This document shows positions 1 to 64,000 of a stretch of DNA of 64,000 nucleotides, piece after piece. Position 1 is the stretch's first letter. Every line of letters starts with the position of its first letter. This stretch comes from Clostridia bacterium (GTDB lineage Bacteria; Bacillota; Clostridia; Oscillospirales; Acutalibacteraceae). The stretch spans positions 21,563-85,562 of the forward strand of contig JAGAMK010000004.1 in NCBI GenBank assembly GCA_017624735.1, given 5' to 3'. Both the position numbers and the translations under genes were made by a program. The notes under the pieces are model-generated. The model was not told the DNA's origin. It made no database searches and saw nothing but the letters and a program-made list of their open reading frames with translations.

Positions 1-386
1 GTGCAATCAATGCTATGGAAGGGGCAAAGGTTAAAGCAAACAGTGAAGAGGGCGAAGTAATTTCAACAATTTCTATTGCAACATCTTCTATCGTTACTAC
101 ATTGGTTATGGCTGTAGGTGTTTTGGCATTTGCTCCTTTCCTTGAAACATTTACAGAAAACGAACTTTTAAAGCCTGCATTTGCACAGGTGCTTCCTGCG
201 TTGTTTGGTGCTCTTGCGGCAGGATATTTCTCAAAGCATTGGAAGATTTCTATTTTCCCAATTCTTGTGATGATTGTGATTTTGATTTTCTCTCCAGGTA
301 TGGGTGCAAGTACATTGCTCTTCCCGGGTATTGCTGCGGCCGTTATTGGTGCATTCGTAATGTGGAAACTTAAATGGGTTAAATAA
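1..386 (+). CDS. C-terminal part of an unidentified membrane protein
   Basis: The reading frame is open from the left edge, so the gene starts outside the window; about 128 C-terminal residues are seen. They form roughly four hydrophobic segments (around residues 24-44, 60-72, 80-93 and 98-117 of the visible part) joined by short polar loops, ending in a basic KLKW tail. This fits the last helices of a transporter or other multi-pass inner-membrane protein. I do not recognise the family. A strong terminator follows at 450-486, and a separate promoter stands before the inositol genes, so it probably ends its own transcript and cannot be assigned to inositol uptake from position alone. Confidence 0.6.
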   Translation, partial: AINAMEGAKVKANSEEGEVISTISIATSSIVTTLVMAVGVLAFAPFLETFTENELLKPAFAQVLPALFGALAAGYFSKHWKISIFPILVMIVILIFSPGMGASTLLFPGIAAAVIGAFVMWKLKWVK

Positions 387-449
387 AACTATCTCGCTGA
401 TAAACGTAACCCGATTTAATCAGCGGTTACCATAAAGAATATATTTGAC

Positions 450-486
450 AGTCCGTTGACCTGTATGTGGTTGACGGACTTTTTTA
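450..486 (+). terminator. Rho-independent terminator after the first membrane-protein gene
   Basis: A 12-bp stem (450-461 with 469-480, two G-U pairs) with a 7-nt loop is followed directly by a run of six T. A second small hairpin (395-425) lies just downstream of the stop codon. Confidence 0.85.
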
Positions 487-533
487 TGTGAAAATACACA
501 GAAAAATACTGCTATTTTTTTACCTATAAAACA

Positions 534-562
534 TTGATTTTACAAGGATAAAGTGTTACAAT
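534..562 (+). promoter_or_regulatory. Probable sigma-A promoter of the inositol operon
   Basis: TTGATT (534-539), a 17-nt spacer and TACAAT (557-562) lie 37 bases upstream of the iolJ start and downstream of a terminator. No clear inverted-repeat operator is seen around it. Confidence 0.65.
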
Positions 563-599
563 AAATTGATTATAATAAAATGGATTGGAGTGGGTTGTT

Positions 600-1439
600 T
601 TGGCTTTGGTTCCAATGAAAACTCTCCTCGAAAATGCAGAAAAAAACAATATTGCAGTTGGTGCTTTCAGCGTCGGCAATATGGAAATGGTTATGGGTGC
701 TGTGGCAGCGGCTGAAGAACTTAATATGCCTATTATTCTTCAGATTGCAGAGTGCAGACTTAAAAACTCACCACTTGAACTTATGGGCCCTATGATGATT
801 TCCGCAGCAAAAAACTCCAAGGTTGATATCGCTGTTCACCTTGACCACGGCTTGAAAATCGAAACTGTTGAGAAAGCATTGGAAATGGGATTTACTTCTG
901 TAATGTTTGATGGTTCAACCCTGCCATTGGAAGAAAATATTCGTGCAGTCAAAAAAGTACGTGAAATGGCAGATAAATATGGTGCAACCGTTGAAGCAGA
1001 ACTTGGTGTTGTTGGTGGCAACGAGGGTGATGGTGCGGCTCATGAAATCCTTTGTACAAACCCAGAAGATGCAAAACTTTTCTGTGATGAAACAGGCGTT
1101 GATGCGTTGGCAGTTGCAATCGGTAATGCTCATGGTAATTATCCAGTACTTCCAAACCTTCGTTTTGATGTGCTTGATGATATAAATAAAATGGTTGAAA
1201 CACCTTTAGTCCTTCATGGTGGCACAGGAATTACAGACGAAATGTTTCAACAGGCAATTATGCTTGGTGTTCGCAAAGTGAATATTGCAACGGCGAGTTT
1301 CGATAACCTTGCAAAATTTGCTCATGAATATTGTAAAACAGTTGAAAAGGCAAATTACTTTGAACTGAGCAAGCAAGAGTCTATCGGTGTTTATGAAAAT
1401 GTAAAAAGACATATAAAAGTTTTCAGCTTTATGGAATAA
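600..1439 (+). CDS. iolJ: Class II aldolase, IolJ-type (6-phospho-5-dehydro-2-deoxy-D-gluconate aldolase)
   Basis: A zinc-dependent class II aldolase of about 279 residues. By family and context it cleaves 2-deoxy-5-keto-D-gluconate 6-phosphate into dihydroxyacetone phosphate and malonic semialdehyde, the splitting step of inositol catabolism. Visible motifs are HLDHG (catalytic Asp and zinc His), EAELG, GNAHGNY and LHGGTG, which binds phosphate. The start is taken as TTG at 600 (MALVPMKTLL), because GGAG at 587-590 lies 9 bases upstream and the MALV opening is typical of the family; an in-frame TTG at 585 has no ribosome site, and ATG at 615 is an alternative. It is first in the iol operon, 12 bases before iolC. 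Sequence alone cannot exclude fructose-bisphosphate or tagatose-bisphosphate aldolase activity; the neighbours decide the call. Confidence 0.85.
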   Translation: MALVPMKTLLENAEKNNIAVGAFSVGNMEMVMGAVAAAEELNMPIILQIAECRLKNSPLELMGPMMISAAKNSKVDIAVHLDHGLKIETVEKALEMGFTSVMFDGSTLPLEENIRAVKKVREMADKYGATVEAELGVVGGNEGDGAAHEILCTNPEDAKLFCDETGVDALAVAIGNAHGNYPVLPNLRFDVLDDINKMVETPLVLHGGTGITDEMFQQAIMLGVRKVNIATASFDNLAKFAHEYCKTVEKANYFELSKQESIGVYENVKRHIKVFSFME

Positions 1440-1451
1440 AGGAGAAATATT

Positions 1452-2468
1452 ATGAAATACATTGAATTTGATAGCAACAAAGAATTTGATTTAATTCTTT
1501 TAGGACGTGTGGCGGTTGACCTTAATCCTGTTGACTACTATTGTCCACTTAACGAAAGTACAACTTTTAAAAGATACCTTGGTGGTTCACCTGCAAATAT
1601 TGCAGTTGGTCTTGCTCGTCTTGGAAAAAAATGTGGTTTCTTTGCACGTGTTTCTGATGACCAGTTGGGAACATTCGTGACAGATTATTTTGCAAACGAA
1701 GGTATTGACATTTCTCATATCAAGCGTTGCGAAAACGGTGAGAAAATTGGTCTTACATTCACAGAAATCAAGTCGGAAACAGAAAGCTCAATCGTTATGT
1801 ATCGTAACGAAGCAGCTGACCTTAAATTGGATGTTGAAGATATTGACGAAGAATATATCAATAAAGCAAAAGCAATTCTTATTTCAGGTACTGCACTTGC
1901 TGAAAGTCCATCAAGAGAAGCAGCCCTCAAAGCAGTAGCACTTGCAAAGAAAAACGGTGTGCCAATTATCTTTGATATTGACTACCGTGCATACAACTGG
2001 AAAAACAGCGATGAAATCGCAATTTACTATTCATCAGTTGCTCGTGAAGCAGACATTATTCTCGGCTCACGTGAAGAATATGACCTTACAGAGAAATTTA
2101 TCAAAGTGGGTATGACAGATAAAGAGTCAGCAGCATATTGGCACTCACAAAATGCAAAAATCGTTATTATCAAACACGGTAAAGAAGGTTCAACAGCATA
2201 TACAAATGATGGCGAAAGCTATTCAATTAAACCATTCCCGGTAAAACTCCTTAAATCATTCGGTGGCGGTGACGGGTATGCATCTGCATTCCTTTACGGC
2301 GTATTTGAGGGTTGGGAAATTATTGATGCACTTGAATTTGGTTCAGCATCAGCGGCAATGCTTGTAGCTTCTCATGCTTGCTCACAGGATATGCCAACAG
2401 TTGATGCAGTTAAGAAATTTATTGCAGACGAAAAAGCAGAATATGGCGAAATGATAGCTCGTGCTTGA
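1452..2468 (+). CDS. iolC: 5-dehydro-2-deoxygluconokinase (PfkB family)
   Basis: A ribokinase/PfkB-fold sugar kinase of 338 residues that phosphorylates 2-deoxy-5-keto-D-gluconate at C6, making the substrate of the aldolase encoded just upstream. The N-terminal PfkB signature GGSPANIAVGLARLG lies near residues 44-58. The C-terminal ATP/anion-hole motif reads GGGDGYASAF, with the catalytic Asp kept and Gly in the second position instead of the common Ala. A good ribosome site (AAAGGAG) precedes the ATG. It is followed by a 150-base gap that carries a dispersed repeat, so the remaining iol genes may be partly uncoupled from it. Confidence 0.93.
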   Translation: MKYIEFDSNKEFDLILLGRVAVDLNPVDYYCPLNESTTFKRYLGGSPANIAVGLARLGKKCGFFARVSDDQLGTFVTDYFANEGIDISHIKRCENGEKIGLTFTEIKSETESSIVMYRNEAADLKLDVEDIDEEYINKAKAILISGTALAESPSREAALKAVALAKKNGVPIIFDIDYRAYNWKNSDEIAIYYSSVAREADIILGSREEYDLTEKFIKVGMTDKESAAYWHSQNAKIVIIKHGKEGSTAYTNDGESYSIKPFPVKLLKSFGGGDGYASAFLYGVFEGWEIIDALEFGSASAAMLVASHACSQDMPTVDAVKKFIADEKAEYGEMIARA

Positions 2469-2480
2469 TTCTTTTTGGCA

Positions 2481-2561
2481 TCTTTTCCGTAATACTTCGC
2501 TGCTTTCGGTTCGTGGTATACCCGATACAACTTCACCTCGGCAACATTGTCTTACGAAAAA
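2481..2561 (+). repeat. Dispersed ~80-nt repeat, copy 1
   Basis: Closely matches 7062-7145 (same order of blocks: TTTTCCGTAAT, GCTTTCGG, CGTGGTATACC, GATACAACTTC, CCTCGGCAACATTG, CTTACGAAAAA). The ends are imperfectly inverted (CCGTAA with TTACG) and a palindromic GGTATACC sits near the centre. There is no coding capacity. It fills the gap between iolC and the SanA-like gene. Confidence 0.8.
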
Positions 2562-2620
2562 TCTGCTCAAAAATAAAGTGTTCAATTAGAAGTTGTTTTA
2601 AACTAAATTGGTGAATAAAA

Positions 2621-3310
2621 ATGATTAAGAAATTATTTAAAAACAAAGCATTTAAAGGGTTGGTAATTGCGGTACTCTGTGCTTGTTTGCTCGGTGGGGT
2701 TGCCGTAGTTGGAATTAATGCCTATATGATTTCTTATGCGAATAAATATATTTTAACTGAAGAAGACCTGAAAAATGAAAATTTTGATTGCATAATGGTA
2801 CTTGGTGCTGGACTTTGGGACGGTGAGCCATCGCCAATGCTTCAAGAAAGACTTGATTTCGGTATTATTGCTTATGAAACAGGTTGCACTGACAAAATGC
2901 TTATGAGTGGTGACCACGGCAGAAAAGAATATGATGAAGTCAACAAAATGAAAGAGATTGCGGTTCAAAATGGTGTTCTTGCCGACAATGTCTTTATGGA
3001 TCATGCTGGTTTTTCAACCTATGAGTCAATGTATCGTGCAAGAGATGTTTTTCAGGTTGAAAAAATGGTAATTGTTACTCAGGAATATCATTTGTACCGT
3101 GCAGTTTATAATGCACGAAAACTTGGAATTGATGCCTATGGCTTTGCAGCAGATAGATTGGATTACCCAATTTATAACGATGTCCGTGAGGCATTGGCAA
3201 GATTAAAAGATTTCTTTTATTGCATAGCGGAGCCCGAGCCAACATATTTGGGTGACCCGATTTCAATTCATGCAAATGGTTCATTAACTGACGATAAAGA
3301 GAGAACTTAA
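2621..3310 (+). CDS. SanA/YdcF-like DUF218 membrane protein
   Basis: A 229-residue protein with one N-terminal membrane helix (about residues 12-35) and a following extracytoplasmic DUF218 domain. Typical DUF218 elements are visible: VLGAGLWDGEPSPML near residue 60, a SGDHG turn near 98, and QEYHLYRA near 152. The family includes E. coli SanA (vancomycin resistance at high temperature) and YdcF; it is tied loosely to envelope integrity and its reaction is unknown. It lies inside the inositol operon between iolC and iolB on the same strand, with repeats on both sides, and has only a weak ribosome site. No role in inositol breakdown is evident, so it may be an inserted passenger gene. Confidence 0.8.
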   Translation: MIKKLFKNKAFKGLVIAVLCACLLGGVAVVGINAYMISYANKYILTEEDLKNENFDCIMVLGAGLWDGEPSPMLQERLDFGIIAYETGCTDKMLMSGDHGRKEYDEVNKMKEIAVQNGVLADNVFMDHAGFSTYESMYRARDVFQVEKMVIVTQEYHLYRAVYNARKLGIDAYGFAADRLDYPIYNDVREALARLKDFFYCIAEPEPTYLGDPISIHANGSLTDDKERT

Positions 3311-3315
3311 AATAA

Positions 3316-3427
3316 GCCTCCCTTGTCAAAGGGGTGCGGGTGTCCAGTGGACACCTCTGCGAAGCAGAAGCACTGTCTGAGCCGGGAGGCGAGTAATAGG
3401 GGGACCGCGTTAGCGGTGGAGGGATTC
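3316..3427 (+). repeat. Composite hairpin repeat upstream of iolB
   Basis: Starts GCCTCCCTTGTCAAAGGGG and ends GGGACCGCGTTAGCGGTGG plus AGGGATTC, the same two ends as the shorter copy at 7161-7208. About 60 extra bases lie between them, including the palindrome GTGTCCAGTGGACAC. Its last bases supply the iolB Shine-Dalgarno (GGAGGG at 3418-3423, 8 bases before the ATG). Confidence 0.75.
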
Positions 3428-3431
3428 ATAT

Positions 3432-4199
3432 ATGTACGAAAATCCAAAATTTGATGCAAACAACGAAAAAATCCTTTGCGAAATGAACGGCAAAAATGCT
3501 GATATGCTTATGAGCATCAAAACAAAGGTGTTAAAAGCAGGGGAATCCGTTACAGTTCGTGACGCAAATAACGAAACTGCAATTCTTTTGCTTTCAGGGG
3601 ATGTTGATTATTCATTTAATGGCAAAACAGAAAATGCAAAAAGAGAAAATCAGTTTGTTGACAGACCATATTGTGTACATTTCTCAAAAAACAATGAGGT
3701 TACTGTTACTGCAAATGCAGACTCAAGACTTTTAATTCAGCAGACAGATAACGAAAATGATTTCGGTTACGTTTGGTATAGTCCCAACAATGTAATTTTG
3801 CAGGAATTTGGTAAGGACCAATGGAATGGTACTGCTCACAGACAAGTTCTTACATTATTTGACTACGAAAATGCACCATATTCAAATATGGTTTTAGGTG
3901 AGGTTATCCATAAACCGGGTTGCTGGTCAAGTTACCCACCACATTACCATCCACAACCCGAGGTTTATTATTATGAATTTGATAAACCACAAGGTTTTGG
4001 TGTAGGGTTTAACGGTGATGATTGCTACAAAGTTGAAGACCAAGGTGTACTTTGTATCACACCAATGAAAACACATCAGCAGGTTGCGGCTCCCGGCTAT
4101 TCAATGTGCTATGTGTGGATGATTAGACATTTAGAAAATGACCCTTGGATTAAAACACGAATTGACGACCCGGCTCACAAATGGTTGCTGGACGTATAA
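3432..4199 (+). CDS. iolB: 5-deoxy-glucuronate isomerase
   Basis: A cupin-type KduI/IolB isomerase of 255 residues that converts 5-deoxy-D-glucuronate to 2-deoxy-5-keto-D-gluconate. The metal-binding core PPHYHPQPEVYYYEF near residues 173-187 gives the His-x-His and Glu ligands, and THQQVAAPGY further on gives a fourth His. Length is normal (about 260-270). It sits between the SanA-like gene and iolD. The ribosome site GGAGGG is the last part of an intergenic repeat rather than unique sequence. Confidence 0.93.
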   Translation: MYENPKFDANNEKILCEMNGKNADMLMSIKTKVLKAGESVTVRDANNETAILLLSGDVDYSFNGKTENAKRENQFVDRPYCVHFSKNNEVTVTANADSRLLIQQTDNENDFGYVWYSPNNVILQEFGKDQWNGTAHRQVLTLFDYENAPYSNMVLGEVIHKPGCWSSYPPHYHPQPEVYYYEFDKPQGFGVGFNGDDCYKVEDQGVLCITPMKTHQQVAAPGYSMCYVWMIRHLENDPWIKTRIDDPAHKWLLDV

Positions 4200-4240
4200 T
4201 AAAATAAATAATTCAACTTGACATATTATGAGGTGATATT

Positions 4241-6160
4241 ATGGCAAAAATGACAATGGCTCAGGCACTTGTTAAATTCCTTGACAATCAGTATGTGTCT
4301 TTCGATGGAGTTGAAACAAAATTTGTTGACGGAATTTTTACGGTTTTCGGTCACGGTATTGTTTTAGGTCTTGGCGAAGCACTTGACTCTGACAAGGGTG
4401 GACTCAAAGTGTATCAGGGCAAAAATGAGCAGGGTATGGCTCATGTTGCAACAGCCTTTGCAAAGATGAACAACAGAAGAAAGATTATCGCTTGTGCATC
4501 TTCGATTGGCCCCGGTGCTGCTAATATGATTACTGCAGCAGCAACTGCAACAGTTAATAATGTGCCACTTCTTTTGTTCCCTGCTGACACGTTTTCAACT
4601 CGTCAGCCCGACCCTGTACTTCAACAGTTTGAGCAGGAAAACTCACTTGCTACAACAACAAATGATGCTTACAAGGCAGTTACAAGATACTGGGACAGAA
4701 TCAGCCGTCCTGAACAGTTAATGTCAGCGATGATTAACGCTATGAGAGTATTGACAGACACTGCAAATGCAGGTGCAGTTGCAATTTGTCTTTGTCAGGA
4801 TGTTGAGGGTGAAAGCTATGATTACCCTGACAGCTTCTTCGCAAAACGTGTACATAAAATTGTTCGTATGCCTGTTGCAACAGAAGAACTCCAGGATGTT
4901 GTAGATGTTGTTAAGAATGCTAAAAAACCACTTGTAATCTGTGGCGGTGGTGTTCGTTATTCAGAAGCAGGCGAAGCACTTGAAAAATTCTGTGCAGAGT
5001 TCAATATTCCTTTCGCAGAAACACAGAGTGGTAAAACTGCTTGTCTTTCATCAGATAAATACAACCTTGGTGGTCTTGGTGTTACAGGTAATTCTGCGGG
5101 TAATGTAATGGCAAAGGATGCAGATGTGGTAATCGGTATCGGTACTCGTTTCTCTGACTTTACAACTGCTTCAAAATCACTTTTCAAAGACGATGTTAAG
5201 ATGGTAACAATTAACACATCAAGATTTGATGCTTATAAGCTCGATGCTGTTAAAATGGTTGCTGATGCTAAACTCGGTATTCTCGCTCTCGGTGATAAAC
5301 TTCGCAAAGCAGGTTACAAATCAGCATATACAACAGAAATTAAGGATGCTAAAGACGGTTGGGACAAGGAAATGGATTTCCTTGCAAACTATAATTACGA
5401 TGAGAACTTTAAACCTCTTATCGCTGCTCGTGATGAAAAGACAATCCCAGAATTTGTTGAGAAAATCGGTGGTGTGATTACACAGACCTCAGCTATTGCA
5501 CTTATCCGTAAACTTATTCCTGCAGATGCTCTTTGCACAGGTGCAGCAGGTTCACTTCCAGGTTGTTTACAGAGAATGTGGACATCTGACAGCCGTTACT
5601 CATACAATATGGAATATGGTTATTCCTGTATGGGTTATGAAATCGCAGGTGCATTAGGTAGTAAGATGGCTCATCCTGAATGTGAATCCTATGCAATGTG
5701 CGGTGACGGTAGTTATTTAATGCTTCACTCTGAACTTGTTACATCAATTCAAGAAAACAAGAAAATCAATGTTCTTCTTTTTGATAACAGCGGTTTCGGT
5801 TGTATTAACAATCTTCAGATGTCAAACGGTATCGGTAATCTTGCAACAGAATTCCGTTACAGAGATGAAAATGGGGAACTTTTAGGTGAGCTTATTCCGA
5901 TTGACTTTGCTATGGCTGCTGCAGCTTATGGTTGCAAGACATACACAGCAAAAACAATGGAAGAATTAGAGTTCGCTCTTATTGATTCACAGAAACAGAC
6001 AGTTTCAACACTTATTGACATTAAAGTTCTTCCAAAGTCAATGACTGACGGCTATGGTGCTTGGTGGCATACGGGTGTTCCATCTGTTTCAAAGAATGAA
6101 AAAGTAAACAATGCCTTCGCAGAGAAGGAAGAGAATAAAAATAAAGCAAGGAGATATTGA
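4241..6160 (+). CDS. iolD: 3D-(3,5/4)-trihydroxycyclohexane-1,2-dione hydrolase
   Basis: A thiamine-diphosphate enzyme of 639 residues that opens the ring of the diketo-inositol made by IolE, giving 5-deoxy-glucuronate. It has the acetolactate-synthase three-domain layout: an N-terminal Pyr domain with the catalytic Glu region ([16 protein letters not shown]), a central domain, and a C-terminal PP domain with the ThDP/Mg motif CGDGSYLM about residue 486 followed by [11 protein letters not shown]. Length matches known IolD. It ends one base before iolE begins, so the two are almost certainly co-translated. Confidence 0.95.
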
Positions 6161-6161
6161 T

Positions 6162-7055
6162 ATGCTAGATAAAAACAAAGTAAAACTCGGTATCGCACCT
6201 ATAGCTTGGACAAATGATGATATGCCCGACCTTGGTGCTGAAAACACATTTGAACAGTGTATTTCTGAAATGGCACTTGCAGGCTTCACAGGTTGTGAAG
6301 TGGGTAACAAGTACCCAAGAGATACAAAAGTTCTTAAAAAGGCTCTCGAACTTCGTGGTATGCAGATTTGCAACGCTTGGTTCTCAAGTTTCCTTATTAC
6401 TAAACCTTATGAAGAAGTTGAAAAAGACTTTATCGAGCACATCACATTCCTTAAAGAGATGGGTGCAAAGGTTGTTGGCATTTCAGAACAGGGTCACTCA
6501 ATTCAAGGTACAGACCTTTCAATCTTCGACGACAAATATGTTATGAATGACGAAGAATGGGATATGCTTTGCACAGGCATCAACAAACTTGGTAAAGTTG
6601 CAAAGGATATGGGCATCCAACTTTGTTTCCATCACCATATGGGTACAGTTGTTCAGACAGCAGCAGAAATTGACAGAATGATGGAAAACACAGACCCTGA
6701 ACTTTTCGGTCTTCTTTTCGATACAGGTCACCTTGCATATTGTGGCGAAGACTATATGGCAGTTCTCAAGAAATATGCAAAGAGAATCCGTCACGTGCAT
6801 CTTAAGGATATTCGTCCTGAAGTTGTGGCAAAAGTTAAGGCAGAAAAAATGAGTTTCTTGCAGGGTGTTCGTGCAGGTGCATTCACAGTTCCCGGTGACG
6901 GTGTAATCGATTTCAAACCTGTTTTCGATGTTCTTGAAGAAACAGGCTACGAAGGATATGTTCTTGTTGAAGCTGAACAGGACCCGGCAATTGCAAATCC
7001 TTTTGAATATGCACTTAAGGCTCGTAAATATATCTCAGAAGTTTCCGGACTTTAA
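6162..7055 (+). CDS. iolE: Myo-inosose-2 dehydratase
   Basis: A xylose-isomerase-like TIM-barrel protein of 297 residues that dehydrates scyllo-inosose to the diketone used by IolD. Motifs are [11 protein letters not shown] at the N-terminus, CFHHHMGT and [10 protein letters not shown] in the barrel, and HVHLKDIR before the last helices, all giving metal ligands. The start is ATG at 6162, with AAGGAG 8 bases upstream; an earlier in-frame ATG would lie inside iolD. Downstream the operon is broken by a 190-base gap with two repeats. Confidence 0.95.
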
Positions 7056-7061
7056 TTTGTG

Positions 7062-7145
7062 TCTTTTTTCCGTAATGCGTCGTTGCTTTCGGCTCGTGGT
7101 ATACCTGGATACAACTTCGCCTCGGCAACATTGCCTTACGAAAAA
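7062..7145 (+). repeat. Dispersed ~80-nt repeat, copy 2
   Basis: Second copy of the element at 2481-2561, in the same orientation, differing by scattered substitutions (for example GCGTCGTTGC for ACTTCGCTGC). GTTGC and GCAAC arms and the GGTATACC palindrome are kept. Confidence 0.8.
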
Positions 7146-7160
7146 AATCCTACAAATTAT

Positions 7161-7208
7161 GCCTCCCTTGTCAAAGGGAGGGGGACCGCATTTGCGGTGG
7201 AGGGATTC
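7161..7208 (+). repeat. Short two-hairpin intergenic repeat
   Basis: CCTCCCTTGTCAAAGGGAGG forms the first hairpin, ACCGCATTTGCGGT the second, followed by GGAGGGATTC. It is the compact form of the repeat at 3316-3427. Confidence 0.75.
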
Positions 7209-7247
7209 CTCTATAAATTACAATTAATCCTCAAAGGAGAAAATAAA

Positions 7248-8756
7248 ATGGCAGTAGAAAAATTACAATATTTCGTGAACGGTCAGTTCAAAGATTCAAA
7301 AACAGATGTTTGGTATGACCTTCACAACCCAAGCACAGGTGAAGTTGTAGGACAGGCACCTTGCTGTACAAATGATGAAGTTCTTGAAGCAATCGAGGCT
7401 GCAAAGAAAGCATATCCGGGTTGGAGAGCAACTCCTGCTATCAAGAGAGCGCAGATTCTTTACAAAATCCGTGAACTTATCATTCGTGATATGGAAGAAC
7501 TTACAATGTGCGTTGCTTGTGAAAACGGTAAAGTTTGGGGCGAAGCAGAAGGCGATGTTCTCAAAGCTAAAGAAGGTACAGAACTTGCAACTCAGGTTCC
7601 TTCTCTTATGATGGGCGAAAGCCTTATGGACGCATCAAGTGGTTATGACACAGTTAAATATCGTGAACCACTCGGTGTTTTCGCAGGTATTGTTCCTGTT
7701 AACTTCCCTGCAATGATTCCGTTTGGTTGGATGGCTCCGACTTGTATTGCAACAGGTAATACAATGGTTCTCAAAGCAGCATCTCTTACACCAAAAACAG
7801 CAATGAAATTTGCTGCAATTTATAAAGAAGCAGGAGTTCCTGATGGTGTTATCAATGTTATCACTTGTTCAAGAAATGAAGTAAACACAATTCTTGACCA
7901 CCCTGATGTTAAGGGTATCACATTCGTTGGTTCAACTCCTGTTGGTCTTAAGGTTTATTCTCGTGCAGCAGCTGCAGGTAAACGTTGTCAGGCTCTTACT
8001 CAGGCTAAGAACCATGCTTTGGTTATGTCAGACTGTGCACTTGAAAGAACAGTTGCAGGCGTTATTAACTCTGCTTATGGTTGTGCAGGTCAGCGTTGTA
8101 TGGCTCTCACTTGCTGTGTTGTTGAAGAAGCAATTGCAGACAAGTTTGTTGCAGAACTTGTTAAACAAGCAAAGAATATTAAGGTTGGTCCATCCTGGGA
8201 AAAGACATCAAAACTCGGACCAATTACATACAAGAAGCATTATGAAGAAGTTCTTGCTGACATCCAGAAGGGTATTGACGAGGGTGCAGAACTCGTTCTT
8301 GACGGTCGTGATGTTAAAGTCGAGGGTTACGAAAACGGATACTTCATTGGACCTACAATCTTTGATAAGGTTACAGCAGATATGACAATCGGTGACGAAG
8401 AAGTATTCGGACCTGTTCTTTGCATCAAACGTTGCAAGGACTTCAACGAGGGTCTTAAGATTATGAACGACAACCCATATGCAAACGGTTCTGTTATTTA
8501 TACACAGAGCGGTTACTTTGCACGTCAGTTTGCTCGTTACACAGACGGCGGTCAGGTTGGTATCAACGTTGGTATTCCTGTTCCTGTTGGTTTCTTCCCA
8601 TTCTCAGGGCACAAGCAGTCATTCTTCGGTGATTTACACTGTTTAGGCAAGGATGCTTACCGTTTCTACACAGAATCAAAGGCAGTTACACAGCACTGGT
8701 TCGATGAAGAAGAGAAGAACACAACCAGTGTTAGCACTTGGGACGGAACTATATAA
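7248..8756 (+). CDS. mmsA: (Methyl)malonate-semialdehyde dehydrogenase, CoA-acylating
   Basis: An aldehyde dehydrogenase of 502 residues (IolA/MmsA). In this pathway it oxidises malonic semialdehyde with NAD and CoA to acetyl-CoA and CO2. The catalytic region reads NSAYGCAGQRCMAL, with the nucleophile Cys of the MmsA subgroup, preceded by the NAD-binding VGSTPVGLKVY. The subgroup features SLTPKTAMKF and EVFGPVLCI are also seen. The start is ATG at 7248 with AAAGGAG 7-8 bases upstream; upstream in-frame sequence runs through a repeat and is not protein-like. It is followed 21 bases later by iolG. Confidence 0.93.
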   Translation: MAVEKLQYFVNGQFKDSKTDVWYDLHNPSTGEVVGQAPCCTNDEVLEAIEAAKKAYPGWRATPAIKRAQILYKIRELIIRDMEELTMCVACENGKVWGEAEGDVLKAKEGTELATQVPSLMMGESLMDASSGYDTVKYREPLGVFAGIVPVNFPAMIPFGWMAPTCIATGNTMVLKAASLTPKTAMKFAAIYKEAGVPDGVINVITCSRNEVNTILDHPDVKGITFVGSTPVGLKVYSRAAAAGKRCQALTQAKNHALVMSDCALERTVAGVINSAYGCAGQRCMALTCCVVEEAIADKFVAELVKQAKNIKVGPSWEKTSKLGPITYKKHYEEVLADIQKGIDEGAELVLDGRDVKVEGYENGYFIGPTIFDKVTADMTIGDEEVFGPVLCIKRCKDFNEGLKIMNDNPYANGSVIYTQSGYFARQFARYTDGGQVGINVGIPVPVGFFPFSGHKQSFFGDLHCLGKDAYRFYTESKAVTQHWFDEEEKNTTSVSTWDGTI

Positions 8757-8777
8757 AAAATAAAAGGAGAAAATATT

Positions 8778-9785
8778 ATGCTTAAAATCGGTATTATCGG
8801 TGCTGGCCGTATTGGTAAAGTTCACCTTGAATCAATCTCATATCACGTAAAGGGTGCAGAAGTTGTTGCAATTGCTGACCCATTTATGAATGACGAAACA
8901 AAGGCTTTCTGTGAAGGCTTTGGTGTAGAAAAAATATACACAGATTACACAAAAATCATTGAAGATAAGGACATTGATGCAGTTCTTGTTTGCTCATCAA
9001 CTGACACCCATGCTCCAATTTCTATTGAAGCAATCAATGCAGGTAAACATGTATTTTGTGAAAAACCACTTGCAAACACAGTTGATAAAATTCTTGAAAT
9101 TGCAGATGCCCTTAAAGCACATCCTGAATGCAAATTCCAGGTAGGCTTCAACCGCCGTTTTGACCACAACTTTGCAGCAGTTCGCAAAGCATACGACGAT
9201 GGCAAAATCGGTGAAGCACAGATTCTTAAAATCACATCCCGTGACCCACAGGCACCACCTGTTGGCTATTGTGCAGCAAGCATCTTCCTTGATATGACAA
9301 TTCACGATTTTGATATGGCTTGCTTCCTTACAAACAGCGATGTTGAAGAACTTTATGTTTATGCAGATGCCCTCATTAACCCGGGTATCCGTGAATATGG
9401 CGATTTCGACACAGCAATTATCTCAATGAAAATGGCTAACGGTGCTCTCGCAGTTATTGACAACTCTCGTCAGGCTATGTATGGTTATGACCAGAGAGCA
9501 GAACTTTTCGGTTCAAAGGGTATGGTTGCAACTGCTAACGATACACTTTCAACTGCAGTTGTTTCAGATGCAAACGGTGTTACAGGCGAAAAACCACTCT
9601 ATTTCTTCCTTGAAAGATATATGGGTTCATTCTCAGAAGAAGTTAGACAGTTTGTTGACTGTTGTGTAAACAACAAGGAAACTCCTGTTGGTATCCACGC
9701 AGGCTTACAGTCAGTTAAAATTGCTCTTGCTGCTGAAAAATCAGCAAACGAGGGCAGACCGGTTAAACTTGCAGAAATTCAGTAA
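8778..9785 (+). CDS. iolG: Inositol 2-dehydrogenase
   Basis: A Gfo/Idh/MocA oxidoreductase of 335 residues that oxidises myo-inositol to scyllo-inosose with NAD, the first pathway step. The Rossmann motif GIIGAGRIGKVH is at residues 4-15, the family signature CEKPLA near 95-100 holds the catalytic Lys, and DMTIHDFDMACF near 172-183 holds the Asp/His pair. The ribosome site AAAGGAG is strong. It is the last recognisable iol gene; having the first enzyme encoded last is common in iol operons. Other Gfo/Idh substrates are possible, but the context makes inositol by far the best call. Confidence 0.92.
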   Translation: MLKIGIIGAGRIGKVHLESISYHVKGAEVVAIADPFMNDETKAFCEGFGVEKIYTDYTKIIEDKDIDAVLVCSSTDTHAPISIEAINAGKHVFCEKPLANTVDKILEIADALKAHPECKFQVGFNRRFDHNFAAVRKAYDDGKIGEAQILKITSRDPQAPPVGYCAASIFLDMTIHDFDMACFLTNSDVEELYVYADALINPGIREYGDFDTAIISMKMANGALAVIDNSRQAMYGYDQRAELFGSKGMVATANDTLSTAVVSDANGVTGEKPLYFFLERYMGSFSEEVRQFVDCCVNNKETPVGIHAGLQSVKIALAAEKSANEGRPVKLAEIQ

Positions 9786-9790
9786 TATAT

Positions 9791-9853
9791 GTAGGGGACG
9801 GTGTCCACACCGTCCCGCTATTTTTACGGGTCGATGTGGGCATCGACCCCTAC
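9791..9853 (+). repeat. Cruciform-like intergenic repeat
   Basis: Two perfect hairpins (GGGACGGTGT with ACACCGTCCC, 9795-9816; GGGTCGATG with CATCGACCC, 9828-9849) enclosed by an outer pair GTAGGGG (9791-9797) and CCCCTAC (9847-9853). The outer arms share bases with the hairpins, so two alternative folds exist. Confidence 0.75.
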
Positions 9854-9876
9854 ACTCAATTAAAGGAATGATTAAA

Positions 9877-10347
9877 ATGTCCATAGAAAAAGGCAGAGAA
9901 TACTTCCGCCAATTCGGTATGGAAGACAGAGTGCAGGAATTTGAAGTTTCAAGTGCAACAGTTGAACTTGCGGCACAGGCTTTAGGTGTTGAGGGTGCAA
10001 GAATTGCAAAAACTCTCTCGTTTATGGTGGGTGAACAACCAATTCTTATCCTTATGGCAGGAGATGTTAAGGTGGATAACTCAAAATATAAAGGATTTTT
10101 CCACACAAAGGCAAAAATGATGTCACCAGAACAACTTGAAGAATATGTAGGTCATCAGATTGGTGGAGTTTGTCCGTTCGGTATAAAAGACGGTGTAGAT
10201 GTTTACCTTGATATCTCAATGAAACGATTTGAAACTGTTTTCCCTGCAGTTGGTGGCTCAAACAGTGCTATCGAACTCACTATTGAGGAACTTGAAAAAT
10301 ACTCAAACTACAAAGAATGGGTAGATGTTTCAAAACCAATTGAATAA
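9877..10347 (+). CDS. YbaK/EbsC-family aminoacyl-tRNA deacylase
   Basis: A 156-residue protein of the YbaK/ProX-like editing family, which hydrolyses mischarged aminoacyl-tRNAs such as Cys-tRNA(Pro). Visible are IAKTLSFMV, the conserved Lys region GDVKVDNSKYKGFF, and the family end motif GGVCPFGIKDG followed by VYLD and VGGSNSAIEL. The start is ATG at 9877 with AAAGGA 9 bases upstream. It follows iolG after a hairpin repeat; there is no functional link to inositol, and a terminator-like hairpin follows at 10357. Confidence 0.85.
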   Translation: MSIEKGREYFRQFGMEDRVQEFEVSSATVELAAQALGVEGARIAKTLSFMVGEQPILILMAGDVKVDNSKYKGFFHTKAKMMSPEQLEEYVGHQIGGVCPFGIKDGVDVYLDISMKRFETVFPAVGGSNSAIELTIEELEKYSNYKEWVDVSKPIE

Positions 10348-10356
10348 TTTATAGTA

Positions 10357-10384
10357 TGGCGGGGTTTCGACCTCGCCAATCGTT
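10357..10384 (+). terminator. Hairpin with TTCG loop after ybaK
   Basis: A 9-bp stem (10357-10365 with 10370-10378, one G-U pair) closes a TTCG tetraloop, followed by ATCGTTTTA. It may be a terminator or a member of a GC-rich hairpin repeat class. Confidence 0.5.
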
Positions 10385-10489
10385 TTAATCAACACTTTTC
10401 CATAAAATGTCAATAAAAATTTAATTTTTATTCACAACATGTTCATTTTTTTGAGTAATAATTAAGTCAACGAAAGGTCGTGTTTAATT

Positions 10490-12022
10490 ATGAGAAGAGC
10501 ATTAGCGATTATACTTGTCCTTGTAATTCTTTTTGCAGGCTGTCAAAAAACTGAAAAGACACCTGAAATTGAAGGAACAAAAATCAATTTATCTGATAAT
10601 GAAATTACTGTTGATGGGAAACTCGTAACAAACGACAGTACACAGGCGGTTTATAAGGCAAACGATATTGTTTTTTATCTTGCAGGGCAGGATTTCAAAT
10701 ATGGTGAAGGTGAAAAGGCTGATGAACACGAGCAAAGTGAAGCGGATGCTCATACAGTTGTGCATATTTCAAAACCCGGCACGTATGTTTTAAACGGAGA
10801 ATTGTCAAAGGGACAGATTGCTGTTGACCTGGGCGAAGATGCAGAAGAAAATCCGGAAGCAGTTGTAACGTTAGTCCTCAACAATGTGGATATCACTTGT
10901 ACCGTTGCTCCTGCAGTTATTTTCTATAATGTTTATGAATGTTGTGAAAGTGATGAAGAAAAGGCAACAAAGGATGTTGACACATCAAAAGCAGGTGCAA
11001 ACGTTGTAATTGCCGATGGAACAGAAAATAATATCAACGGCTCTTATGTTGCAAAGATTTACAAGTCTTATGAACTTAATGAAGAAGGTACAGAGGTTGT
11101 TGATAGTAAAAAACTTCACAAATATGATGGTACGTTTTATTCAAAGAAAACTATGAATGTTAACGGTGGAGAAAAAGGCGACGGTGTGCTTAACATTAAA
11201 GCCGAAAACGAGGGGCTTGACAGTGAACTTCATCTCACTATCAATGGTGGTAATATCAATATTACATCGGGTAACGATGGGATTAACACTAATGAGGATA
11301 ACGTGTCTGTAACAACTGTTAACGGTGGTAATTTGAACGTTTTTGTTGATGGTTCAACAGGTGAGGGCGACGGAATCGACTCAAACGGTTGGCTTGTAAT
11401 CAACGGCGGTTCTGTTACTGCCCAGGCTTGTGCAACAAGTGGCGATGCAGGTATTGACTCCGATAAGGGTATTTATATCAATGGTGGTAGTGTTATCGCA
11501 TCAGGCAATATGCTCGACCACATAGCAGGAGGAGAGCAGACTTATGCAGTGTTCAGTTTTTCAAGCCGTCAAGTTGGTGACAGCACGTATTACTTGAAAA
11601 ATGCTGATAATAAGACCATTGGCGAGTACAGACCTACAAACGATTTCACATATCTACTCATAGCAGGTGATTATCTTGCGGAGGGTGACTACACTTTCTG
11701 GCAAGGCGACACACAATTATCAGGTGCAAAATCCGAAATGGGCAATAAGGGTGAAATGACACCACCAAACGGAGAAGAAATGCCAATGCCGGAAGGTATG
11801 GAAAGACCTGAGAATATGACACGTCCCCAAGGTGAAAGACCCGAGATGCCCGAGGGTATGACACCACCTGAGGGAATGGAGAATATGACTCCACCAGACG
11901 GATTTAATAAAGGTGATAAAGGACAAATGGGTGGAATGCAAATGGATGTAAACACTTCCACAACATTTAAAATAACAAAAGGTGACAACCAATTCAGTAG
12001 AGTAGCACCTGCAACAGTATAA
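10490..12022 (+). CDS. Lipoprotein with carbohydrate-binding-like (DUF4353) domain and Met/Pro-rich repeats
   Basis: A 510-residue exported lipoprotein: signal MRRALAIILVLVILFAGC ends in a lipobox with Cys at residue 18. The middle (about 60-400) is a Gly/Asn-rich beta-solenoid-like region with recurring NGG turns (GGEKGDGVLNIKAENEG, NGGNINITSGNDGINT, DGIDSNGWLVINGG), as in DUF4353 'carbohydrate-binding domain' proteins of gut Firmicutes. Residues about 423-485 are low complexity, built on P-x-GM/P-x-NM units rich in Met, Pro and Glu. Function is unknown; surface polysaccharide or cell-wall association is an inference. It is followed by a good terminator and is a single-gene unit. Confidence 0.8.
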   Translation: MRRALAIILVLVILFAGCQKTEKTPEIEGTKINLSDNEITVDGKLVTNDSTQAVYKANDIVFYLAGQDFKYGEGEKADEHEQSEADAHTVVHISKPGTYVLNGELSKGQIAVDLGEDAEENPEAVVTLVLNNVDITCTVAPAVIFYNVYECCESDEEKATKDVDTSKAGANVVIADGTENNINGSYVAKIYKSYELNEEGTEVVDSKKLHKYDGTFYSKKTMNVNGGEKGDGVLNIKAENEGLDSELHLTINGGNINITSGNDGINTNEDNVSVTTVNGGNLNVFVDGSTGEGDGIDSNGWLVINGGSVTAQACATSGDAGIDSDKGIYINGGSVIASGNMLDHIAGGEQTYAVFSFSSRQVGDSTYYLKNADNKTIGEYRPTNDFTYLLIAGDYLAEGDYTFWQGDTQLSGAKSEMGNKGEMTPPNGEEMPMPEGMERPENMTRPQGERPEMPEGMTPPEGMENMTPPDGFNKGDKGQMGGMQMDVNTSTTFKITKGDNQFSRVAPATV

Positions 12023-12029
12023 AAAATAG

Positions 12030-12062
12030 CCTCTCAAGTTTTCGCTTGGGAGGTTTCTTTTG
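12030..12062 (+). terminator. Terminator after the lipoprotein gene
   Basis: A 9-bp stem CCTCTCAAG/CTTGGGAGG (12030-12038 with 12045-12053, one T-G pair) is followed by TTTCTTTT. Confidence 0.85.
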
Positions 12063-12177
12063 TATATCTTCAATAAGTATTCGTGCAATTATTTTTCATA
12101 TTCATCAATAGAAAAGGCAATAAAAAAAGTTTATAATTATAATGTATAATTCCAACTTGTTATTGGGAGGGAGAAAT

Positions 12178-13491
12178 TTGTACGGACTTATAGAGCATAC
12201 GGACGAAATTAACCGACTTTTAGCACGATATGGTGTTAAATTCGGTATCTACAAAAACAATGTGTTTAATGAGCGTCTTTTTCCATTTGATGCAGTACCT
12301 CGTATCATTTCAAAGGATGAGTTTGACTATCTTGAAAGAGGTCTTAAACAAAGAGTGAAGGCACTTAATATTTTCTTGAAAGATATCTACACCAAAAAGC
12401 AGATTATCAAGGATAAAATTATCCCTGAGGAATTTGTATATGGTGCAGCAGGGTATATGATGGAATGTGAGGGTGCAGTTCCGCCCAAAGATGTTTTTGC
12501 TCATATTTCAGGTATCGACCTCGTTCAGGGTAACGATATGCGTTGGTATGTGCTTGAAGATAATCTTCGTGTGCCGTCAGGTGCGTCGTATCCGATGATT
12601 GCCCGTGAATTATGTCGTCGTGCAAGTCCCGATACCTTCCGTGCTAATACGGTTGTGGATAATCGTAATTATGGTGATTTGCTCCGTAATGCCCTCGATT
12701 ATGTTAACACAGGTGGAATTAACGTAGTTCTTACTCCCGGGCGATTTAATTCCGCATTCTTTGAACATTCATATTTAGCAGAAAAAACAGGTGCTGTTTT
12801 TGCAATGCCACAGGATTTATTCGTTGAGGGTAATGTGCTTTACTACAGCGAATATTCGGGTAAACGTCAACGTGTTGGTGCTGTTTATCGTAGAATCAAC
12901 GATGATTTTATGGACCCGATGACTTTCCGTGCGGATTCACTTCTTGGTGTGCCTCATATTATGGATGCTTATCGTGCAGGTAATGTGGCACTTGTTAATG
13001 CTCCCGGTAACTCCGTTGCAGACGATAAGGGTATTTACTATTATGTTCCTGCAATGATTAAATACTATTTAGGAGAAGAACCAATTCTTTCAAACGCACC
13101 AACATATCTTCCATTCTATGAAGAAGATATGAAATATGTTCTTGATAATATACAAAAACTCGTTATCAAGGATGTTGCTGAATCAGGTGGCTATGGTGTT
13201 GTTTTCGGTAGTGAATTATCTCTTGAAAGAGTATATGAACTCAAGAAAATGATTCAGAAAGAGCCACGTAGATTCATAGCTCAAGAGGTTATTCAGTTCA
13301 ACGATTTGAAAGTCGTTGAAAACGGTGCGTGGACTGAAAGAAAAGCAGATTTGCGTGCATTTGTCCTTACGGGTGAAGAGCCTGTTGTATGGAAATCAGG
13401 TTTAACTCGATTTTCAAAAGATGCAAATTCATTCGTAGTTAATTCTTCACAGGGAGGAGGCTTTAAAGATACATGGGTGTTATCTCGATAA
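12178..13491 (+). CDS. Circularly permuted type 2 ATP-grasp protein (DUF404/DUF407)
   Basis: About 437 residues of a circularly permuted ATP-grasp ligase. Typical elements are the LEDNLRVPSGASYPM segment near residue 135, GNSVADDKGIYYYVP near 280, and GGYGVVFG near 340. The family is predicted to form peptide (amide) bonds using ATP, and is regularly encoded with alpha-E and transglutaminase-like proteins, as here. The start is TTG at 12178 because GGGAGGGAG (12165-12173) sits just before it; ATG at 12142 is upstream of that site and overlaps a TATAAT-like element. The 3' end overlaps the next gene by 19 bases, so translation is probably coupled. The true substrate is unknown. Confidence 0.88.
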   Translation: MYGLIEHTDEINRLLARYGVKFGIYKNNVFNERLFPFDAVPRIISKDEFDYLERGLKQRVKALNIFLKDIYTKKQIIKDKIIPEEFVYGAAGYMMECEGAVPPKDVFAHISGIDLVQGNDMRWYVLEDNLRVPSGASYPMIARELCRRASPDTFRANTVVDNRNYGDLLRNALDYVNTGGINVVLTPGRFNSAFFEHSYLAEKTGAVFAMPQDLFVEGNVLYYSEYSGKRQRVGAVYRRINDDFMDPMTFRADSLLGVPHIMDAYRAGNVALVNAPGNSVADDKGIYYYVPAMIKYYLGEEPILSNAPTYLPFYEEDMKYVLDNIQKLVIKDVAESGGYGVVFGSELSLERVYELKKMIQKEPRRFIAQEVIQFNDLKVVENGAWTERKADLRAFVLTGEEPVVWKSGLTRFSKDANSFVVNSSQGGGFKDTWVLSR

Positions 13492-14159
13492 AATCAAGCG
13501 ACAATCTTTTCTGGCTTGGGCGTTATGTTGAGAGAGTTTTCACAACTCTTAAAGCCTTTACAGAATGTTACGATATTATGATTGATATAAATGACGAAGA
13601 ATATATTAATTTTTGTCGCAGACTTGGAATCGCAAATAATTATTCCTGCCGTCAGGAGTTTATAAGTTCATTTTTGTTCGATTCAAATGACCCTGCGTCA
13701 ATTTATTCAAGCCTTCTTCACGCTTACGACAATGCAGTTGAAATGAGAAATGTAATTTCTTCCGATACTCTTTCATATCTTCAGCTTGCAGTTGATATTA
13801 TGGAAAAAAGCAGTAGCAGTAATGCTCCTTTGCTTAAAGTTCAAGAGGTAACGGACTGGATTTTCGCATTCTGGGGAAGTGCTGACGATAATATTGAGGC
13901 AGAAACTTCAAGAAATATTTTAAAATTCGGCAGAAGCATTGAACGTCTTGATTTATACACAAGACTTGATTATCCTATTGAACTCCTAAGAAAAGAATTT
14001 TCAATTATGCTTAACCGACTTTATAAGGTGGGAATTGACTTTAATGCTCATTCAATTGAAAGACTTACTCGTATGATATTGGAAGAGGATGACTATCAGC
14101 CTTATAAGATTTCAATTCAGAATGAATTGTGTCAACTTTTCGTAACAGGAGTGATGTAA
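13473..14159 (+). CDS. Alpha-E domain protein
   Basis: A 228-residue, largely helical alpha-E protein. The family opening is visible: SSDNLFWLGRYVERVF at about residues 8-23, with further conserved pieces such as FGRSIERLDLYTRL near 155-168. Proteins of this type accompany DUF404/407 ATP-grasp enzymes and transglutaminases; no reaction is known and it may be a scaffold. GGGAGGAGG lies inside the end of the preceding gene, 12 bases before the ATG, and the two genes overlap. The stop codon is one base before the next gene. Confidence 0.87.
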   Translation: MGVISIKSSDNLFWLGRYVERVFTTLKAFTECYDIMIDINDEEYINFCRRLGIANNYSCRQEFISSFLFDSNDPASIYSSLLHAYDNAVEMRNVISSDTLSYLQLAVDIMEKSSSSNAPLLKVQEVTDWIFAFWGSADDNIEAETSRNILKFGRSIERLDLYTRLDYPIELLRKEFSIMLNRLYKVGIDFNAHSIERLTRMILEEDDYQPYKISIQNELCQLFVTGVM

Positions 14160-14160
14160 T

Positions 14161-14937
14161 ATGGCAGTTTTAGATTTTAATTATAATATGTCAATTAAAT
14201 TTTCAATGCCTGTTATTAAACATTGTTATACTCTCCGTTGCATACCATTGGAATGTGAAAGTCAGCATATTGAGGATATTAAGGTGACAGTTTTTCCCGA
14301 AAACGATTTAACATATTCTCACGATGGTTTTGGTAATATTCTTGTAACTGACAGAATTGTTACAATGCACAATGAGTTTACTGTTGATGTAAGTGGCACA
14401 GTAACTACAGGACAGCATATAACTCCTGAAAATGACCTTAATCCTGTTTATAAATATCCCACTCATTATACAAAATGTGGGGCGGAGCTTGACAGAATGT
14501 TTGACAGAATTCAGATTGGCATATCCCAAGATGCAGTCGATACTGCTCTTAAGTTTACAAGAGCAATCCGCGCAAATATTGTGTATAAATCAGGTTCAAC
14601 AAGTGTTATAACAACAGCCGAAGAAGCACTTTTAAACGGTGCTGGTGTGTGTCAGGATTATTCCCACATTCTTTTGGCACTGCTTCGTAAAGCAGGTATT
14701 CCTTGCCGTTATGTTGTTGGTATGATGGTTGGTGAGGGTGAAACTCACGCTTGGGTTGAAGTTTTTCATGATGGCAACTGGCATGGAGTTGACCCAACTA
14801 ATAATCGACTTGCTGATGAAAACTATATTATCATCAGTCGTGGTCGTGATTTTGCTGATTGCGGTATAAATCGTGGGCTTTTAACAGGTGGCGGAATGCA
14901 GACACAAACAGTTGGTCTTAAAGTAACAAAAAGGTGA
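14161..14937 (+). CDS. Transglutaminase-like protease of the ATP-grasp/alpha-E cluster
   Basis: A 258-residue cytoplasmic transglutaminase-superfamily protein. The N-terminal part (about 1-110) is the beta-rich extension common in this set; the core has the Cys-His-Asp triad: GAGVCQDYSHILLALLRKAG (Cys), GETHAWVEVF (His) and HGVDPTNN (Asp). No signal peptide is present. In comparative-genomic work such proteins were proposed to cleave or cross-link the peptide made by the neighbouring ATP-grasp ligase. It is tightly packed between the alpha-E gene (1 base) and a TIM-barrel gene (9 bases). Confidence 0.88.
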   Translation: MAVLDFNYNMSIKFSMPVIKHCYTLRCIPLECESQHIEDIKVTVFPENDLTYSHDGFGNILVTDRIVTMHNEFTVDVSGTVTTGQHITPENDLNPVYKYPTHYTKCGAELDRMFDRIQIGISQDAVDTALKFTRAIRANIVYKSGSTSVITTAEEALLNGAGVCQDYSHILLALLRKAGIPCRYVVGMMVGEGETHAWVEVFHDGNWHGVDPTNNRLADENYIIISRGRDFADCGINRGLLTGGGMQTQTVGLKVTKR

Positions 14938-14946
14938 TTTAATATT

Positions 14947-15729
14947 ATGGATATAGGTTTATCCTCAGCCTGTTTTTATCCTCTTGAAACTGAAAAATCA
15001 GTTTTGAGGGCTTGTGAGACAGGTGCAAAAACAATTGAAATATTTATGAATGCAAATTCTGAATTTCAGCCTGCATTTGTAAAGAATATGGCAGACATTT
15101 GCAAAGCCTATGGTGTGAAAGTAGCATCTGTTCATACTATGGGGTCATTCACAGAGTCTTTCCATCTTTTCAGTTCATATAAAAGAAGATTTTTTGAAGC
15201 AAAGGATACATCATTTAAGCGTCATTTTGATGTAATGCACACTCTCGGCGCAGAAATCCTTGTTATGCATGGTATTAAAAAGCCCGGTAGCATAGAGGAT
15301 GAAGAATATTTTGACAGATTCGGTGAATTGATTCGTATGGGTAAGACTGAAGGATTGAAAGTATGTCAAGAAAATGTTGTGCATTATCGTAGTGAAAGTC
15401 CTGATTTACTTCTTCGTATGGGCGAATATATCGGCGAAGAGTTCAATATGGTTTTTGATATTAAACAGTCCGTGAGAACTGGTGTTGACCCATTCGAGTT
15501 TGCAAAAAAACTTCATAAATATATCCGTCATATTCATATAAGCGACCATAACAGCGAAAAGGATTGCTTTGTACCATGCAAAAACGGAACATTTGATTTT
15601 GCAAGATTTTTCACTATGATGAAAGAACTTGGTTATAAAGGGGATTTTATCATTGAGTTGTATGATAATGGCTATGAAAGTGATTATGAACTGACATTTG
15701 CCATGGAAACACTTAAAAAATTACTATAA
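14947..15729 (+). CDS. Sugar phosphate isomerase/epimerase-like TIM barrel
   Basis: A 260-residue member of the xylose-isomerase-like/AP-endonuclease-2 TIM-barrel superfamily. Metal-ligand-like positions are visible in SVHTMGSF, VMHGIKK, CQENVVHYR, MVFDIKQSV, HIHISDHN and FIIELYDNGY. The substrate is not identifiable. It is the fourth gene of the ATP-grasp/alpha-E/transglutaminase unit with a 9-base gap, so a related role is plausible, though this partner is not one I know to be a fixed member of that set. Confidence 0.75.
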   Translation: MDIGLSSACFYPLETEKSVLRACETGAKTIEIFMNANSEFQPAFVKNMADICKAYGVKVASVHTMGSFTESFHLFSSYKRRFFEAKDTSFKRHFDVMHTLGAEILVMHGIKKPGSIEDEEYFDRFGELIRMGKTEGLKVCQENVVHYRSESPDLLLRMGEYIGEEFNMVFDIKQSVRTGVDPFEFAKKLHKYIRHIHISDHNSEKDCFVPCKNGTFDFARFFTMMKELGYKGDFIIELYDNGYESDYELTFAMETLKKLL

Positions 15730-15733
15730 TCTC

Positions 15734-15763
15734 TTTACATTGTGGTTTAAAGTGTGATAGAAT
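15734..15763 (+). promoter_or_regulatory. nrdR promoter
   Basis: TTTACA (15734-15739), 18-nt spacer, TAGAAT (15758-15763). A near-perfect A/T palindrome (15761-15777, core CTATATATAG) overlaps the end of the -10 and resembles NrdR boxes, suggesting self-control (inference). Confidence 0.6.
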
Positions 15764-15798
15764 ACTATATATAGAATTAAAAGGTAGGAAGTGTTCTT

Positions 15799-16254
15799 AT
15801 GAAATGTCCTTTTTGCGGATTTGAAGAAAGCAAGGTAATTGACTCTCGTCCAACTGACGAAGGCGAAAAAATTCGTCGCAGACGTGAATGCATTAAATGT
15901 GCAAAAAGATTTACTACTTACGAAATAATTGAAACAGTGCCTATTGTTGTTGTTAAAAAGGACAAGACAAGGGAAGTATTTGACCGTAGCAAGCTTATTA
16001 AGGGTATGCTTACTGCTTGTGAAAAACGTCCTGTTTCAATGGATATGATTGAGAAGGCAGTTAGTGAAATTGAGACAACCCTTCAGAATTCTCTTGACCG
16101 TGAGGTTACAAGTGTACATATCGGTGAGCTTGTAATGGAAAAACTTAAGGGTATTGACCAGGTGGCTTATGTTCGTTTTGCTTCAGTTTATAAGCAGTTT
16201 AAGGACGTTAATGCCTTTATGGAAGAACTTTCAAACTTCCTTGATAAAAAATAA
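15799..16254 (+). CDS. nrdR: Transcriptional repressor NrdR
   Basis: A 151-residue repressor of ribonucleotide reductase genes. The N-terminal zinc ribbon has Cys3, Cys6, Cys31 and Cys34 with the DNA-contact stretch [11 protein letters not shown]. The ATP-cone (about residues 49-139) begins [19 protein letters not shown] and senses ATP/dATP. Length and motif order are canonical. No nrd genes lie nearby. It is preceded by its own promoter and followed 22 bases later by a secreted-protein gene. Confidence 0.97.
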
Positions 16255-16276
16255 AACTTTTTAATGGAGTGTTGTT

Positions 16277-17755
16277 ATGAAAAAAACAGTATATAAAGTG
16301 CTGTCCGCCATAACAGCACTTTGTGTTTTATTAAGCGTTATATCATTTGTTTCCGTAGCGGCACCTGCATCAGAATATATTCAAGGTGAACGTATCGATA
16401 TAATAGATATATGCCCAGAAAAGGAATTGCCCTATGCCGATAATAACAGACCGATTAAATTCTATTCGGCTTTGGATGATGCGGATGCAGGTTATCGTTT
16501 CTATGACCAATTAACCGATAGACAAAAGAGTATGTATGATTGCATAAAGACCGCAGGTGTTACTGATAAAGTAACACTTAGATTTAATGATTATTATCAT
16601 GGCACAGGCACAACCCAGAACAATGCTGCATATGCACCACAATCGGAAATAAACTACGATATTAAAATGGCACTTACGGCTGTTATGGAAGATAATCCTA
16701 TGATTTTCTGGCCTGATGGTTTTACATATAATTATCCTTACTATCCATCGCATAATAGCACTACTGGGGAATATACAGCAGAAATCAGAAGCATTAATCT
16801 TACAGTGTATTTTGATGAAAATTCATATGTCGATATGGATGATGTTAAATTGCATTATGATTTACTGCTTGAAGAAGTCAACGACTTTACAGTAAATGGA
16901 TTTAACAGATATGAAAAAGTTAAATCAATTCACGATGCACTTTGTGATTTAATTACATACCCTGAAAATCAAGGTACGAGTAGTTCACCAAATTATGGAC
17001 CTATGGCACATCACCCAACAGGGGCATTGATTTATGGTAAATCCGTTTGTGAGGGATATGCGGAGGCTTTTAAACTTATATGTGACCGAGAGGGTATTCC
17101 TTGCATTACAGTAGTGGGTTATGGTAATGGTGGTGCCCACAAGTGGAATTATGTTAAAATGGATGATGGTTTGTGGTATCTGTTAGATTCCACATGGTCT
17201 GACTGGATAACGTACATAGAGTATGGCGACTTTCTTATTGGAACTGATTTTGATAGTGGAAGCCATGTGCCTACTGGTGCTATGTATAATGGTGTAACTG
17301 CTTTACAATATCCAATACTTGCAAGTGATACATACAGTTTTACAATACCAATGAAGGACACTCCGGATATGGCATTTAATAACACAAGAAATGTACTTTA
17401 TGTAGGTAAGGAACTTACAAGTATTAATACAGTATTGAGTTATGTAGGTTTACCTACGGGTGTAACTTTTACCTATTCGGGATCAGGCACAACAGGCAGG
17501 GTGTTGACGTTTACAAAGGATGAAAATGGCGCTTCAAAGAGCTATACAGTAGCAATCCGTGGTGATATTAATGCGAGTAATTCAACAAATAAAACCGACT
17601 ACACAGTATTAACCAAGGTGTGTGCCACAACACAAAAGATTGAAAAAGACACTGCAAAATTCTATGCAGGGGATATGAATCAGGATGGTGCAATTGACGG
17701 ATTTGATGCAATAGCACACGAATTATACACCAATGGAACATTAACTTTCGATTAA
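16277..17755 (+). CDS. Secreted transglutaminase-like protein with C-terminal dockerin-like segment
   Basis: A 492-residue exported protein with a signal peptide (MKKTVYKVLSAITALCVLLS, cleavage around VSVAAPA). The transglutaminase core has Cys in GKSVCEGYAEAFKLICDREG, His in GAHKWNYVKM and Asp in LLDSTWSDW. The last 30 residues contain GDMNQDGAIDGFDAIAHELY, one calcium-binding dockerin-type repeat with its following helix; only a weak second half precedes it (GDINASNSTNKTDYTVLTK), so it looks like a degenerate or reordered dockerin. It probably acts on peptides at the cell surface. A terminator follows. Confidence 0.8.
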   Translation: MKKTVYKVLSAITALCVLLSVISFVSVAAPASEYIQGERIDIIDICPEKELPYADNNRPIKFYSALDDADAGYRFYDQLTDRQKSMYDCIKTAGVTDKVTLRFNDYYHGTGTTQNNAAYAPQSEINYDIKMALTAVMEDNPMIFWPDGFTYNYPYYPSHNSTTGEYTAEIRSINLTVYFDENSYVDMDDVKLHYDLLLEEVNDFTVNGFNRYEKVKSIHDALCDLITYPENQGTSSSPNYGPMAHHPTGALIYGKSVCEGYAEAFKLICDREGIPCITVVGYGNGGAHKWNYVKMDDGLWYLLDSTWSDWITYIEYGDFLIGTDFDSGSHVPTGAMYNGVTALQYPILASDTYSFTIPMKDTPDMAFNNTRNVLYVGKELTSINTVLSYVGLPTGVTFTYSGSGTTGRVLTFTKDENGASKSYTVAIRGDINASNSTNKTDYTVLTKVCATTQKIEKDTAKFYAGDMNQDGAIDGFDAIAHELYTNGTLTFD

Positions 17756-17765
17756 AACAATTTAG

Positions 17766-17804
17766 GGACTTGTGCAAAATGTTGAAAATGCGCAAGTCCT
17801 TTTT
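17766..17804 (+). terminator. Terminator after the transglutaminase/dockerin gene
   Basis: An 11-bp stem GGACTTGTGCA/TGCGCAAGTCC (one G-T pair) with a 12-nt loop, followed by TTTTT. Confidence 0.85.
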
Positions 17805-17828
17805 GTATGGTTTTGCAAATGGAATTTG

Positions 17829-17857
17829 TTTACAAAATGTCAGATAACTGATATAAT
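17829..17857 (+). promoter_or_regulatory. Promoter of the secreted hydrolase gene
   Basis: TTTACA (17829-17834), 17-nt spacer, TATAAT (17852-17857). Confidence 0.7.
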
Positions 17858-17888
17858 TAATCTATAAATTTTGAAAAGAGGTATCTTT

Positions 17889-19712
17889 ATGAAAAAAATC
17901 AAAAAAGTCCTCGCAGTAGTATTGGCATTGGTGCTTGTTGTTTCTTGCGTATCCGTTTTAGGATATTCTGCAAAGAAAGAATATGTTCCTACAATTATTA
18001 TTCCGGGACTCTTCCAGAGCGAAACTTATGCTTATGAAAATGGTGAAATCGCTTGTGATGCTAACGGCACACCACTTGCAGCACCATTCTATGTGTCAAT
18101 CGGAGAAAAAGAAATTACTGACCTTGTTACAAATGCTCTTATTCCTATTACAAGAATGTTTATTTCTCAGGAAGATAAAGACCAGTTAGCAGCTAAAGAA
18201 GTTTCAAGAATTCTTGCAGGAATTCTTATGGGCAAACAGCGTTCAGATGCTAACGGTGAATTTATTGACGATGTTCGTCCTGCAGTTTATCAGGGTAGCG
18301 TAGCAACTATCGAAGATTATCAGTTAGAGGGTGTTCTTGCAGACTTCCCTGTTCAGGAATACTTTGAAATAGCTGGTATGGAATATCTTTATGTATTCAA
18401 TTATGTTTCAACAGGTAACATGATTCAGACTGCAAAAGACCTTTATGATTACATTCAGTTCGTAAAGAAGGATACAGGTGCTGACAAAGTTAATCTTGTT
18501 CCTGTAAGCCAAGGTGGTTCAATCACTAATGGTCTTATGAAATATTATGATGAACAGGGAATTTCACTTTCAAGAGATATCAACAGAATCGTATTTACAG
18601 TTCCTGCTCTTGACGGTGCAGCACTTCTTGGTGACTGTTACAGATACGGCTTTAACAAAAATGCAGATGTTCTTTATACATCAGCTATGCCATCAGTTAT
18701 AGGTTATGAAAACTATCTTGGCTATGTTATCAACATTCTTATGAGACTTATGCCAAAAGCTGATATTGATAATCTTCTTGACTGCATTGCAGAAGCTATG
18801 GTTGTTGATTATCTGAGATACTCAACACTTCTTTGGGGTCTTATTCCTTCAGGTGACTACCCTGCATGTAGAGAAAAATACCTTTCAGAACCAGGTCTTG
18901 AGGAAATTGCAAGACAGGCAGATTGGTATTATGATGCACAGCTTAATTCTGAAGAATATATTCTTCAGGCAATTGAAGATGGCGTAAAGGTATTTGATAT
19001 CGTTGATACAAACGTTGAACTTTATCAGCTTGCAGTATCACATGACAAGCAGAATTGTGATGGTATTATTCACGTTGATTCAACATCAATGGGTGCATAT
19101 AGCGTAAACGTTGGCGAAAAACTTCCAGCAGATTATGTTCCATCACGCAACAACTGTTCAGACCCTGCAAATCACGACCATACAGACCCAGAGGGAATTA
19201 TGGATGTTTGTGCAGGTCTTCTTCCTGAACACACATTCTATTTTAGCGGACAGAACCACGCAACAACAGCGTCAAATGACGTTATTATGACACTTATTAT
19301 TCAGCTTCTCACAGATGATAGTTTTACAAGTGTTCATTCATATCCTGACAAGTTCCCACAGTTTAACTATAGCCGTGAAACAAAGACATTGAGAGAAGAT
19401 GTTGATTATATGAGAGATTACGACACATCAACTCTTACTCCTGAAGCTGCTGCAGAACTTGAAGGTGCAATTCAGCAGGTTGACGAAATGTTAGCAAACA
19501 AGGTTGTTGACGTTGATGAGTTCAAGGCTGCAAGCGACCGATTCTATGCAATCAAAGGACAGATTGATAACGGTGAAGCTGTTATTACAGAAAAAGGTAT
19601 AAACAGAGTGCTCTACATTCTTACAAAGACAATATCCGATGTGCTTTACCTTATATATGGTGACACAGCATTCAGTGAAATGGGCATTTTCTGGTTAGAC
19701 AAAATTAAATAA
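17889..19712 (+). CDS. Secreted alpha/beta-hydrolase (lipase/esterase-like)
   Basis: A 607-residue exported protein with a signal peptide (KKIKKVLAVVLALVLVVSC). Just after it, TIIIPGLFQSET is the oxyanion-side strand of lipase-like alpha/beta hydrolases; VNLVPVSQGGSITNGLMKYY supplies a nucleophile elbow of the form x-S-Q-G-G, with Val where GxSxG lipases have Gly. A possible catalytic His is in SGQNHATTAS. The C-terminal region (about 515-570) is helical and FIVAR-like (LTPEAAAELEGAIQQVDEML). The substrate is unknown; lipid or ester hydrolysis outside the cell is inferred. The start is ATG at 17889 with AAGAGG 8-9 bases upstream; a TTG at 17871 is in frame but upstream of that site. Confidence 0.72.
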   Translation: MKKIKKVLAVVLALVLVVSCVSVLGYSAKKEYVPTIIIPGLFQSETYAYENGEIACDANGTPLAAPFYVSIGEKEITDLVTNALIPITRMFISQEDKDQLAAKEVSRILAGILMGKQRSDANGEFIDDVRPAVYQGSVATIEDYQLEGVLADFPVQEYFEIAGMEYLYVFNYVSTGNMIQTAKDLYDYIQFVKKDTGADKVNLVPVSQGGSITNGLMKYYDEQGISLSRDINRIVFTVPALDGAALLGDCYRYGFNKNADVLYTSAMPSVIGYENYLGYVINILMRLMPKADIDNLLDCIAEAMVVDYLRYSTLLWGLIPSGDYPACREKYLSEPGLEEIARQADWYYDAQLNSEEYILQAIEDGVKVFDIVDTNVELYQLAVSHDKQNCDGIIHVDSTSMGAYSVNVGEKLPADYVPSRNNCSDPANHDHTDPEGIMDVCAGLLPEHTFYFSGQNHATTASNDVIMTLIIQLLTDDSFTSVHSYPDKFPQFNYSRETKTLREDVDYMRDYDTSTLTPEAAAELEGAIQQVDEMLANKVVDVDEFKAASDRFYAIKGQIDNGEAVITEKGINRVLYILTKTISDVLYLIYGDTAFSEMGIFWLDKIK

Positions 19713-19723
19713 ATAAACAGTAA

Positions 19724-19750
19724 GACAGGGGTTTATCCCCTGTCTCTTTT
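19724..19750 (+). terminator. Terminator after the secreted hydrolase
   Basis: A perfect 8-bp stem GACAGGGG/CCCCTGTC with a 5-nt loop, followed by TCTTTTAA. Confidence 0.85.
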
Positions 19751-19767
19751 AATGTGTAGATGTGAGA

Positions 19768-20478
19768 ATGAAAAAACCAATTAAAGAAACTCTTCTCTGG
19801 ATGTTTTTTACTAAACATTGTCTTTACTGCAACAAGGTTGTTGATAGAAAAAGTGACGTTTGTGAAGATTGTCGTGAAAATCTGCCCATAATAAAAGATG
19901 AAAAGTGCAAATATTGTGGTGTAGAGAAAATTCGTTGTAATTGTAAAAATCATAGAAAGGGATATGATGGTATCTCGGCACCATTTTATTATGAAAAGAA
20001 TATCAGAGAAAGTATAAGATTATTAAAATTTAATGGTAAGGATTTTATTGCAAATCAACTTTCTGATGATATGGCTGAATCTGTAAAATCCGATTTCAAA
20101 GACATTGTTTTTGATATGATTTGCTTTGTGCCATTTTCAAAAGGTAATAAACTTACCAGAAAATATAATCCTAGTGAATTGTTAGCAAAACATCTGTCAA
20201 AAAAACTTGAAATCCCATTGAAACCAACACTTACTAAACTTTATGAAAATGAAAATCAACGAAATCTTAGCATGATGGAACGAATCGGTAATGTTTTCGG
20301 TGTTTTTGACGTGGTGGAGGATGCTGACATTAAAGACAAAACCATTTTGTTGGTGGATGATGTAAAAACTACGGGTGCAACTCTCAGTAACTGTGCATGG
20401 ATATTGAAAATCCGTGGTGCAAAGAATGTTTATTGTGCGACCGTGGCAATTACACCACCAAAGAAAGATAAAAAATAA
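19768..20478 (+). CDS. comF: ComF-family protein (phosphoribosyltransferase-like)
   Basis: About 236 residues. The N-terminal zinc-binding part has paired cysteines (CLYCNK, CEDC, CKYC, CNC), and the C-terminal half is a phosphoribosyltransferase fold with the PRPP-binding motif ILLVDDVKTTGATL near residue 190. ComF proteins are linked to uptake and processing of single-stranded DNA in competence, but many genomes carry the gene without known competence. No comFA helicase lies next to it. The start may be ATG at 19768 or GTG at 19762; neither has a strong ribosome site. It ends in a bidirectional terminator. Confidence 0.85.
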   Translation: MKKPIKETLLWMFFTKHCLYCNKVVDRKSDVCEDCRENLPIIKDEKCKYCGVEKIRCNCKNHRKGYDGISAPFYYEKNIRESIRLLKFNGKDFIANQLSDDMAESVKSDFKDIVFDMICFVPFSKGNKLTRKYNPSELLAKHLSKKLEIPLKPTLTKLYENENQRNLSMMERIGNVFGVFDVVEDADIKDKTILLVDDVKTTGATLSNCAWILKIRGAKNVYCATVAITPPKKDKK

Positions 20479-20511
20479 TCCCATGACACGAAATGTGTCA
20501 TGGGATTATTT
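20477..20511. terminator. Bidirectional terminator between comF and the PHP gene
   Basis: A perfect 13-bp stem (20477-20489 with 20495-20507) with a GAAAT loop, flanked by A/T-rich sequence on both sides; it overlaps the comF stop codon. Confidence 0.88.
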
Positions 20512-20514
20512 GAA

Positions 20515-21921
20515 TTATTTAGTTACAGGTTTAACAAGGAAATCGTAAACTTCTTTACCTAAAGGTATTGACGTACATACCTCAATGATGAAATGCTTTA
20601 ATTCTGCAAGGATATTACCGAAGTCAAAAGTTGTTTTTACATTTGATTCAGGTGCGTTATCATAGTCAAGTGTGAATGCCTGTGTATAAAGCACACCACC
20701 ATGACCAAAAGCCTCTGCTCTTACGTATGAACCGATTTCATCAGAATAATCATCAAGGTCAATAGTGTTGCCAACTGCAATAACCTTGCCGTCTGCAATC
20801 CAATGAACAGTAAGTGCATTGTCAACGTCAAGAGTAATAGTGTCGTCTGTTTCGTTAACAATAATATTTGTTACTTTTGGTGTGGGGATTGAACCGTCAC
20901 GGTTTTCCTGCTCAAATTCTGTGCCCCAATCAATTCCTGTTTCAAGTGAAAACTGAGCCAATTCTTCAGAATTCTTTATGTATCGGCTAACTGCAAAGAA
21001 AGAACCATCTTGGAGACAAGTGCGAACATTCTCTGCATTGTTTTCAGGCATGCACAAGTCAGTCCATGCACAACCAACTTTATCAAGCTGATGTGCATCC
21101 GTTGTTGCAATTGCAAATACATTTCTGCCTGTTGGAACAACTTTTTGGAGAAGAATGTCCCAGAGTTTTCTGTCGTATTTTGTTCTGCCGTCTTTTTTAG
21201 AGTTGATATCAATACCAATGCAGGAATTGTAGTTTATGAGAATATTTGCGAACTTGTTGATAACATAGCTATACCAAGAATCACTTTCGTCATAAGCATC
21301 TGCCTGACATTCTTCTTCCTTTGCCTTTGTGTATTCGCCTGGATGGTTGATTACACTAAGGCCTCCTGTTTCGTCAACATTTCTTATAACCTCATCATAG
21401 TTGCTTGTACCACCAACAAGTCCGTCGCCGTATTCGGTAAACCAACTGTTTACATGAGCGTTGTTAAGGGATGTAGGATTCTGTTCAATTCCAAGCGGAA
21501 CTGCAATCATACCTCTACCATTTCTGCCAACACCTGTAGTGATTTCGTTGTATCTTTCTTCTGTCAAAGGTGTAATCTGACGGAGTTTTCCGTCTGCAAT
21601 ACTCAAAGCAATTTTAAAATAGTTTCTGCTGCTTACAGTTGTCCAACCCTTGCTTGTGATACCGTGGTCAGTAAGAGCAAGAACATCATATCCTTGTGCG
21701 TAGTGTTCTTCAATCATAACATTCATGTCTTCATCACCATCGGATGCAGTTGTGTGACAATGAAGGTCCGCCTTGTATTGGTCCCAATTTTCAAAATCAA
21801 CGCTTGAATATGGGTTATTTATTATGTAGTCAACATCCTCAGCAGCAAAAGCCACTACACTACAACTGAAAGTCATTACACCCGCCAAAGCGAGAGCAAT
21901 AATTTTTTTAGCCTTTTTCAT
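20515..21921 (-). CDS. Secreted PHP-domain metallo-phosphoesterase
   Basis: A 468-residue exported protein. The signal peptide (KKAKKIIALALAGVMTFSC) ends near VAFA. A PHP domain follows: KADLHCHTTASDGDE near residue 50 and ALTDHGITS near 81 carry metal-binding His/Asp; further ligands are likely in INHPGEY and TTDAHQ. The C-terminal 100 residues look like a beta domain (VTNIIVNETDDTITLDVDNA). PHP enzymes hydrolyse phosphoester or related bonds with two or three metal ions. Most bacterial PHP proteins are cytoplasmic, so export is noteworthy. The substrate is unknown; extracellular phosphate release is an inference. Confidence 0.82.
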   Translation of the reverse strand: MKKAKKIIALALAGVMTFSCSVVAFAAEDVDYIINNPYSSVDFENWDQYKADLHCHTTASDGDEDMNVMIEEHYAQGYDVLALTDHGITSKGWTTVSSRNYFKIALSIADGKLRQITPLTEERYNEITTGVGRNGRGMIAVPLGIEQNPTSLNNAHVNSWFTEYGDGLVGGTSNYDEVIRNVDETGGLSVINHPGEYTKAKEEECQADAYDESDSWYSYVINKFANILINYNSCIGIDINSKKDGRTKYDRKLWDILLQKVVPTGRNVFAIATTDAHQLDKVGCAWTDLCMPENNAENVRTCLQDGSFFAVSRYIKNSEELAQFSLETGIDWGTEFEQENRDGSIPTPKVTNIIVNETDDTITLDVDNALTVHWIADGKVIAVGNTIDLDDYSDEIGSYVRAEAFGHGGVLYTQAFTLDYDNAPESNVKTTFDFGNILAELKHFIIEVCTSIPLGKEVYDFLVKPVTK

Positions 21922-22119
21922 AAATAATCCTCATTTCCAATTTTATGATTAAATTTTACCTCGAAAAAATAAGTCTGTCAATAATATGTATGAAGATAAT
22001 TTGAGTAGTTTGCGTTGACATTTTGCAGTATGAAGAATATGAAAAAACTTTGTTGAATAAAGGTATAAATATTACCAAAAAAATGAGATTTTGCACATGA
22101 AAAAAGTACGATATTGCTA

Positions 22120-22147
22120 TTGAAAAAAGAAAGCAAAGTGCTATAAT
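22120..22147 (+). promoter_or_regulatory. Promoter of the ATP synthase operon
   Basis: TTGAAA (22120-22125), 16-nt spacer, TATAAT (22142-22147), 32 bases before the first gene. The 258-base gap to the divergent PHP gene is otherwise A/T-rich and shows no gene. Confidence 0.7.
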
Positions 22148-22179
22148 AATTTTAGTATATAAAGAGAAGTGGTGATTGT

Positions 22180-22503
22180 ATGAGCCATAATATTATCGGT
22201 GCTTTGGTAACGGCTGTAATCGGTTTCTTGATTGCCTTTATCAATTATTCTTTTTCGAAAAAAGCTCTTGAAAAAGCTCCGGAAAAATTTTCACTTATAA
22301 CAGTGGTTCGACAGATTTTACAGATAGGTTATCTCGCCATTGTTTATTTTGTTGGTACAAAAATACAAGTTGCAGATGTTGTTTACCTGCTTGTGGGAGC
22401 AGTTTTGGGTATGACCATACCAATGTTCTATTTTACAAAGAAACTTTTGACATTCAACGAAAGTTTAGTTAAGACTAAAAAGGAGGATGATGCAAATGGG
22501 TGA
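22180..22503 (+). CDS. atpI: AtpI-like small membrane protein
   Basis: A 107-residue protein with about three to four hydrophobic segments (residues 5-25, 42-60, 68-88), first in the ATP synthase operon. Position, size and hydrophobic pattern match the poorly conserved AtpI (UncI), which helps assemble the c-ring and may aid Mg transport. The identification is mainly positional. Its 3' end overlaps atpB by 8 bases, and the AAGGAGG for atpB lies inside its coding region. Confidence 0.65.
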   Translation: MSHNIIGALVTAVIGFLIAFINYSFSKKALEKAPEKFSLITVVRQILQIGYLAIVYFVGTKIQVADVVYLLVGAVLGMTIPMFYFTKKLLTFNESLVKTKKEDDANG

Positions 22504-23164
22504 AAAATCGGAAGTAATTATTAACCTTTTTGGCATTCTTGATGTAACAGGTGAAGTCGTCACAATGTGGATAATGCTTTTTGTTGTCACATTGATTTCG
22601 CTTATAGTGAAAAAAAATCTTAAAGAAAGACCGGGCAAGTTTCAGAATATTATTGAAACCGGTGTAGAGTATCTTGATAATTTCTTTACAGATATTCTCG
22701 GTAAAAAGAAGGCAAGAAAATATTTCACATTCCTTGCATCACTTTTTATTTTCATTATTTTCTCAAACTATTCGGGAATGTTTCCTGGTGTGGGTCTTAC
22801 GGATTATGTAAAGGCTCCAACAGCCTCTCTTTCCGTTACGGCAGCATTGGGTGTAATGACATTTTTCTTCTTGCAGATTTCGGGTATCAAACACAATGCA
22901 AAGCATTATTTCAAGCATTTTGTGTCACCGATATTCATTATGTTGCCACTTCTTTTGCTTGATGAAATAATCAAACCTGCATCTCTTGCTTTACGTTTGT
23001 ATGGTAACATATTTGGTGAAGAAATGGTTACAGAAGAACTTTATCATATCTTGCCAATTGGTGCACCTGTAATCATGATGGTACTTTCACTGCTTTTCTG
23101 TGCTTTACAAGCAATAGTGTTTACAATGCTCGTCTCAATTTATCTTGACGAGGTTACAGAATAA
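22496..23164 (+). CDS. atpB: ATP synthase F0 subunit a
   Basis: A 222-residue integral membrane subunit forming the ion half-channels next to the c-ring. The essential Arg lies in SLALRLYGNIFGEEM near residue 166-180, the most conserved part of subunit a; SNYSGMFPG earlier is also typical. The start is ATG at 22496, 9 bases after AGGAGG (22481-22486); ATGs at 22487 and 22490 are too close to that site. The protein is rather short for subunit a, as in many Firmicutes. Confidence 0.93.
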   Translation: MGEKSEVIINLFGILDVTGEVVTMWIMLFVVTLISLIVKKNLKERPGKFQNIIETGVEYLDNFFTDILGKKKARKYFTFLASLFIFIIFSNYSGMFPGVGLTDYVKAPTASLSVTAALGVMTFFFLQISGIKHNAKHYFKHFVSPIFIMLPLLLLDEIIKPASLALRLYGNIFGEEMVTEELYHILPIGAPVIMMVLSLLFCALQAIVFTMLVSIYLDEVTE

Positions 23165-23194
23165 AATAAATTATAATTTAAGGAGTTAATAAAA

Positions 23195-23425
23195 ATGACA
23201 AATTCAGCAATTATCGCAATGGCAGCAGCAATCGCAATCGCAATCAGTACACTTGGTCCATCAATTGGACAGGGAATTACAGCTAGGGCAGCTATGGAAA
23301 GTATTGCACGTCAGCCTGAAGCAGCAAAGGATATCCGTTCAACTCTTATTATTTCCCTTGCTCTTATGGAAGCACTTACAATCTACGGTCTTCTTATTGC
23401 ATTCATGCTTGTTTCAAAAATCTAA
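23195..23425 (+). CDS. atpE: ATP synthase F0 subunit c
   Basis: A 76-residue two-helix subunit that forms the rotor ring. The loop ARQPEA is canonical. The ion-binding carboxylate is Glu in [11 protein letters not shown]. Helix 1 carries Gln in GPSIGQG and helix 2 carries Tyr four residues after the Glu+1 position, as in Na-binding rings, but the Ser/Thr that follow Glu in those rings are Ala and Leu here. Coupling ion is therefore uncertain, with protons favoured. The ribosome site AAGGAG is strong and the 10-base gap to atpF indicates co-translation. Confidence 0.95.
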
Positions 23426-23435
23426 GGAGTGAACT

Positions 23436-23861
23436 ATGAATATACAGCCATCAATAATGGTCTGGACTGTAATTTGCTTTTTGCTTCTGACAGTAATACT
23501 TAAAAATCTTCTCTTTAAACCGGTGCTTAAGGTTATGGATAGCCGACGTGAAAAAACACAGGCTGCAAAAGAGAAAAAAGAAAACATTGAAAAACTTATT
23601 CAGGAGAATTTGGAGCAGGTTGAAAAAGAAAAGGCTCTTGCTGCTGAAAAGAAAATAAAAGAAGAAAAACAGAAACTTGAGCAGATACAGCTTCAAGGCA
23701 AAAACGAAATTGAAACTGCACAAAGACAATGTCTTGATGATATACAGAAGTATAGAGAAGACATTATCCACGAGCGTGATAAAATTGTGTATTCCGTTGC
23801 TCCAAAAATGGAGACAGCGGCGGCTTTGTTTGCGAAAAATATTATCTCGCATAGGATATGA
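23436..23861 (+). CDS. atpF: ATP synthase F0 subunit b
   Basis: A 141-residue peripheral-stalk subunit: one N-terminal membrane helix (about 8-27) and a long charged coiled-coil (about 40-120, rich in Lys/Glu). Conserved features such as FKPVLKVMDSRREK after the helix are clear. It is a little shorter than usual (about 160). Only 6 bases separate it from the next gene, which itself begins with a second b-like stalk. The two may pair as b and b', as in cyanobacteria and alphaproteobacteria (inference). Confidence 0.92.
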   Translation: MNIQPSIMVWTVICFLLLTVILKNLLFKPVLKVMDSRREKTQAAKEKKENIEKLIQENLEQVEKEKALAAEKKIKEEKQKLEQIQLQGKNEIETAQRQCLDDIQKYREDIIHERDKIVYSVAPKMETAAALFAKNIISHRI

Positions 23862-23867
23862 TAAATT

Positions 23868-26078
23868 ATGGAAATACAATATGTAATAATTAACTTTATT
23901 ATCCTTCTTACAATCCTTGTTGTTGCGGGCAGAAAAACCGTAAAGCGTATCTTTGGTGACCGTCTTGAAAAAATCAATAAAGAACTTGATGAGGCTGAAG
24001 AACTTGAAAAGATGGAAATTCCTGTTTTCGAGCCTTATGTTGAAGACGAAACTGATGATAGAATCAGCGAAGATATTGCCAAGGCACAGGCTGTTGTAGA
24101 AGAAAAAATCAATTCAATAAAAGCATTCGGTGAGAGAGAATATAATGAAATTCATCGTACAATGATAGAGAATGCACGAAAAGAACTTTTCTCTGTTATG
24201 AAGGAAAATGTCGTTAAACTTTTCTCTTATGAAAAGTATTCAGAGGAAATCAAGGCACTCGATGGACAGGTTTTAGATGCAATCCTTTCACAAATCGGTC
24301 TTACTAGTGGCGATATGGCATATCTTAAACACCATGATGTGCTTTATGTTACTCTTACATCGGCATTCCCACTTGAAAAAGAATTGGTTGATAAAGTAGA
24401 TGAAGCAACAAAAAAACTTCTTGAATCAGTTAATGGTAAAACATCTCTCTGGGTTCTTGAAGATAGTTCTCTTATCGGCGGTCTTAAACTTCGTATCGGT
24501 GATACTGTTTATGACGGTACAGTAAGTGAAGAACTTTATCAATTTGAAAAAAATATGAACCATGAGCCCATCATGGATGACGATACAGTTGGTCTCCTTA
24601 TTCAGGAATTCACTCAAAAAGCTGAAGAATTCAGACCACAGATTCATAAGTATCAGTTAGGTCGTGTTATGACCGTTTCTGACGGTATCTGTTGGATGGA
24701 TGGTCTTGCAGATATTATGTACGGCGAGGTTGTCGAGTTTGAGTGTGGAGAAAGAGGTATGGTTCTTGACATTCAGCAAAACCGTATCGGTTGCGTTATC
24801 TTCGGTGAGTTTGAACACATTGAAGCAGGTAGCCGTGTAAGACGTGTGGGCAGAATTGCTTCCGTTCCGGTAGGTGAATGTCTTTTAGGCAGAGTTGTTG
24901 ATGCTCTTGGTAATCCTATTGATGCTATGGGCTATCTTCCTTATGAGAAAAGCAGACCTATTGAGTTCAAAGCACCTGCAATTCTTGACCGTGCACCTGT
25001 TAATTCACCAATGCATACAGGTATCAAGGCTATTGATGCTCTTGTGCCTATTGGTAAGGGACAAAGAGAACTTATTATCGGTGACAGACAGACAGGTAAA
25101 ACAGCTATTGCAGTTGATACAATCATCAACCAAAAAGGTAAAAATACAATCTGCATTTATGTTGCAATCGGTCAAAAGGAAACTCTTGTTGCCGAGATAA
25201 AAGAAAAATTGCAGTCAAAGGGTGCTATGGAATACACAACAATTATTGCTGTTCCTGCATCATCTTCCGCAGCGCTTCAGTATATTGCTCCGTTCTCGGG
25301 TTCTGCAATGGCAGAGTACTTTATGTATGAGGGCAAAGATGTTCTCATAGTCTTTGATGACCTTTCAAAGCATGCTGTTGCTTATCGTGAATTGTCACTT
25401 CTTCTTCATCGTCCTTCAGGACGTGAAGCATATCCAGGTGATATTTTCTATCTTCATTCAAGACTTCTTGAAAGAGCAGCTCACCTTTCTGACGACCTTG
25501 GTGGTGGCTCAATTACAGCACTTCCGATTATTGAAACTCTCGCAGGCGATATTTCTGCATATATTCCAACAAACGTTATTTCTATTACTGACGGACAGAT
25601 TTTCCTTGATGCAGAATTGTTCAACGAAGGTCAGCGTCCTGCAGTAAACGTGGGACTTTCAGTTTCCCGTGTTGGTGGTGCAGCTCAGAGTCCTGTTATG
25701 AAAAAGGTTTCATCAAGCCTTCGTACAAGACTTGCTCAATACAGAGAACTTGCTGAATTTATGCAGTTTGGTTCCGATGTTGACGATGCAACAAAGGCAA
25801 CTCTTGAAGCAGGAAAACGTCTTACAGAGGCTCTCAAGCAAGGCAGATTTTTACCAATTGCCGACGAAATGCAGACTATTCTCATTTTTGCTGTCAGTGA
25901 AGGCTATGCAAAGAATGTGGATGTTCAGGATATGGAAAGGTTTGAAAAGGAACTTTATAGTTTCTTTGAAACTGAGAAGGCTTCACTTGCTCTTAAGGTG
26001 AAGACTGCAAGAAAATTGGACGACACACTCAGAGAAGAATTGAATAGTGCTCTCGTTGAATTTGTTGAGAGGTTTTAA
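23868..26078 (+). CDS. atpA: Fused ATP synthase subunit: b-like stalk + delta C-terminal domain + alpha
   Basis: A single uninterrupted 736-residue frame. Residues 1-24 hold a membrane helix (INFIILLTILVVAG), and 25-150 are a charged helical stalk like subunit b. Residues 155-229 match the C-terminal domain of delta/OSCP: VTLTSAFPLEKELVDKV, then SLIGGLKLRIGDTVYDG and VSEELYQFEKN. From about residue 230 a complete alpha subunit follows: GRVMTVSDGICWMDGL, Walker A GDRQTGKT near 405, VSRVGGAAQ with the conserved Arg, and AQYRELAEFMQFGSDVD. No free delta gene exists in the operon. No convincing ribosome site lies before Met230, so separate alpha from an internal start is not evident. F1 has three alphas but normally one delta, which makes the stoichiometry a puzzle. 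Confidence 0.93.
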   Translation: MEIQYVIINFIILLTILVVAGRKTVKRIFGDRLEKINKELDEAEELEKMEIPVFEPYVEDETDDRISEDIAKAQAVVEEKINSIKAFGEREYNEIHRTMIENARKELFSVMKENVVKLFSYEKYSEEIKALDGQVLDAILSQIGLTSGDMAYLKHHDVLYVTLTSAFPLEKELVDKVDEATKKLLESVNGKTSLWVLEDSSLIGGLKLRIGDTVYDGTVSEELYQFEKNMNHEPIMDDDTVGLLIQEFTQKAEEFRPQIHKYQLGRVMTVSDGICWMDGLADIMYGEVVEFECGERGMVLDIQQNRIGCVIFGEFEHIEAGSRVRRVGRIASVPVGECLLGRVVDALGNPIDAMGYLPYEKSRPIEFKAPAILDRAPVNSPMHTGIKAIDALVPIGKGQRELIIGDRQTGKTAIAVDTIINQKGKNTICIYVAIGQKETLVAEIKEKLQSKGAMEYTTIIAVPASSSAALQYIAPFSGSAMAEYFMYEGKDVLIVFDDLSKHAVAYRELSLLLHRPSGREAYPGDIFYLHSRLLERAAHLSDDLGGGSITALPIIETLAGDISAYIPTNVISITDGQIFLDAELFNEGQRPAVNVGLSVSRVGGAAQSPVMKKVSSSLRTRLAQYRELAEFMQFGSDVDDATKATLEAGKRLTEALKQGRFLPIADEMQTILIFAVSEGYAKNVDVQDMERFEKELYSFFETEKASLALKVKTARKLDDTLREELNSALVEFVERF

Positions 26079-26080
26079 TT

Positions 26081-26917
26081 ATGCCTACCATACAAAATCT
26101 TAAAAAGAAGCTTCAGGTAATTCATTCAACACGAAAAATTACTCAGGCTATGAAAACTGCATCTACGGTTAAGTTTTCGAAGATGGCTACACTTTATTCT
26201 GATTATGAAAAGTATGAAGAACAGTGTAATCGTCTATACCAGACTTATCGTAAGGATTTTAATTCCATTTTATCCCTTAAAAATCCCGATGCGCCTGTTT
26301 TATACATTCTCCTTTCTTCAAATAGGGGAATGTGTGGAAGTTTTAATACAGAATTGTTCTCGTTTTTTGAGAACGTTGTTCGTAAACAGAAAAAAACTCC
26401 TGCTGTGATTTGTTGTGGTAAAAAAGGAAAGGATTTCCTTGATAATAAGAAGATTTCTTATATCGATGCTTATGTCTTTGAAGATAAACCGGCATATTCA
26501 GATGCCTGTGAGCTTTTTGAACAAATAAAGGAACTTATACAAAACGGGGATGTCTCTGCCGTTAAAATGGTATATCCCCGATATACTAATATGATGAAAC
26601 AAACACCTGTGTGCAGTGATTTGTTTGTTTTTGACGAAGGAATGTCAGAGGGTGAGGAACCTCTGTTTGTTCCTGACAGAGAGGCGGTTATACTCAATAC
26701 TGCCGAAAAAATATTTGTTTCAATTCTCTATAAAAAGATACTTGAAACAGCTTTAGGTGCCCAGGCGGCGACCCTTACAACAATGCGTAGTGCCTATGAT
26801 ACTGCTTGTGAATACAGTGCACAACTTGAAACACAGATTAACCGTAAGCGTCAAAGTCAGGTTACTGCCGACGTTATTGAGATTTCGTCGGAATACTCAA
26901 TGAAAGAGGAGGAATAA
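26081..26917 (+). CDS. atpG: ATP synthase F1 subunit gamma
   Basis: A 278-residue central-stalk subunit. Conserved ends are present: IHSTRKITQAMKTASTVKFSK near the N-terminus and ETALGAQAATLTTMRSAYDT near residue 222, followed by RKRQSQVTADVIEISS. The SSNRGMCGSFN segment near 79 is the family's SDRGLCG-like motif. Normal length, with no insertion or deletion. It lies 2 bases after the fused gene and 3 bases before atpD. Confidence 0.96.
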   Translation: MPTIQNLKKKLQVIHSTRKITQAMKTASTVKFSKMATLYSDYEKYEEQCNRLYQTYRKDFNSILSLKNPDAPVLYILLSSNRGMCGSFNTELFSFFENVVRKQKKTPAVICCGKKGKDFLDNKKISYIDAYVFEDKPAYSDACELFEQIKELIQNGDVSAVKMVYPRYTNMMKQTPVCSDLFVFDEGMSEGEEPLFVPDREAVILNTAEKIFVSILYKKILETALGAQAATLTTMRSAYDTACEYSAQLETQINRKRQSQVTADVIEISSEYSMKEEE

Positions 26918-28321
<1,404 letters not shown>

Positions 28322-28326
28322 TATAT

Positions 28327-28608
28327 ATGAAGGATATTCTGACTGTAAAGTTTTTTACTGTTGACCGTCAGATTCCTGCTGTGGAATGTGACAGTGTCCG
28401 TATCCCCGTTGCAGACAGTTCAAAGGGTGAGTTTTCAGGCTCATACGGAATAAAAAAAGGCCATGCAAGAGCAGTTTTCGCTCTAAAATCCGGCACAGTA
28501 ATTGTTGCCAAAGACGGAAAAACAGTCCTCACGGCTAACATTTCCGACGGATTTGCAATAGTCGAAAATAACGAAATCAACATAACAGTTGATAGAATAG
28601 AAGAATAA
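28327..28608 (+). CDS. atpC: ATP synthase F1 subunit epsilon, N-terminal domain only
   Basis: A 93-residue epsilon subunit, against about 130-140 in most bacteria. The beta-sandwich domain is recognisable (LTVKFFTVDRQIPAVECDSVRIPV, then GSYGIKKGHARAVFALKSG, and ISDGFAIVENNEINIT). The C-terminal two-helix domain, which inhibits ATP hydrolysis in other species, is absent; the stop is followed within 6 bases by a terminator stem, so no displaced second half exists. The start is ATG at 28327; GTG at 28318 is in frame, but GGGTGA (28316-28321) favours the ATG. Confidence 0.88.
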   Translation: MKDILTVKFFTVDRQIPAVECDSVRIPVADSSKGEFSGSYGIKKGHARAVFALKSGTVIVAKDGKTVLTANISDGFAIVENNEINITVDRIEE

Positions 28609-28613
28609 AAATT

Positions 28614-28640
28614 AAACCGAGGCTATAAACCTCGGTTTTT
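28614..28640 (+). terminator. Terminator of the ATP synthase operon
   Basis: A 9-bp stem AAACCGAGG/CCTCGGTTT with a 7-nt loop and T-run; it also faces the convergent HTH gene. Confidence 0.88.
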
Positions 28641-28647
28641 GCATTAA

Positions 28648-29925
28648 TTAAGGATTTGCGCAAACATATACATAATGCTCGTCAAAATCTTCATATTCTT
28701 TATCATCGCCATTGTCTTTTGCACCAAGAATGTTGTCTACATAATTTTCAACCAACCATAGGTATTCTCTGCCTTCATCATCCTCGAACAGTTGAACTTT
28801 ATTGCCTTGCATAGATTGGTCCCATTTTGAAAGACCGTCCGTTCTGGAGTCTTCCCAGATTGTAGCACCAAACATTGTTGTGGGATAGGCGTCTTCAGGC
28901 AATTCTTCTATTCTGATATAAACATCGTCTTTGTAGGTTATTGATGAATAATCCGAAGCAACTAAATATGGCTTTTCGGTTGATACAAAAAGTATGGAGA
29001 AAACAAAAACATCCAATATTAACCAAAGCAATAAGCCTCCAATTGTAACAAGGCAAAAACCAAAACAACCGATTTTTTTACCATTGTTTCGTTTTTCTGT
29101 CTTTGCTTTGTGCATTTCGGCATTCAGAATGTTTTTCTTTAAGACATGGGGTTTGCATAAATGCTTGAAATACATGCCTCTCAAAGGGTATGCAAGAAAC
29201 ATTGTAATGAAGTCCAATCCCAAATCGGATTGTAAGCCTAATTTTTTGTATTTTTTAATTATTTCTTTGCTGTTCTTTCCTTTTGCATTTAGCAATTCAA
29301 CTTGTATGCTGTCATTACAAATGATTTTAGGATACATAATCTGAAAATCCTGCATTATCCAAGTTTTGTCGCCTAAGTCAAATCCGTCATGTTCAACCGT
29401 AATCAGCGAATCAGGAGATATATTAGAAATTTTATATGTACAATCCACCTGCAAAATTAAATTCATCAGCTCGGTTGTTGCCTTTTTAAAAAACTTAAAC
29501 TTTATTTTCTCTTTTAAGTTTGTGGCACCAGCATCTAATTCTTCAAAAATATCATCAGTTAAAATCTCACCGGTAATTCTAACTATAATTGAATTTGTTG
29601 CATCGTTTATTTCAATCCATTTGCTTTCATCAGCCATTATTGAATGTAACTGTCCGTCAACATCAATCTGCATTACATAATAAAAATTATTTGTTATACA
29701 AACTCTTTTAATTCCGTCTTTACTAGCAGAAAAAATGTCCTCAACAGTTGTATCCAGTGCAACTGCAAGTTTTTCAAAGGTTTCAATTCTCGGAAAAGCT
29801 TGACCGTTTTCCCATTTGGATATTGATTTGTCAGAAACATCTAATTGTTTAGCGAGTTCGGTTTGAGTAAGATTTTTTTCTTCACGCAACTTGCAAATGT
29901 AATTTCCAAATTTGTACATGTTCAT
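28648..29925 (-). CDS. XRE-family HTH protein with membrane helix and outer domain
   Basis: About 425 residues. Residues 1-65 are an XRE helix-turn-helix (KLREEKNLTQTELAKQLDVS, SISKWENGQAFP). A soluble middle region of about 200 residues of unknown family follows. Residues about 285-315 form a hydrophobic segment (GGLLLWLILDVFVFSILFVS), and the last 110 residues are acidic and probably outside the cell. This is the layout of a one-component membrane regulator, DNA-binding domain inside and sensor outside. The start is ATG at 29925 with AGAGGTG 6 bases upstream; a GTG at 29934 overlaps that site. Target genes are unknown. Confidence 0.78.
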   Translation of the reverse strand: MNMYKFGNYICKLREEKNLTQTELAKQLDVSDKSISKWENGQAFPRIETFEKLAVALDTTVEDIFSASKDGIKRVCITNNFYYVMQIDVDGQLHSIMADESKWIEINDATNSIIVRITGEILTDDIFEELDAGATNLKEKIKFKFFKKATTELMNLILQVDCTYKISNISPDSLITVEHDGFDLGDKTWIMQDFQIMYPKIICNDSIQVELLNAKGKNSKEIIKKYKKLGLQSDLGLDFITMFLAYPLRGMYFKHLCKPHVLKKNILNAEMHKAKTEKRNNGKKIGCFGFCLVTIGGLLLWLILDVFVFSILFVSTEKPYLVASDYSSITYKDDVYIRIEELPEDAYPTTMFGATIWEDSRTDGLSKWDQSMQGNKVQLFEDDEGREYLWLVENYVDNILGAKDNGDDKEYEDFDEHYVYVCANP

Positions 29926-30003
29926 GCTTTTCACCTCTGTATTTATTGTACTTGTTTTTCAGATTTTTGCAATAAAATAAGGGTAGAATTTAATTAGAAA
30001 TTA

Positions 30004-30034
30004 AAAATCCCAAGGTTAAATACCTTGGGATTTT
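30004..30034. terminator. Terminator downstream of the first GPH transporter gene
   Basis: A perfect 13-bp stem (30004-30016 with 30022-30034), AAAATCCCAAGGT and its complement, loop of 5. It is symmetric and lies 17 bases beyond the stop of the minus-strand transporter gene. Confidence 0.85.
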
Positions 30035-30050
30035 GCTTGATACATAAATA

Positions 30051-31481
30051 TTAGTATTTTTTAGAAAGGAGTTTTTCAGCTTCGGCTTTTGTGATTGTAC
30101 CTCTGTTACAGTCAGCCATAATTTGAACGTCCTTGTCATTAAGACGATAGAAATACCAAATTACACAAGCGATTGCAAGACCAAAAATTGGGAAAATATT
30201 ATATGCAAACCAAATTCCATCAAAAGCAGATGCAGGCTGTTGTGCAATAGCATTAATCTTTTCAAGTGCAGCAAAATCAGCGGCATTGTCAAATGAAATA
30301 AAGCCAAAAAGACCAACAATAGCAAGCCAAGCTGAGCCCGAGATAGCAGCCGCAAGTTTAACAGCGAAAGTCTGGATAGCAAAAGTGATACCCTTTGCCT
30401 CTGTACCTGTTGTATATTGACCATATTCAGCACAGTCAGGAGTGAATGTAAATGCAAGGATACCGATAACCGCAAGAGGGATTGAACGGAGCATGTAGGT
30501 AATTGTAAAGAATAAGAAGCTTTCTTTTGTGAAAAGAATTGGGAAAGAAAGTACAAGTGCTGCAATAGCTGAAATCTTGAAAACAAGAGCCTTGTCATAC
30601 TTTCTGATGATTTTAGGAACAAGCAATGCCATAATAAGCTGAGGAGCAGCCGCAACCGTACCTGTTATAAGTGATGCAAGTGAATTCTTGTAGATATAAT
30701 ATGCGAAAATCTGGTGCATTGAGTTATATGTCTGTGCACCTGAAAAGAAGAGATATCCAAGGTAATATATAAGAAGATATTTGTTGCTTACAACATATTT
30801 CACCATTCTTTTAACAGTGAATTGTTCTTCATCTGTAGTTTTATATCTTTCTTTGCCCACAAAAATGAGAGGTAACATTGTTGCAATAGCAACTACAGCA
30901 ATTATAACACTTGCAATACCGTAACTTACACCCACATCTTCACTTACAAGAGCAGGAACAATAACAGATGCAAGGGCAACACCGATACCTGCTGTAAGTC
31001 CCTTGACAGAGAGGATTGAATTTCTTTCTTCTATATTGTTCGACATTGCGGTAACAAGACCAAAGGCAGGAACGTCACAAAGAGTGTATGCGGTATCCCA
31101 AATAATATAAGCAAGAGCGAACCATAAAACCTGAACGGACTCTTTAGAATCAGTTGGAATGAAGAAAAGTGCAATAGTAGATAATGGAGTAATAATACAA
31201 GCGGCTTTGAGCCATGGTATATATTTCTTTCCACTTTTGAACTTAACCTTATCAAAAATAACGCCGAAAATAGCATCATTGATTGCATCCCACAACTTAA
31301 CGATACCCATAACGATTGAACATGTAATTGGGTCAATCATAAAAGCAACGAAAGTAGGCAAAAAGCTTGCTACCATAGTATAAATCATATTCTGTCCAAA
31401 GAAATATGAATAATAACTTGCTCTTTCAGATTTAGTTGTCTGCCACAAAGGATTCTGTGGCTTGGTCTGTGTTTTACTCAT
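30051..31481 (-). CDS. GPH-family sugar:cation symporter (MFS)
   Basis: A 476-residue protein with about 12 membrane helices of the glycoside-pentoside-hexuronide family. The signature region GIVKLWDAINDAIFGVIFDKV followed by GKKYIPWL near residue 60 is typical of MelB-like transporters. The start is ATG at 31481 with AAAGGAG 9 bases upstream. It has its own promoter and terminator, and lies downstream of a DUF4434 gene on the same strand. The substrate is unknown; a glycoside or uronide is likely from the family. Confidence 0.85.
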   Translation of the reverse strand: MSKTQTKPQNPLWQTTKSERASYYSYFFGQNMIYTMVASFLPTFVAFMIDPITCSIVMGIVKLWDAINDAIFGVIFDKVKFKSGKKYIPWLKAACIITPLSTIALFFIPTDSKESVQVLWFALAYIIWDTAYTLCDVPAFGLVTAMSNNIEERNSILSVKGLTAGIGVALASVIVPALVSEDVGVSYGIASVIIAVVAIATMLPLIFVGKERYKTTDEEQFTVKRMVKYVVSNKYLLIYYLGYLFFSGAQTYNSMHQIFAYYIYKNSLASLITGTVAAAPQLIMALLVPKIIRKYDKALVFKISAIAALVLSFPILFTKESFLFFTITYMLRSIPLAVIGILAFTFTPDCAEYGQYTTGTEAKGITFAIQTFAVKLAAAISGSAWLAIVGLFGFISFDNAADFAALEKINAIAQQPASAFDGIWFAYNIFPIFGLAIACVIWYFYRLNDKDVQIMADCNRGTITKAEAEKLLSKKY

Positions 31482-31513
31482 AAGAATTTCTCCTTTTTCA
31501 TACTGTAATGAAT

Positions 31514-31542
31514 AGTATAACATAAATATAATATGATTTCAA
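31514..31542 (-). promoter_or_regulatory. Promoter of the GPH transporter gene
   Basis: On the minus strand: TTGAAA (31542-31537), 17-nt spacer, TATACT (31519-31514). Confidence 0.7.
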
Positions 31543-31555
31543 CAATTCCGATTAT

Positions 31556-31590
31556 AAGAAATCCGTAATCACTACAATTACGGATTTCTT
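31556..31590 (-). terminator. Terminator after the DUF4434 gene
   Basis: A perfect 14-bp stem (31556-31569 with 31577-31590), AAGAAATCCGTAAT and complement, with a 7-nt loop. Confidence 0.85.
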
Positions 31591-31599
31591 TCTATTAAT

Positions 31600-32952
31600 T
31601 CAGTTTATTGTTATCTTACCTGTACTGTTTCCAGCTGCGTCAACGGTTTCAATTGTATATACACTGTTTGTGCTTCCTGCTTCATCAATAAAATAGTTTT
31701 CTTCGTTTCCGTAGTATTTATCAATTCTTGCAAGGAATTTGCCGTCTTTTTCAAGTCGGTAGTAAGCAATACCAAAATTGTCAACTGCTTCATCCCAAGA
31801 AAGCTCAACACCATTTTCACTCTGTACCTTCTTTAAGTTTTGAGGATTTTCCGGTGCTTCACTTTCAAGCACATAACCATTTTCAATATAATCAAAATAT
31901 GTATTGATAAATGCAGGATTTACAAGTGAAGGGCTGTAATAGTGATTGTATGAGAATGTAATAATGTTTTCTGCATATTTTGAAGCAATTTCCATTTGAT
32001 ATACAAAGTGGTCAAGAGTTGCAGTTACATTGGATGTATGCTCTGTAATTTTTGGAGAAAGTAATCCACCAAGGCTTTCACTTGTGATTGCACCGTCAAA
32101 GTTTTCGCAGTTAGCCCAAAGCTTCACATCAGCCTTGCAGGTATCTATTGCTGCCTTATACATCTTCCAAGTCGTTTCAAGGTTTTCTTCCCTTACCCAT
32201 TTTGCACCAACTGCATCTTGTGGAGCAAAAATGTCGCCATCACGGAAATTAACCTTGTTGAAAAATTTCACATAACTACTGAGAGAAGTAACTGCCCCCG
32301 CTGACAGATATTCCGAATAGAAAGGGCTCATAAGAAATAGTTTTGTTGCATCAACATCGTTAATTCTGTCAATTACATGGTTTATACCATCTATAATTCC
32401 GTCAAAGGTGAGTTGACAAAGAAGACCGTTACTGATTTCCGGGGTAAAATACCAACCATAAAGGGTGTCTTTATACCCTTCACCGTATTTATTATAAATA
32501 TCCTCTATCATATCACCGGCAACTCGGCAAACATCCAAGTATTGTGAGCTACCTGCTTCGTTCCAGAAATCATCAAACATTGAAAGACCAACAAACACCT
32601 TGATTCCTGCATCCTGACAATGCTTCAGTGCAGGCTCAAGACAATCGCCCCCAAAGGTTGCATCTTTTAAGGCTTCAACATCAGTGTCGTAATAAACATT
32701 CCAATTACCACCATTAGCTGAATAGCCTTTATCTGCAAGACATTGAAGAATAAGATATTCAATTCCTGCTTTCTCCATATTTTCTATTTCTTCTGCCCAT
32801 CTTTCATCATCCCACACACATGTCATCCAAGACTGAATAAAAGTGCCCGTGAATTCGGGCTTGCACTTTGGTTGCTCAGGCTGACTCACCAAAGGGAGTA
32901 TGGACATAATGAATGCAAGAATGGCAGAAATCATTTTGACGAATGTAAACAT
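31600..32952 (-). CDS. Secreted DUF4434-type (glycosidase-like TIM barrel) protein with FN3-like end
   Basis: A 450-residue protein with an N-terminal hydrophobic signal (MFTFVKMISAILAFIMSILP). The DUF4434 opening GTFIQSWMTCVWDDERWAEE near residue 37 and AGIEYLILQC are characteristic of this family, which is predicted to be a glycoside-hydrolase-like barrel. Later segments fit barrel strands: GIKVFVGLSMFDDFW, LYGWYFTPEIS, VKLWANCENFDG. Residues about 365-450 resemble a fibronectin type III-like module (GVELSWDEAVDNFGIAYYRL). The catalytic residues and substrate are not known. A good ribosome site (AAAAGGAG) lies between it and tRNA-Ala, whose 3' end is only 28 bases upstream. Confidence 0.75.
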   Translation of the reverse strand: MFTFVKMISAILAFIMSILPLVSQPEQPKCKPEFTGTFIQSWMTCVWDDERWAEEIENMEKAGIEYLILQCLADKGYSANGGNWNVYYDTDVEALKDATFGGDCLEPALKHCQDAGIKVFVGLSMFDDFWNEAGSSQYLDVCRVAGDMIEDIYNKYGEGYKDTLYGWYFTPEISNGLLCQLTFDGIIDGINHVIDRINDVDATKLFLMSPFYSEYLSAGAVTSLSSYVKFFNKVNFRDGDIFAPQDAVGAKWVREENLETTWKMYKAAIDTCKADVKLWANCENFDGAITSESLGGLLSPKITEHTSNVTATLDHFVYQMEIASKYAENIITFSYNHYYSPSLVNPAFINTYFDYIENGYVLESEAPENPQNLKKVQSENGVELSWDEAVDNFGIAYYRLEKDGKFLARIDKYYGNEENYFIDEAGSTNSVYTIETVDAAGNSTGKITIN

Positions 32953-32980
32953 AACTTTATTTCTCCTTTTTAGGATTTAA

Positions 32981-33057
32981 TGGTGGAGACGGTGGGGCTC
33001 GAACCCATGACCTTTTGACTGCCAGTCAAACGCTCTCCCAAGCTGAGCTACGCCCCC
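32981..33057 (-). tRNA. tRNA-Ala (anticodon GGC)
   Basis: On the minus strand the gene folds as a full cloverleaf: acceptor GGGGGCG/CGTCTCC with the G3-U70 pair that marks alanine tRNAs, D-arm AGCTCAGCTTGGGAGAGC, anticodon stem TTTGA/TCAAA around loop CTGGCAG (anticodon GGC), T-loop GGTTCGAGCC. CCA is encoded. Confidence 0.97.
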
Positions 33058-33069
33058 ATATCTATATTT

Positions 33070-33098
33070 ATTTTATCATAATAACTTATTGTTTTCAA
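33070..33098 (-). promoter_or_regulatory. Promoter of tRNA-Ala
   Basis: On the minus strand: TTGAAA (33098-33093), 17-nt spacer, TAAAAT (33075-33070), 12 bases upstream of the tRNA 5' end. Confidence 0.65.
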
Positions 33099-33196
33099 AT
33101 TCTTTGTTTTGTTGCTTATCTCCAATATTTTACATGGTGTTTTGTGGTATCTGCCTAATTTCGGGCTATCGTATAGAAAAGTGTAATTCTTTATGC

Positions 33197-33202
33197 TATA
33201 AT
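33197..33202 (+). promoter_or_regulatory. Extended -10 for the alpha/beta hydrolase gene
   Basis: TGCTATAAT (33194-33202) gives an extended -10 element; the -35 is poor (TAGAAA). Confidence 0.5.
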
Positions 33203-33236
33203 GTGAAGACAAATTGATGTTTTAAAGGTGATTTTT

Positions 33237-34241
33237 GTGGAATTCTTAACCAAAGAATATACATTTCCATCTGTTTCGGGACTTTGCGACATATATGCAC
33301 AAAGTGCAGCTCCCATTGACTACGGCTCAATAAAAGGTGTTGTGCAGATCTCCCATGGTATGGCGGAATATTCAAATCGTTATTCCAAATTTGCACTTGA
33401 GCTTTGTAAAGCAGGATATGCTGTATTCATTAGCGACCACGTAGGACATGGTGCATCCATTACAGATAAAGACATGCTTGGATTTTTCGGTGAGGAAAAT
33501 GGTGAGGAAACATTTATTGATGACCTTAAGACCTTAACCGATATGGCAAAGGCTGAGTATCCTGATTTACCATTTTTTATGCTTGGTCACGGTATGGGAA
33601 GCCTTATTGCAAGAAAATATACTGCAAAATATGGTTACCTTCTTGATGGTGTAATTTATAGTGGTACAAGTGGCGAAAATCCTGCTTTAGGTGTGGGAAT
33701 TTTACTTGCAACTGCAATGATTAAGCAAAACGGACCAATGCATCGTTCAGAATTGTTAGATACTATCGCGTTTGGTGCTTATAACCGAAAAACAGAGAAA
33801 CGCACAGAGCGTGACTGGTCAACAAGGGACGAAACCGAGGTGGATAAGATTATTGCTGACGAATTGTGTGGATATACATACACAGTCAGCGGAATGAAAG
33901 TGCTTTTCACAACCCTCAAACAAGTAACAACACGTCGTTGGTATAATACAATTCCATTAAGTATGCCAATTTTCTTGGTTTCAGGCTCAATGGACCCTGT
34001 TGGTGACTACTCAAAAGGGGTAAAAGAAACTTATAGAATGTTAAAAAAGACGGGTCACAGAAATGTTTCAATGAAGATTTACGAGGGCGCACGTCATGAA
34101 ATTCTCAACGAAACAAATCGTGACGAGGTATATGCCGATATCATAGAGTGGCTTGATGACAAAATACAAAAACAGCAAGAAGAAGTTCAAAAACCATTGG
34201 TCGTTGAATCGATTGACGAAATACAGCCCATAGAAGAGTAA
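33237..34241 (+). CDS. Alpha/beta-hydrolase (serine aminopeptidase S33/monoacylglycerol-lipase-like) lacking the nucleophile Ser
   Basis: A 334-residue cytoplasmic protein of the Hydrolase_4 type: GVVQISHGMAEYSNRY near residue 34, VFISDHVGHGAS near 63. The expected elbow G-H-S-M-G reads GHGMG at 117-121, with glycine codon GGT (33591-33593) in the nucleophile place. The acid SGSMDPVGD and the His GARHEILNE are kept. It is thus probably inactive as a serine hydrolase or works otherwise; Ser122 follows the elbow but that position is also commonly Ser in relatives and does not act as nucleophile. The start is GTG at 33237, 8 bases after AAAGG; GTG at 33228 overlaps the site. The last 30 residues are an acidic Gln/Glu tail. 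Confidence 0.82.
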   Translation: MEFLTKEYTFPSVSGLCDIYAQSAAPIDYGSIKGVVQISHGMAEYSNRYSKFALELCKAGYAVFISDHVGHGASITDKDMLGFFGEENGEETFIDDLKTLTDMAKAEYPDLPFFMLGHGMGSLIARKYTAKYGYLLDGVIYSGTSGENPALGVGILLATAMIKQNGPMHRSELLDTIAFGAYNRKTEKRTERDWSTRDETEVDKIIADELCGYTYTVSGMKVLFTTLKQVTTRRWYNTIPLSMPIFLVSGSMDPVGDYSKGVKETYRMLKKTGHRNVSMKIYEGARHEILNETNRDEVYADIIEWLDDKIQKQQEEVQKPLVVESIDEIQPIEE

Positions 34242-34276
34242 AAACAAACCGTAGGTTTTGCCTACGGTTTGTTTTT
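34240..34276. terminator. Bidirectional terminator between convergent genes
   Basis: A perfect 16-bp stem (34240-34255 with 34261-34276) with a 5-nt loop, A-run on one side and T-run on the other, serving both flanking genes. Confidence 0.9.
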
Positions 34277-35201
34277 ATATATTTTTCAATCTTTTGTATT
34301 CTTCGTCTGTGATTTCAACCACACCACCGTGTTTGAAACCGTATGGGAATGAAACCAATTCAGGGCAACGAGTAACATTCATATCGCCTGGTTTGGATGA
34401 AATGAATGGTACATATCCCATTTTTTCTTTTTCGCACCCAAAGAAATCGAAAAGGATGCACCATCTTCCGTCAGGGAGAGTATAACTTGTGCCGGCTTCA
34501 TAGGACCCTGCTTTTTCAACTTCGTTTGTCATATATTCTTCAAACTTTTCGTCGTGCTTGTATGGTCCATAAAGGTTGTCAGATGTTGCGTGCATATTCA
34601 TTGATGGATTGTGTGCGTTTTTATAGAACATATGATAAACACCATCAATTTTGCGTATATGTGTGTCAAGGATTTCGTTGTCCTTTGTAAAGAAAAGTTT
34701 GGGCGTGGAGAATGTTTCAAAGTCCTTTGTTACAGAGCAGTAAATTGACATATGCTTGTAATTATCTTCTGCAACGGTTGAGCCCCAATGAACAAGATAT
34801 TCGTCATTGATTTCGTCATAGAACACTTCAGGTGCCCACATGCAACCAAAATCGTCACGACCAAAATACACAAGTTTTTCTTCGCCGAAATTCACAAGGT
34901 CATCTGTTTTCCACATACGAAGACATTTACTGCCGGTTCTGTTGATATTTGACCAGTCAAGTTGCCAGTTTTCGTCATAACGATTTGCAACACACAAGTC
35001 CGTTGTGAGAATTACAAAACTGTTGTCACGAAGCCTGACGATTTCAATGTCACGGCAACCCTTTTCACCAAGTTTAGCAGTCAAAACAGGGTTTCCGTTG
35101 TTTACTTGCTCCCAATTAAGTCCGTCACGACTGACAGCAAAGTAAACCTGTTCACCGTCGGGAGTATATTTTTCTTTAAAGTGTGTGAATAAATATGGCA
35201 A
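34275..35201 (-). CDS. GH43-like five-bladed beta-propeller glycosidase
   Basis: A 308-residue protein without signal peptide. Repeated propeller strands with the glycosidase family 43/32/62 look: YFAVSRDGLNWEQV, CRDIEIVRLRDNSFVILTTD, MWAPEVFYDEINDEYLVHWG (acid residue in APEVFYD), THIRKIDGVYHMFYKN, GSYEAGTSYTLPDGRWCILF. It probably cleaves arabinose- or xylose-type residues in the cytoplasm after uptake of an oligosaccharide. A GPH symporter gene lies divergently upstream. The start is TTG at 35201, with GGAGGAG 5 bases upstream. The exact substrate cannot be read from the sequence. Confidence 0.75.
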   Translation of the reverse strand: MPYLFTHFKEKYTPDGEQVYFAVSRDGLNWEQVNNGNPVLTAKLGEKGCRDIEIVRLRDNSFVILTTDLCVANRYDENWQLDWSNINRTGSKCLRMWKTDDLVNFGEEKLVYFGRDDFGCMWAPEVFYDEINDEYLVHWGSTVAEDNYKHMSIYCSVTKDFETFSTPKLFFTKDNEILDTHIRKIDGVYHMFYKNAHNPSMNMHATSDNLYGPYKHDEKFEEYMTNEVEKAGSYEAGTSYTLPDGRWCILFDFFGCEKEKMGYVPFISSKPGDMNVTRCPELVSFPYGFKHGGVVEITDEEYKRLKNI

Positions 35202-35273
35202 GATAACTCCTCCTTATGTTTAACAATATTTTAACATAAAATCAACAAAAAGTAAATCAGAACAAAGAAATTA

Positions 35274-35302
35274 TAGACATTTTAGGTAGAATGTGTTAAT
35301 AT
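35274..35302 (+). promoter_or_regulatory. Promoter of the second GPH symporter gene
   Basis: TAGACA (35274-35279), 17-nt spacer, TAATAT (35297-35302). Expected transcript start is about 35309, only 5-11 bases before the candidate start codons. Confidence 0.55.
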
Positions 35303-35319
35303 TTGCATTGGTGATGTTT

Positions 35320-36738
35320 ATGTGGAAGAGAAAACCTAATCCCGAAAAGAAAGTAACTGCGGAAAATTATGTAGGTTATACTGCCATTGAAATTGCAAAT
35401 AATTCCGCTTTTTGTATAATGAGTTCGTATTTGGCAATTTATTGCTCGGATATACTTAAAATGCCGGGTGCAGTTATCAGTGCGATTATGATTATTGCAA
35501 AAATATGGGATTGCGTGGCTGACCCGATTATTGGTTCAATCGTTCAAAGAAGACAAATAGGCAAAAAGGGTAAATACAGACCGCTTTTCCGTTTGGCTGG
35601 GTATCCCTTGGCACTTGTCATGGTTCTTATGTTCGTAAAGATTTCTGACAATTTGACCTTTAACACATTCTGGGTGGCACTTCTTTACGTGCTTTACGGC
35701 ACTCTTTATACTTTTATTTCCGTGCCCTATGGCTCACTTGCCAATATTATGACACAAAGAGACGAAGAGAGAAGTTCACTTTCCGTATGTCGTTCAATCG
35801 GTGGAGGTATAGGAATTTATCCTACATTGTTCTTCCCCGTGCTTGTTATGACTGCCGGTGTTGACAAAAATCAGATGAATGCGGAGTATATGGCAATCGG
35901 TATGGCGATTGTAGGTTTCCTTATGTTCTTGTGTTATACAGGCGGATATAATTCATTTACAGAAGAACCGGGTTATGAAAGGGATTTGAATCTCGATTCA
36001 ACTCACCAAAAAACTTCGCTTCTTGGCACATTCAAGCGAATTATTAAAAACAAGGCATTCGTTATTATGTGTTGCTTAACTTGTATATTGCTTGCGACAC
36101 AGATGTATACAAATACGGTCACCATTTACATTTTTAAGGACTATTTCCAAAACAGTGCATTAAATACTATATATACGTTGGCTACTTATTTACCGATGAT
36201 TATATTTATACCTTTTTCCAACAAACTTATCACCAAGTTTGGCAAAAAGGAAACAAGTTTAGTGGGACTTTCTGTTGCAACACTGTCAACATTCTTGCTG
36301 TTTGTTCTTCCTATCGGTAAGGATGATGCGTGGTTATTTATTGTTCTTTCTATTTTGAACAGTTTGGGTGTAGGTTTTACATCTCTACAAACCTGGTCAT
36401 TTGCTGCAGATATTATAGACCACGACGAATGGGTAACAGGTGTTCGCGAAGAAGCTGCCGATTTTGCTTTCTTTACATTTATGAGAAAAATCGGACAAGC
36501 AATTGCCTCCCTTGCTCCATGGATAGTAAGTCTCGTAGGTTATGACAGTCAAAAGGTAGGCTCGGGAATAAGTCAAAGCGAATCCGTTCTTAACGGTATG
36601 TATGATATTGCAACTTTGATACCGTTTGTTTTCAGATTTGTAGTTTTAGTGTTAATGGTATTTTATCCACTTAATAAAAAGACAACAGAAAAAATGCACA
36701 AAGAACTTGAAGAAAGACGAAAAAGTTATAAGGTATAA
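35320..36738 (+). CDS. GPH-family sugar:cation symporter (MFS)
   Basis: About 472 residues, 12 membrane helices. The family signature is clear: MIIAKIWDCVADPIIGSIV followed by QIGKKGKYRPLFRLAG near residue 70-85, and WSFAADIIDHDEWVTGVREE near 370. It is divergent from the GH43-like gene, suggesting joint use of a glycoside (inference). The start is uncertain: ATG at 35320 or 35314, with only TTGGTG as ribosome site and a very short leader. It is related to, but clearly different from, the transporter at 30051-31481. Confidence 0.82.
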   Translation: MWKRKPNPEKKVTAENYVGYTAIEIANNSAFCIMSSYLAIYCSDILKMPGAVISAIMIIAKIWDCVADPIIGSIVQRRQIGKKGKYRPLFRLAGYPLALVMVLMFVKISDNLTFNTFWVALLYVLYGTLYTFISVPYGSLANIMTQRDEERSSLSVCRSIGGGIGIYPTLFFPVLVMTAGVDKNQMNAEYMAIGMAIVGFLMFLCYTGGYNSFTEEPGYERDLNLDSTHQKTSLLGTFKRIIKNKAFVIMCCLTCILLATQMYTNTVTIYIFKDYFQNSALNTIYTLATYLPMIIFIPFSNKLITKFGKKETSLVGLSVATLSTFLLFVLPIGKDDAWLFIVLSILNSLGVGFTSLQTWSFAADIIDHDEWVTGVREEAADFAFFTFMRKIGQAIASLAPWIVSLVGYDSQKVGSGISQSESVLNGMYDIATLIPFVFRFVVLVLMVFYPLNKKTTEKMHKELEERRKSYKV

Positions 36739-36742
36739 AAAG

Positions 36743-36774
36743 ACTCCCAAGGGAAAACTTTGGGAGTTAATTTT
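36743..36774. terminator. Terminator between symporter and serine dehydratase genes
   Basis: An 8-bp stem ACTCCCAA/TTGGGAGT with a 9-nt loop, then TAATTTTT; it lies between convergent genes. Confidence 0.75.
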
Positions 36775-36777
36775 TGG

Positions 36778-38211
36778 CTATATTTCAAGTGTTGCAAGCC
36801 CACCTTCACTTGTTTCGCGATATGCTGCGTGGATATCCATGCCGGTTTTCTTCATTGTTGTAATAACATTATCAAGTGAGATTTTTCGGGTTTCGCTTAA
36901 AAAACTTGCAAGATTAACTGCGTTGATTGCTCTCATGGCAGCAACTGCATTTCGCTCAATACAAGGGATTTGTACAAGTCCGCAAATTGGGTCGCAGGTA
37001 AGACCTAAATGATGCTCAATGGCAATTTCGGCAGAGTATTCAATCTTACCACGTTTAAGACCAAAAAGTTCTCCCAATGCAGCGGCAGCCATAGCACAAG
37101 CAGTACCAATTTCTGCCTGACATCCACATTCTGCACCTGAAATGGACGCATTTGTCTTAATGAGATTTCCGATTAGTCCACCTGTTGCAAGTGCCTGTAA
37201 AATCTGACGGTCAGTAAAACCGTGTTTTAATTGCATATAGTAAAGCACAGCAGGAACAACACCCGATGCACCACAGGTAGGTGCAGTAACAATCTTGCCG
37301 CCAGATGCATTTTGCTCACTTACTGCAAAAGCGTAGGAACAAACCTCACGGTTTTCTCTTGTTTCGGCACTTTCACCGATGTGTTCCATATTGTAAAGAT
37401 ACTTAGCCTTTTTCTGTACTTCAAGACCACCCGGGAGAACACCTTCATCTTCAATGCCACTTTCAACAGCATTTTTCATTGTTTTCCATACTTCAGCAAG
37501 ATAATCCCAAATGTATTCGCCCTCAACCTCGTCAACATATTGCCATAAACGATATTTTTTTTCTTTGCAATAATCCTTAATATCTTTAAATGTGCTTAAT
37601 TGATAAACGATTGGTTCCTTTGCAGAAGAACTACCCTCGAATTCAATTCGTCCACCACCAACGCTGAAAACACGGATGAAATCTGTCTGCTCACCGTTTT
37701 TGTAGGCATATAAATCCATTGTGTTAGGATGCTCAATATCTGTTTTGAGATAGTCAAATTCAACCTTACAAGGAATGGGGGAGAGTGTGCTTTCAATAAC
37801 TGTGTCAGTACAGTGGCCTTTACCTGTTTTTGCAAGAGAGCCGTAGAGAATTGCTTTGAATTCGTCGGCATCAGAATTTTTTTCTTTAAAAAGCACACAT
37901 GCTTTTTCAGGCCCCATTGTGTGTGAACTTGATGGACCGCGACCAATTCTGTAAAGTTGGTTTAAGGATTCCATTCCGTTGAGAGTTTCTCTTTCGGATT
38001 TTAGTTGTTCTGCTTCAAAGAAAACATCCATTGAAACGCTAAAAAGCTTTGCCATTTTGAAAAATTCTTCGGCAGATGGAACGCTTTCACCGTTTTCCCA
38101 AGAGATGACAGTTTCGGTGTTGGTATTAACACGGTCAGCAAGTCCTGACTGTGACATTCCACTCTTTTCACGGAGTTCAGTTATCTTTTTTGAATAAATA
38201 TCTTTAATCAT
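36778..38211 (-). CDS. sdaA: L-serine dehydratase (Fe-S, single-chain) with N-terminal XRE HTH domain
   Basis: A 477-residue fusion. Residues 1-65 are an XRE helix-turn-helix (KITELREKSGMSQSGLADRV, ETVISWENGESVP). From about residue 80 it is a one-piece iron-sulfur L-serine ammonia-lyase: GPSSSHTMGPEKA (92-104), GSLAKTGKGHCTD, then the alpha part with TAPTCGASGVVPAVL, GAECGCQAEIGTACAMA and CDPICGLVQIPCIERN, which hold the cluster and substrate residues. It deaminates L-serine to pyruvate and ammonia. The DNA-binding domain may make it self-regulating (inference). It overlaps the upstream YhcH-family gene by the four bases ATGA, so translation is coupled. Confidence 0.92.
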   Translation of the reverse strand: MIKDIYSKKITELREKSGMSQSGLADRVNTNTETVISWENGESVPSAEEFFKMAKLFSVSMDVFFEAEQLKSERETLNGMESLNQLYRIGRGPSSSHTMGPEKACVLFKEKNSDADEFKAILYGSLAKTGKGHCTDTVIESTLSPIPCKVEFDYLKTDIEHPNTMDLYAYKNGEQTDFIRVFSVGGGRIEFEGSSSAKEPIVYQLSTFKDIKDYCKEKKYRLWQYVDEVEGEYIWDYLAEVWKTMKNAVESGIEDEGVLPGGLEVQKKAKYLYNMEHIGESAETRENREVCSYAFAVSEQNASGGKIVTAPTCGASGVVPAVLYYMQLKHGFTDRQILQALATGGLIGNLIKTNASISGAECGCQAEIGTACAMAAAALGELFGLKRGKIEYSAEIAIEHHLGLTCDPICGLVQIPCIERNAVAAMRAINAVNLASFLSETRKISLDNVITTMKKTGMDIHAAYRETSEGGLATLEI

Positions 38212-38651
38212 ACTTTCACCTTCACTACAACTTTCCGGCAGGTTTTTGGTTCATCAACAGCCACGCCCGGACAATGCAAATCATTTGGATAAAGCACCAT
38301 AAAGCTACCACTAAAAAGTGTCAATGGCTCGGTTTTGCATTCATAAAACCAAACATCATTTTCAGGTTTTGCTTCGACTTCAACCTTTTCACAGGAAATC
38401 GGTGCAACCCCTATGATTTCGTCACCGTCAACCATAAATTGAATGTCGATATATTTCTTGTGTGCCTCTGAAATTGTCTTGTTAGGGTCGGTTTCGTAAG
38501 TCTGCACCATATAGAAAATATTGTCGCCGTCAAGCTCGTATCTGCCCAGTTCCATTTGTGAGAAATCTGTTTTAGCAAGGAATTCAAGTGCGGTATAAAC
38601 TCTGCCAAGCCCTGCATAATTCTTTATGTTTTCCAATGTGTCAAAAATCAT
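38208..38651 (-). CDS. YhcH/YjgK/YiaL-family (DUF386) protein
   Basis: A 147-residue cupin-like protein of the family that includes YhcH, YiaL and EbgC. Conserved parts are ELDGDNIFYMVQTYETDP, EAHKKYIDIQFMVDGDE (metal-binding His/Glu region) and FMVLYPNDLHCPGVA with its His. Members are linked to handling of sialic acid or other sugar derivatives, probably as anomerases or isomerases; the reaction here is unknown. It is first in a two-gene unit with the HTH-serine dehydratase. The start is ATG at 38651 after AAAAGGTG; GTG at 38660 overlaps that site. Confidence 0.85.
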   Translation of the reverse strand: MIFDTLENIKNYAGLGRVYTALEFLAKTDFSQMELGRYELDGDNIFYMVQTYETDPNKTISEAHKKYIDIQFMVDGDEIIGVAPISCEKVEVEAKPENDVWFYECKTEPLTLFSGSFMVLYPNDLHCPGVAVDEPKTCRKVVVKVKV

Positions 38652-38733
38652 AGTTTTCACCTTTTTTCAAAAGTTCAGTTTACTTTTTCATTATATCATT
38701 ACAGCATTACATTTTCAAGGGAAAGAAAAAAGA

Positions 38734-38758
38734 AAACTCCTATGTAAAATAGGAGTTT
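38734..38758 (-). terminator. Terminator after the NahK-like kinase gene
   Basis: A perfect 10-bp stem AAACTCCTAT/ATAGGAGTTT with a 5-nt loop; on the minus strand it is followed by TCTTTTTTC. Confidence 0.85.
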
Positions 38759-38770
38759 CAGTTTTGTTTA

Positions 38771-39880
38771 TTAGCTGTATTTCTTTGTGATTTCCTGCAT
38801 TTCAGTCCACTTGCGTTCCATATCTTTCACGAGTTCAAACTGTGTACGGCATCGGTCAAGGTTGTGTTCAGGATAATTGATGTGGAAATAGATGTCACCA
38901 TTGAGGTAGTCTGTAAGGAAACGGATTCCACATTCGTATGTCATCATTTTTGCACCCATAGGGAGAAGTTCTTTTTCAAGGTCTGTCAAAGCATCTTTTG
39001 CACTGCCAAGATAACCTTTAACATAAGCCTCATAAAGCGGAAGACTCAAACTTACCTTTGAAAGGTCTCTTTCGTCTTCTGCTGCTGTATTAGCACCGAA
39101 ACGGATGCTGTCACCGAAGTCATAAAGTGAAAGACCCGGCATAACAGTATCGAGGTCGATAATGCAGATGCCTTTATTTGAAACATTATCAAAAAGAATG
39201 TTGTTGAGCTTTGTGTCATTATGGGTAACTCTTAAAGGAAGTTTGCCTTCGTCAATCAAATCAACAAGCATATGTGTTTCTGCTTCATAGCCTAATGCAA
39301 ACTCAACTTCATCTTTAACATCATCAAGTCTGCCTGAACGGTTTTCTTCGATAGCCTTTTTAAGGTTTTCAAAACGAGAAACGGTATTGTGGAATTTTTC
39401 AATAGTTTCAAAAAGAGTTGAACCGTCGAAATCAGAAAGAAGATTCTGGAAATCACCAAAAGCAATACCTGCGTTGCAGAAAACCTGTTCGTCATCAATG
39501 GAGTTGCATGTGTAAACATTATCTATGTAACCGTACATTCTCCAACATTGGTTCTTTTCATCAATGAAGAAATATTTTCCGTTTTTACAAGGGAGAAAGG
39601 TGAGTGTGCCACGGTCAGCCCACGGAATGTTCTTTTCCTCATTCTTTTTACGGATATGGCTTGTAACAGCAACAATGTTGTTCATAAGTCCTTCAGGATT
39701 TTTGAATGCTTCAGTATTCACTTTTTGAAGCACGTATTTTGCAACTTCTCCGTTTTCTTCAAAAATCAAAGTGAATGTGCTGTTAACATGACCATTATTG
39801 ATTTTTTCATACCCTGTAAATGTTCCTTCAAGAGAAAACATATCACAGATTTTTTCTAAGTCAAAAGGAAGATTTGACAA
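38771..39880 (-). CDS. Aminoglycoside-phosphotransferase-fold kinase, N-acetylhexosamine 1-kinase-like
   Basis: A 369-residue APH-fold kinase. The N-terminal lobe has NGHVNSTFTLIF and YVLQKVN (ATP-binding Lys), and the C-lobe has the catalytic VTHNDTKLNNILFD and the metal-binding IIDLDTVMPGLSLYDFGDSIR. This set is like NahK of bifidobacteria, which phosphorylates GlcNAc/GalNAc at C1, though other small substrates are possible. The start is TTG at 39880, because CACCTC (GAGGTG on the coding strand) lies 6 bases upstream; extending to 39976 would run through the promoter. It stands alone with its own promoter and terminator. Confidence 0.8.
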   Translation of the reverse strand: MSNLPFDLEKICDMFSLEGTFTGYEKINNGHVNSTFTLIFEENGEVAKYVLQKVNTEAFKNPEGLMNNIVAVTSHIRKKNEEKNIPWADRGTLTFLPCKNGKYFFIDEKNQCWRMYGYIDNVYTCNSIDDEQVFCNAGIAFGDFQNLLSDFDGSTLFETIEKFHNTVSRFENLKKAIEENRSGRLDDVKDEVEFALGYEAETHMLVDLIDEGKLPLRVTHNDTKLNNILFDNVSNKGICIIDLDTVMPGLSLYDFGDSIRFGANTAAEDERDLSKVSLSLPLYEAYVKGYLGSAKDALTDLEKELLPMGAKMMTYECGIRFLTDYLNGDIYFHINYPEHNLDRCRTQFELVKDMERKWTEMQEITKKYS

Positions 39881-39947
39881 AAGAAACACCTCAATACAAT
39901 AAAAATTAAGGCTGACTTTATGCCAGCACAGAAAAATAACCATACTC

Positions 39948-39976
39948 ATTATATAACTTTTGTCGAATGAAGTCAA
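39948..39976 (-). promoter_or_regulatory. Promoter of the NahK-like kinase gene
   Basis: On the minus strand: TTGACT (39976-39971), 17-nt spacer, TATAAT (39953-39948). Confidence 0.8.
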
Positions 39977-40023
39977 TATGCATTTTGTATAAGAAGAAGG
40001 TCGTATTTTATTGAAAAATACTC

Positions 40024-40052
40024 TTTACATAAAGGCTATTTTAATGTAAAAT
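40024..40052 (+). promoter_or_regulatory. Promoter of the pyrH-polC operon
   Basis: TTTACA (40024-40029), 17-nt spacer, TAAAAT (40047-40052). Confidence 0.7.
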
Positions 40053-40103
40053 ATACTAAATATGGTAAACGGAAAGTTGTGTTTACCGTGGAGGTGTTTT
40101 ATT

Positions 40104-40817
40104 ATGGAACCAAAGTATAAAAGAGTACTCTTGAAAGTCAGTGGTGAAGTCCTTGCAGGGGATAAGAAACATGGCTTTGATTTTGACACAGTAAACAGTG
40201 TTTGTTCTGCAGTAAAAGAAATGGCAGATATGGGCGCTGAAATCGCTATCGTTGTTGGTGGAGGTAATTTCTGGAGAGGCCGTAGTAGTGGTGATATGGA
40301 CAGAACAAGAGCAGACCATATCGGTATGCTTGCAACTGTAATGAATTCATTGGCACTTGCTGATTCGCTTGAGCAGTTGGGCGTTATTGTTAGAGTTCAG
40401 ACTGCTATTGAAATGAATAAAATTGCTGAGCCTTATATCAGCCATCGTGCAAAACGTCACCTTGAAAAGGGCAGAGTTGTGATTTTCGGCTGTGGAACAG
40501 GCAACCCATTCTTTTCAACTGATACTGCAGCAGCTCTCCGTGCAGCAGAAATTGATGCAGATATTATCTTTAAAGCAACAAACGTTGATGGTGTTTATGA
40601 TAAAGACCCAAATCGTTTTGACGATGCAATTAAGTATGATGTAATCACACATCAGGATATTTTAAGCAAGGGACTTGCAGTTATGGATAGCACTGCTGCT
40701 TCTCTTTGTCGTGACAATAAAATTCCGCTTCTTGTTTTCAATCTTCAGCAGCCTGAAAATATGATTAAGGCTCTTAAGGGCGAAACAGTTGGTACACTTG
40801 TTGTTGACGAGAAATAA
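40104..40817 (+). CDS. pyrH: UMP kinase
   Basis: A 237-residue amino-acid-kinase-fold enzyme that phosphorylates UMP to UDP. Conserved pieces are [38 protein letters not shown] and [10 protein letters not shown]. The start is ATG at 40104 with GGAGGTG 7 bases upstream. It is the first gene of a long operon running to polC, with frr 28 bases downstream. Confidence 0.97.
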
Positions 40818-40845
40818 CGAGAAATAATTTTAAAGGAGACACATT

Positions 40846-41400
40846 ATGAATACAGTTTTTGACGCAATGAAAGAAAAAATGAACAAGACTATTATGGTTC
40901 TTGAAAAAGAATTTGCAGGTATGAGAGCGGGCAGAGCAACTCCTGCTGTTCTTGATAAAGTTTCTGTTGATTATTATGGTGTTCCAACACCAATTCAGCA
41001 GATGGCTGCTGTTTCGGTAAGTGAAGGTAGAGTTCTTGTTATTCAGCCTTGGGACGTAAGCACAATCAATCCTATTTCAAAGGCTATTCAGGCTTCTGAC
41101 ATTGGTATTACACCAATGAATGACGGCAAGGTTATTCGTCTTACATTCCCTCCTCTTACAGAGGAACGCAGAAAGATGCTTTGCAAGGATGTAAGCAAAA
41201 CTGCTGAAGAATCAAAGGTTGCAATCCGTTCAATCCGTCGTGACGGTATCGACAAAATCAAGGCAATGAAGAAAAACAGTGAAATCACTGAAGATGACCA
41301 GAAGAATGCTGAAACAAAGATTCAGAAAATTACTGATGAATTCATAAAGGAAATCGACGCTATTGCCGATAAGAAAGAAAAAGAAATTATGGAGATATAA
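40846..41400 (+). CDS. frr: Ribosome recycling factor
   Basis: A 184-residue RRF, which with EF-G splits the ribosome after termination. Diagnostic segments are FAGMRAGRATPAVLDKV near the N-terminus, RLTFPPLTEERRK near residue 105, and RSIRRDGIDKIK. Normal length. The upstream ribosome site is AAAGGAG. A hairpin with a T-rich tail follows before uppS. Confidence 0.98.
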   Translation: MNTVFDAMKEKMNKTIMVLEKEFAGMRAGRATPAVLDKVSVDYYGVPTPIQQMAAVSVSEGRVLVIQPWDVSTINPISKAIQASDIGITPMNDGKVIRLTFPPLTEERRKMLCKDVSKTAEESKVAIRSIRRDGIDKIKAMKKNSEITEDDQKNAETKIQKITDEFIKEIDAIADKKEKEIMEI

Positions 41401-41401
41401 A

Positions 41402-41444
41402 CAAATCTAAGGGCGGGTAATACCGCCTTGATTTGCTTATTTTT
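41402..41444 (+). terminator. Terminator- or attenuator-like hairpin between frr and uppS
   Basis: CAAATC pairs with GATTTG, and inside it GGCGG with CCGCC (stem with bulged bases, 41402-41435), followed by CTTATTTTTG. It may reduce read-through into uppS. Confidence 0.55.
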
Positions 41445-41450
41445 GAAATT

Positions 41451-42185
41451 ATGGATAAGAAAAACATTCCCCAATTCTCTGTTTTACCAAAGCATATCGG
41501 TATAATTATGGATGGTAATGGCAGATGGGCAAAGCAGAGAAATTTACCAAGATATAAAGGTCATATTGAGGGTGCGAAAACATTTCGTAAAATCGGTGAA
41601 TTCGCGGCTGATGTTGGTGTTAAATGCCTGACTTTCTATGCTTTTTCAACTGAAAACTGGAAACGTCCTCAGGAAGAGGTTGACGCTATTATGCAGCTCT
41701 TCCGTGAATATCTTATAGAGGCGGACGAAAGAACAGAAGAAAATAAAGAAAAAGGCATTACTTTAAGATTTGTTGGTGACCGAACAGGAATTCCTGAGGA
41801 TATTCAGGCATTAATGGAGCATATTGAAAATGTAAGTAAATATGAAACCAAAGTTGTTTTGAACCTTGCAGTTAACTACGGTGGTCGTCATGAAATCACA
41901 CAGGGTGTAAAGGCTATTGCAGAGAAAGTGGCAAAGGGTGAAATTTCTCCTGATGATATAACGGAAGAAATGATTTCTGGAAGCCTTTACACAAAAAATC
42001 TTCCTGACCCGGATTTGATTATCAGACCAAGCGGTGAATACAGATTGTCAAACTTTTTAACATGGCAGTCAGCATATTCAGAGTTCTGGTTTTCAAATGT
42101 TTTGTGGCCTGATTTCACAGAGGAAGACCTTTGTGAAGCATTAAGGGAGTTTGAAAAACGTAACAGACGATTTGGTGGAGTATGA
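41451..42185 (+). CDS. uppS: Undecaprenyl diphosphate synthase
   Basis: A 244-residue cis-prenyltransferase that makes the C55 carrier lipid for cell-wall synthesis. Seen are IGIIMDGNGRWAKQRNLPR (catalytic Asp), FYAFSTENWKRP, and the C-terminal PDLIIRPSGEYRLSNFLTWQ-like region, complete. The start is ATG at 41451; no clear Shine-Dalgarno stands before it, and the preceding hairpin lies within 16 bases, so its expression may differ from its neighbours. Confidence 0.96.
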   Translation: MDKKNIPQFSVLPKHIGIIMDGNGRWAKQRNLPRYKGHIEGAKTFRKIGEFAADVGVKCLTFYAFSTENWKRPQEEVDAIMQLFREYLIEADERTEENKEKGITLRFVGDRTGIPEDIQALMEHIENVSKYETKVVLNLAVNYGGRHEITQGVKAIAEKVAKGEISPDDITEEMISGSLYTKNLPDPDLIIRPSGEYRLSNFLTWQSAYSEFWFSNVLWPDFTEEDLCEALREFEKRNRRFGGV

Positions 42186-42231
42186 GTAACCACTTTTCAG
42201 CGGTTATTTGAGGATAGAAAAGAGGAAAGAT

Positions 42232-43101
42232 ATGGCTAAAAGAATAGTATTTGGTCTTTTGTGGACAGCAATAGGAATTTCTGCACTTGTGTTTATGCAC
42301 ACTTGGTTTTTCCTAGTATTTGCAATGTTCCTTTGCTTTATGGCTACCTATGAACTCAATCGTTCAATCGGACTTAAAAACAAGCCCATAATGATATTAA
42401 GTCTTATAGTTTCAACCGCTTTTCCACTCTATTATGAGTACGGACACCTTTTAAGAGAAATAGGCGGACTTAATCTGAAAACAGAATATCTTATAACAGC
42501 ATATGTTTTGGTGCTTTGTTTCCTTATGCTTCATAATCACGAAAACACAAAGTTTTCCGATGTGTCATTCGTTGTTATGTCATCGCTCTTTGCACCATTT
42601 GCGTTTACAAGACTTATGTATTTCAGAGATGTCAAGTTATATTTCCCTGATAAAGGCTATACGGATGCCCACGGAATTTTCTTAATTCTCTTTATTCTCT
42701 TCTCTGCTTGTATGACTGATACTTTCGCATATTTTGCAGGAAGCTTTTTAGGAAAACACAAGCTCTGTCCAAAAATCAGTCCTAAAAAGACGGTTGAAGG
42801 TGCTATCGGTGGTGTGCTTGGTTGTGTGCTTGCAAATGTAATTCTTTATGCAGTGTATAACAATTTCATCTTTGCAAATCCATCAAATAATTATGTAGCA
42901 ATTATCGTGGCATCAGTAATAACATCAATCGTAGGTATGTGTGGTGACCTTACAGCATCACTCATCAAACGAAATTATGGTATAAAAGATTTCGGTAACT
43001 TAATTCCAGGTCATGGCGGAATTATGGACCGTTTTGATAGCATTATGTTTGTTTCTGTTGCTTTCTATGCAGTATTTAACATCTTTGAGGTGTCGATATA
43101 A
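42232..43101 (+). CDS. cdsA: Phosphatidate cytidylyltransferase
   Basis: A 289-residue membrane enzyme with about eight hydrophobic segments that makes CDP-diacylglycerol from phosphatidic acid and CTP. The family signature is complete near the C-terminus: [20 protein letters not shown] followed by GIMDRFDS. The start is ATG at 42232 with AGAGGA 8 bases upstream. Its stop shares one base with the dxr start codon. Confidence 0.95.
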
Positions 43102-44252
43102 TGACAAAAAATTTAAGTATTTTAGGCTCGACCGGTTCAATCGGTACACAGAGCCTTGAAACAGCAAGAAAGTGCGGTTACTCTGTCTCCGCGCTTTCGG
43201 CATATTCTAACGTCGATTTAATTGAAGAACAAATTCGTGAATTCAAGCCACAGATTGCTGCTTTGGTTGATGAAAATGCGGCAAAAGAGCTTAAAAATCG
43301 TGTGGCAGATATGGAGGTGAAAGTCCTTTCAGGCATCCAGGGTGTCTGCGAGTGCGCAAGAGTTGAAAGTGCCGATACAGTAATTAACTCCGTTGTTGGT
43401 ATGGCAGGTCTTAAACCTACACTTTCTGCTATTGAGGCAAATAAGAAGATTGCTCTTGCTAATAAAGAAACACTTGTAGCAGGTGGTTTGCTCGTTACGA
43501 CAAACGCTAAAGCAAAAGGCGTTGATATTCTCCCCGTTGACTCTGAACATTCAGCAATTTTCCAGTGCTTACAGGGTCAGCCAACAAATAAGGCATTAAA
43601 GAGAATTATTCTTACTGCTAGTGGTGGCCCATTCTTCGGTAAGACTCGTGAAGAATTAGAAAAAGTAACGGTTGCAGATGCTCTCAAACATCCAAACTGG
43701 AGTATGGGACAAAAAATAACCATTGACTCTGCTACAATGATGAATAAGGGACTCGAACTTATTGAAGCAGTATGGCTTTTCGATGTTCATCCATCAAAAA
43801 TCGAAATTGTTGTTCATAGGGAAAGTATAATTCATTCTGCCGTTGAGTATGATGATAATGCAGTAATTGCACAAATGGGACTTCCAGATATGAAAATCCC
43901 GATTCAGTATGCTCTCACATATCCTGAGAGAATGGAATCTCTCACAGGCGAGTTGGATTTAACAAAATTGGGTACTCTCACATTCTATAAACCCGATTAT
44001 GATACATTCAGATGTATGGATATCTGCCGCGAGGCGATTACACGTGGTGGACTTTATCCTGCATTTGCAAATTCAGCAAATGAACAGGCAAATCTTATGT
44101 TCCGTAAAGGCGAAATTGGGTTCTTGCAGATTGCAGAGTTAGTTGAAAAGGTAATGAACGAAGCACCAAAAGTGGAAACATATACGGTGGATGATGTTTA
44201 TGAGGCAGATACTTTCGCAAGACAGTTAGTAATCAAACATGCAAAACAGTAA
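43101..44252 (+). CDS. dxr: 1-deoxy-D-xylulose-5-phosphate reductoisomerase
   Basis: A 383-residue NADPH enzyme of the MEP isoprenoid pathway. The N-terminal nucleotide motif is ILGSTGSIGTQSLETARK; substrate and metal sites are in NKETLVAGG, LPVDSEHSAIFQC and ASGGPFFG, with the WSMGQKITIDSATMMNKGLE stretch. It overlaps cdsA by one base. With ispG nearby, it shows that the organism uses the MEP route. Confidence 0.98.
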   Translation: MTKNLSILGSTGSIGTQSLETARKCGYSVSALSAYSNVDLIEEQIREFKPQIAALVDENAAKELKNRVADMEVKVLSGIQGVCECARVESADTVINSVVGMAGLKPTLSAIEANKKIALANKETLVAGGLLVTTNAKAKGVDILPVDSEHSAIFQCLQGQPTNKALKRIILTASGGPFFGKTREELEKVTVADALKHPNWSMGQKITIDSATMMNKGLELIEAVWLFDVHPSKIEIVVHRESIIHSAVEYDDNAVIAQMGLPDMKIPIQYALTYPERMESLTGELDLTKLGTLTFYKPDYDTFRCMDICREAITRGGLYPAFANSANEQANLMFRKGEIGFLQIAELVEKVMNEAPKVETYTVDDVYEADTFARQLVIKHAKQ

Positions 44253-44272
44253 TTTTAGAAAGCAGTGATTTT

Positions 44273-45331
44273 TTGGAAATCTGGTCAAAGGTATGGCCCT
44301 TTTTAGTGGCAATATTGTTCTTTGGACTTTTAATATCAATACACGAGTTGGGGCATTTCACCTTTGCAAAACTTTTTAAAGTAAAGGTTAATGAGTTTGC
44401 ACTTGGAATGGGACCTGCAATTTTCAAAAAGAAAAAAGGCGACACGACTTATGCACTTCGTCTTTTGCCCATTGGTGGTTACGTAAGTATGGAGGGTGAA
44501 GACGAAGAAAGTGAAGATGAAAATGCTTTCAATCGCAAAAAGGTCTGGCAAAAAATCATCATAGTTGCAGCCGGTGCAATTATGAATTTGATTTTAGGTG
44601 TTGTAATTGTAGCAACAATTCTCACAATGGACGACTTGATTGCCACAAACAAAATTCATAGTTTCTACGAGGGTGCAACAAGTCAGCAGACAGGACTTCA
44701 GGCCAATGATGAAATTCTTTCCATTGACGGAAAAAGAGTTTTATCGGGAATGGATGTTTCATTTCTTATGACAAGAAGTGATGACGGTGTTTTTGATATG
44801 ACAGTCCGCCGTGATGGCGACAAGGTTGAACTCAAAGATGTTAAATTCAAGACAGTAAAAGAGGGCGAATACACTCACATTGAATATGACTTTATAATTG
44901 TCGGTGAGCAACCAACCATCTTGAATGTTATATCAAACTCATTCAAACAAACCGCATCCATGGCAAGACTTGTCTGGTTAAGTCTTTTTGACTTGGTAAC
45001 TGGTCGATATGGTTTAACTGATTTGTCAGGACCTGTGGGGACTGTAAATATAATTGCAGATATGGCGTCAAGTGCAACGCAAAGCAAAGAAGGACTTATA
45101 GCCACACTAAATATTATGGCATTTATTACAATTAACATTGGAATTTTTAATCTTATGCCATTACCTGCTCTTGATGGTGGCAGACTTTTCTTTCTTGTAA
45201 TCGAAGGAATTCGCAGAAAACCAATAAAGCCTAAATATGAGGGCTTTATACATGGTGCAGGACTTGTACTTTTATTACTTTTAATGTTGTTAGTAACTTT
45301 TAATGATATTGTAAATCTTATAAAGAATTAA
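44273..45331 (+). CDS. rseP: RIP metalloprotease (site-2 protease)
   Basis: A 352-residue intramembrane zinc protease. HELGH at about residues 24-28 is the zinc site, the PDZ domain lies around 110-190 (LQANDEILSIDGKRVLSG), and the second signature NLMPLPALDGGR near 300 gives the third ligand Asp. It cleaves membrane-bound anti-sigma factors or signal-peptide remnants. The start is TTG at 44273 with a weak ribosome site. It ends 10 bases before ispG. Confidence 0.95.
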   Translation: MEIWSKVWPFLVAILFFGLLISIHELGHFTFAKLFKVKVNEFALGMGPAIFKKKKGDTTYALRLLPIGGYVSMEGEDEESEDENAFNRKKVWQKIIIVAAGAIMNLILGVVIVATILTMDDLIATNKIHSFYEGATSQQTGLQANDEILSIDGKRVLSGMDVSFLMTRSDDGVFDMTVRRDGDKVELKDVKFKTVKEGEYTHIEYDFIIVGEQPTILNVISNSFKQTASMARLVWLSLFDLVTGRYGLTDLSGPVGTVNIIADMASSATQSKEGLIATLNIMAFITINIGIFNLMPLPALDGGRLFFLVIEGIRRKPIKPKYEGFIHGAGLVLLLLLMLLVTFNDIVNLIKN

Positions 45332-45341
45332 GGTGCGATTT

Positions 45342-46394
45342 ATGATAGAACGTAGAAAAAGCCGTGTTGTAACGGCAGGTAATGTTAAAATTGGTGGAAA
45401 TAATCCTATTTCTGTTCAGTCAATGCTTAATGTTATCGCAGAGGATGCAGAGGGAAATGTGCGTCAGGCTGTTGAACTGGAAAAAGCAGGTTGTCAGATT
45501 ATCCGTCTTACTGTGCCTAACAAAGAGGCAGTTAATACATTATACGCAGTGAAAAATGCCGTGAAAATTCCTGTTGTTGCAGATATCCATTTTGACTATC
45601 GCTGTGCTTTGGAAAGTGTCGCAGCGGGCGTTGATAAAATCAGAATTAACCCGGGCAATATCGGTGATGACGAGAAAGTACGTGCAGTTGCAAATGCTTG
45701 CAGACTTCACAATGTGCCAATTCGTATTGGTGTAAATTCAGGCTCGCTTGAAAAGAATTTACTCAGCAAATACGGCTCACCAACACCTGAGGCTATGGCT
45801 GAAAGTGCTATGTATCATATTTCACTTCTTGAGAAATTTGATTTTAATAACATTGTTGTTTCCATCAAATCTTCCGATGTGCAGAAAATGGTAAAGGCAT
45901 ATAGATTAGTTGCAGATATGTGCGACTATCCTTTGCATTTGGGTGTTACCGAAGCAGGTACACATAATATGGCACTTGTAAAATCAAGTATTGGAATTGG
46001 TTCGCTTTTACTTGATGGTATCGGTGACACAATTAGAGTTTCAATGACCGCTGACCCTGTAACAGAGGTTAAGGCCGGTTATGACATTTTAAAGGCAGCA
46101 GGTATTAAAACTGACTGTGCACAGATTGTTTCTTGCCCAACTTGCGGAAGAACAAAAATTGACCTAATCGGTCTTGCAGATAAAGTTGAAAAAGCACTCG
46201 TAAATTATGACAAGCCAATTAAAGTTGCTGTTATGGGTTGCGTTGTTAATGGCCCGGGTGAAGCAAAAGAGGCAGATATCGGTGTCGCAGGTGGCGACGG
46301 TTGCGGTGTTATTTTCAAACACGGTGAAGTGCTTAAAAAAGTACCTGAAGAGAAAATTGTAGATGAACTTTTAAAGGAAATAGAAAAAATATAA
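45342..46394 (+). CDS. ispG: 4-hydroxy-3-methylbut-2-en-1-yl diphosphate synthase
   Basis: A 350-residue iron-sulfur enzyme, the penultimate step of the MEP pathway. The N-terminal TIM barrel starts with RRKSRVVTAGNVKIGGNNPI and contains VADIHFDYRCAL; the C-terminal cluster ligands are in SCPTCGRTKIDL and GCVVNGPGEAKEADIG. The start is ATG at 45342 after AAGGTG; GTG at 45333 is in frame but belongs to that site. Confidence 0.97.
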   Translation: MIERRKSRVVTAGNVKIGGNNPISVQSMLNVIAEDAEGNVRQAVELEKAGCQIIRLTVPNKEAVNTLYAVKNAVKIPVVADIHFDYRCALESVAAGVDKIRINPGNIGDDEKVRAVANACRLHNVPIRIGVNSGSLEKNLLSKYGSPTPEAMAESAMYHISLLEKFDFNNIVVSIKSSDVQKMVKAYRLVADMCDYPLHLGVTEAGTHNMALVKSSIGIGSLLLDGIGDTIRVSMTADPVTEVKAGYDILKAAGIKTDCAQIVSCPTCGRTKIDLIGLADKVEKALVNYDKPIKVAVMGCVVNGPGEAKEADIGVAGGDGCGVIFKHGEVLKKVPEEKIVDELLKEIEKI

Positions 46395-46407
46395 CGGTGA
46401 ATTACAT

Positions 46408-49400
46408 ATGGCAGTAGTAAAATCACTTTTTGGTGAGTATTTTGACTGCACACAGAATCTCGATATTGCTTATGCAGACATAGTGGGATTTTCTGTTTCG
46501 CAGGAAAAAATGAGTGCAAAGCTCACCATTAAGCCTTACAGAAAAATTGAAGAAAATCGAATTGAAGCTCTTGAAAGTCAAATTTCAAGGGCTGTCAATG
46601 TTAATATAACTATTGTTTGTGATGAGTCAAGAATTGGTTTCCGTACAGAATTTATGGGACTTATTGTTGAAATTTTAAGGGATAAGGTAATCGTTGCAAA
46701 CGGATATTTTAATAACGCAGAGTACGAAATACTCGGCAAAGAACTGAAAGTAACTCTAAAAAAAGGTGGAAAAGATATTCTTCTTTCTGCCAATTGTGAT
46801 AAGGAAATTGAAAGACTTATCAGAGGACTTTTCGGCGTTGATTATACTGTAACTCTTGTTCAGGAAGAAGATTTTAACACAGAACTTGCTCTTGACACTA
46901 TGCAGAAAAAGGTGGACGAAGAAATCCGTAGGGAGAGAAATATTCCTGAACCATCAGTACCTGCTGGTTCGGGTGAGTCAAAACCGCACGTAATCAAAGA
47001 GGGCTTCCCACTTTATCTTGAAACACAAAAGCCCATTTACGGAAATCTTATCCGTACTGCTAATCTGCAGAATCTTTGTGATGTTTCCATTGAAAGTGGT
47101 GCAGTTGCAGTTTGGGGAGAGGTTTTCAGTCTTGATGTTAAAACAACCCGTGACGGTAAAAACAATATTATCAACTTTAATATTACAGATAAAACATATT
47201 CATACACAGTAAAGATTTTTGAAAGCTGTGCAAACGCCAAAACATTCCTTGGTGCGTTGAGTGAAGGTGTAACAGTAATCGTTTATGGTAGAGTGACTTT
47301 TGACAAATATTCAGGTGAGAATATAATCTCTGCAACAGCAGTAAATACTGTTACTCCTATTAAGAAACAGGATAAAGCAGAGAAAAAGCGTGTTGAATTA
47401 CATCTTCATACAAATATGTCCGATATGGACGGTATGACAGGTGCAGACAAGCTTGTTAAACGTGCAATAAGTTGGGGACATCCCGCTATTGCAATTACAG
47501 ACCACGGAAATGTGCAGGGTTACCCTGATGCTATGAAGGGCAAAGGCAAGGATGATATTAAACTCATTTATGGTGTTGAGGGTTACCTTATAGACGATAT
47601 TGGCGAGCCTGAAACTTCATGGGAAAAACTCCCAAGATACCATATTATTCTTCTTGTGCAGAATAAAGTTGGACTTAAAAACTTATATAAGCTTGTTTCT
47701 CTTGCACACACAACATATTTCCACACAAGACCTTGTATTCCTCGTTCAAAACTCAATGAATTACGTGAGGGTATAATTCTCGGCTCTGCTTGTGAAGCAG
47801 GTGAGTTAATCAGAGCAATTCTTCTTGAAAAGAGTGAAGAAGAAATCCTTAAAATTGCTGAATATTACGATTATCTCGAAATTCAGCCTGACGGAAACAA
47901 TCAGTTTATGATTGCAGCCCACTCTGACCCCAATGCGAAAAATCCTGACAGAAATAAAGAGTATAACAAGATTAAATCGCTTGAAGATATTCGTGACATC
48001 AACCGTAAAATCATCCATTTGGGCGATAAATTGGGTAAATTGGTCTGTGCAACAGGTGACGTTCACTTTATGGACCCTGAGGATGCAAAATTCCGTGCAA
48101 TTCTTATGGCGGGTAAAGGCTTTGATGATGCGGATGACCAAGCACCACTTTACTTTAAAACAACTGACGAAATGCTTAGTGAATTCTCATATTTAGGTGA
48201 AGATACAGCATTCGAGGTTGTTGTTACAAATACAAATAAAATTGCAGATATGATAGAGCAGGTAAGACCAATTCCCGAGGGAACATTTCAGCCATCAATC
48301 CCCGGTGCAGAAGACGAACTTCGTCAGATTTGTTGGGACAAGGCAAAGGATTGGTATGGTGACCCTGTTCCCGAATATGTTGCGGATAGACTTACACGAG
48401 AACTTGAATCTATTATCAAACATGGTTTCGCCGTTCTTTACATTATCGCACAAAAACTCGTTTGGGACTCCGAGGCTCACGGCTATCACGTTGGTTCTCG
48501 AGGTTCTGTTGGTTCGTCCTTCGTTGCCACAATGGCAGGTATTTCAGAGGTTAATCCGTTAGCACCTCATTATCGTTGTCCAAAGTGCCGACATAGTGAA
48601 TTTTTCCTTCACGGTGAATATGGTTCAGGCTTCGATATGCCACCGAAAAATTGTCCGCATTGTGATGTCCCGATGGTACGTGACGGACACGAAATTCCAT
48701 TCGAAACCTTCCTCGGTTTCCACGGTGATAAAGCACCCGATATTGACCTTAATTTCTCAGGCGACTATCAGGGTAATGCCCATAGATATACAGAAGAACT
48801 TTTCGGTCGTGACCACGTGTTTAAAGCGGGTACAATCGCAACTGTTGCTGATAAAACTGCTTATGGTTATGTTAAAAAATATCTTGAAGAACGTGGAAAG
48901 GTTGTAACCCGTGCCGAAGAAGACAGATTGACAAAGGGCTGTACAGGTATTAAGCGAACAACCGGTCAGCACCCGGGTGGTATGGTTGTTGTTCCTAACG
49001 AATTTGATGTTTACGATTTCACTGCAGTTCAATTCCCTGCAAATGATACAACGTCCGATATGGAAACAACCCACTTTGACTTCCATTTCTTGCACGATAC
49101 AATTTTAAAACTTGATATTCTCGGTCATGATGTGCCCACACTTTATAAGCATCTTGAAGATATGACGGGAATCCCCGTTATGGATGTTGATGTTTGTGAC
49201 CCGAAGATTGTAAGTCTTTGCACAAGTCCCGAGGCATTGGGACTCACTCCCGATGATATCGGTGTACAGACAGGTACGCTTTCAATTCCCGAAATGGGTA
49301 CGGATTTCGTTCGTGGAATGCTTATGGAGGCACAACCGAAATGCTTCTCCGACCTTTTACAGATTTCAGGACTTTCCCACGGTACTGATGTTTGGCTTGG

Positions 49401-50202
49401 TAATGCACAGGAACTTATCAAAGACGGTACTTGTACAATTTCCGATGTTATCGGTACTCGTGACAGTATTATGACATACCTTATGCATAAGGGACTTGAT
49501 TCAGGTCTTGCATTCAATATTATGGAAAAAACTCGTAAGGGTATTGTTGCAAAAGTTGGTTTCCCTGAAGGTGCAGAAGATGCTATGCGTGCTTGTAACG
49601 TGCCTGAGTGGTATATGGAATCTTGTAGAAAAATCAAGTATATGTTCCCCAAGGCTCACGCGGCGGCTTATGTTATCGCTGCTCTTCGTCTTGGTTGGTA
49701 TAAGATTTACAAACCTACTGAATATTATACAGCATTCTTAACTGTTCGTGGTGGTGACCTTGACGCGTTGACTGTTTCTCAGGGCAGAGATGCAGTAAGA
49801 CGCAAAATGGTTGAACTCCATGGCCCACTTAACGCAGAGCCAAAGGACAGAAAACCAATGACAACCAAAGAAAAAGACCAGTTTACTGCGTTGCAGGTTG
49901 TTAATGAAATGATGGCAAGAGGTGTTGAACTTCTTCCCGTAGATATTTATAAATCACGTGCGACCGTTTATTACATAGAAGATGGAAAAATCAGAATGCC
50001 TTTCTCTGCACTTTCAGGTGTTGGCGAAAACGCTGCCAAAGCACTTGTTGAGGGCAGGGACAATAGTGACGGAAGTTTTGTTTCTATTGACGATTTCCAA
50101 GCAAAAACAGGGGCATCAAGTGCCGTTGTTACCGCATTAAAGGAAATTGGTGCATTTGCAGATTTACCGGAAACTGCACAGATTTCATTCTTTGGTTTCT
50201 GA
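46408..50202 (+). CDS. polC: DNA polymerase III PolC-type, without exonuclease domain
   Basis: A 1264-residue replicative polymerase. Order: N-terminal domains (1-200), OB fold (about 205-320), PHP domain opening RVELHLHTNMSDMDG (about 328-342), zinc finger CPKCRHSEFF ... NCPHC (about 725-755), polymerase core with PDIDLNFSGDYQ near 777 and GTIATVADKTAYG, and C-terminal fingers and helix-hairpin-helix parts. In usual PolC (about 1430-1450 residues) a DnaQ-like 3'-5' exonuclease is inserted in the PHP domain after GVEGYLxDD. Here GYLIDD (392-397) is joined to YHIILLVQNKVGLKNL (411 on) by about 13 residues, and no DxE exonuclease motif is present. The frame is intact. Proofreading must come from elsewhere or be lacking. 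Confidence 0.96.
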   Translation: MAVVKSLFGEYFDCTQNLDIAYADIVGFSVSQEKMSAKLTIKPYRKIEENRIEALESQISRAVNVNITIVCDESRIGFRTEFMGLIVEILRDKVIVANGYFNNAEYEILGKELKVTLKKGGKDILLSANCDKEIERLIRGLFGVDYTVTLVQEEDFNTELALDTMQKKVDEEIRRERNIPEPSVPAGSGESKPHVIKEGFPLYLETQKPIYGNLIRTANLQNLCDVSIESGAVAVWGEVFSLDVKTTRDGKNNIINFNITDKTYSYTVKIFESCANAKTFLGALSEGVTVIVYGRVTFDKYSGENIISATAVNTVTPIKKQDKAEKKRVELHLHTNMSDMDGMTGADKLVKRAISWGHPAIAITDHGNVQGYPDAMKGKGKDDIKLIYGVEGYLIDDIGEPETSWEKLPRYHIILLVQNKVGLKNLYKLVSLAHTTYFHTRPCIPRSKLNELREGIILGSACEAGELIRAILLEKSEEEILKIAEYYDYLEIQPDGNNQFMIAAHSDPNAKNPDRNKEYNKIKSLEDIRDINRKIIHLGDKLGKLVCATGDVHFMDPEDAKFRAILMAGKGFDDADDQAPLYFKTTDEMLSEFSYLGEDTAFEVVVTNTNKIADMIEQVRPIPEGTFQPSIPGAEDELRQICWDKAKDWYGDPVPEYVADRLTRELESIIKHGFAVLYIIAQKLVWDSEAHGYHVGSRGSVGSSFVATMAGISEVNPLAPHYRCPKCRHSEFFLHGEYGSGFDMPPKNCPHCDVPMVRDGHEIPFETFLGFHGDKAPDIDLNFSGDYQGNAHRYTEELFGRDHVFKAGTIATVADKTAYGYVKKYLEERGKVVTRAEEDRLTKGCTGIKRTTGQHPGGMVVVPNEFDVYDFTAVQFPANDTTSDMETTHFDFHFLHDTILKLDILGHDVPTLYKHLEDMTGIPVMDVDVCDPKIVSLCTSPEALGLTPDDIGVQTGTLSIPEMGTDFVRGMLMEAQPKCFSDLLQISGLSHGTDVWLGNAQELIKDGTCTISDVIGTRDSIMTYLMHKGLDSGLAFNIMEKTRKGIVAKVGFPEGAEDAMRACNVPEWYMESCRKIKYMFPKAHAAAYVIAALRLGWYKIYKPTEYYTAFLTVRGGDLDALTVSQGRDAVRRKMVELHGPLNAEPKDRKPMTTKEKDQFTALQVVNEMMARGVELLPVDIYKSRATVYYIEDGKIRMPFSALSGVGENAAKALVEGRDNSDGSFVSIDDFQAKTGASSAVVTALKEIGAFADLPETAQISFFGF

Positions 50203-50223
50203 TAATGTTGTACATTATTATAC

Positions 50224-50252
50224 TTGACAGATACGCTTTATTATGTTAGCAT
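50224..50252 (+). promoter_or_regulatory. Promoter of the histidine operon
   Basis: TTGACA (50224-50229), 17-nt spacer, TAGCAT (50247-50252). Three 8-nt direct units (TTAGCATA, TTAGCACG, TTAAAGCG; 50246-50269) start within the -10 and run over the start point, a likely operator (inference). CGCTTTA (50234-50240) and TAAAGCG (50263-50269) are inverted. Confidence 0.6.
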
Positions 50253-50295
50253 ATTAGCACGTTAAAGCGAATAAGTAAAAAAGGATACTTTATAA

Positions 50296-51492
50296 ATGAA
50301 AAATTATTCCAAAATTACACCTGAAGGAACAAAAGACTATTTAGCAATGGAAAGCCGTGCTATCCGTTGTGCAGAGAAAAGACTTTCAGCAGTTTTTAAG
50401 TCCAAGGGTTACGAAAAGGTAATGACACCTACAATAGAATTTTTTGATGTGTTCAATAGGGATAGTTCGGGTTATAATCCCGAGGACCTTTACAGTCTGA
50501 CCGATTCCTACGGCAGACTTTTAGTGCTTCGACCCGATTCAACTTTGCCTATTGCAAGACTTGTTTCAACTCGTTTCCAGAATGCTCGTCTGCCACTTCG
50601 TCTTTACTATAATCAGAATGTTTTTGTCAGACAGAAGAATTTGACAGGCAGAAATGACGAGGCAACACAGAGTGGTATTGAACTTATGGGTGCATACGGG
50701 CTTCGTGCGGATTTAGAGGTTATTACAACTGCAGTTGAAGCCATTGAGAGTTGCACATCTGCCGATTTCAAACTTGAAATCGGTCACGCAGGTTTCTTTA
50801 AAGAACTTTGTAAAAAACTTAATGTAACTGATGATATTGTAAGTGAGATTTACGATTGTGTTGAAAGCAGAAATTTTGTTTCTCTTAACAATATTCTTGA
50901 TAAAATCGGTAAAAACGATATAACAGATTGTATCCGTAACCTTCCAAGGTTCTTTGGCGGACTTGAAATCATTGAAAAAGCAAAGCAGATTGATTTGGGC
51001 GAAGAAGGACAAAAGAGTCTTGATTACTTAAAAGAGTTATATGAACTTTTAGAAAACGCGGGACTTTCAGATAAAATCGTTATTGATTTAAGCCTTGTTA
51101 ACCGTACAAATTACTACACAGGCATTATTTTCAAAGGATATTTGCAGGGTAGTGGTGTTTCAGTAGTTTCGGGTGGCCGTTACGACAGCCTTGGTGCTGA
51201 ATTCGGTCGTGATATGCCGTCAACAGGTTTCGGTATCGAAACAGGTGCTCTCGCTTCCGTTATGCTTTCACGAAACGAGCTTGACGAAGAGCAACTTCCT
51301 GAAATTATCGTATATGGTGAGCAAAATTACATAATCAAGGCACTTCAGTATTCAAAAAATCTTCGTGCAAATGGTGTTTACTGTGAAGACAGCACTTTTG
51401 AAACCCTTGAAGAAACAAAGGAATATGCTGATGCAAAGGGAATTAAGAAGATTTGTGTAGTAGGCGAAACAGTAAGGGAGGAAATCTTATGA
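50296..51492 (+). CDS. hisZ: ATP phosphoribosyltransferase regulatory subunit
   Basis: A 398-residue protein related to histidyl-tRNA synthetase that activates short-form HisG. HisRS-like motifs are KVMTPTIEFFDVF (motif 1 area), LRPDSTLPIARLVSTRF (motif 2 area), and the HisRS-like end GRYDSLGAEFGRDMPSTGFG. The C-terminal anticodon-binding domain of true HisRS is missing, which separates it from HisS. It is first in the operon and overlaps hisG by four bases. Confidence 0.93.
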   Translation: MKNYSKITPEGTKDYLAMESRAIRCAEKRLSAVFKSKGYEKVMTPTIEFFDVFNRDSSGYNPEDLYSLTDSYGRLLVLRPDSTLPIARLVSTRFQNARLPLRLYYNQNVFVRQKNLTGRNDEATQSGIELMGAYGLRADLEVITTAVEAIESCTSADFKLEIGHAGFFKELCKKLNVTDDIVSEIYDCVESRNFVSLNNILDKIGKNDITDCIRNLPRFFGGLEIIEKAKQIDLGEEGQKSLDYLKELYELLENAGLSDKIVIDLSLVNRTNYYTGIIFKGYLQGSGVSVVSGGRYDSLGAEFGRDMPSTGFGIETGALASVMLSRNELDEEQLPEIIVYGEQNYIIKALQYSKNLRANGVYCEDSTFETLEETKEYADAKGIKKICVVGETVREEIL

Positions 51493-52118
51493 AAAAATTG
51501 AGAATTGCCCTTACAAAAGGCAGACTTGAAAAAAAGAGTGTCGAACTCTTTCAGAAAATGGGAATAGATTGCGACCAGCTTATTAACAAAGGCAGAAGAC
51601 TTATTCTCAGTGCAGGTGACTATGAAGTTGTCCTTGCAAAAGCAGCGGACGTTATTACTTATGTTGAACACGGTGTTTGCGATATCGGTATTGTAGGCAA
51701 AGATACAATCGTGGAAAATGGTAAAAGTTTCTATGAAATGATGGATTTAAACCTTGGTAAATGCGATTTTGCCCTTGCTACTCAAAAGGGTGTTGACTTT
51801 TACGATGGCTTTAATACAAAACGAATTGCAACAAAATATCCAAATATCACAAAAGCATATTTTGAAGGCAAGGGAATGGATGTCAAGATTATTAAAATCG
51901 AAGGCTCTGTTGAATTAGCACCTCTCTTAAATCTTGCAGATGGTATTGTTGATATTGTTGAAACAGGCACAACACTTAAAGAAAACGGACTTGAGGTTAA
52001 AGAAAAGATTATGCCGGTTTCTGCACGAGTAATCGTGAATATGGCAAGCATGAAACTTCGTCGTGAGGAAATTGATAAATTCCTTGAAGAAATAGAAAAA
52101 GTTATCCCAAAGGATTGA
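51489..52118 (+). CDS. hisG: ATP phosphoribosyltransferase catalytic subunit (short form)
   Basis: A 209-residue enzyme for the first step of histidine synthesis. Seen are RIALTKGRLEKKSVELF at the N-terminus and the PRPP-binding DGIVDIVETGTTLKENGL near residue 155. The regulatory C-terminal domain of long HisG is absent, matching the presence of HisZ. The start is ATG at 51489 (ATGA overlap), with GGGAGGAA 6 bases upstream. Confidence 0.97.
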   Translation: MKKLRIALTKGRLEKKSVELFQKMGIDCDQLINKGRRLILSAGDYEVVLAKAADVITYVEHGVCDIGIVGKDTIVENGKSFYEMMDLNLGKCDFALATQKGVDFYDGFNTKRIATKYPNITKAYFEGKGMDVKIIKIEGSVELAPLLNLADGIVDIVETGTTLKENGLEVKEKIMPVSARVIVNMASMKLRREEIDKFLEEIEKVIPKD

Positions 52119-52123
52119 TAAAT

Positions 52124-53413
52124 ATGATAAATACAGTTTTTGCAGACGGTAAGGCAGACGTTTCCCTTATCGCACAACTTAAAGAAAGAAGTGGCGAGGT
52201 TGACAAAAAAGTTACTCTTGCTGTTACTGACATTCTTGAAAATGTAAAAGTAAACGGCGACAAAGCCGTTTTAGAATACACAATTAAATTTGATGGTAAA
52301 GCACCCGAAAAAGCAGAGATTTCAAAGGAAGAAATTGATAACGCGATTAAAACTTGCGACCCATTCTTCGTAAAATCTTTGGAAGATGCTGCAGAAAATA
52401 TTCGTGATTTCCACACTCGTCAAAAGCAACAGAGTTGGCTCACCACAAAAGAAAATGGTGTAATTATGGGCCAACGCGTACGTGGTTTAGAGCGAGTTGG
52501 TATCTATGTGCCGGGTGGTACTGCTGCATATCCGTCAAGTGTGCTTATGAATGCAATTCCTGCAAAAATCGCAGGAGTTAAAGAAATTATAATGGTTACT
52601 CCACCTGCAAAGGATGGTAAGCCAAACCCCGATATTCTTGCAGCTGCAAAAATCGCAGGTGTTGACAGAGTATTCTTAATGGGTGGTGCACAGGCTGTTG
52701 CAGCATTGGCTTATGGTACAGAAACTGTGCCAAAGGTTGATAAAATCGTTGGTCCCGGTAACATTTTCGTTGCAACAGCAAAGAAACTTCTTTATGGTAC
52801 AGTTGATATTGATATGGTTGCAGGTCCAAGTGAAATTTTGATTGTTGCAGACGAAACTGCAAATCCAAAATTCCTTGCTGCCGACCTTATGAGTCAGGCT
52901 GAACACGATGTATTGGCATCTGCAATTCTCATTACAACAAGCGAAAGAATTGCAGAAGAAACAAAGAAAGAGTTAGCTCGTCAATGTGCAACACTTTCAA
53001 GAAAGGAAATTATCGAAAAATCTCTTAAAGATTATAGTGCAATTATCATTTGCGACAATATGGACAAGGCAGTTGACTTTGCTAATAAATTAGCACCCGA
53101 ACACCTTGAAATGTGTGTCCGTAATCCACTTGAATATATTGGCAGAATGGATAATGCAGGTAGTGTGTTCCTTGGTAACTTCTCACCTGAACCATTGGGT
53201 GACTATTTTGCAGGTCCTAACCATGTTCTTCCAACAAGTGGTACTGCAAGATTCTTTTCCCCTTTGTCAGTTGACAGCTTTATTAAAAAATCAAGTTTTA
53301 TTTACTATACAGAAGATGCACTTCGTGAGTGCAAAGACAAGGTTGTTTCTCTTGCAGAAACAGAGGGCTTAACAGCACACGCAAACTCCATAAAGGTTAG
53401 ATTTGAGGACTAA
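52124..53413 (+). CDS. hisD: Histidinol dehydrogenase
   Basis: A 429-residue zinc enzyme that oxidises L-histidinol to L-histidine in two steps. Signatures are ERVGIYVPGGTAAYPSSVLM, VDKIVGPGNIFVATAKKLLY, DMVAGPSEILIVAD, SQAEHDVLASA, and the end GPNHVLPTSGTARF. The start is ATG at 52124 with AAAGGA upstream; TTG at 52115 is in frame but overlaps the ribosome site. It ends one base before hisC. Confidence 0.98.
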   Translation: MINTVFADGKADVSLIAQLKERSGEVDKKVTLAVTDILENVKVNGDKAVLEYTIKFDGKAPEKAEISKEEIDNAIKTCDPFFVKSLEDAAENIRDFHTRQKQQSWLTTKENGVIMGQRVRGLERVGIYVPGGTAAYPSSVLMNAIPAKIAGVKEIIMVTPPAKDGKPNPDILAAAKIAGVDRVFLMGGAQAVAALAYGTETVPKVDKIVGPGNIFVATAKKLLYGTVDIDMVAGPSEILIVADETANPKFLAADLMSQAEHDVLASAILITTSERIAEETKKELARQCATLSRKEIIEKSLKDYSAIIICDNMDKAVDFANKLAPEHLEMCVRNPLEYIGRMDNAGSVFLGNFSPEPLGDYFAGPNHVLPTSGTARFFSPLSVDSFIKKSSFIYYTEDALRECKDKVVSLAETEGLTAHANSIKVRFED

Positions 53414-53414
53414 T

Positions 53415-54470
53415 ATGTTTCAATTAAATGATAAGGTAAAAAACTTAACACCATATGAGCCAATCAGCGGTACTTATGAAATACGTCTTGATGCTAACGA
53501 GTCATTTTTAACAGTTCCAGAAAATATTGAGAACGAAATGGTTGAGGCACTCAAAAATACTGCTCTTAATCGTTACCCTGACCCAAATGCAACAAAACTC
53601 GTAAAAGGCTTTGCAGAATATTTCAGTGTAGATGCTGATTGTGTAACAGCAGGCAATGGTTCGGACGAAATTATTTCAGTTATAATGAACGCATTTTTGC
53701 AGAAAGGTGACAAGATTTTAACTCTTGAACCGGATTTCTCAATGTATCGTTTCTATGCTGAAATTGCAGAGTGTGAATGTGTTAAATACCAGAAAAATGA
53801 AAATCTCGATGTAGATATGGATGATGTAATTGCACTTGCTAACCAAGAAAAAGTACGAATTGTTATTTTTTCAAATCCTTGCAATCCTACATCAAGAATT
53901 ATCACAAAGGATGATGTAAGAAAACTCATAAATAATACGGATGCACTTGTTGTCCTTGACGAAGCTTATATGGACTTTGCAGAGGATGAAAGCCTTTTAG
54001 GTGAATTCCGGAATTACGATAATCTCATCATTTTAAAGACTTGTTCAAAGGCTCTCGGATGTGCAGCACTCCGTTTAGGCTTTGCAGTTGCAAACAAAAC
54101 ACTTACAAATGTAATCCGTGCAATTAAATCACCATATAATGTAAATTCTGTTTCTCAAGTCTTGGGAGAAGTGCTTTTTTCACATCGTGATTATATTGAT
54201 AATTGTATCGAAACAGTTGTAGATTCAAGAAAAGAACTTTACTCTGCAATACTTGAGTTAGAAAGTGACAAAATCGAAAGAATTTACGAAACTCATACAA
54301 ACTTTGTGTTTATGAAAGTTAAAAACGCAAAGGAAGTTTTTGAAAAAATGAAAGAGAACAGCATTATCATCCGTAATATGGGCGACTATTTGAGAATTAC
54401 AGCAGGTAGCAAAGCAGAAAACGAAAAAATGCTTGAAACATTCAAAAAAGTGTTGGAGGAAATGAAATGA
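53415..54470 (+). CDS. hisC: Histidinol-phosphate aminotransferase
   Basis: A 351-residue PLP aminotransferase (class I/II). Visible are the N-terminal RLDANES, TAGNGSDEIISVIMNAFL, FSNPCNPTSRIIT, VLDEAYMDFA, and the PLP-lysine segment KTCSKALGCAALRLGFAVA. It transfers the amino group to imidazole-acetol phosphate. The start is ATG at 53415 after GAGGA. It overlaps hisB by ATGA. Confidence 0.96.
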   Translation: MFQLNDKVKNLTPYEPISGTYEIRLDANESFLTVPENIENEMVEALKNTALNRYPDPNATKLVKGFAEYFSVDADCVTAGNGSDEIISVIMNAFLQKGDKILTLEPDFSMYRFYAEIAECECVKYQKNENLDVDMDDVIALANQEKVRIVIFSNPCNPTSRIITKDDVRKLINNTDALVVLDEAYMDFAEDESLLGEFRNYDNLIILKTCSKALGCAALRLGFAVANKTLTNVIRAIKSPYNVNSVSQVLGEVLFSHRDYIDNCIETVVDSRKELYSAILELESDKIERIYETHTNFVFMKVKNAKEVFEKMKENSIIIRNMGDYLRITAGSKAENEKMLETFKKVLEEMK

Positions 54471-55039
54471 GAACTGCAACAATAGAGAGAAAAACAAAGG
54501 AAACAGATATTAACTTAACACTCTGCCTTGATGGTGGTGAAGTTAAAATAGATACAGGTGTAGGTTTCTTTGACCATATGCTTACAGCCTTTGCAACTCA
54601 CGCAGGTTATGGTTTAACAGTTACTTGCAAGGGCGACATTGAGGTTGATTGTCACCACACAGTTGAAGACGTTGGAATTGTACTCGGCCAGGCTCTTTTT
54701 GAGTGCTTGGGGGACAAATCAAACCTTGTTCGTTATGGTAGCTTCTTCGTGCCAATGGATGAGGCACTTGGTTTCTGTGCAGTTGACATCTGTAACCGTG
54801 CATACACAGTTTTTGAAGCCGATTTCCCACAGGAAAAGTGTGGAGATTTTGATGCTTGTATGTGCGTTGAATTCTTCCGTGCAGTTGCAGATAATGCAAA
54901 AATCACATTACACCTTCGTGCGCCTTATGGGGACAATTCCCACCATATTGCAGAAGCAATTTTCAAGGCATTCGGCCATGCAATGAGTATTGCAACAGAA
55001 AAAACAGATAAAACACTCTCAACAAAGGGGACTCTTTAA
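54467..55039 (+). CDS. hisB: Imidazoleglycerol-phosphate dehydratase
   Basis: A 190-residue metal enzyme with the repeated His/Glu motifs GFFDHMLTAFATHAG, DCHHTVEDVGIVLGQAL and SHHIAEAIFKAFGHAM. It is monofunctional: no HAD-type histidinol phosphatase domain is attached, so that activity must come from another gene. It is coupled to hisC (4-base overlap) and lies 3 bases before hisA. hisH, which often stands here, is absent. Confidence 0.98.
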   Translation: MRTATIERKTKETDINLTLCLDGGEVKIDTGVGFFDHMLTAFATHAGYGLTVTCKGDIEVDCHHTVEDVGIVLGQALFECLGDKSNLVRYGSFFVPMDEALGFCAVDICNRAYTVFEADFPQEKCGDFDACMCVEFFRAVADNAKITLHLRAPYGDNSHHIAEAIFKAFGHAMSIATEKTDKTLSTKGTL

Positions 55040-55042
55040 AAG

Positions 55043-55756
55043 ATGATAATTTTTCCGGCAATAGATATAAAAGACAAAGAATGTGTCCGCCTTTATAAAG
55101 GTGATTTTGCAACAGCAGGCAAAGTTGCGGACAGTTATATGGAAACTGCTTTGAATTTTAAAAAAGCAGGAGCAGAGTGGATTCATATGGTTGATTTGAA
55201 TGGTGCTCTTGATGGAGTTCGTATCAATTCCGACATTTTCCTTGATGTTGCAAAAAACAGCGGACTCAAAGTTGAAGTTGGCGGTGGTATCCGTACAATG
55301 AAAGATGTTGATTTCTATATCCAAAATGGTATTGAAAGAGTAATCATTGGCTCTGCTGCATTAAAAAATCCACAACTTGTAAAAGAGGCTTGTAAGGAAT
55401 TCGGTGACAGAATCGCAGTTGGGATTGATGCTAAAAACGAGATGGTTGCAACTGAGGGCTGGACAGAAAAAAGTGACACTCACTATATTGACCTCGCAAA
55501 ACGAATGGAAGATTTTGGCGTAAAGTATATTATCTTTACAGATATTGACTGCGACGGTATGCTTTCAGGTCCAAATCTCGAACAATTAGTTAAACTCAAT
55601 GACGCAGTTTCTTGTAACATTACAGCAAGTGGTGGCATTAAGGATATACAGAATATCATTGACCTTAAAAAAGCCAATATGTATGGTGCAATCTGTGGCC
55701 GTTCAATTTACAGTGGTACATTGAATTTAGTTGATGCAATCAAGGAGGTAAAATAA
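55043..55756 (+). CDS. hisA: ProFAR isomerase (phosphoribosylformimino-AICAR-P isomerase)
   Basis: A 237-residue TIM barrel. The catalytic Asp pair lies in [18 protein letters not shown] and [15 protein letters not shown]; phosphate-binding turns are [11 protein letters not shown] and [10 protein letters not shown]. The lysine-rich N-terminus and YKGDF favour HisA over HisF. The stop shares one base with the hisI start. hisF, usually next, is absent. Confidence 0.96.
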
Positions 55757-56070
55757 TGAACCTTGATAAATATTTTGTCAAATCAGAGCTAATTCCTGCA
55801 ATTATTCAGGAGGAAAGCACGGGAGAAATCTTAATGCTTGCCTATATGAATAAGGAATCGATGGCGAAAACTCTTGAAACAGGTTATACTTGGTTCTGGA
55901 GTCGTTCTCGTCAGGAACTCTGGAACAAGGGTGCAACATCAGGCCATTTGCAGAAAGTTGTTTCAATTCACGGCGACTGCGATGACGATACATTACTTAT
56001 AAAAGTTATTCAGACAGGTCCTGCTTGTCACACAGGCAGCAAATCCTGCTTCTTTAATAAAATCAAATAG
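55756..56070 (+). CDS. hisI: Phosphoribosyl-AMP cyclohydrolase
   Basis: A 104-residue zinc enzyme that opens the purine ring of PR-AMP. Motifs are [36 protein letters not shown], and the Cys ligands in [11 protein letters not shown] and [13 protein letters not shown]. It is separate from hisE rather than fused. AAGGAGG precedes it inside hisA. Confidence 0.97.
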
Positions 56071-56079
56071 GTGATAGAA

Positions 56080-56406
56080 ATGAATGATACATTAGTAAAT
56101 CTTTATGAAACAATACTTGAAAGAAAAGCAAATAACCAAGAAGGCTCATACACTTGCTATCTTTTTGAGAAAGGACTTGACAAAATTCTCAAAAAAGTTG
56201 GCGAGGAATGTAGTGAAACTATAATCGCTGCAAAGAACGGAAACAAGGAAGAAACCGTTGGTGAAATCAGCGACCTTATTTTCCATTTGTTTGTTATGAT
56301 GGCAAACGAGGGAATTGCTGTAGAAGATGTTATGGCAGAACTCGACAAGCGAAGCAATAAGACCGGTAATCTCAAAGTGTTCCATCAAGTCGATAAGAAT
56401 ACATAA
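56080..56406 (+). CDS. hisE: Phosphoribosyl-ATP pyrophosphatase
   Basis: A 108-residue MazG-like all-alpha enzyme that removes pyrophosphate from PR-ATP. The Glu-rich metal site lies in KKVGEECSETIIAAKNG and EISDLIFHLFVMMANEGI. The start is ATG at 56080 after AGGTGA; GTG at 56071 is in frame and would overlap that site. It is the last gene of the his operon; a repeat with hairpins follows. Confidence 0.95.
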   Translation: MNDTLVNLYETILERKANNQEGSYTCYLFEKGLDKILKKVGEECSETIIAAKNGNKEETVGEISDLIFHLFVMMANEGIAVEDVMAELDKRSNKTGNLKVFHQVDKNT

Positions 56407-56423
56407 AAATAAATAAAACTTTC

Positions 56424-56530
56424 CGCCCCATCTTTTAGGGGGCTGTCACGAGCTTTGCGAGTGATTGGGGGAGTACTCCTTCAGTCTGTTTCGCAGCCAG
56501 CTCCCTCACGGAGGGAGCGGTTCTTGTTTT
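56424..56530 (+). repeat. Hairpin-rich intergenic repeat after hisE
   Basis: CCCCATCTTTTAGGGGG and later GCTCCCTC-ACG-GAGGGAGC (56510-56528, perfect 8-bp stem), with the TGTCACGAG element known from the other modular repeats in the window. It may also end the his transcript. Confidence 0.6.
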
Positions 56531-56565
56531 ACAAAACTTATACATATTGAAATGGGGTAGAAAAA

Positions 56566-58032
56566 ATGAAAATTTTGTGGGTAATTCTTGGACTTTTAGG
56601 TCTTTTTATTGTTGCAACACTTATCCGTGCTGTTTTCTTTAAGGAGAAGAAAACAGAAAACAAAAAATTGGCTCCTGAAATGATTAACATGGAAAAATAC
56701 TGTCAGGATTTAAGTGACGCAATTAAAATTAAGACAATTTCTAACTATGACAGAGAACTTGTTGACTGGAATGAGTTTGATAGATTTCACGCATTTCTTG
56801 AAGAAAGATTTCCGCTTGTACATAAAAATATGACAAAGACAAAGGTTGCAGATGCAAGCCTTGTATACAAGTGGGAGGGTACTGACCCAAGCCTTGATGG
56901 TATCGCCATGCTTGCTCATCAAGACGTTGTGCCGATTACTGCAGGCACAGAACAAGATTGGGAACACGAACCATTTAGTGGTTATAACGACGGTGAGTTT
57001 ATCTGGGGCAGAGGCGCTATGGATATGAAAAACCACCTTATCGCCGTAATGGAATGTATGGAAGAACTTCTCAATGAAGGTTATCAACCAAAACGTACGG
57101 TTTATATCTGTTTGGGTCATAATGAAGAAGTTGTTGCTGCACCCGATAATGGTGCAAAGCAAATTGCCGCTTACCTCAAAGAGCAGGGCGTTCACCTTGA
57201 AGCAGTCCTTGACGAAGGTGGTGCAATTCTTCCTGTTAAGCTTGGCAAACTCCTTGACATTAATCTTACGGGTGTTGGTATTGCCGAAAAAGGTAGTGTT
57301 AACTATAAGGTCAGTGTAAACGCAAAGGGTGGTCATTCATCACAACCACCAAAGCATACTGCAGTCGGTAAACTTGCTGATGTTATTAAGGATATTGAAA
57401 ATCATCAGTTCAAGGCAACAATGCCGGATTACCTTAAACAACTCATTAAGAGGGTTGGTATGAATGCAGGTTATCCATTGAGAGTAGTTCTTGTAAACGC
57501 TCCTATTTTACAACCACTTATTCTTGCAATTTGTAAAAACATTCCTGCTGCAGCCTCCCTTATCCGTACTTGCACAGCGGTTACAATGGCAGAAGGTAGT
57601 CCACAGTTCAACGTTCTTCCTCAAAAGGCATCAGTCACTGTTAATTTCCGTACAATGCCTGGAGTTTCAATTAAAGATGTTGAACAGCATATTCGTGACA
57701 GCGTAAAGAATAAGGATATTGATGTTGAATTTTTAGTTGGTAAAGAATCTTCACAGGTTTCTCCAACGGACTCAAAAGCATTCCAAACAATTAAAGAATT
57801 AGCTGAAGCACAAGATAGCAAAAACCTTGTTACACCATTCCTTGTAATGGGCGGTACAGATGCTTATAACTATGAGCCTGTTTGCGAGAACATCTATCGT
57901 TTTGCTCCATTCGTTGCAGATACAAAACTTCTACTCTGCACACACGGAACAAATGAAAGAATCCCGATTGCCTGCTGCGAAGATGCAATTGCCTTCTTTA
58001 AGAGATACGTTCGCAAGATGACAGAAAATTAA
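56566..58032 (+). CDS. Membrane-anchored M20-family peptidase
   Basis: A 488-residue metallopeptidase (carboxypeptidase S-like). A membrane helix at residues 3-25 anchors it. The dinuclear zinc site is spread over LAHQDVVPI (His, Asp), GRGAMDMKNH (Asp), CLGHNEEVV (Glu) and DEGGAI; the dimerisation domain starts near VSVNAKGGHSSQPP, and the last ligand is in LLCTHGTNERIP. All metal-binding parts are present. Likely a dipeptidase, aminoacylase or carboxypeptidase; the exact substrate is unknown. It has its own terminator. Confidence 0.9.
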   Translation: MKILWVILGLLGLFIVATLIRAVFFKEKKTENKKLAPEMINMEKYCQDLSDAIKIKTISNYDRELVDWNEFDRFHAFLEERFPLVHKNMTKTKVADASLVYKWEGTDPSLDGIAMLAHQDVVPITAGTEQDWEHEPFSGYNDGEFIWGRGAMDMKNHLIAVMECMEELLNEGYQPKRTVYICLGHNEEVVAAPDNGAKQIAAYLKEQGVHLEAVLDEGGAILPVKLGKLLDINLTGVGIAEKGSVNYKVSVNAKGGHSSQPPKHTAVGKLADVIKDIENHQFKATMPDYLKQLIKRVGMNAGYPLRVVLVNAPILQPLILAICKNIPAAASLIRTCTAVTMAEGSPQFNVLPQKASVTVNFRTMPGVSIKDVEQHIRDSVKNKDIDVEFLVGKESSQVSPTDSKAFQTIKELAEAQDSKNLVTPFLVMGGTDAYNYEPVCENIYRFAPFVADTKLLLCTHGTNERIPIACCEDAIAFFKRYVRKMTEN

Positions 58033-58036
58033 GTTA

Positions 58037-58066
58037 TAGGGCGGGAGATAACTCTCGTCCTATTTT
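58037..58066 (+). terminator. Terminator after the M20 peptidase gene
   Basis: An 11-bp stem (58037-58047 with 58052-58062, two G-T pairs) with a 4-nt loop and TTTT. Confidence 0.8.
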
Positions 58067-58067
58067 C

Positions 58068-58096
58068 TTGACAAAAACGGGTTAATATGATTTAAT
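58068..58096 (+). promoter_or_regulatory. Promoter of the LRR/dockerin gene
   Basis: TTGACA (58068-58073), 17-nt spacer, TTTAAT (58091-58096). Confidence 0.7.
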
Positions 58097-58148
58097 TTAA
58101 TTGTAGGATTTTCTAAAATTCAATATGATTTGGGAAAGGAAAATTATT

Positions 58149-59438
58149 ATGAAAAAGGTATTTTCTATCATTTTAGCATTGGTGATGGCTTTGTCAGTTT
58201 TTTCAGTAATGACATTGGCAGAAGACCCAGATTTTTCTTATGTTGTTGTTTCAGAAGAAGACAAAACATGTAAGGTAACAGGTGCAAAAGCAGGAACAGT
58301 TGATTTGGTAATCCCTGCTGAGATTGATGGCTACAAGGTTGTGGCTATTGATAACCGTGCATTTTGGGGTAATCCTGAAATTGAAACTGTTCAGATTGCT
58401 GACACAGTTGAAACTATCGGACAGCTTGTTTTCTCAAAAACAGCATTCTACAAGAATGAAGCAAACTGGGAAGATGGTGTGCTTTATATCGGTAATTTTG
58501 TAATTGTTGCAAAAACTACTCTTGAGGGTGAATATGCAATCAAAGAAGGTACAACAGTAATGGCTGACGGTGCTTTCAGAGGCTGTAAAGGGCTTACAAA
58601 AATTACTATTCCTGAAGGAATGAAAGCAATCAGCCTTCTTGCTTTCAGAGATTGTGAAGCGTTAGCAGAGGTTGTAATTCCATCAACAGTTAAGAGCATT
58701 GGCGGTTATGCTTTCCTTCATTGTACTGCTCTTAAATCAGTTGTTCTTCCGGAAGGTTTAGAAAGAATAGATTTGTTGGCATTTAATGGTTCAGGACTTA
58801 CTGAGATTACAATTCCCGCAAGTGTAAAAGAAATTAACGAATATGTATTCTGTCACTGTGAAGATTTAACTGCAATCAATGTTGCAGAAGAAAATGAAAG
58901 CTTCTCATCATTGTCAGGTATTCTTTATAATAAAGACCAAACAACAATTGTTTATGTACCATATAAAGTTGATTATACAGCAGTTGAATTCCCTGAAACA
59001 GTAACAACAATTGGCAAAGGTGCATTTGAAGGTGCAACTTTTGAAGAAATCGAAATTCCTGAAAATATAACAGTTATTGAAAAGGCGGCTTTTGAAGGAT
59101 GCGAGAATCTTAAAAAGGTTAATATTCCTGCAACAGTAACAGAAATTGGTGAAGGTGCTTTTGCAGGATGCCATGAAGATTTTTACATTGACGCTCCGGT
59201 AGGCTCTTATGCTTATCAATATGCACAGGAAAATGAATTGTTGCCAAAGGTTATCCCAGGGGACGTAAATGGTGATGGTAAAGTAAGTGCTCTTGATGCT
59301 AGATGGATATTACAATATGTTGCAGGTAGCAGAGCCTTTACTGCAAGACAGGTTGAGGCAGCAGATTTGAGTGGTGACGGTAAAGTTGCTGCAATAGATG
59401 CACGTAAAGTACTTCAACTCGCAGCAAAAGTAGGTTAA
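58149..59438 (+). CDS. Secreted BspA-type leucine-rich-repeat protein with C-terminal dockerin
   Basis: A 429-residue exported protein. The signal peptide is MKKVFSIILALVMALSVFS. Residues about 40-355 hold BspA-like LRR_5 repeats, for example GAFRGCKGLTKITIPEGM, LAFRDCEALAEVVIPSTV, YAFLHCTALKSVVLPEGL, AAFEGCENLKKVNIPATV. The last 60 residues form a complete type I dockerin with two calcium-binding repeats: GDVNGDGKVSALDARWILQY and ADLSGDGKVAAIDARKVLQL. BspA-like proteins bind host or surface ligands; the dockerin should dock to a cohesin that is not in this window. The start is ATG at 58149 after GGGAAAGGA. Confidence 0.9.
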   Translation: MKKVFSIILALVMALSVFSVMTLAEDPDFSYVVVSEEDKTCKVTGAKAGTVDLVIPAEIDGYKVVAIDNRAFWGNPEIETVQIADTVETIGQLVFSKTAFYKNEANWEDGVLYIGNFVIVAKTTLEGEYAIKEGTTVMADGAFRGCKGLTKITIPEGMKAISLLAFRDCEALAEVVIPSTVKSIGGYAFLHCTALKSVVLPEGLERIDLLAFNGSGLTEITIPASVKEINEYVFCHCEDLTAINVAEENESFSSLSGILYNKDQTTIVYVPYKVDYTAVEFPETVTTIGKGAFEGATFEEIEIPENITVIEKAAFEGCENLKKVNIPATVTEIGEGAFAGCHEDFYIDAPVGSYAYQYAQENELLPKVIPGDVNGDGKVSALDARWILQYVAGSRAFTARQVEAADLSGDGKVAAIDARKVLQLAAKVG

Positions 59439-59452
59439 GATTAAAAATGAGA

Positions 59453-59486
59453 AAATAAGGCAAGATTTTTCTTGCCTTATTTTTTT
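59453..59486 (+). terminator. Terminator after the LRR/dockerin gene
   Basis: A 13-bp perfect stem (59453-59465 with 59470-59482), loop TTTT, followed by T-run. Confidence 0.9.
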
Positions 59487-59496
59487 GTGGGCAAAG

Positions 59497-59525
59497 TTGA
59501 CAATTATATAATAATCCTATATACT
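59497..59525 (+). promoter_or_regulatory. Promoter of the rlmL gene
   Basis: TTGACA (59497-59502), 17-nt spacer, TATACT (59520-59525). Confidence 0.8.
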
Positions 59526-59556
59526 TATTATGATTAAAATAAAATGGAGTAGTTTA

Positions 59557-60672
59557 ATGTTGATTAAGTTTTCTGCACCTTGTCTTTTAGGATTAGAAGG
59601 ACTTGTTGCTCAGGAGTTGCGCGACATGGATGCTTTGAATGTCGTGGCTAATAATGGTAGAGTTGATTTTGAGGGCGACGAAGGTATCCTTGCCCGTGCT
59701 AATATTTGTTCTCGTTACAGCGAAAGAATTTTAATCCGTATGGGAGAATTTAAGGCGGTAACATTTGAACAGCTTTTTCAAGGTGTAAAAAAATTACCTT
59801 GGGAAGAGTGGCTCTCAAAGGTCGATGCTTTCCCTGTAAAAGGTTATTCGCTTAATTCTAAACTTTTTTCTGTAAGCGACTGCCAGGCGATTATCAAAAA
59901 GGCTGTCGTTGAGAGACTTAAAGAAAAATATAAAATTTCTTGGTTTGAAGAAACAGGACCAATTCATCAGATTCAGTTTTCAATTATGAAGGATGTTGTA
60001 ACTGTATTTATAGATACATCCGGTGTTGGACTTCATAAAAGAGGATATCGTCCTGTGTCAAACTCTGCACCAATTAAAGAAACACTTGCAGCTGCAATGG
60101 CGGACCTTGCAAGGCTTCGTCACTATCATACACTTTATGATGTGTGTTGTGGTTCGGGTACAATTCTTATTGAGGGCGCAATGAAGGCTCTTAATATTGC
60201 ACCGGGTCTTAAACGCTCATTTATCTCTGAAAGATTTGAGAATATAGATTCAAAATTCTGGCAACAGGAAAGAATGAGAGCGGCAGATTTGGTTATTCAG
60301 GATGCCGATTTTATGGCATACGGCTCCGACATTGATTTCCATGCACTTGAAATTGCAAGAGAGAATGCAAGACGTGCAGGCGTAGGAATGAAAATTGACC
60401 TTTCGAAGCGAGATTTAAAGGATTTTGTTCGAAAGAGCGAAAAAGGTACTGTCATTTGTAATCCACCTTATGGTGAACGAATGTTAGATATAAAGGCTGC
60501 TGAAGATATTTATAAGACAATGGGTAAAATATTTACTCCGGACCGTGGTTGGGCATACTATATTATCAGCCCTGATGAAGAGTTTGAAAAAGTATTTGGC
60601 AGAAAAGCAGATAAAAGACGTAAACTATATAATGGCATGATAAAATGTCAGTTATATATGTATTACAAGTAA
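59557..60672 (+). CDS. rlmL: THUMP-domain class I rRNA methyltransferase (RlmL/YpsC type)
   Basis: A 371-residue SAM enzyme. The N-terminal ferredoxin-like/THUMP part (about 1-155, GLEGLVAQELRDMDALNV) binds RNA. The catalytic part has GLHKRGYRP, the SAM motif YDVCCGSGTILIEGAM and the amino-methyl motif VICNPPYGERM. It corresponds to the RlmL half of E. coli RlmKL, which makes m2G2445 in 23S rRNA; the RlmK half is not fused here. The start is ATG at 59557 with GGAG 9 bases upstream. Confidence 0.88.
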   Translation: MLIKFSAPCLLGLEGLVAQELRDMDALNVVANNGRVDFEGDEGILARANICSRYSERILIRMGEFKAVTFEQLFQGVKKLPWEEWLSKVDAFPVKGYSLNSKLFSVSDCQAIIKKAVVERLKEKYKISWFEETGPIHQIQFSIMKDVVTVFIDTSGVGLHKRGYRPVSNSAPIKETLAAAMADLARLRHYHTLYDVCCGSGTILIEGAMKALNIAPGLKRSFISERFENIDSKFWQQERMRAADLVIQDADFMAYGSDIDFHALEIARENARRAGVGMKIDLSKRDLKDFVRKSEKGTVICNPPYGERMLDIKAAEDIYKTMGKIFTPDRGWAYYIISPDEEFEKVFGRKADKRRKLYNGMIKCQLYMYYK

Positions 60673-60685
60673 TTAGGAGAAGTTT

Positions 60686-61612
60686 ATGAAGCACATTTTT
60701 ATTGTCAACCCTGTTTCAGGTAAAGGCAAGAACGCGAAGAATTATATCCCAACAATTGAAAAGTATATTAAAGAAAAGAAACTTAATGCAGATATCTATG
60801 TGACCACTGCAAGTCGTGATGGTATGCGTTATGTTGAAGAAGTTGCAAAGAAAGGTGAACATGTTCGTTTTTATTCATGTGGCGGTGACGGAACACTATA
60901 TGAAATAGTAAATGGATGCTATAAGTATCCTAACTGTGAAGTTGCAAATATTCCATTGGGTTCAGGTAACGATTTCTGTCGTCTTTTTGGCAGAAACACA
61001 AACATTGATGACCACGTTAATGGTGTGCCGGTAAAACTTGACCTTATTGAAACAGATGGTTATGTTGCTATTAACGAGTGTGCGATGGGTATTGATTCTG
61101 AGGTTTGTGCAAGACAGGCTAAATACAAGCAATTACCGTTGGTTAATGGAGAGTTAGCATATACACTTTCTGCACTTCGTTGCGTTGTTTTCAGTAAGAT
61201 TAACAATAAGTTTAAAATTACAATTGACCACGATAAAGTTTATGAGGACGATTTCCTTTTCTGCTATATCGGAAATTCCCGTTGGTATGGTGGTGGATAT
61301 ATGGCAGCTCCGGGTGCTATGCCAAACGATGGGCTTATTGACTGCGTTATGGTAAGATATCCAAAAGAAATTGCAAAAAAAGGTCCAATTGGCTTACTCC
61401 CACTTTTAGAAAAGTATAAGAAAGGTGAACACCTTAATTGGGACTTCACAAAACTTGTTCATTGCAAGCATGTTAAAATTGAAAGCCAAGAACCTGCGGC
61501 AGTTAATGTTGATGGTGAATGTGCTTATGTTACAGAACGTGAATTTCAACTTTTAGAGGGGGCAATCACTTTCATTGTTCCTTGTGGTTCAAAATTTCTT
61601 GATTTAATATAA
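60686..61612 (+). CDS. Diacylglycerol-kinase-family lipid kinase
   Basis: A 308-residue YegS/DagK-like kinase. Seen are HIFIVNPVSGKGKN at the N-terminus, the nucleotide loop YSCGGDGTLYEIVNGC, IPLGSGNDFCR and PGAMPNDGLIDCVMV. It probably phosphorylates diacylglycerol or a related lipid at the membrane. It lies 13 bases after rlmL and is likely in the same transcript. Sphingosine-like substrates cannot be excluded. Confidence 0.9.
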   Translation: MKHIFIVNPVSGKGKNAKNYIPTIEKYIKEKKLNADIYVTTASRDGMRYVEEVAKKGEHVRFYSCGGDGTLYEIVNGCYKYPNCEVANIPLGSGNDFCRLFGRNTNIDDHVNGVPVKLDLIETDGYVAINECAMGIDSEVCARQAKYKQLPLVNGELAYTLSALRCVVFSKINNKFKITIDHDKVYEDDFLFCYIGNSRWYGGGYMAAPGAMPNDGLIDCVMVRYPKEIAKKGPIGLLPLLEKYKKGEHLNWDFTKLVHCKHVKIESQEPAAVNVDGECAYVTEREFQLLEGAITFIVPCGSKFLDLI

Positions 61613-61620
61613 TTTGGTAG

Positions 61621-61646
61621 GGTGGGGGCTTGCTCCCACCATTTTT
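61621..61646 (+). terminator. Terminator-like hairpin after the lipid kinase gene
   Basis: GGTGGGGG pairs with CTCCCACC (8 bp, one G-T) around CTTG, followed by ATTTTTA. It is GC-rich like the intergenic repeats. Confidence 0.6.
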
Positions 61647-61672
61647 ATGTAAGCAATCGCGTAGTGGTACTC

Positions 61673-61722
61673 GGCCCCCTTGAAAGGGGAACTGTCAACG
61701 AAGTTGACTGAGGGGTTTTCCA
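61673..61722 (+). repeat. Modular two-hairpin repeat
   Basis: CCCCTTGAAAGGGG hairpin, then GTCAACGAAGTTGAC hairpin, then TGAGGGGTTTT. It has the same architecture as 63889-63930. Confidence 0.7.
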
Positions 61723-61752
61723 CACCTGCGTAGTCAAAAGGATAGATAAATT

Positions 61753-62499
61753 ATGTACAACTTTTTTGTCAATGAGAATCAAAAATTAAATGATAAATAT
61801 GTCATAATTGGTGCAGATTTTAACCACATTAAAAATGTTTTGCGAATGAGTGTTGGCGATACATTTCTTGTAAGTGATAATGGTGTCAGTAATCTCTGTG
61901 AAATTGAAAGTTTTGAAAATGATTCCGTAATTGCAAAGATAACAGAAGAAAATTATAACGATACAAGTTTACCAATCAGTATTTATCTTTTCCAAGGGCT
62001 TCCCAAAGGGGATAAAATGGAATTGATTATCCAGAAAACCGTTGAGTTAGGCGTTGAATGTGTAATCCCTGTTGAAATGAGTCGTTGCGTTGTAAAGCTT
62101 GATGATAAGAAAAAGAAATCAAAAGTTTCCCGTTGGCAGAGTATATCCGAAAGTGCCGCAAAGCAGAGCAAGTGTAACAGAATTCCTCAAATTGCAGATG
62201 TGCTTACATATAAACAGGCTTTGGAAAAGGCAAAAGAACTTGATTTGCTTTTAGTGCCTTACGAAAGTAAAAACGGAATGGCAGATACAAAAGATGCCCT
62301 TTCACAAATCAAAGCAGGAATGTCTGTGGGAATTCTAATCGGTCCCGAAGGTGGATTTGATGAAAAAGAAGTAGAACAAGCCTTTGAAATCGGCGGAAAA
62401 GTGATTTCACTCGGCAAGAGAATTCTCCGCACAGAAACTGCTGCAATTACATCTGTTGGAATGTGTATGTTATATGCCGAGATGAATTTGGGTGAGTAA
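61753..62499 (+). CDS. rsmE: 16S rRNA (uracil1498-N3)-methyltransferase
   Basis: A 248-residue SPOUT (knotted) methyltransferase. Typical are FNHIKNVLRMSVGD near residue 24, LFQGLPKGDKMELIIQKTVE near 78, ESAAKQSKCNRIP near 133, and the knot region IGPEGGFDEKEVEQA with LGKRILRTETAAI. Normal length. It is followed by rsmF with a one-base gap, so the two rRNA-methylation genes are co-translated. Confidence 0.95.
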   Translation: MYNFFVNENQKLNDKYVIIGADFNHIKNVLRMSVGDTFLVSDNGVSNLCEIESFENDSVIAKITEENYNDTSLPISIYLFQGLPKGDKMELIIQKTVELGVECVIPVEMSRCVVKLDDKKKKSKVSRWQSISESAAKQSKCNRIPQIADVLTYKQALEKAKELDLLLVPYESKNGMADTKDALSQIKAGMSVGILIGPEGGFDEKEVEQAFEIGGKVISLGKRILRTETAAITSVGMCMLYAEMNLGE

Positions 62500-62500
62500 A

Positions 62501-63853
62501 ATGAAACGATTACCTGTTGAATTTGAAAACAGAATGAAAACATTGTTGGGTGACGAGTTTGAAGACTTTATAAAGTCCTATGACGAGCCACCTGTTCGTG
62601 CTTTTCGTGTGAATACAGACAAAATTTCAGTTGAAGAGTTTGAAAAAATCAATCCTTTCCAAATAAGTAAAATTCCTTATGTGAAAAATGGATTTTATTT
62701 TGAATATGACGGTATCGGCAAACACCCTTATCATCACGCGGGTATGATTTATATTCAGGAGCCTGCTGCAATGGTGCCTGTTGAGAGTATTGATATTCAA
62801 CCGGAGTGGAAAGCCCTTGATTTATGTGCTGCTCCCGGTGGTAAAAGCAGTCAGATTAAGAATAAATTAGATGAAAACAGTGTCCTTGTTTCCAATGAGA
62901 TTGTTCCGTCAAGATGTAAAATATTAACGGGCAATGTGGAACGAATGGGCTTTAAAAATGTTGTCACAACTTGTATGCATCCGCAGAAACTGTCAAGAAT
63001 ATTCCCTGCAACATTCGATATGATTATGGTTGATGCCCCTTGCTCAGGCGAGGGAATGTTCCGTAAGGAAGAAATCGCAATTGACGAGTGGTCACCTGAA
63101 AACGTGCAAATGTGTGCTGAACGTCAGGCGGAAATTCTAGATTGTGCAGTTAAAATGCTTAAATCAGGTGGATACATAGTTTACTCAACTTGCACATTTT
63201 CCCTTGAAGAAAACGAAATGACAGTTGATGCGTTTTTAGAGCATCATCCCGAATTCGAGATTGTGCCAACAACTGAAAGAGTAAAAGAGAGTACTGTTGA
63301 TGGAGTACGTTTCGACGGTTGCAAGTGTGAGAATATTCACTATGCAAGACGATGCTATTCTCATAAAACAAAGGGCGAAGGACAGTTCGTGGCTGTGCTT
63401 CACAATACAACCGAATCGAATGCAGAGCATTTTTCAGTTGCTTTCGGCAAGGAAAAACTTGATAAAACTCTTATCGATTTTCTTAACGATACTCTTGTTT
63501 CATACAATAAAGATAATGTGCAAATGTATAACGGTAATCCTGTTTATTTCACACCCGATTTTCCCGTGCCGAGAGGAACGGCTTTTTCCTGCGGTGTGAC
63601 AATAGGTGAAATACGTAAGAATTACATTCAACCACATCATCAGTTCTTTATGGCTATGGGTGTAGATTTCAAAAGAAAAATCAACCTTACAGCAGATAGT
63701 GATGAAATCAAAAAGTATCTTCATGGAGAAGAGTTCGAAACCGATTGCAAAAACGGTTGGGCAGTTGTAATGGTTGACGGCTGCACAGTTGGTGGCGTAA
63801 AAGTCTCAAATGGCAGAGCAAAAAACCACTACCCAAAGGGATTAAGAAGATAA
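62501..63853 (+). CDS. rsmF: RsmF-type rRNA cytosine-C5 methyltransferase (NOL1/NOP2/sun)
   Basis: A 450-residue SAM enzyme that makes m5C in rRNA. Motifs: LCAAPGGKSSQIKNKL (SAM site), VDAPCSGEGMFRKEE (Cys in motif IV), YSTCTFSLEENEMTVDAFL (catalytic Cys in motif VI). The extra C-terminal domain, about residues 300-450, is of the kind found in RsmF of Firmicutes (HYPKGLRR end). The start is ATG at 62501 after GGGTGA; GTG at 62492 overlaps rsmE and that site. Confidence 0.92.
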   Translation: MKRLPVEFENRMKTLLGDEFEDFIKSYDEPPVRAFRVNTDKISVEEFEKINPFQISKIPYVKNGFYFEYDGIGKHPYHHAGMIYIQEPAAMVPVESIDIQPEWKALDLCAAPGGKSSQIKNKLDENSVLVSNEIVPSRCKILTGNVERMGFKNVVTTCMHPQKLSRIFPATFDMIMVDAPCSGEGMFRKEEIAIDEWSPENVQMCAERQAEILDCAVKMLKSGGYIVYSTCTFSLEENEMTVDAFLEHHPEFEIVPTTERVKESTVDGVRFDGCKCENIHYARRCYSHKTKGEGQFVAVLHNTTESNAEHFSVAFGKEKLDKTLIDFLNDTLVSYNKDNVQMYNGNPVYFTPDFPVPRGTAFSCGVTIGEIRKNYIQPHHQFFMAMGVDFKRKINLTADSDEIKKYLHGEEFETDCKNGWAVVMVDGCTVGGVKVSNGRAKNHYPKGLRR

Positions 63854-63888
63854 CAAAATTGAATTTGTCGAGTTCTTTTAGTTTCTTG

Positions 63889-63930
63889 TCTCCCCTGAAA
63901 GGGGAGATGTCACGGAGTGACAGAGGGGTT
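63889..63930 (+). repeat. Modular two-hairpin repeat, direct copy
   Basis: TCTCCCC-TGAAA-GGGGAGA (7-bp stem), then TGTCAC-GGA-GTGACA (6-bp stem), then GAGGGGTT. Confidence 0.75.
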
Positions 63931-63968
63931 ACGAAAAAAGCCTCAGTTAGTAAGGTGTAAAACGAACA

Positions 63969-64000
63969 AACCCCTCAGTCAAATGCTACGCATTTGCCAG
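63969..64000 (-). repeat. Modular two-hairpin repeat, inverted copy cut by the window end
   Basis: AACCCCTCAGTC, then AAATGC-TAC-GCATTT, then GCCAG: the reverse complement of the GAGGGGTT end plus a different second hairpin. Confidence 0.65.

Follow-up and report, generated by a model that had tools for sequence, protein, structure and literature searches.

A natural ATP synthase alpha subunit carrying a b-type stalk and the delta C-terminal domain: a candidate multi-stalk F-type enzyme from gut Clostridia

An open reading frame of 736 codons from a Clostridia genome is predicted to encode an F-type ATP synthase alpha subunit bearing the delta C-terminal domain and a membrane-anchored b′ stalk on its own N terminus. 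The frame lies in a 64,000-nucleotide stretch of contig JAGAMK010000004.1 (hereafter, the window). From the domain composition and by analogy with an engineered enzyme, we infer the number of stalks and consider it reasonably probable that the gene encodes part of a natural multi-stalk F-type ATP synthase. A stronger form of this proposal, in which three obligatory covalent b/b′ stators and three a subunits surround a single c-ring, raise the number of ions carried per turn about threefold over an ordinary enzyme and work at very low proton-motive force, is advanced tentatively. Several features of the sequence support the multi-stalk reading: the only delta and F-type alpha matches of the assembly reside in this gene, the delta N-terminal domain is lost, the stalk is b-like, the frame is unbroken in relatives and a b gene lies upstream. 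Further support of the same kind comes from a junction of fixed length next to a stalk of variable length, low dN/dS ratios, a short epsilon subunit and start signals that do not favor internal initiation.

The fusion gene (23868..26078, + strand) contains no internal stop, and the open frame together with Pfam and NCBIfam analyses upheld the preliminary description of a single 736-residue protein comprising a membrane helix, a b stalk, a C-terminal part of delta and a complete alpha subunit. Pfam ATP-synt_B (PF00430) matched residues 4 to 115 with 28.1 bits, barely above the cut-off of 28. This match includes the membrane helix (residues 4 to 22; 23877..23933, + strand), for which the peak 19-residue hydropathy was 2.43, starting at residue 3; a transmembrane-like stretch is found within the first 60 residues of 78/78 fusions. 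The b′-type stalk (residues 23 to 149; 23934..24314, + strand) is aligned by its profile to residues 11 to 157 of PS3 b. It contains a variable acidic and proline-containing segment at residues 49 to 70, with Pro52 present in 71 of the 78 fusions, and insertions relative to the window protein occur only after residues 49, 59 and 64. The conserved proline and the acidic variable stretch indicate that the stalk is not one plain unbroken helix. The delta/OSCP C-terminal domain (residues 150 to 230; 24315..24557, + strand) was identified by Pfam OSCP (PF00213), which matched residues 152 to 230 over profile positions 96 to 172 of 172 only (45.9 bits; cut-off, 22.3) and was recovered in 19/19 members of set A2. 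The linker and the alpha N-terminal helix (residues 231 to 262; 24558..24653, + strand), delimited by the spacing from D212 to Q263 and by dN/dS, connect this domain to the alpha core (residues 263 to 736; 24654..26075, + strand), which comprises the barrel, nucleotide-binding and C-terminal domains. Three Pfam alpha domains matched residues 265 to 732, the NCBIfam atpA model TIGR00962 scored 718.7 bits (cut-off, 484.45), and the motifs GDRQTGKT and VSRVGG are located at residues 405 and 599.

As judged from these matches, the delta N-terminal domain is missing from the fusion, and residues 23 to 149 match b instead. The delta/OSCP-type sequence reported previously was thus recovered as a C-terminal domain at residues 152 to 230, the N-terminal domain being absent. 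A delta N-terminal domain hidden within residues 50 to 150 appears unlikely, since alignment to Pfam models and to profiles of solved structures assigns this part of the protein to b; the background to this idea is a weak match to a whole-delta model (NF004399, residues 53 to 230, 31 bits of 160).

The ATP synthase operon occupies positions 22180-28608 of the window, with all genes on the + strand in the order small membrane protein-a-c-b-fusion-gamma-beta-epsilon. The first open reading frame (22180..22503) is AtpI-like by position only and matched no Pfam or NCBIfam family over its cut-off; several fusion operons have a related frame in the corresponding position. It is followed by genes encoding subunit a (22496..23164; 222 residues; PF00119, 158.2 bits; LRLYGN motif at residue 166) and subunit c (23195..23425; 76 residues; PF00137, 68.5 bits; TIGR01260, 54.4 bits for a cut-off of 43.95). 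Subunit c displays GQG and MEALTIY around its ion site. The Na+ signature is incomplete, making protons the likelier coupling ion. The separate subunit b (23436..23861; 141 residues) scored below the cut-offs of both PF00430 (24.4 bits; cut-off, 28) and NF006293 (48.2 bits; cut-off, 118). Its gene ends 6 bases upstream of the fusion, and b is presumed to be the partner of the fused b′ stalk. Downstream of the fusion are the genes for gamma (26081..26917; 278 residues; PF00231, 177.7 bits), beta (26921..28321; 466 residues; TIGR01039, 764.5 bits; GGAGVGKT and GERSREGN motifs) and epsilon (28327..28608; 93 residues; PF02823, 41.5 bits, a model of the N-terminal domain only). The operon is of the F type: atpA and atpD scored over their cut-offs, as did the Pfam models of a, c, gamma and epsilon, and intact P-loops were seen in alpha and beta, as was an intact arginine motif in a. 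All seven subunits (alpha, beta, gamma, epsilon, a, b and c) are therefore represented with their catalytic motifs, b being in place at scores below the curated cut-offs.

The 2.04-Mb assembly (69 contigs; 97.54% complete) contains one OSCP match and one F-type alpha over cut-off, both of them in the fusion gene. A separate delta with an N-terminal domain is absent, the sole OSCP match being the C-terminal domain inside the fusion. This agrees with the initial observation that atpF precedes the fusion in an operon devoid of a free atpH, and, with no separate atpH or atpA over cut-off in this assembly, speaks against the concern that such genes elsewhere in the genome might serve the main enzyme. 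The genome also encodes a V/A-type ATPase (L114:7457-10521, contig C13) with A and B subunits of 589 and 432 residues.

An assembly or sequencing error that joined separate genes in silico would leave a stop in the authentic sequence, feared near positions 24540-24570. None is present there, and nothing was found in favor of such an error. Scanning of genome contigs with an N-terminal alignment returned 158 stretches encoding a match, and the best 80 of them were analyzed, so that the search for the same fusion in other genomes, as had been proposed, yielded at least 80 relatives. All of these best 80 of 158 come from metagenome-assembled genomes, many of them titled as ruminant gut. The whole unbroken frame (734 to 789 residues) is present in 77/80, the other three ending at contig ends. 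The relatives are 56% to 92% identical to the window protein. Conservation of the same open frame to about 56% protein identity makes an error so improbable that we set it aside. Among the same best 80 of 158, b is the next recognized gene upstream of the fusion in all 80, and the full order a-c-b-fusion-gamma-beta-epsilon is found in 67, the other 13 having at least one outer gene missing from the available stretch.

The distribution of the fusion is patchy. The b′-deltaCTD-alpha frame was detected in 18 of 394 sampled genomes of the order, including the window genome, with one copy (G285) cut by a contig end. In the class sample (391 genomes) it matched the window's own genome only; a further candidate (G533) is a 588-residue stalkless fusion beside a separate b. 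The frame was absent from 123 other sampled genomes of the phylum and from all seven additional congeneric genomes in the order sample. Six of these seven (G397, G432, G450, G456, G479 and G518) had no F-type alpha at 1e-100 among the matches listed, and the seventh, G098, has an unfused F-type alpha; in this genus, F-type ATP synthase is thus an accessory enzyme. By comparison, alpha is present in at least 206/394 genomes of the order and at least 218/391 of the class, in a census supplemented by querying 55 and 65 chosen genomes. Frames of 836 to 882 residues in G637, G682 and G791 were rejected because their loci contain no recognized ATP synthase gene. Within the 19 carrier genomes, three (G148, G236 and G502) encode a second delta over the OSCP cut-off and 16 do not, G414 having an additional match below cut-off; a second F-ATPase occurs in 3/19. 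Because relatives in the genus lack the fusion, the window genome encodes a V/A-type ATPase and some carriers have a second F-ATPase, the fused enzyme may have been acquired and is not necessarily the principal synthase. The relatives described above (L196-L275) overlap partly with the loci taken from the sampled genomes, so counts from the two sets are not additive.

The absence of the delta N-terminal domain matters most for the multi-stalk reading, because an engineered Bacillus PS3 FoF1 from which it had been removed, and in which the delta C-terminal domain was fused to alpha, acquired as many as three stalks with three a subunits (Ueno et al. 2025, PMC12229609). In that paper, the delta N-terminal domain, on the threefold axis, is described as limiting the enzyme to one stalk, ATP synthases are said to have been described so far with a single a subunit per complex, and the engineered enzyme is reported with a measured H+/ATP ratio of 5.8 versus 3.0 (PMC12229609). 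The structures are PDB entries 9JC1 and 9JC2, the former listed in the paper's data statement. The fusion described here resembles this deltaDeltaN-alpha enzyme in both respects, since the delta N-terminal domain is absent and the delta C-terminal domain is joined to the alpha N terminus. The delta and alpha matches are also similarly spaced, 19 residues apart in the window protein (230→249) and 18 in the engineered chain 9jc1_I (73→91), values that are approximate as they depend on the ends of local alignments. The epsilon C-terminal domain, removed in the engineered enzyme (PMC12229609), is likewise absent from the window enzyme, and the epsilon frame is shorter than 120 residues in 83/89 fusion loci, some of which are near-duplicates. 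Unlike the engineered enzyme, the window enzyme is natural, it carries the b′ stalk and membrane helix in the alpha chain, which ties stalk copy number to alpha, and its predicted stalk is a b/b′ heterodimer where the engineered enzyme has b2.

Comparison of the relatives supports the view that the fusion protein is made and used whole. Each alpha3beta3 head of F1 contains three copies of alpha, and three copies of the fusion would therefore enter each head. With the delta N-terminal domain gone, each alpha could hold its own stalk, as in the engineered enzyme; each b′ would pair with one copy of the separate b in a heterodimeric stalk that may recruit an a subunit. The complex could then reach (b′-delta-alpha)3 beta3 b3 a3 gamma epsilon c(n). 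The preliminary description had rightly pointed out the conflict between three alphas and one stalk per F1. Since the stalk is covalently part of alpha and alpha is present in three copies, three b′ stalks are expected, barring cleavage of the protein or separate synthesis of alpha. Of the two options originally offered, stalks on all three alphas fit best, and separate translation of alpha found no support.

Cutting would require that the whole protein be translated and that a protease then separate delta from alpha, with one b′-delta kept and the surplus degraded to give an ordinary one-stalk enzyme. This reading, which we consider unlikely, has the appeal of restoring the ordinary architecture, and the linker (residues 231 to 240) is less conserved than its surroundings, with a mean majority residue of 0.48 compared with 0.76 for the delta C-terminal domain and 0.90 for the alpha barrel. 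The spacing across the junction argues against it: D212 of the delta motif and Q263 of the alpha core are separated by 51 residues in 75/78 proteins (50, 52 and 53 in the others), whereas the stalk length from F29 to D149 varies across the fusions. The dN/dS ratios, rough estimates from 84 non-independent pairs with synonymous differences of 0.48 to 0.73, ranged from 0.02 to 0.21 over all segments and were lowest in the linker (0.023, from ten codons only), with 0.057 in the alpha N-terminal helix. A delta released by such a cut would also lack the N-terminal domain that normally holds delta on the head. Separate initiation of alpha at an internal start, with the full-length protein supplying a single stalk copy, is not favored by the sequence comparison and appears more doubtful still. 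In-frame ATG codons exist near the junction of the window protein at residues 230, 236 and 268, but they are kept in only 10, 19 and 35 of the 78 fusions, respectively. An ATG preceded by a Shine-Dalgarno (SD)-like site occurs within residues 215 to 262 in 3/78 fusions, inside the range of control stretches (1 to 16), and counting GTG and TTG as well raises this number to 11/78 (controls, 1 to 26). Only 37/77 true starts have an SD-like site, which limits the power of this comparison, as starts devoid of such a site escape it.

Under another reading, also improbable in our estimation, the three alphas would all bear stalks and only one stalk would pair with b and a, leaving the other two b′ helices idle in the membrane of a covalent multi-stalk enzyme with a single a subunit. 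This arrangement is in line with an operon that has a single gene each for a and b, and with the value of 1.26 stalks seen per particle of the engineered enzyme, fewer than biochemistry suggested (PMC12229609). Yet the stalks visible in that enzyme always retained an a subunit (PMC12229609). The single a gene also weighs against the multi-stalk reading itself, as three a subunits per complex would need matching expression. The median SD strength in fusion operons was strongest for a (-9.2) and weak for both the fusion (-4.8) and beta (-3.5), and that of a was -3.0 at stalkless-fusion loci and -5.8 at unfused loci; start calls are uncertain and near-duplicates are included in all of these values, which do not decide the a:alpha ratio.

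Fusions of delta to alpha are not restricted to the stalk-bearing form. Acidaminococcus fermentans and two UniProt entries are named as natural examples in PMC12229609, whose authors considered a natural multi-stalk enzyme likely but unverified. From the order, we collected 52 loci in which the alpha frame is long (L116-L167), together with the second ATPase of G148 (L113), and all 53 have at least 89 residues ahead of the alpha core. In a table of 222 rows (rows below 300 bits or 300 profile positions left out, as were loci also available as longer stretches; near-duplicates included), the extensions ahead of alpha comprised 12 to 56 residues in unfused proteins and otherwise formed groups of 89 to 124, 134 to 157, 182 to 202 and 251 to 276 residues. 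A delta C-terminal domain profile built from 19 b′-delta-alpha proteins recognized 96/96 proteins of that type, training rows included, and, at 1e-3, 49/60, 4/10 and 10/11 of the three groups without a stalk, respectively. Most of the 45 unfused rows lacked the length needed for this search and hence provide no control. Stalkless rows missed by the profile were mostly weak matches, with practically none for L180, and Pfam OSCP exceeded its cut-off in 7/7 of the stalkless fusions scanned. Stalkless delta-alpha fusions are thus common in the sampled genomes. Like the fusion described here, these proteins (L113, L116-L167 and others, as well as that of A. fermentans) carry a delta C-terminal domain covalently on alpha, mostly with the delta N-terminal domain missing (70/81 rows, judged by extension length), but they have neither stalk nor membrane helix. 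The different stator design proposed at the outset would lie in the stalk in cis on alpha, as covalent linkage of delta to alpha by itself is not unique. The group with extensions of 182 to 202 residues (L103-L105, L118, L123 and L159-L163) includes two proteins scanned by Pfam, L103 and L159, that hold most of delta including its N-terminal domain; fusions of this type would not fit a simple multi-stalk rule. In the stalkless group with 89- to 124-residue extensions, the c-subunit frame has a median of 119 residues compared with 76 in the stalk-bearing clade (start codons as called, near-duplicates included), and epsilon comprises at least 120 residues in 53/55 of the short-extension stalkless group, near-duplicates again included.

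A quick phylogeny of 113 alpha cores, thinned by hand from the 222 rows with no similarity rule or bootstrap and midpoint rooted for drawing, united the 22 b′-delta-alpha rows in one clade, split off by a branch with SH-aLRT support of 99% and a long stem (0.46). The stalkless rows were placed elsewhere on the tree. The state of alpha, fused or unfused, changes 10 times on this tree, or at least 7 times if starred branches alone are counted, and constraining all 83 fused rows together was rejected (p-AU, 6.6e-54). These results indicate that the covalent linkage of delta to alpha was gained or lost several times, and by this sequence comparison the stalk-bearing form requires only one origin in the sample. 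Neighboring states were also encountered. In G098, a free 72-residue delta C-terminal domain gene (L111:5152-5370) lies between b and a separate alpha, and G165 has a similar 74-residue frame. In G411, b is joined to a delta C-terminal domain in a 229-residue protein (L173:5012-5701, - strand) that resembles the b subunit of N-ATPases, and alpha is separate. Free or b-joined delta C-terminal domains thus indicate that the delta N-terminal domain can be lost without fusion to alpha. G148 encodes two different fused F-ATPases, one b′-delta-alpha (L010) and one stalkless (L113). A candidate unfused b′-delta (L109) proved to be a full-length delta of 261 residues.

The mycobacterial b-delta protein, cited as a precedent in the preliminary description, also combines a b stalk and delta in one chain, and the fusion profile matches the b part and the delta C-terminal domain of PDB 7jg5 chain d. 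The resemblance covers b and the delta C-terminal domain, and the b subunit of N-ATPases is resembled likewise. Mycobacteria also possess a second, free b, as noted in PMC5709465, which describes delta-b fusions in Gordonia and Mycobacterium; its wording "b-delta-alpha" probably refers to gene order. In contrast to the window protein, alpha is separate in the mycobacterial enzyme, and the 445-residue chain d, with its delta C-terminal domain match at residues 385 to 441, has space for a full delta. We therefore did not assign the fusion, with alpha in the chain and the delta N-terminal domain absent, to this type. The b subunit of N-ATPases (TIGR03321, PRK14474) similarly consists of a b stalk followed by a delta-like end, and the alpha subunit of these enzymes is not known to be fused. 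PRK14474 matched residues 6 to 232 of the window protein with only 27.6 bits of the 339 required, and TIGR03321 reached 21.7 of 224.7. Membership in the N-ATPases was rejected, as alpha (TIGR03324, 595.6 versus 750.5) and beta (TIGR03305, 577.5 versus 752) both scored below cut-off. V-type ATPases have three peripheral stalks and share with the proposed enzyme the use of several stators per complex; their stalk subunits differ and the solution is not homologous. N-ATPases are described in PMC5706428 as having no delta and a longer b; in the window assembly, a separate delta is missing and the N-ATPase b models score far below cut-off. In the open-access literature searched, we recognized no paper describing a b-delta-alpha fusion.

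With a stalk locked to a three-copy subunit, a junction of nearly fixed length and the delta N-terminal domain gone, the clade is a stronger candidate for a natural multi-stalk enzyme than the fusions named in PMC12229609. What is new relative to that study is a natural chain with the stalk covalently in alpha, the multi-stalk design having so far been shown in an engineered enzyme. Should every a subunit conduct, the number of ions per ATP could rise two- to threefold. Such an enzyme might make ATP when the proton-motive force is low or, when the opposing gradient is small, use each ATP to pump many ions; either ability would be useful to an anaerobe fermenting in the gut. If the multi-stalk reading is true, a clade of gut Clostridia, represented here by metagenome-assembled genomes only, would possess a multi-stalk enzyme, and the ions-per-ATP ratio, a basic bioenergetic quantity, would have been changed in nature through added stators and not through a larger c-ring.
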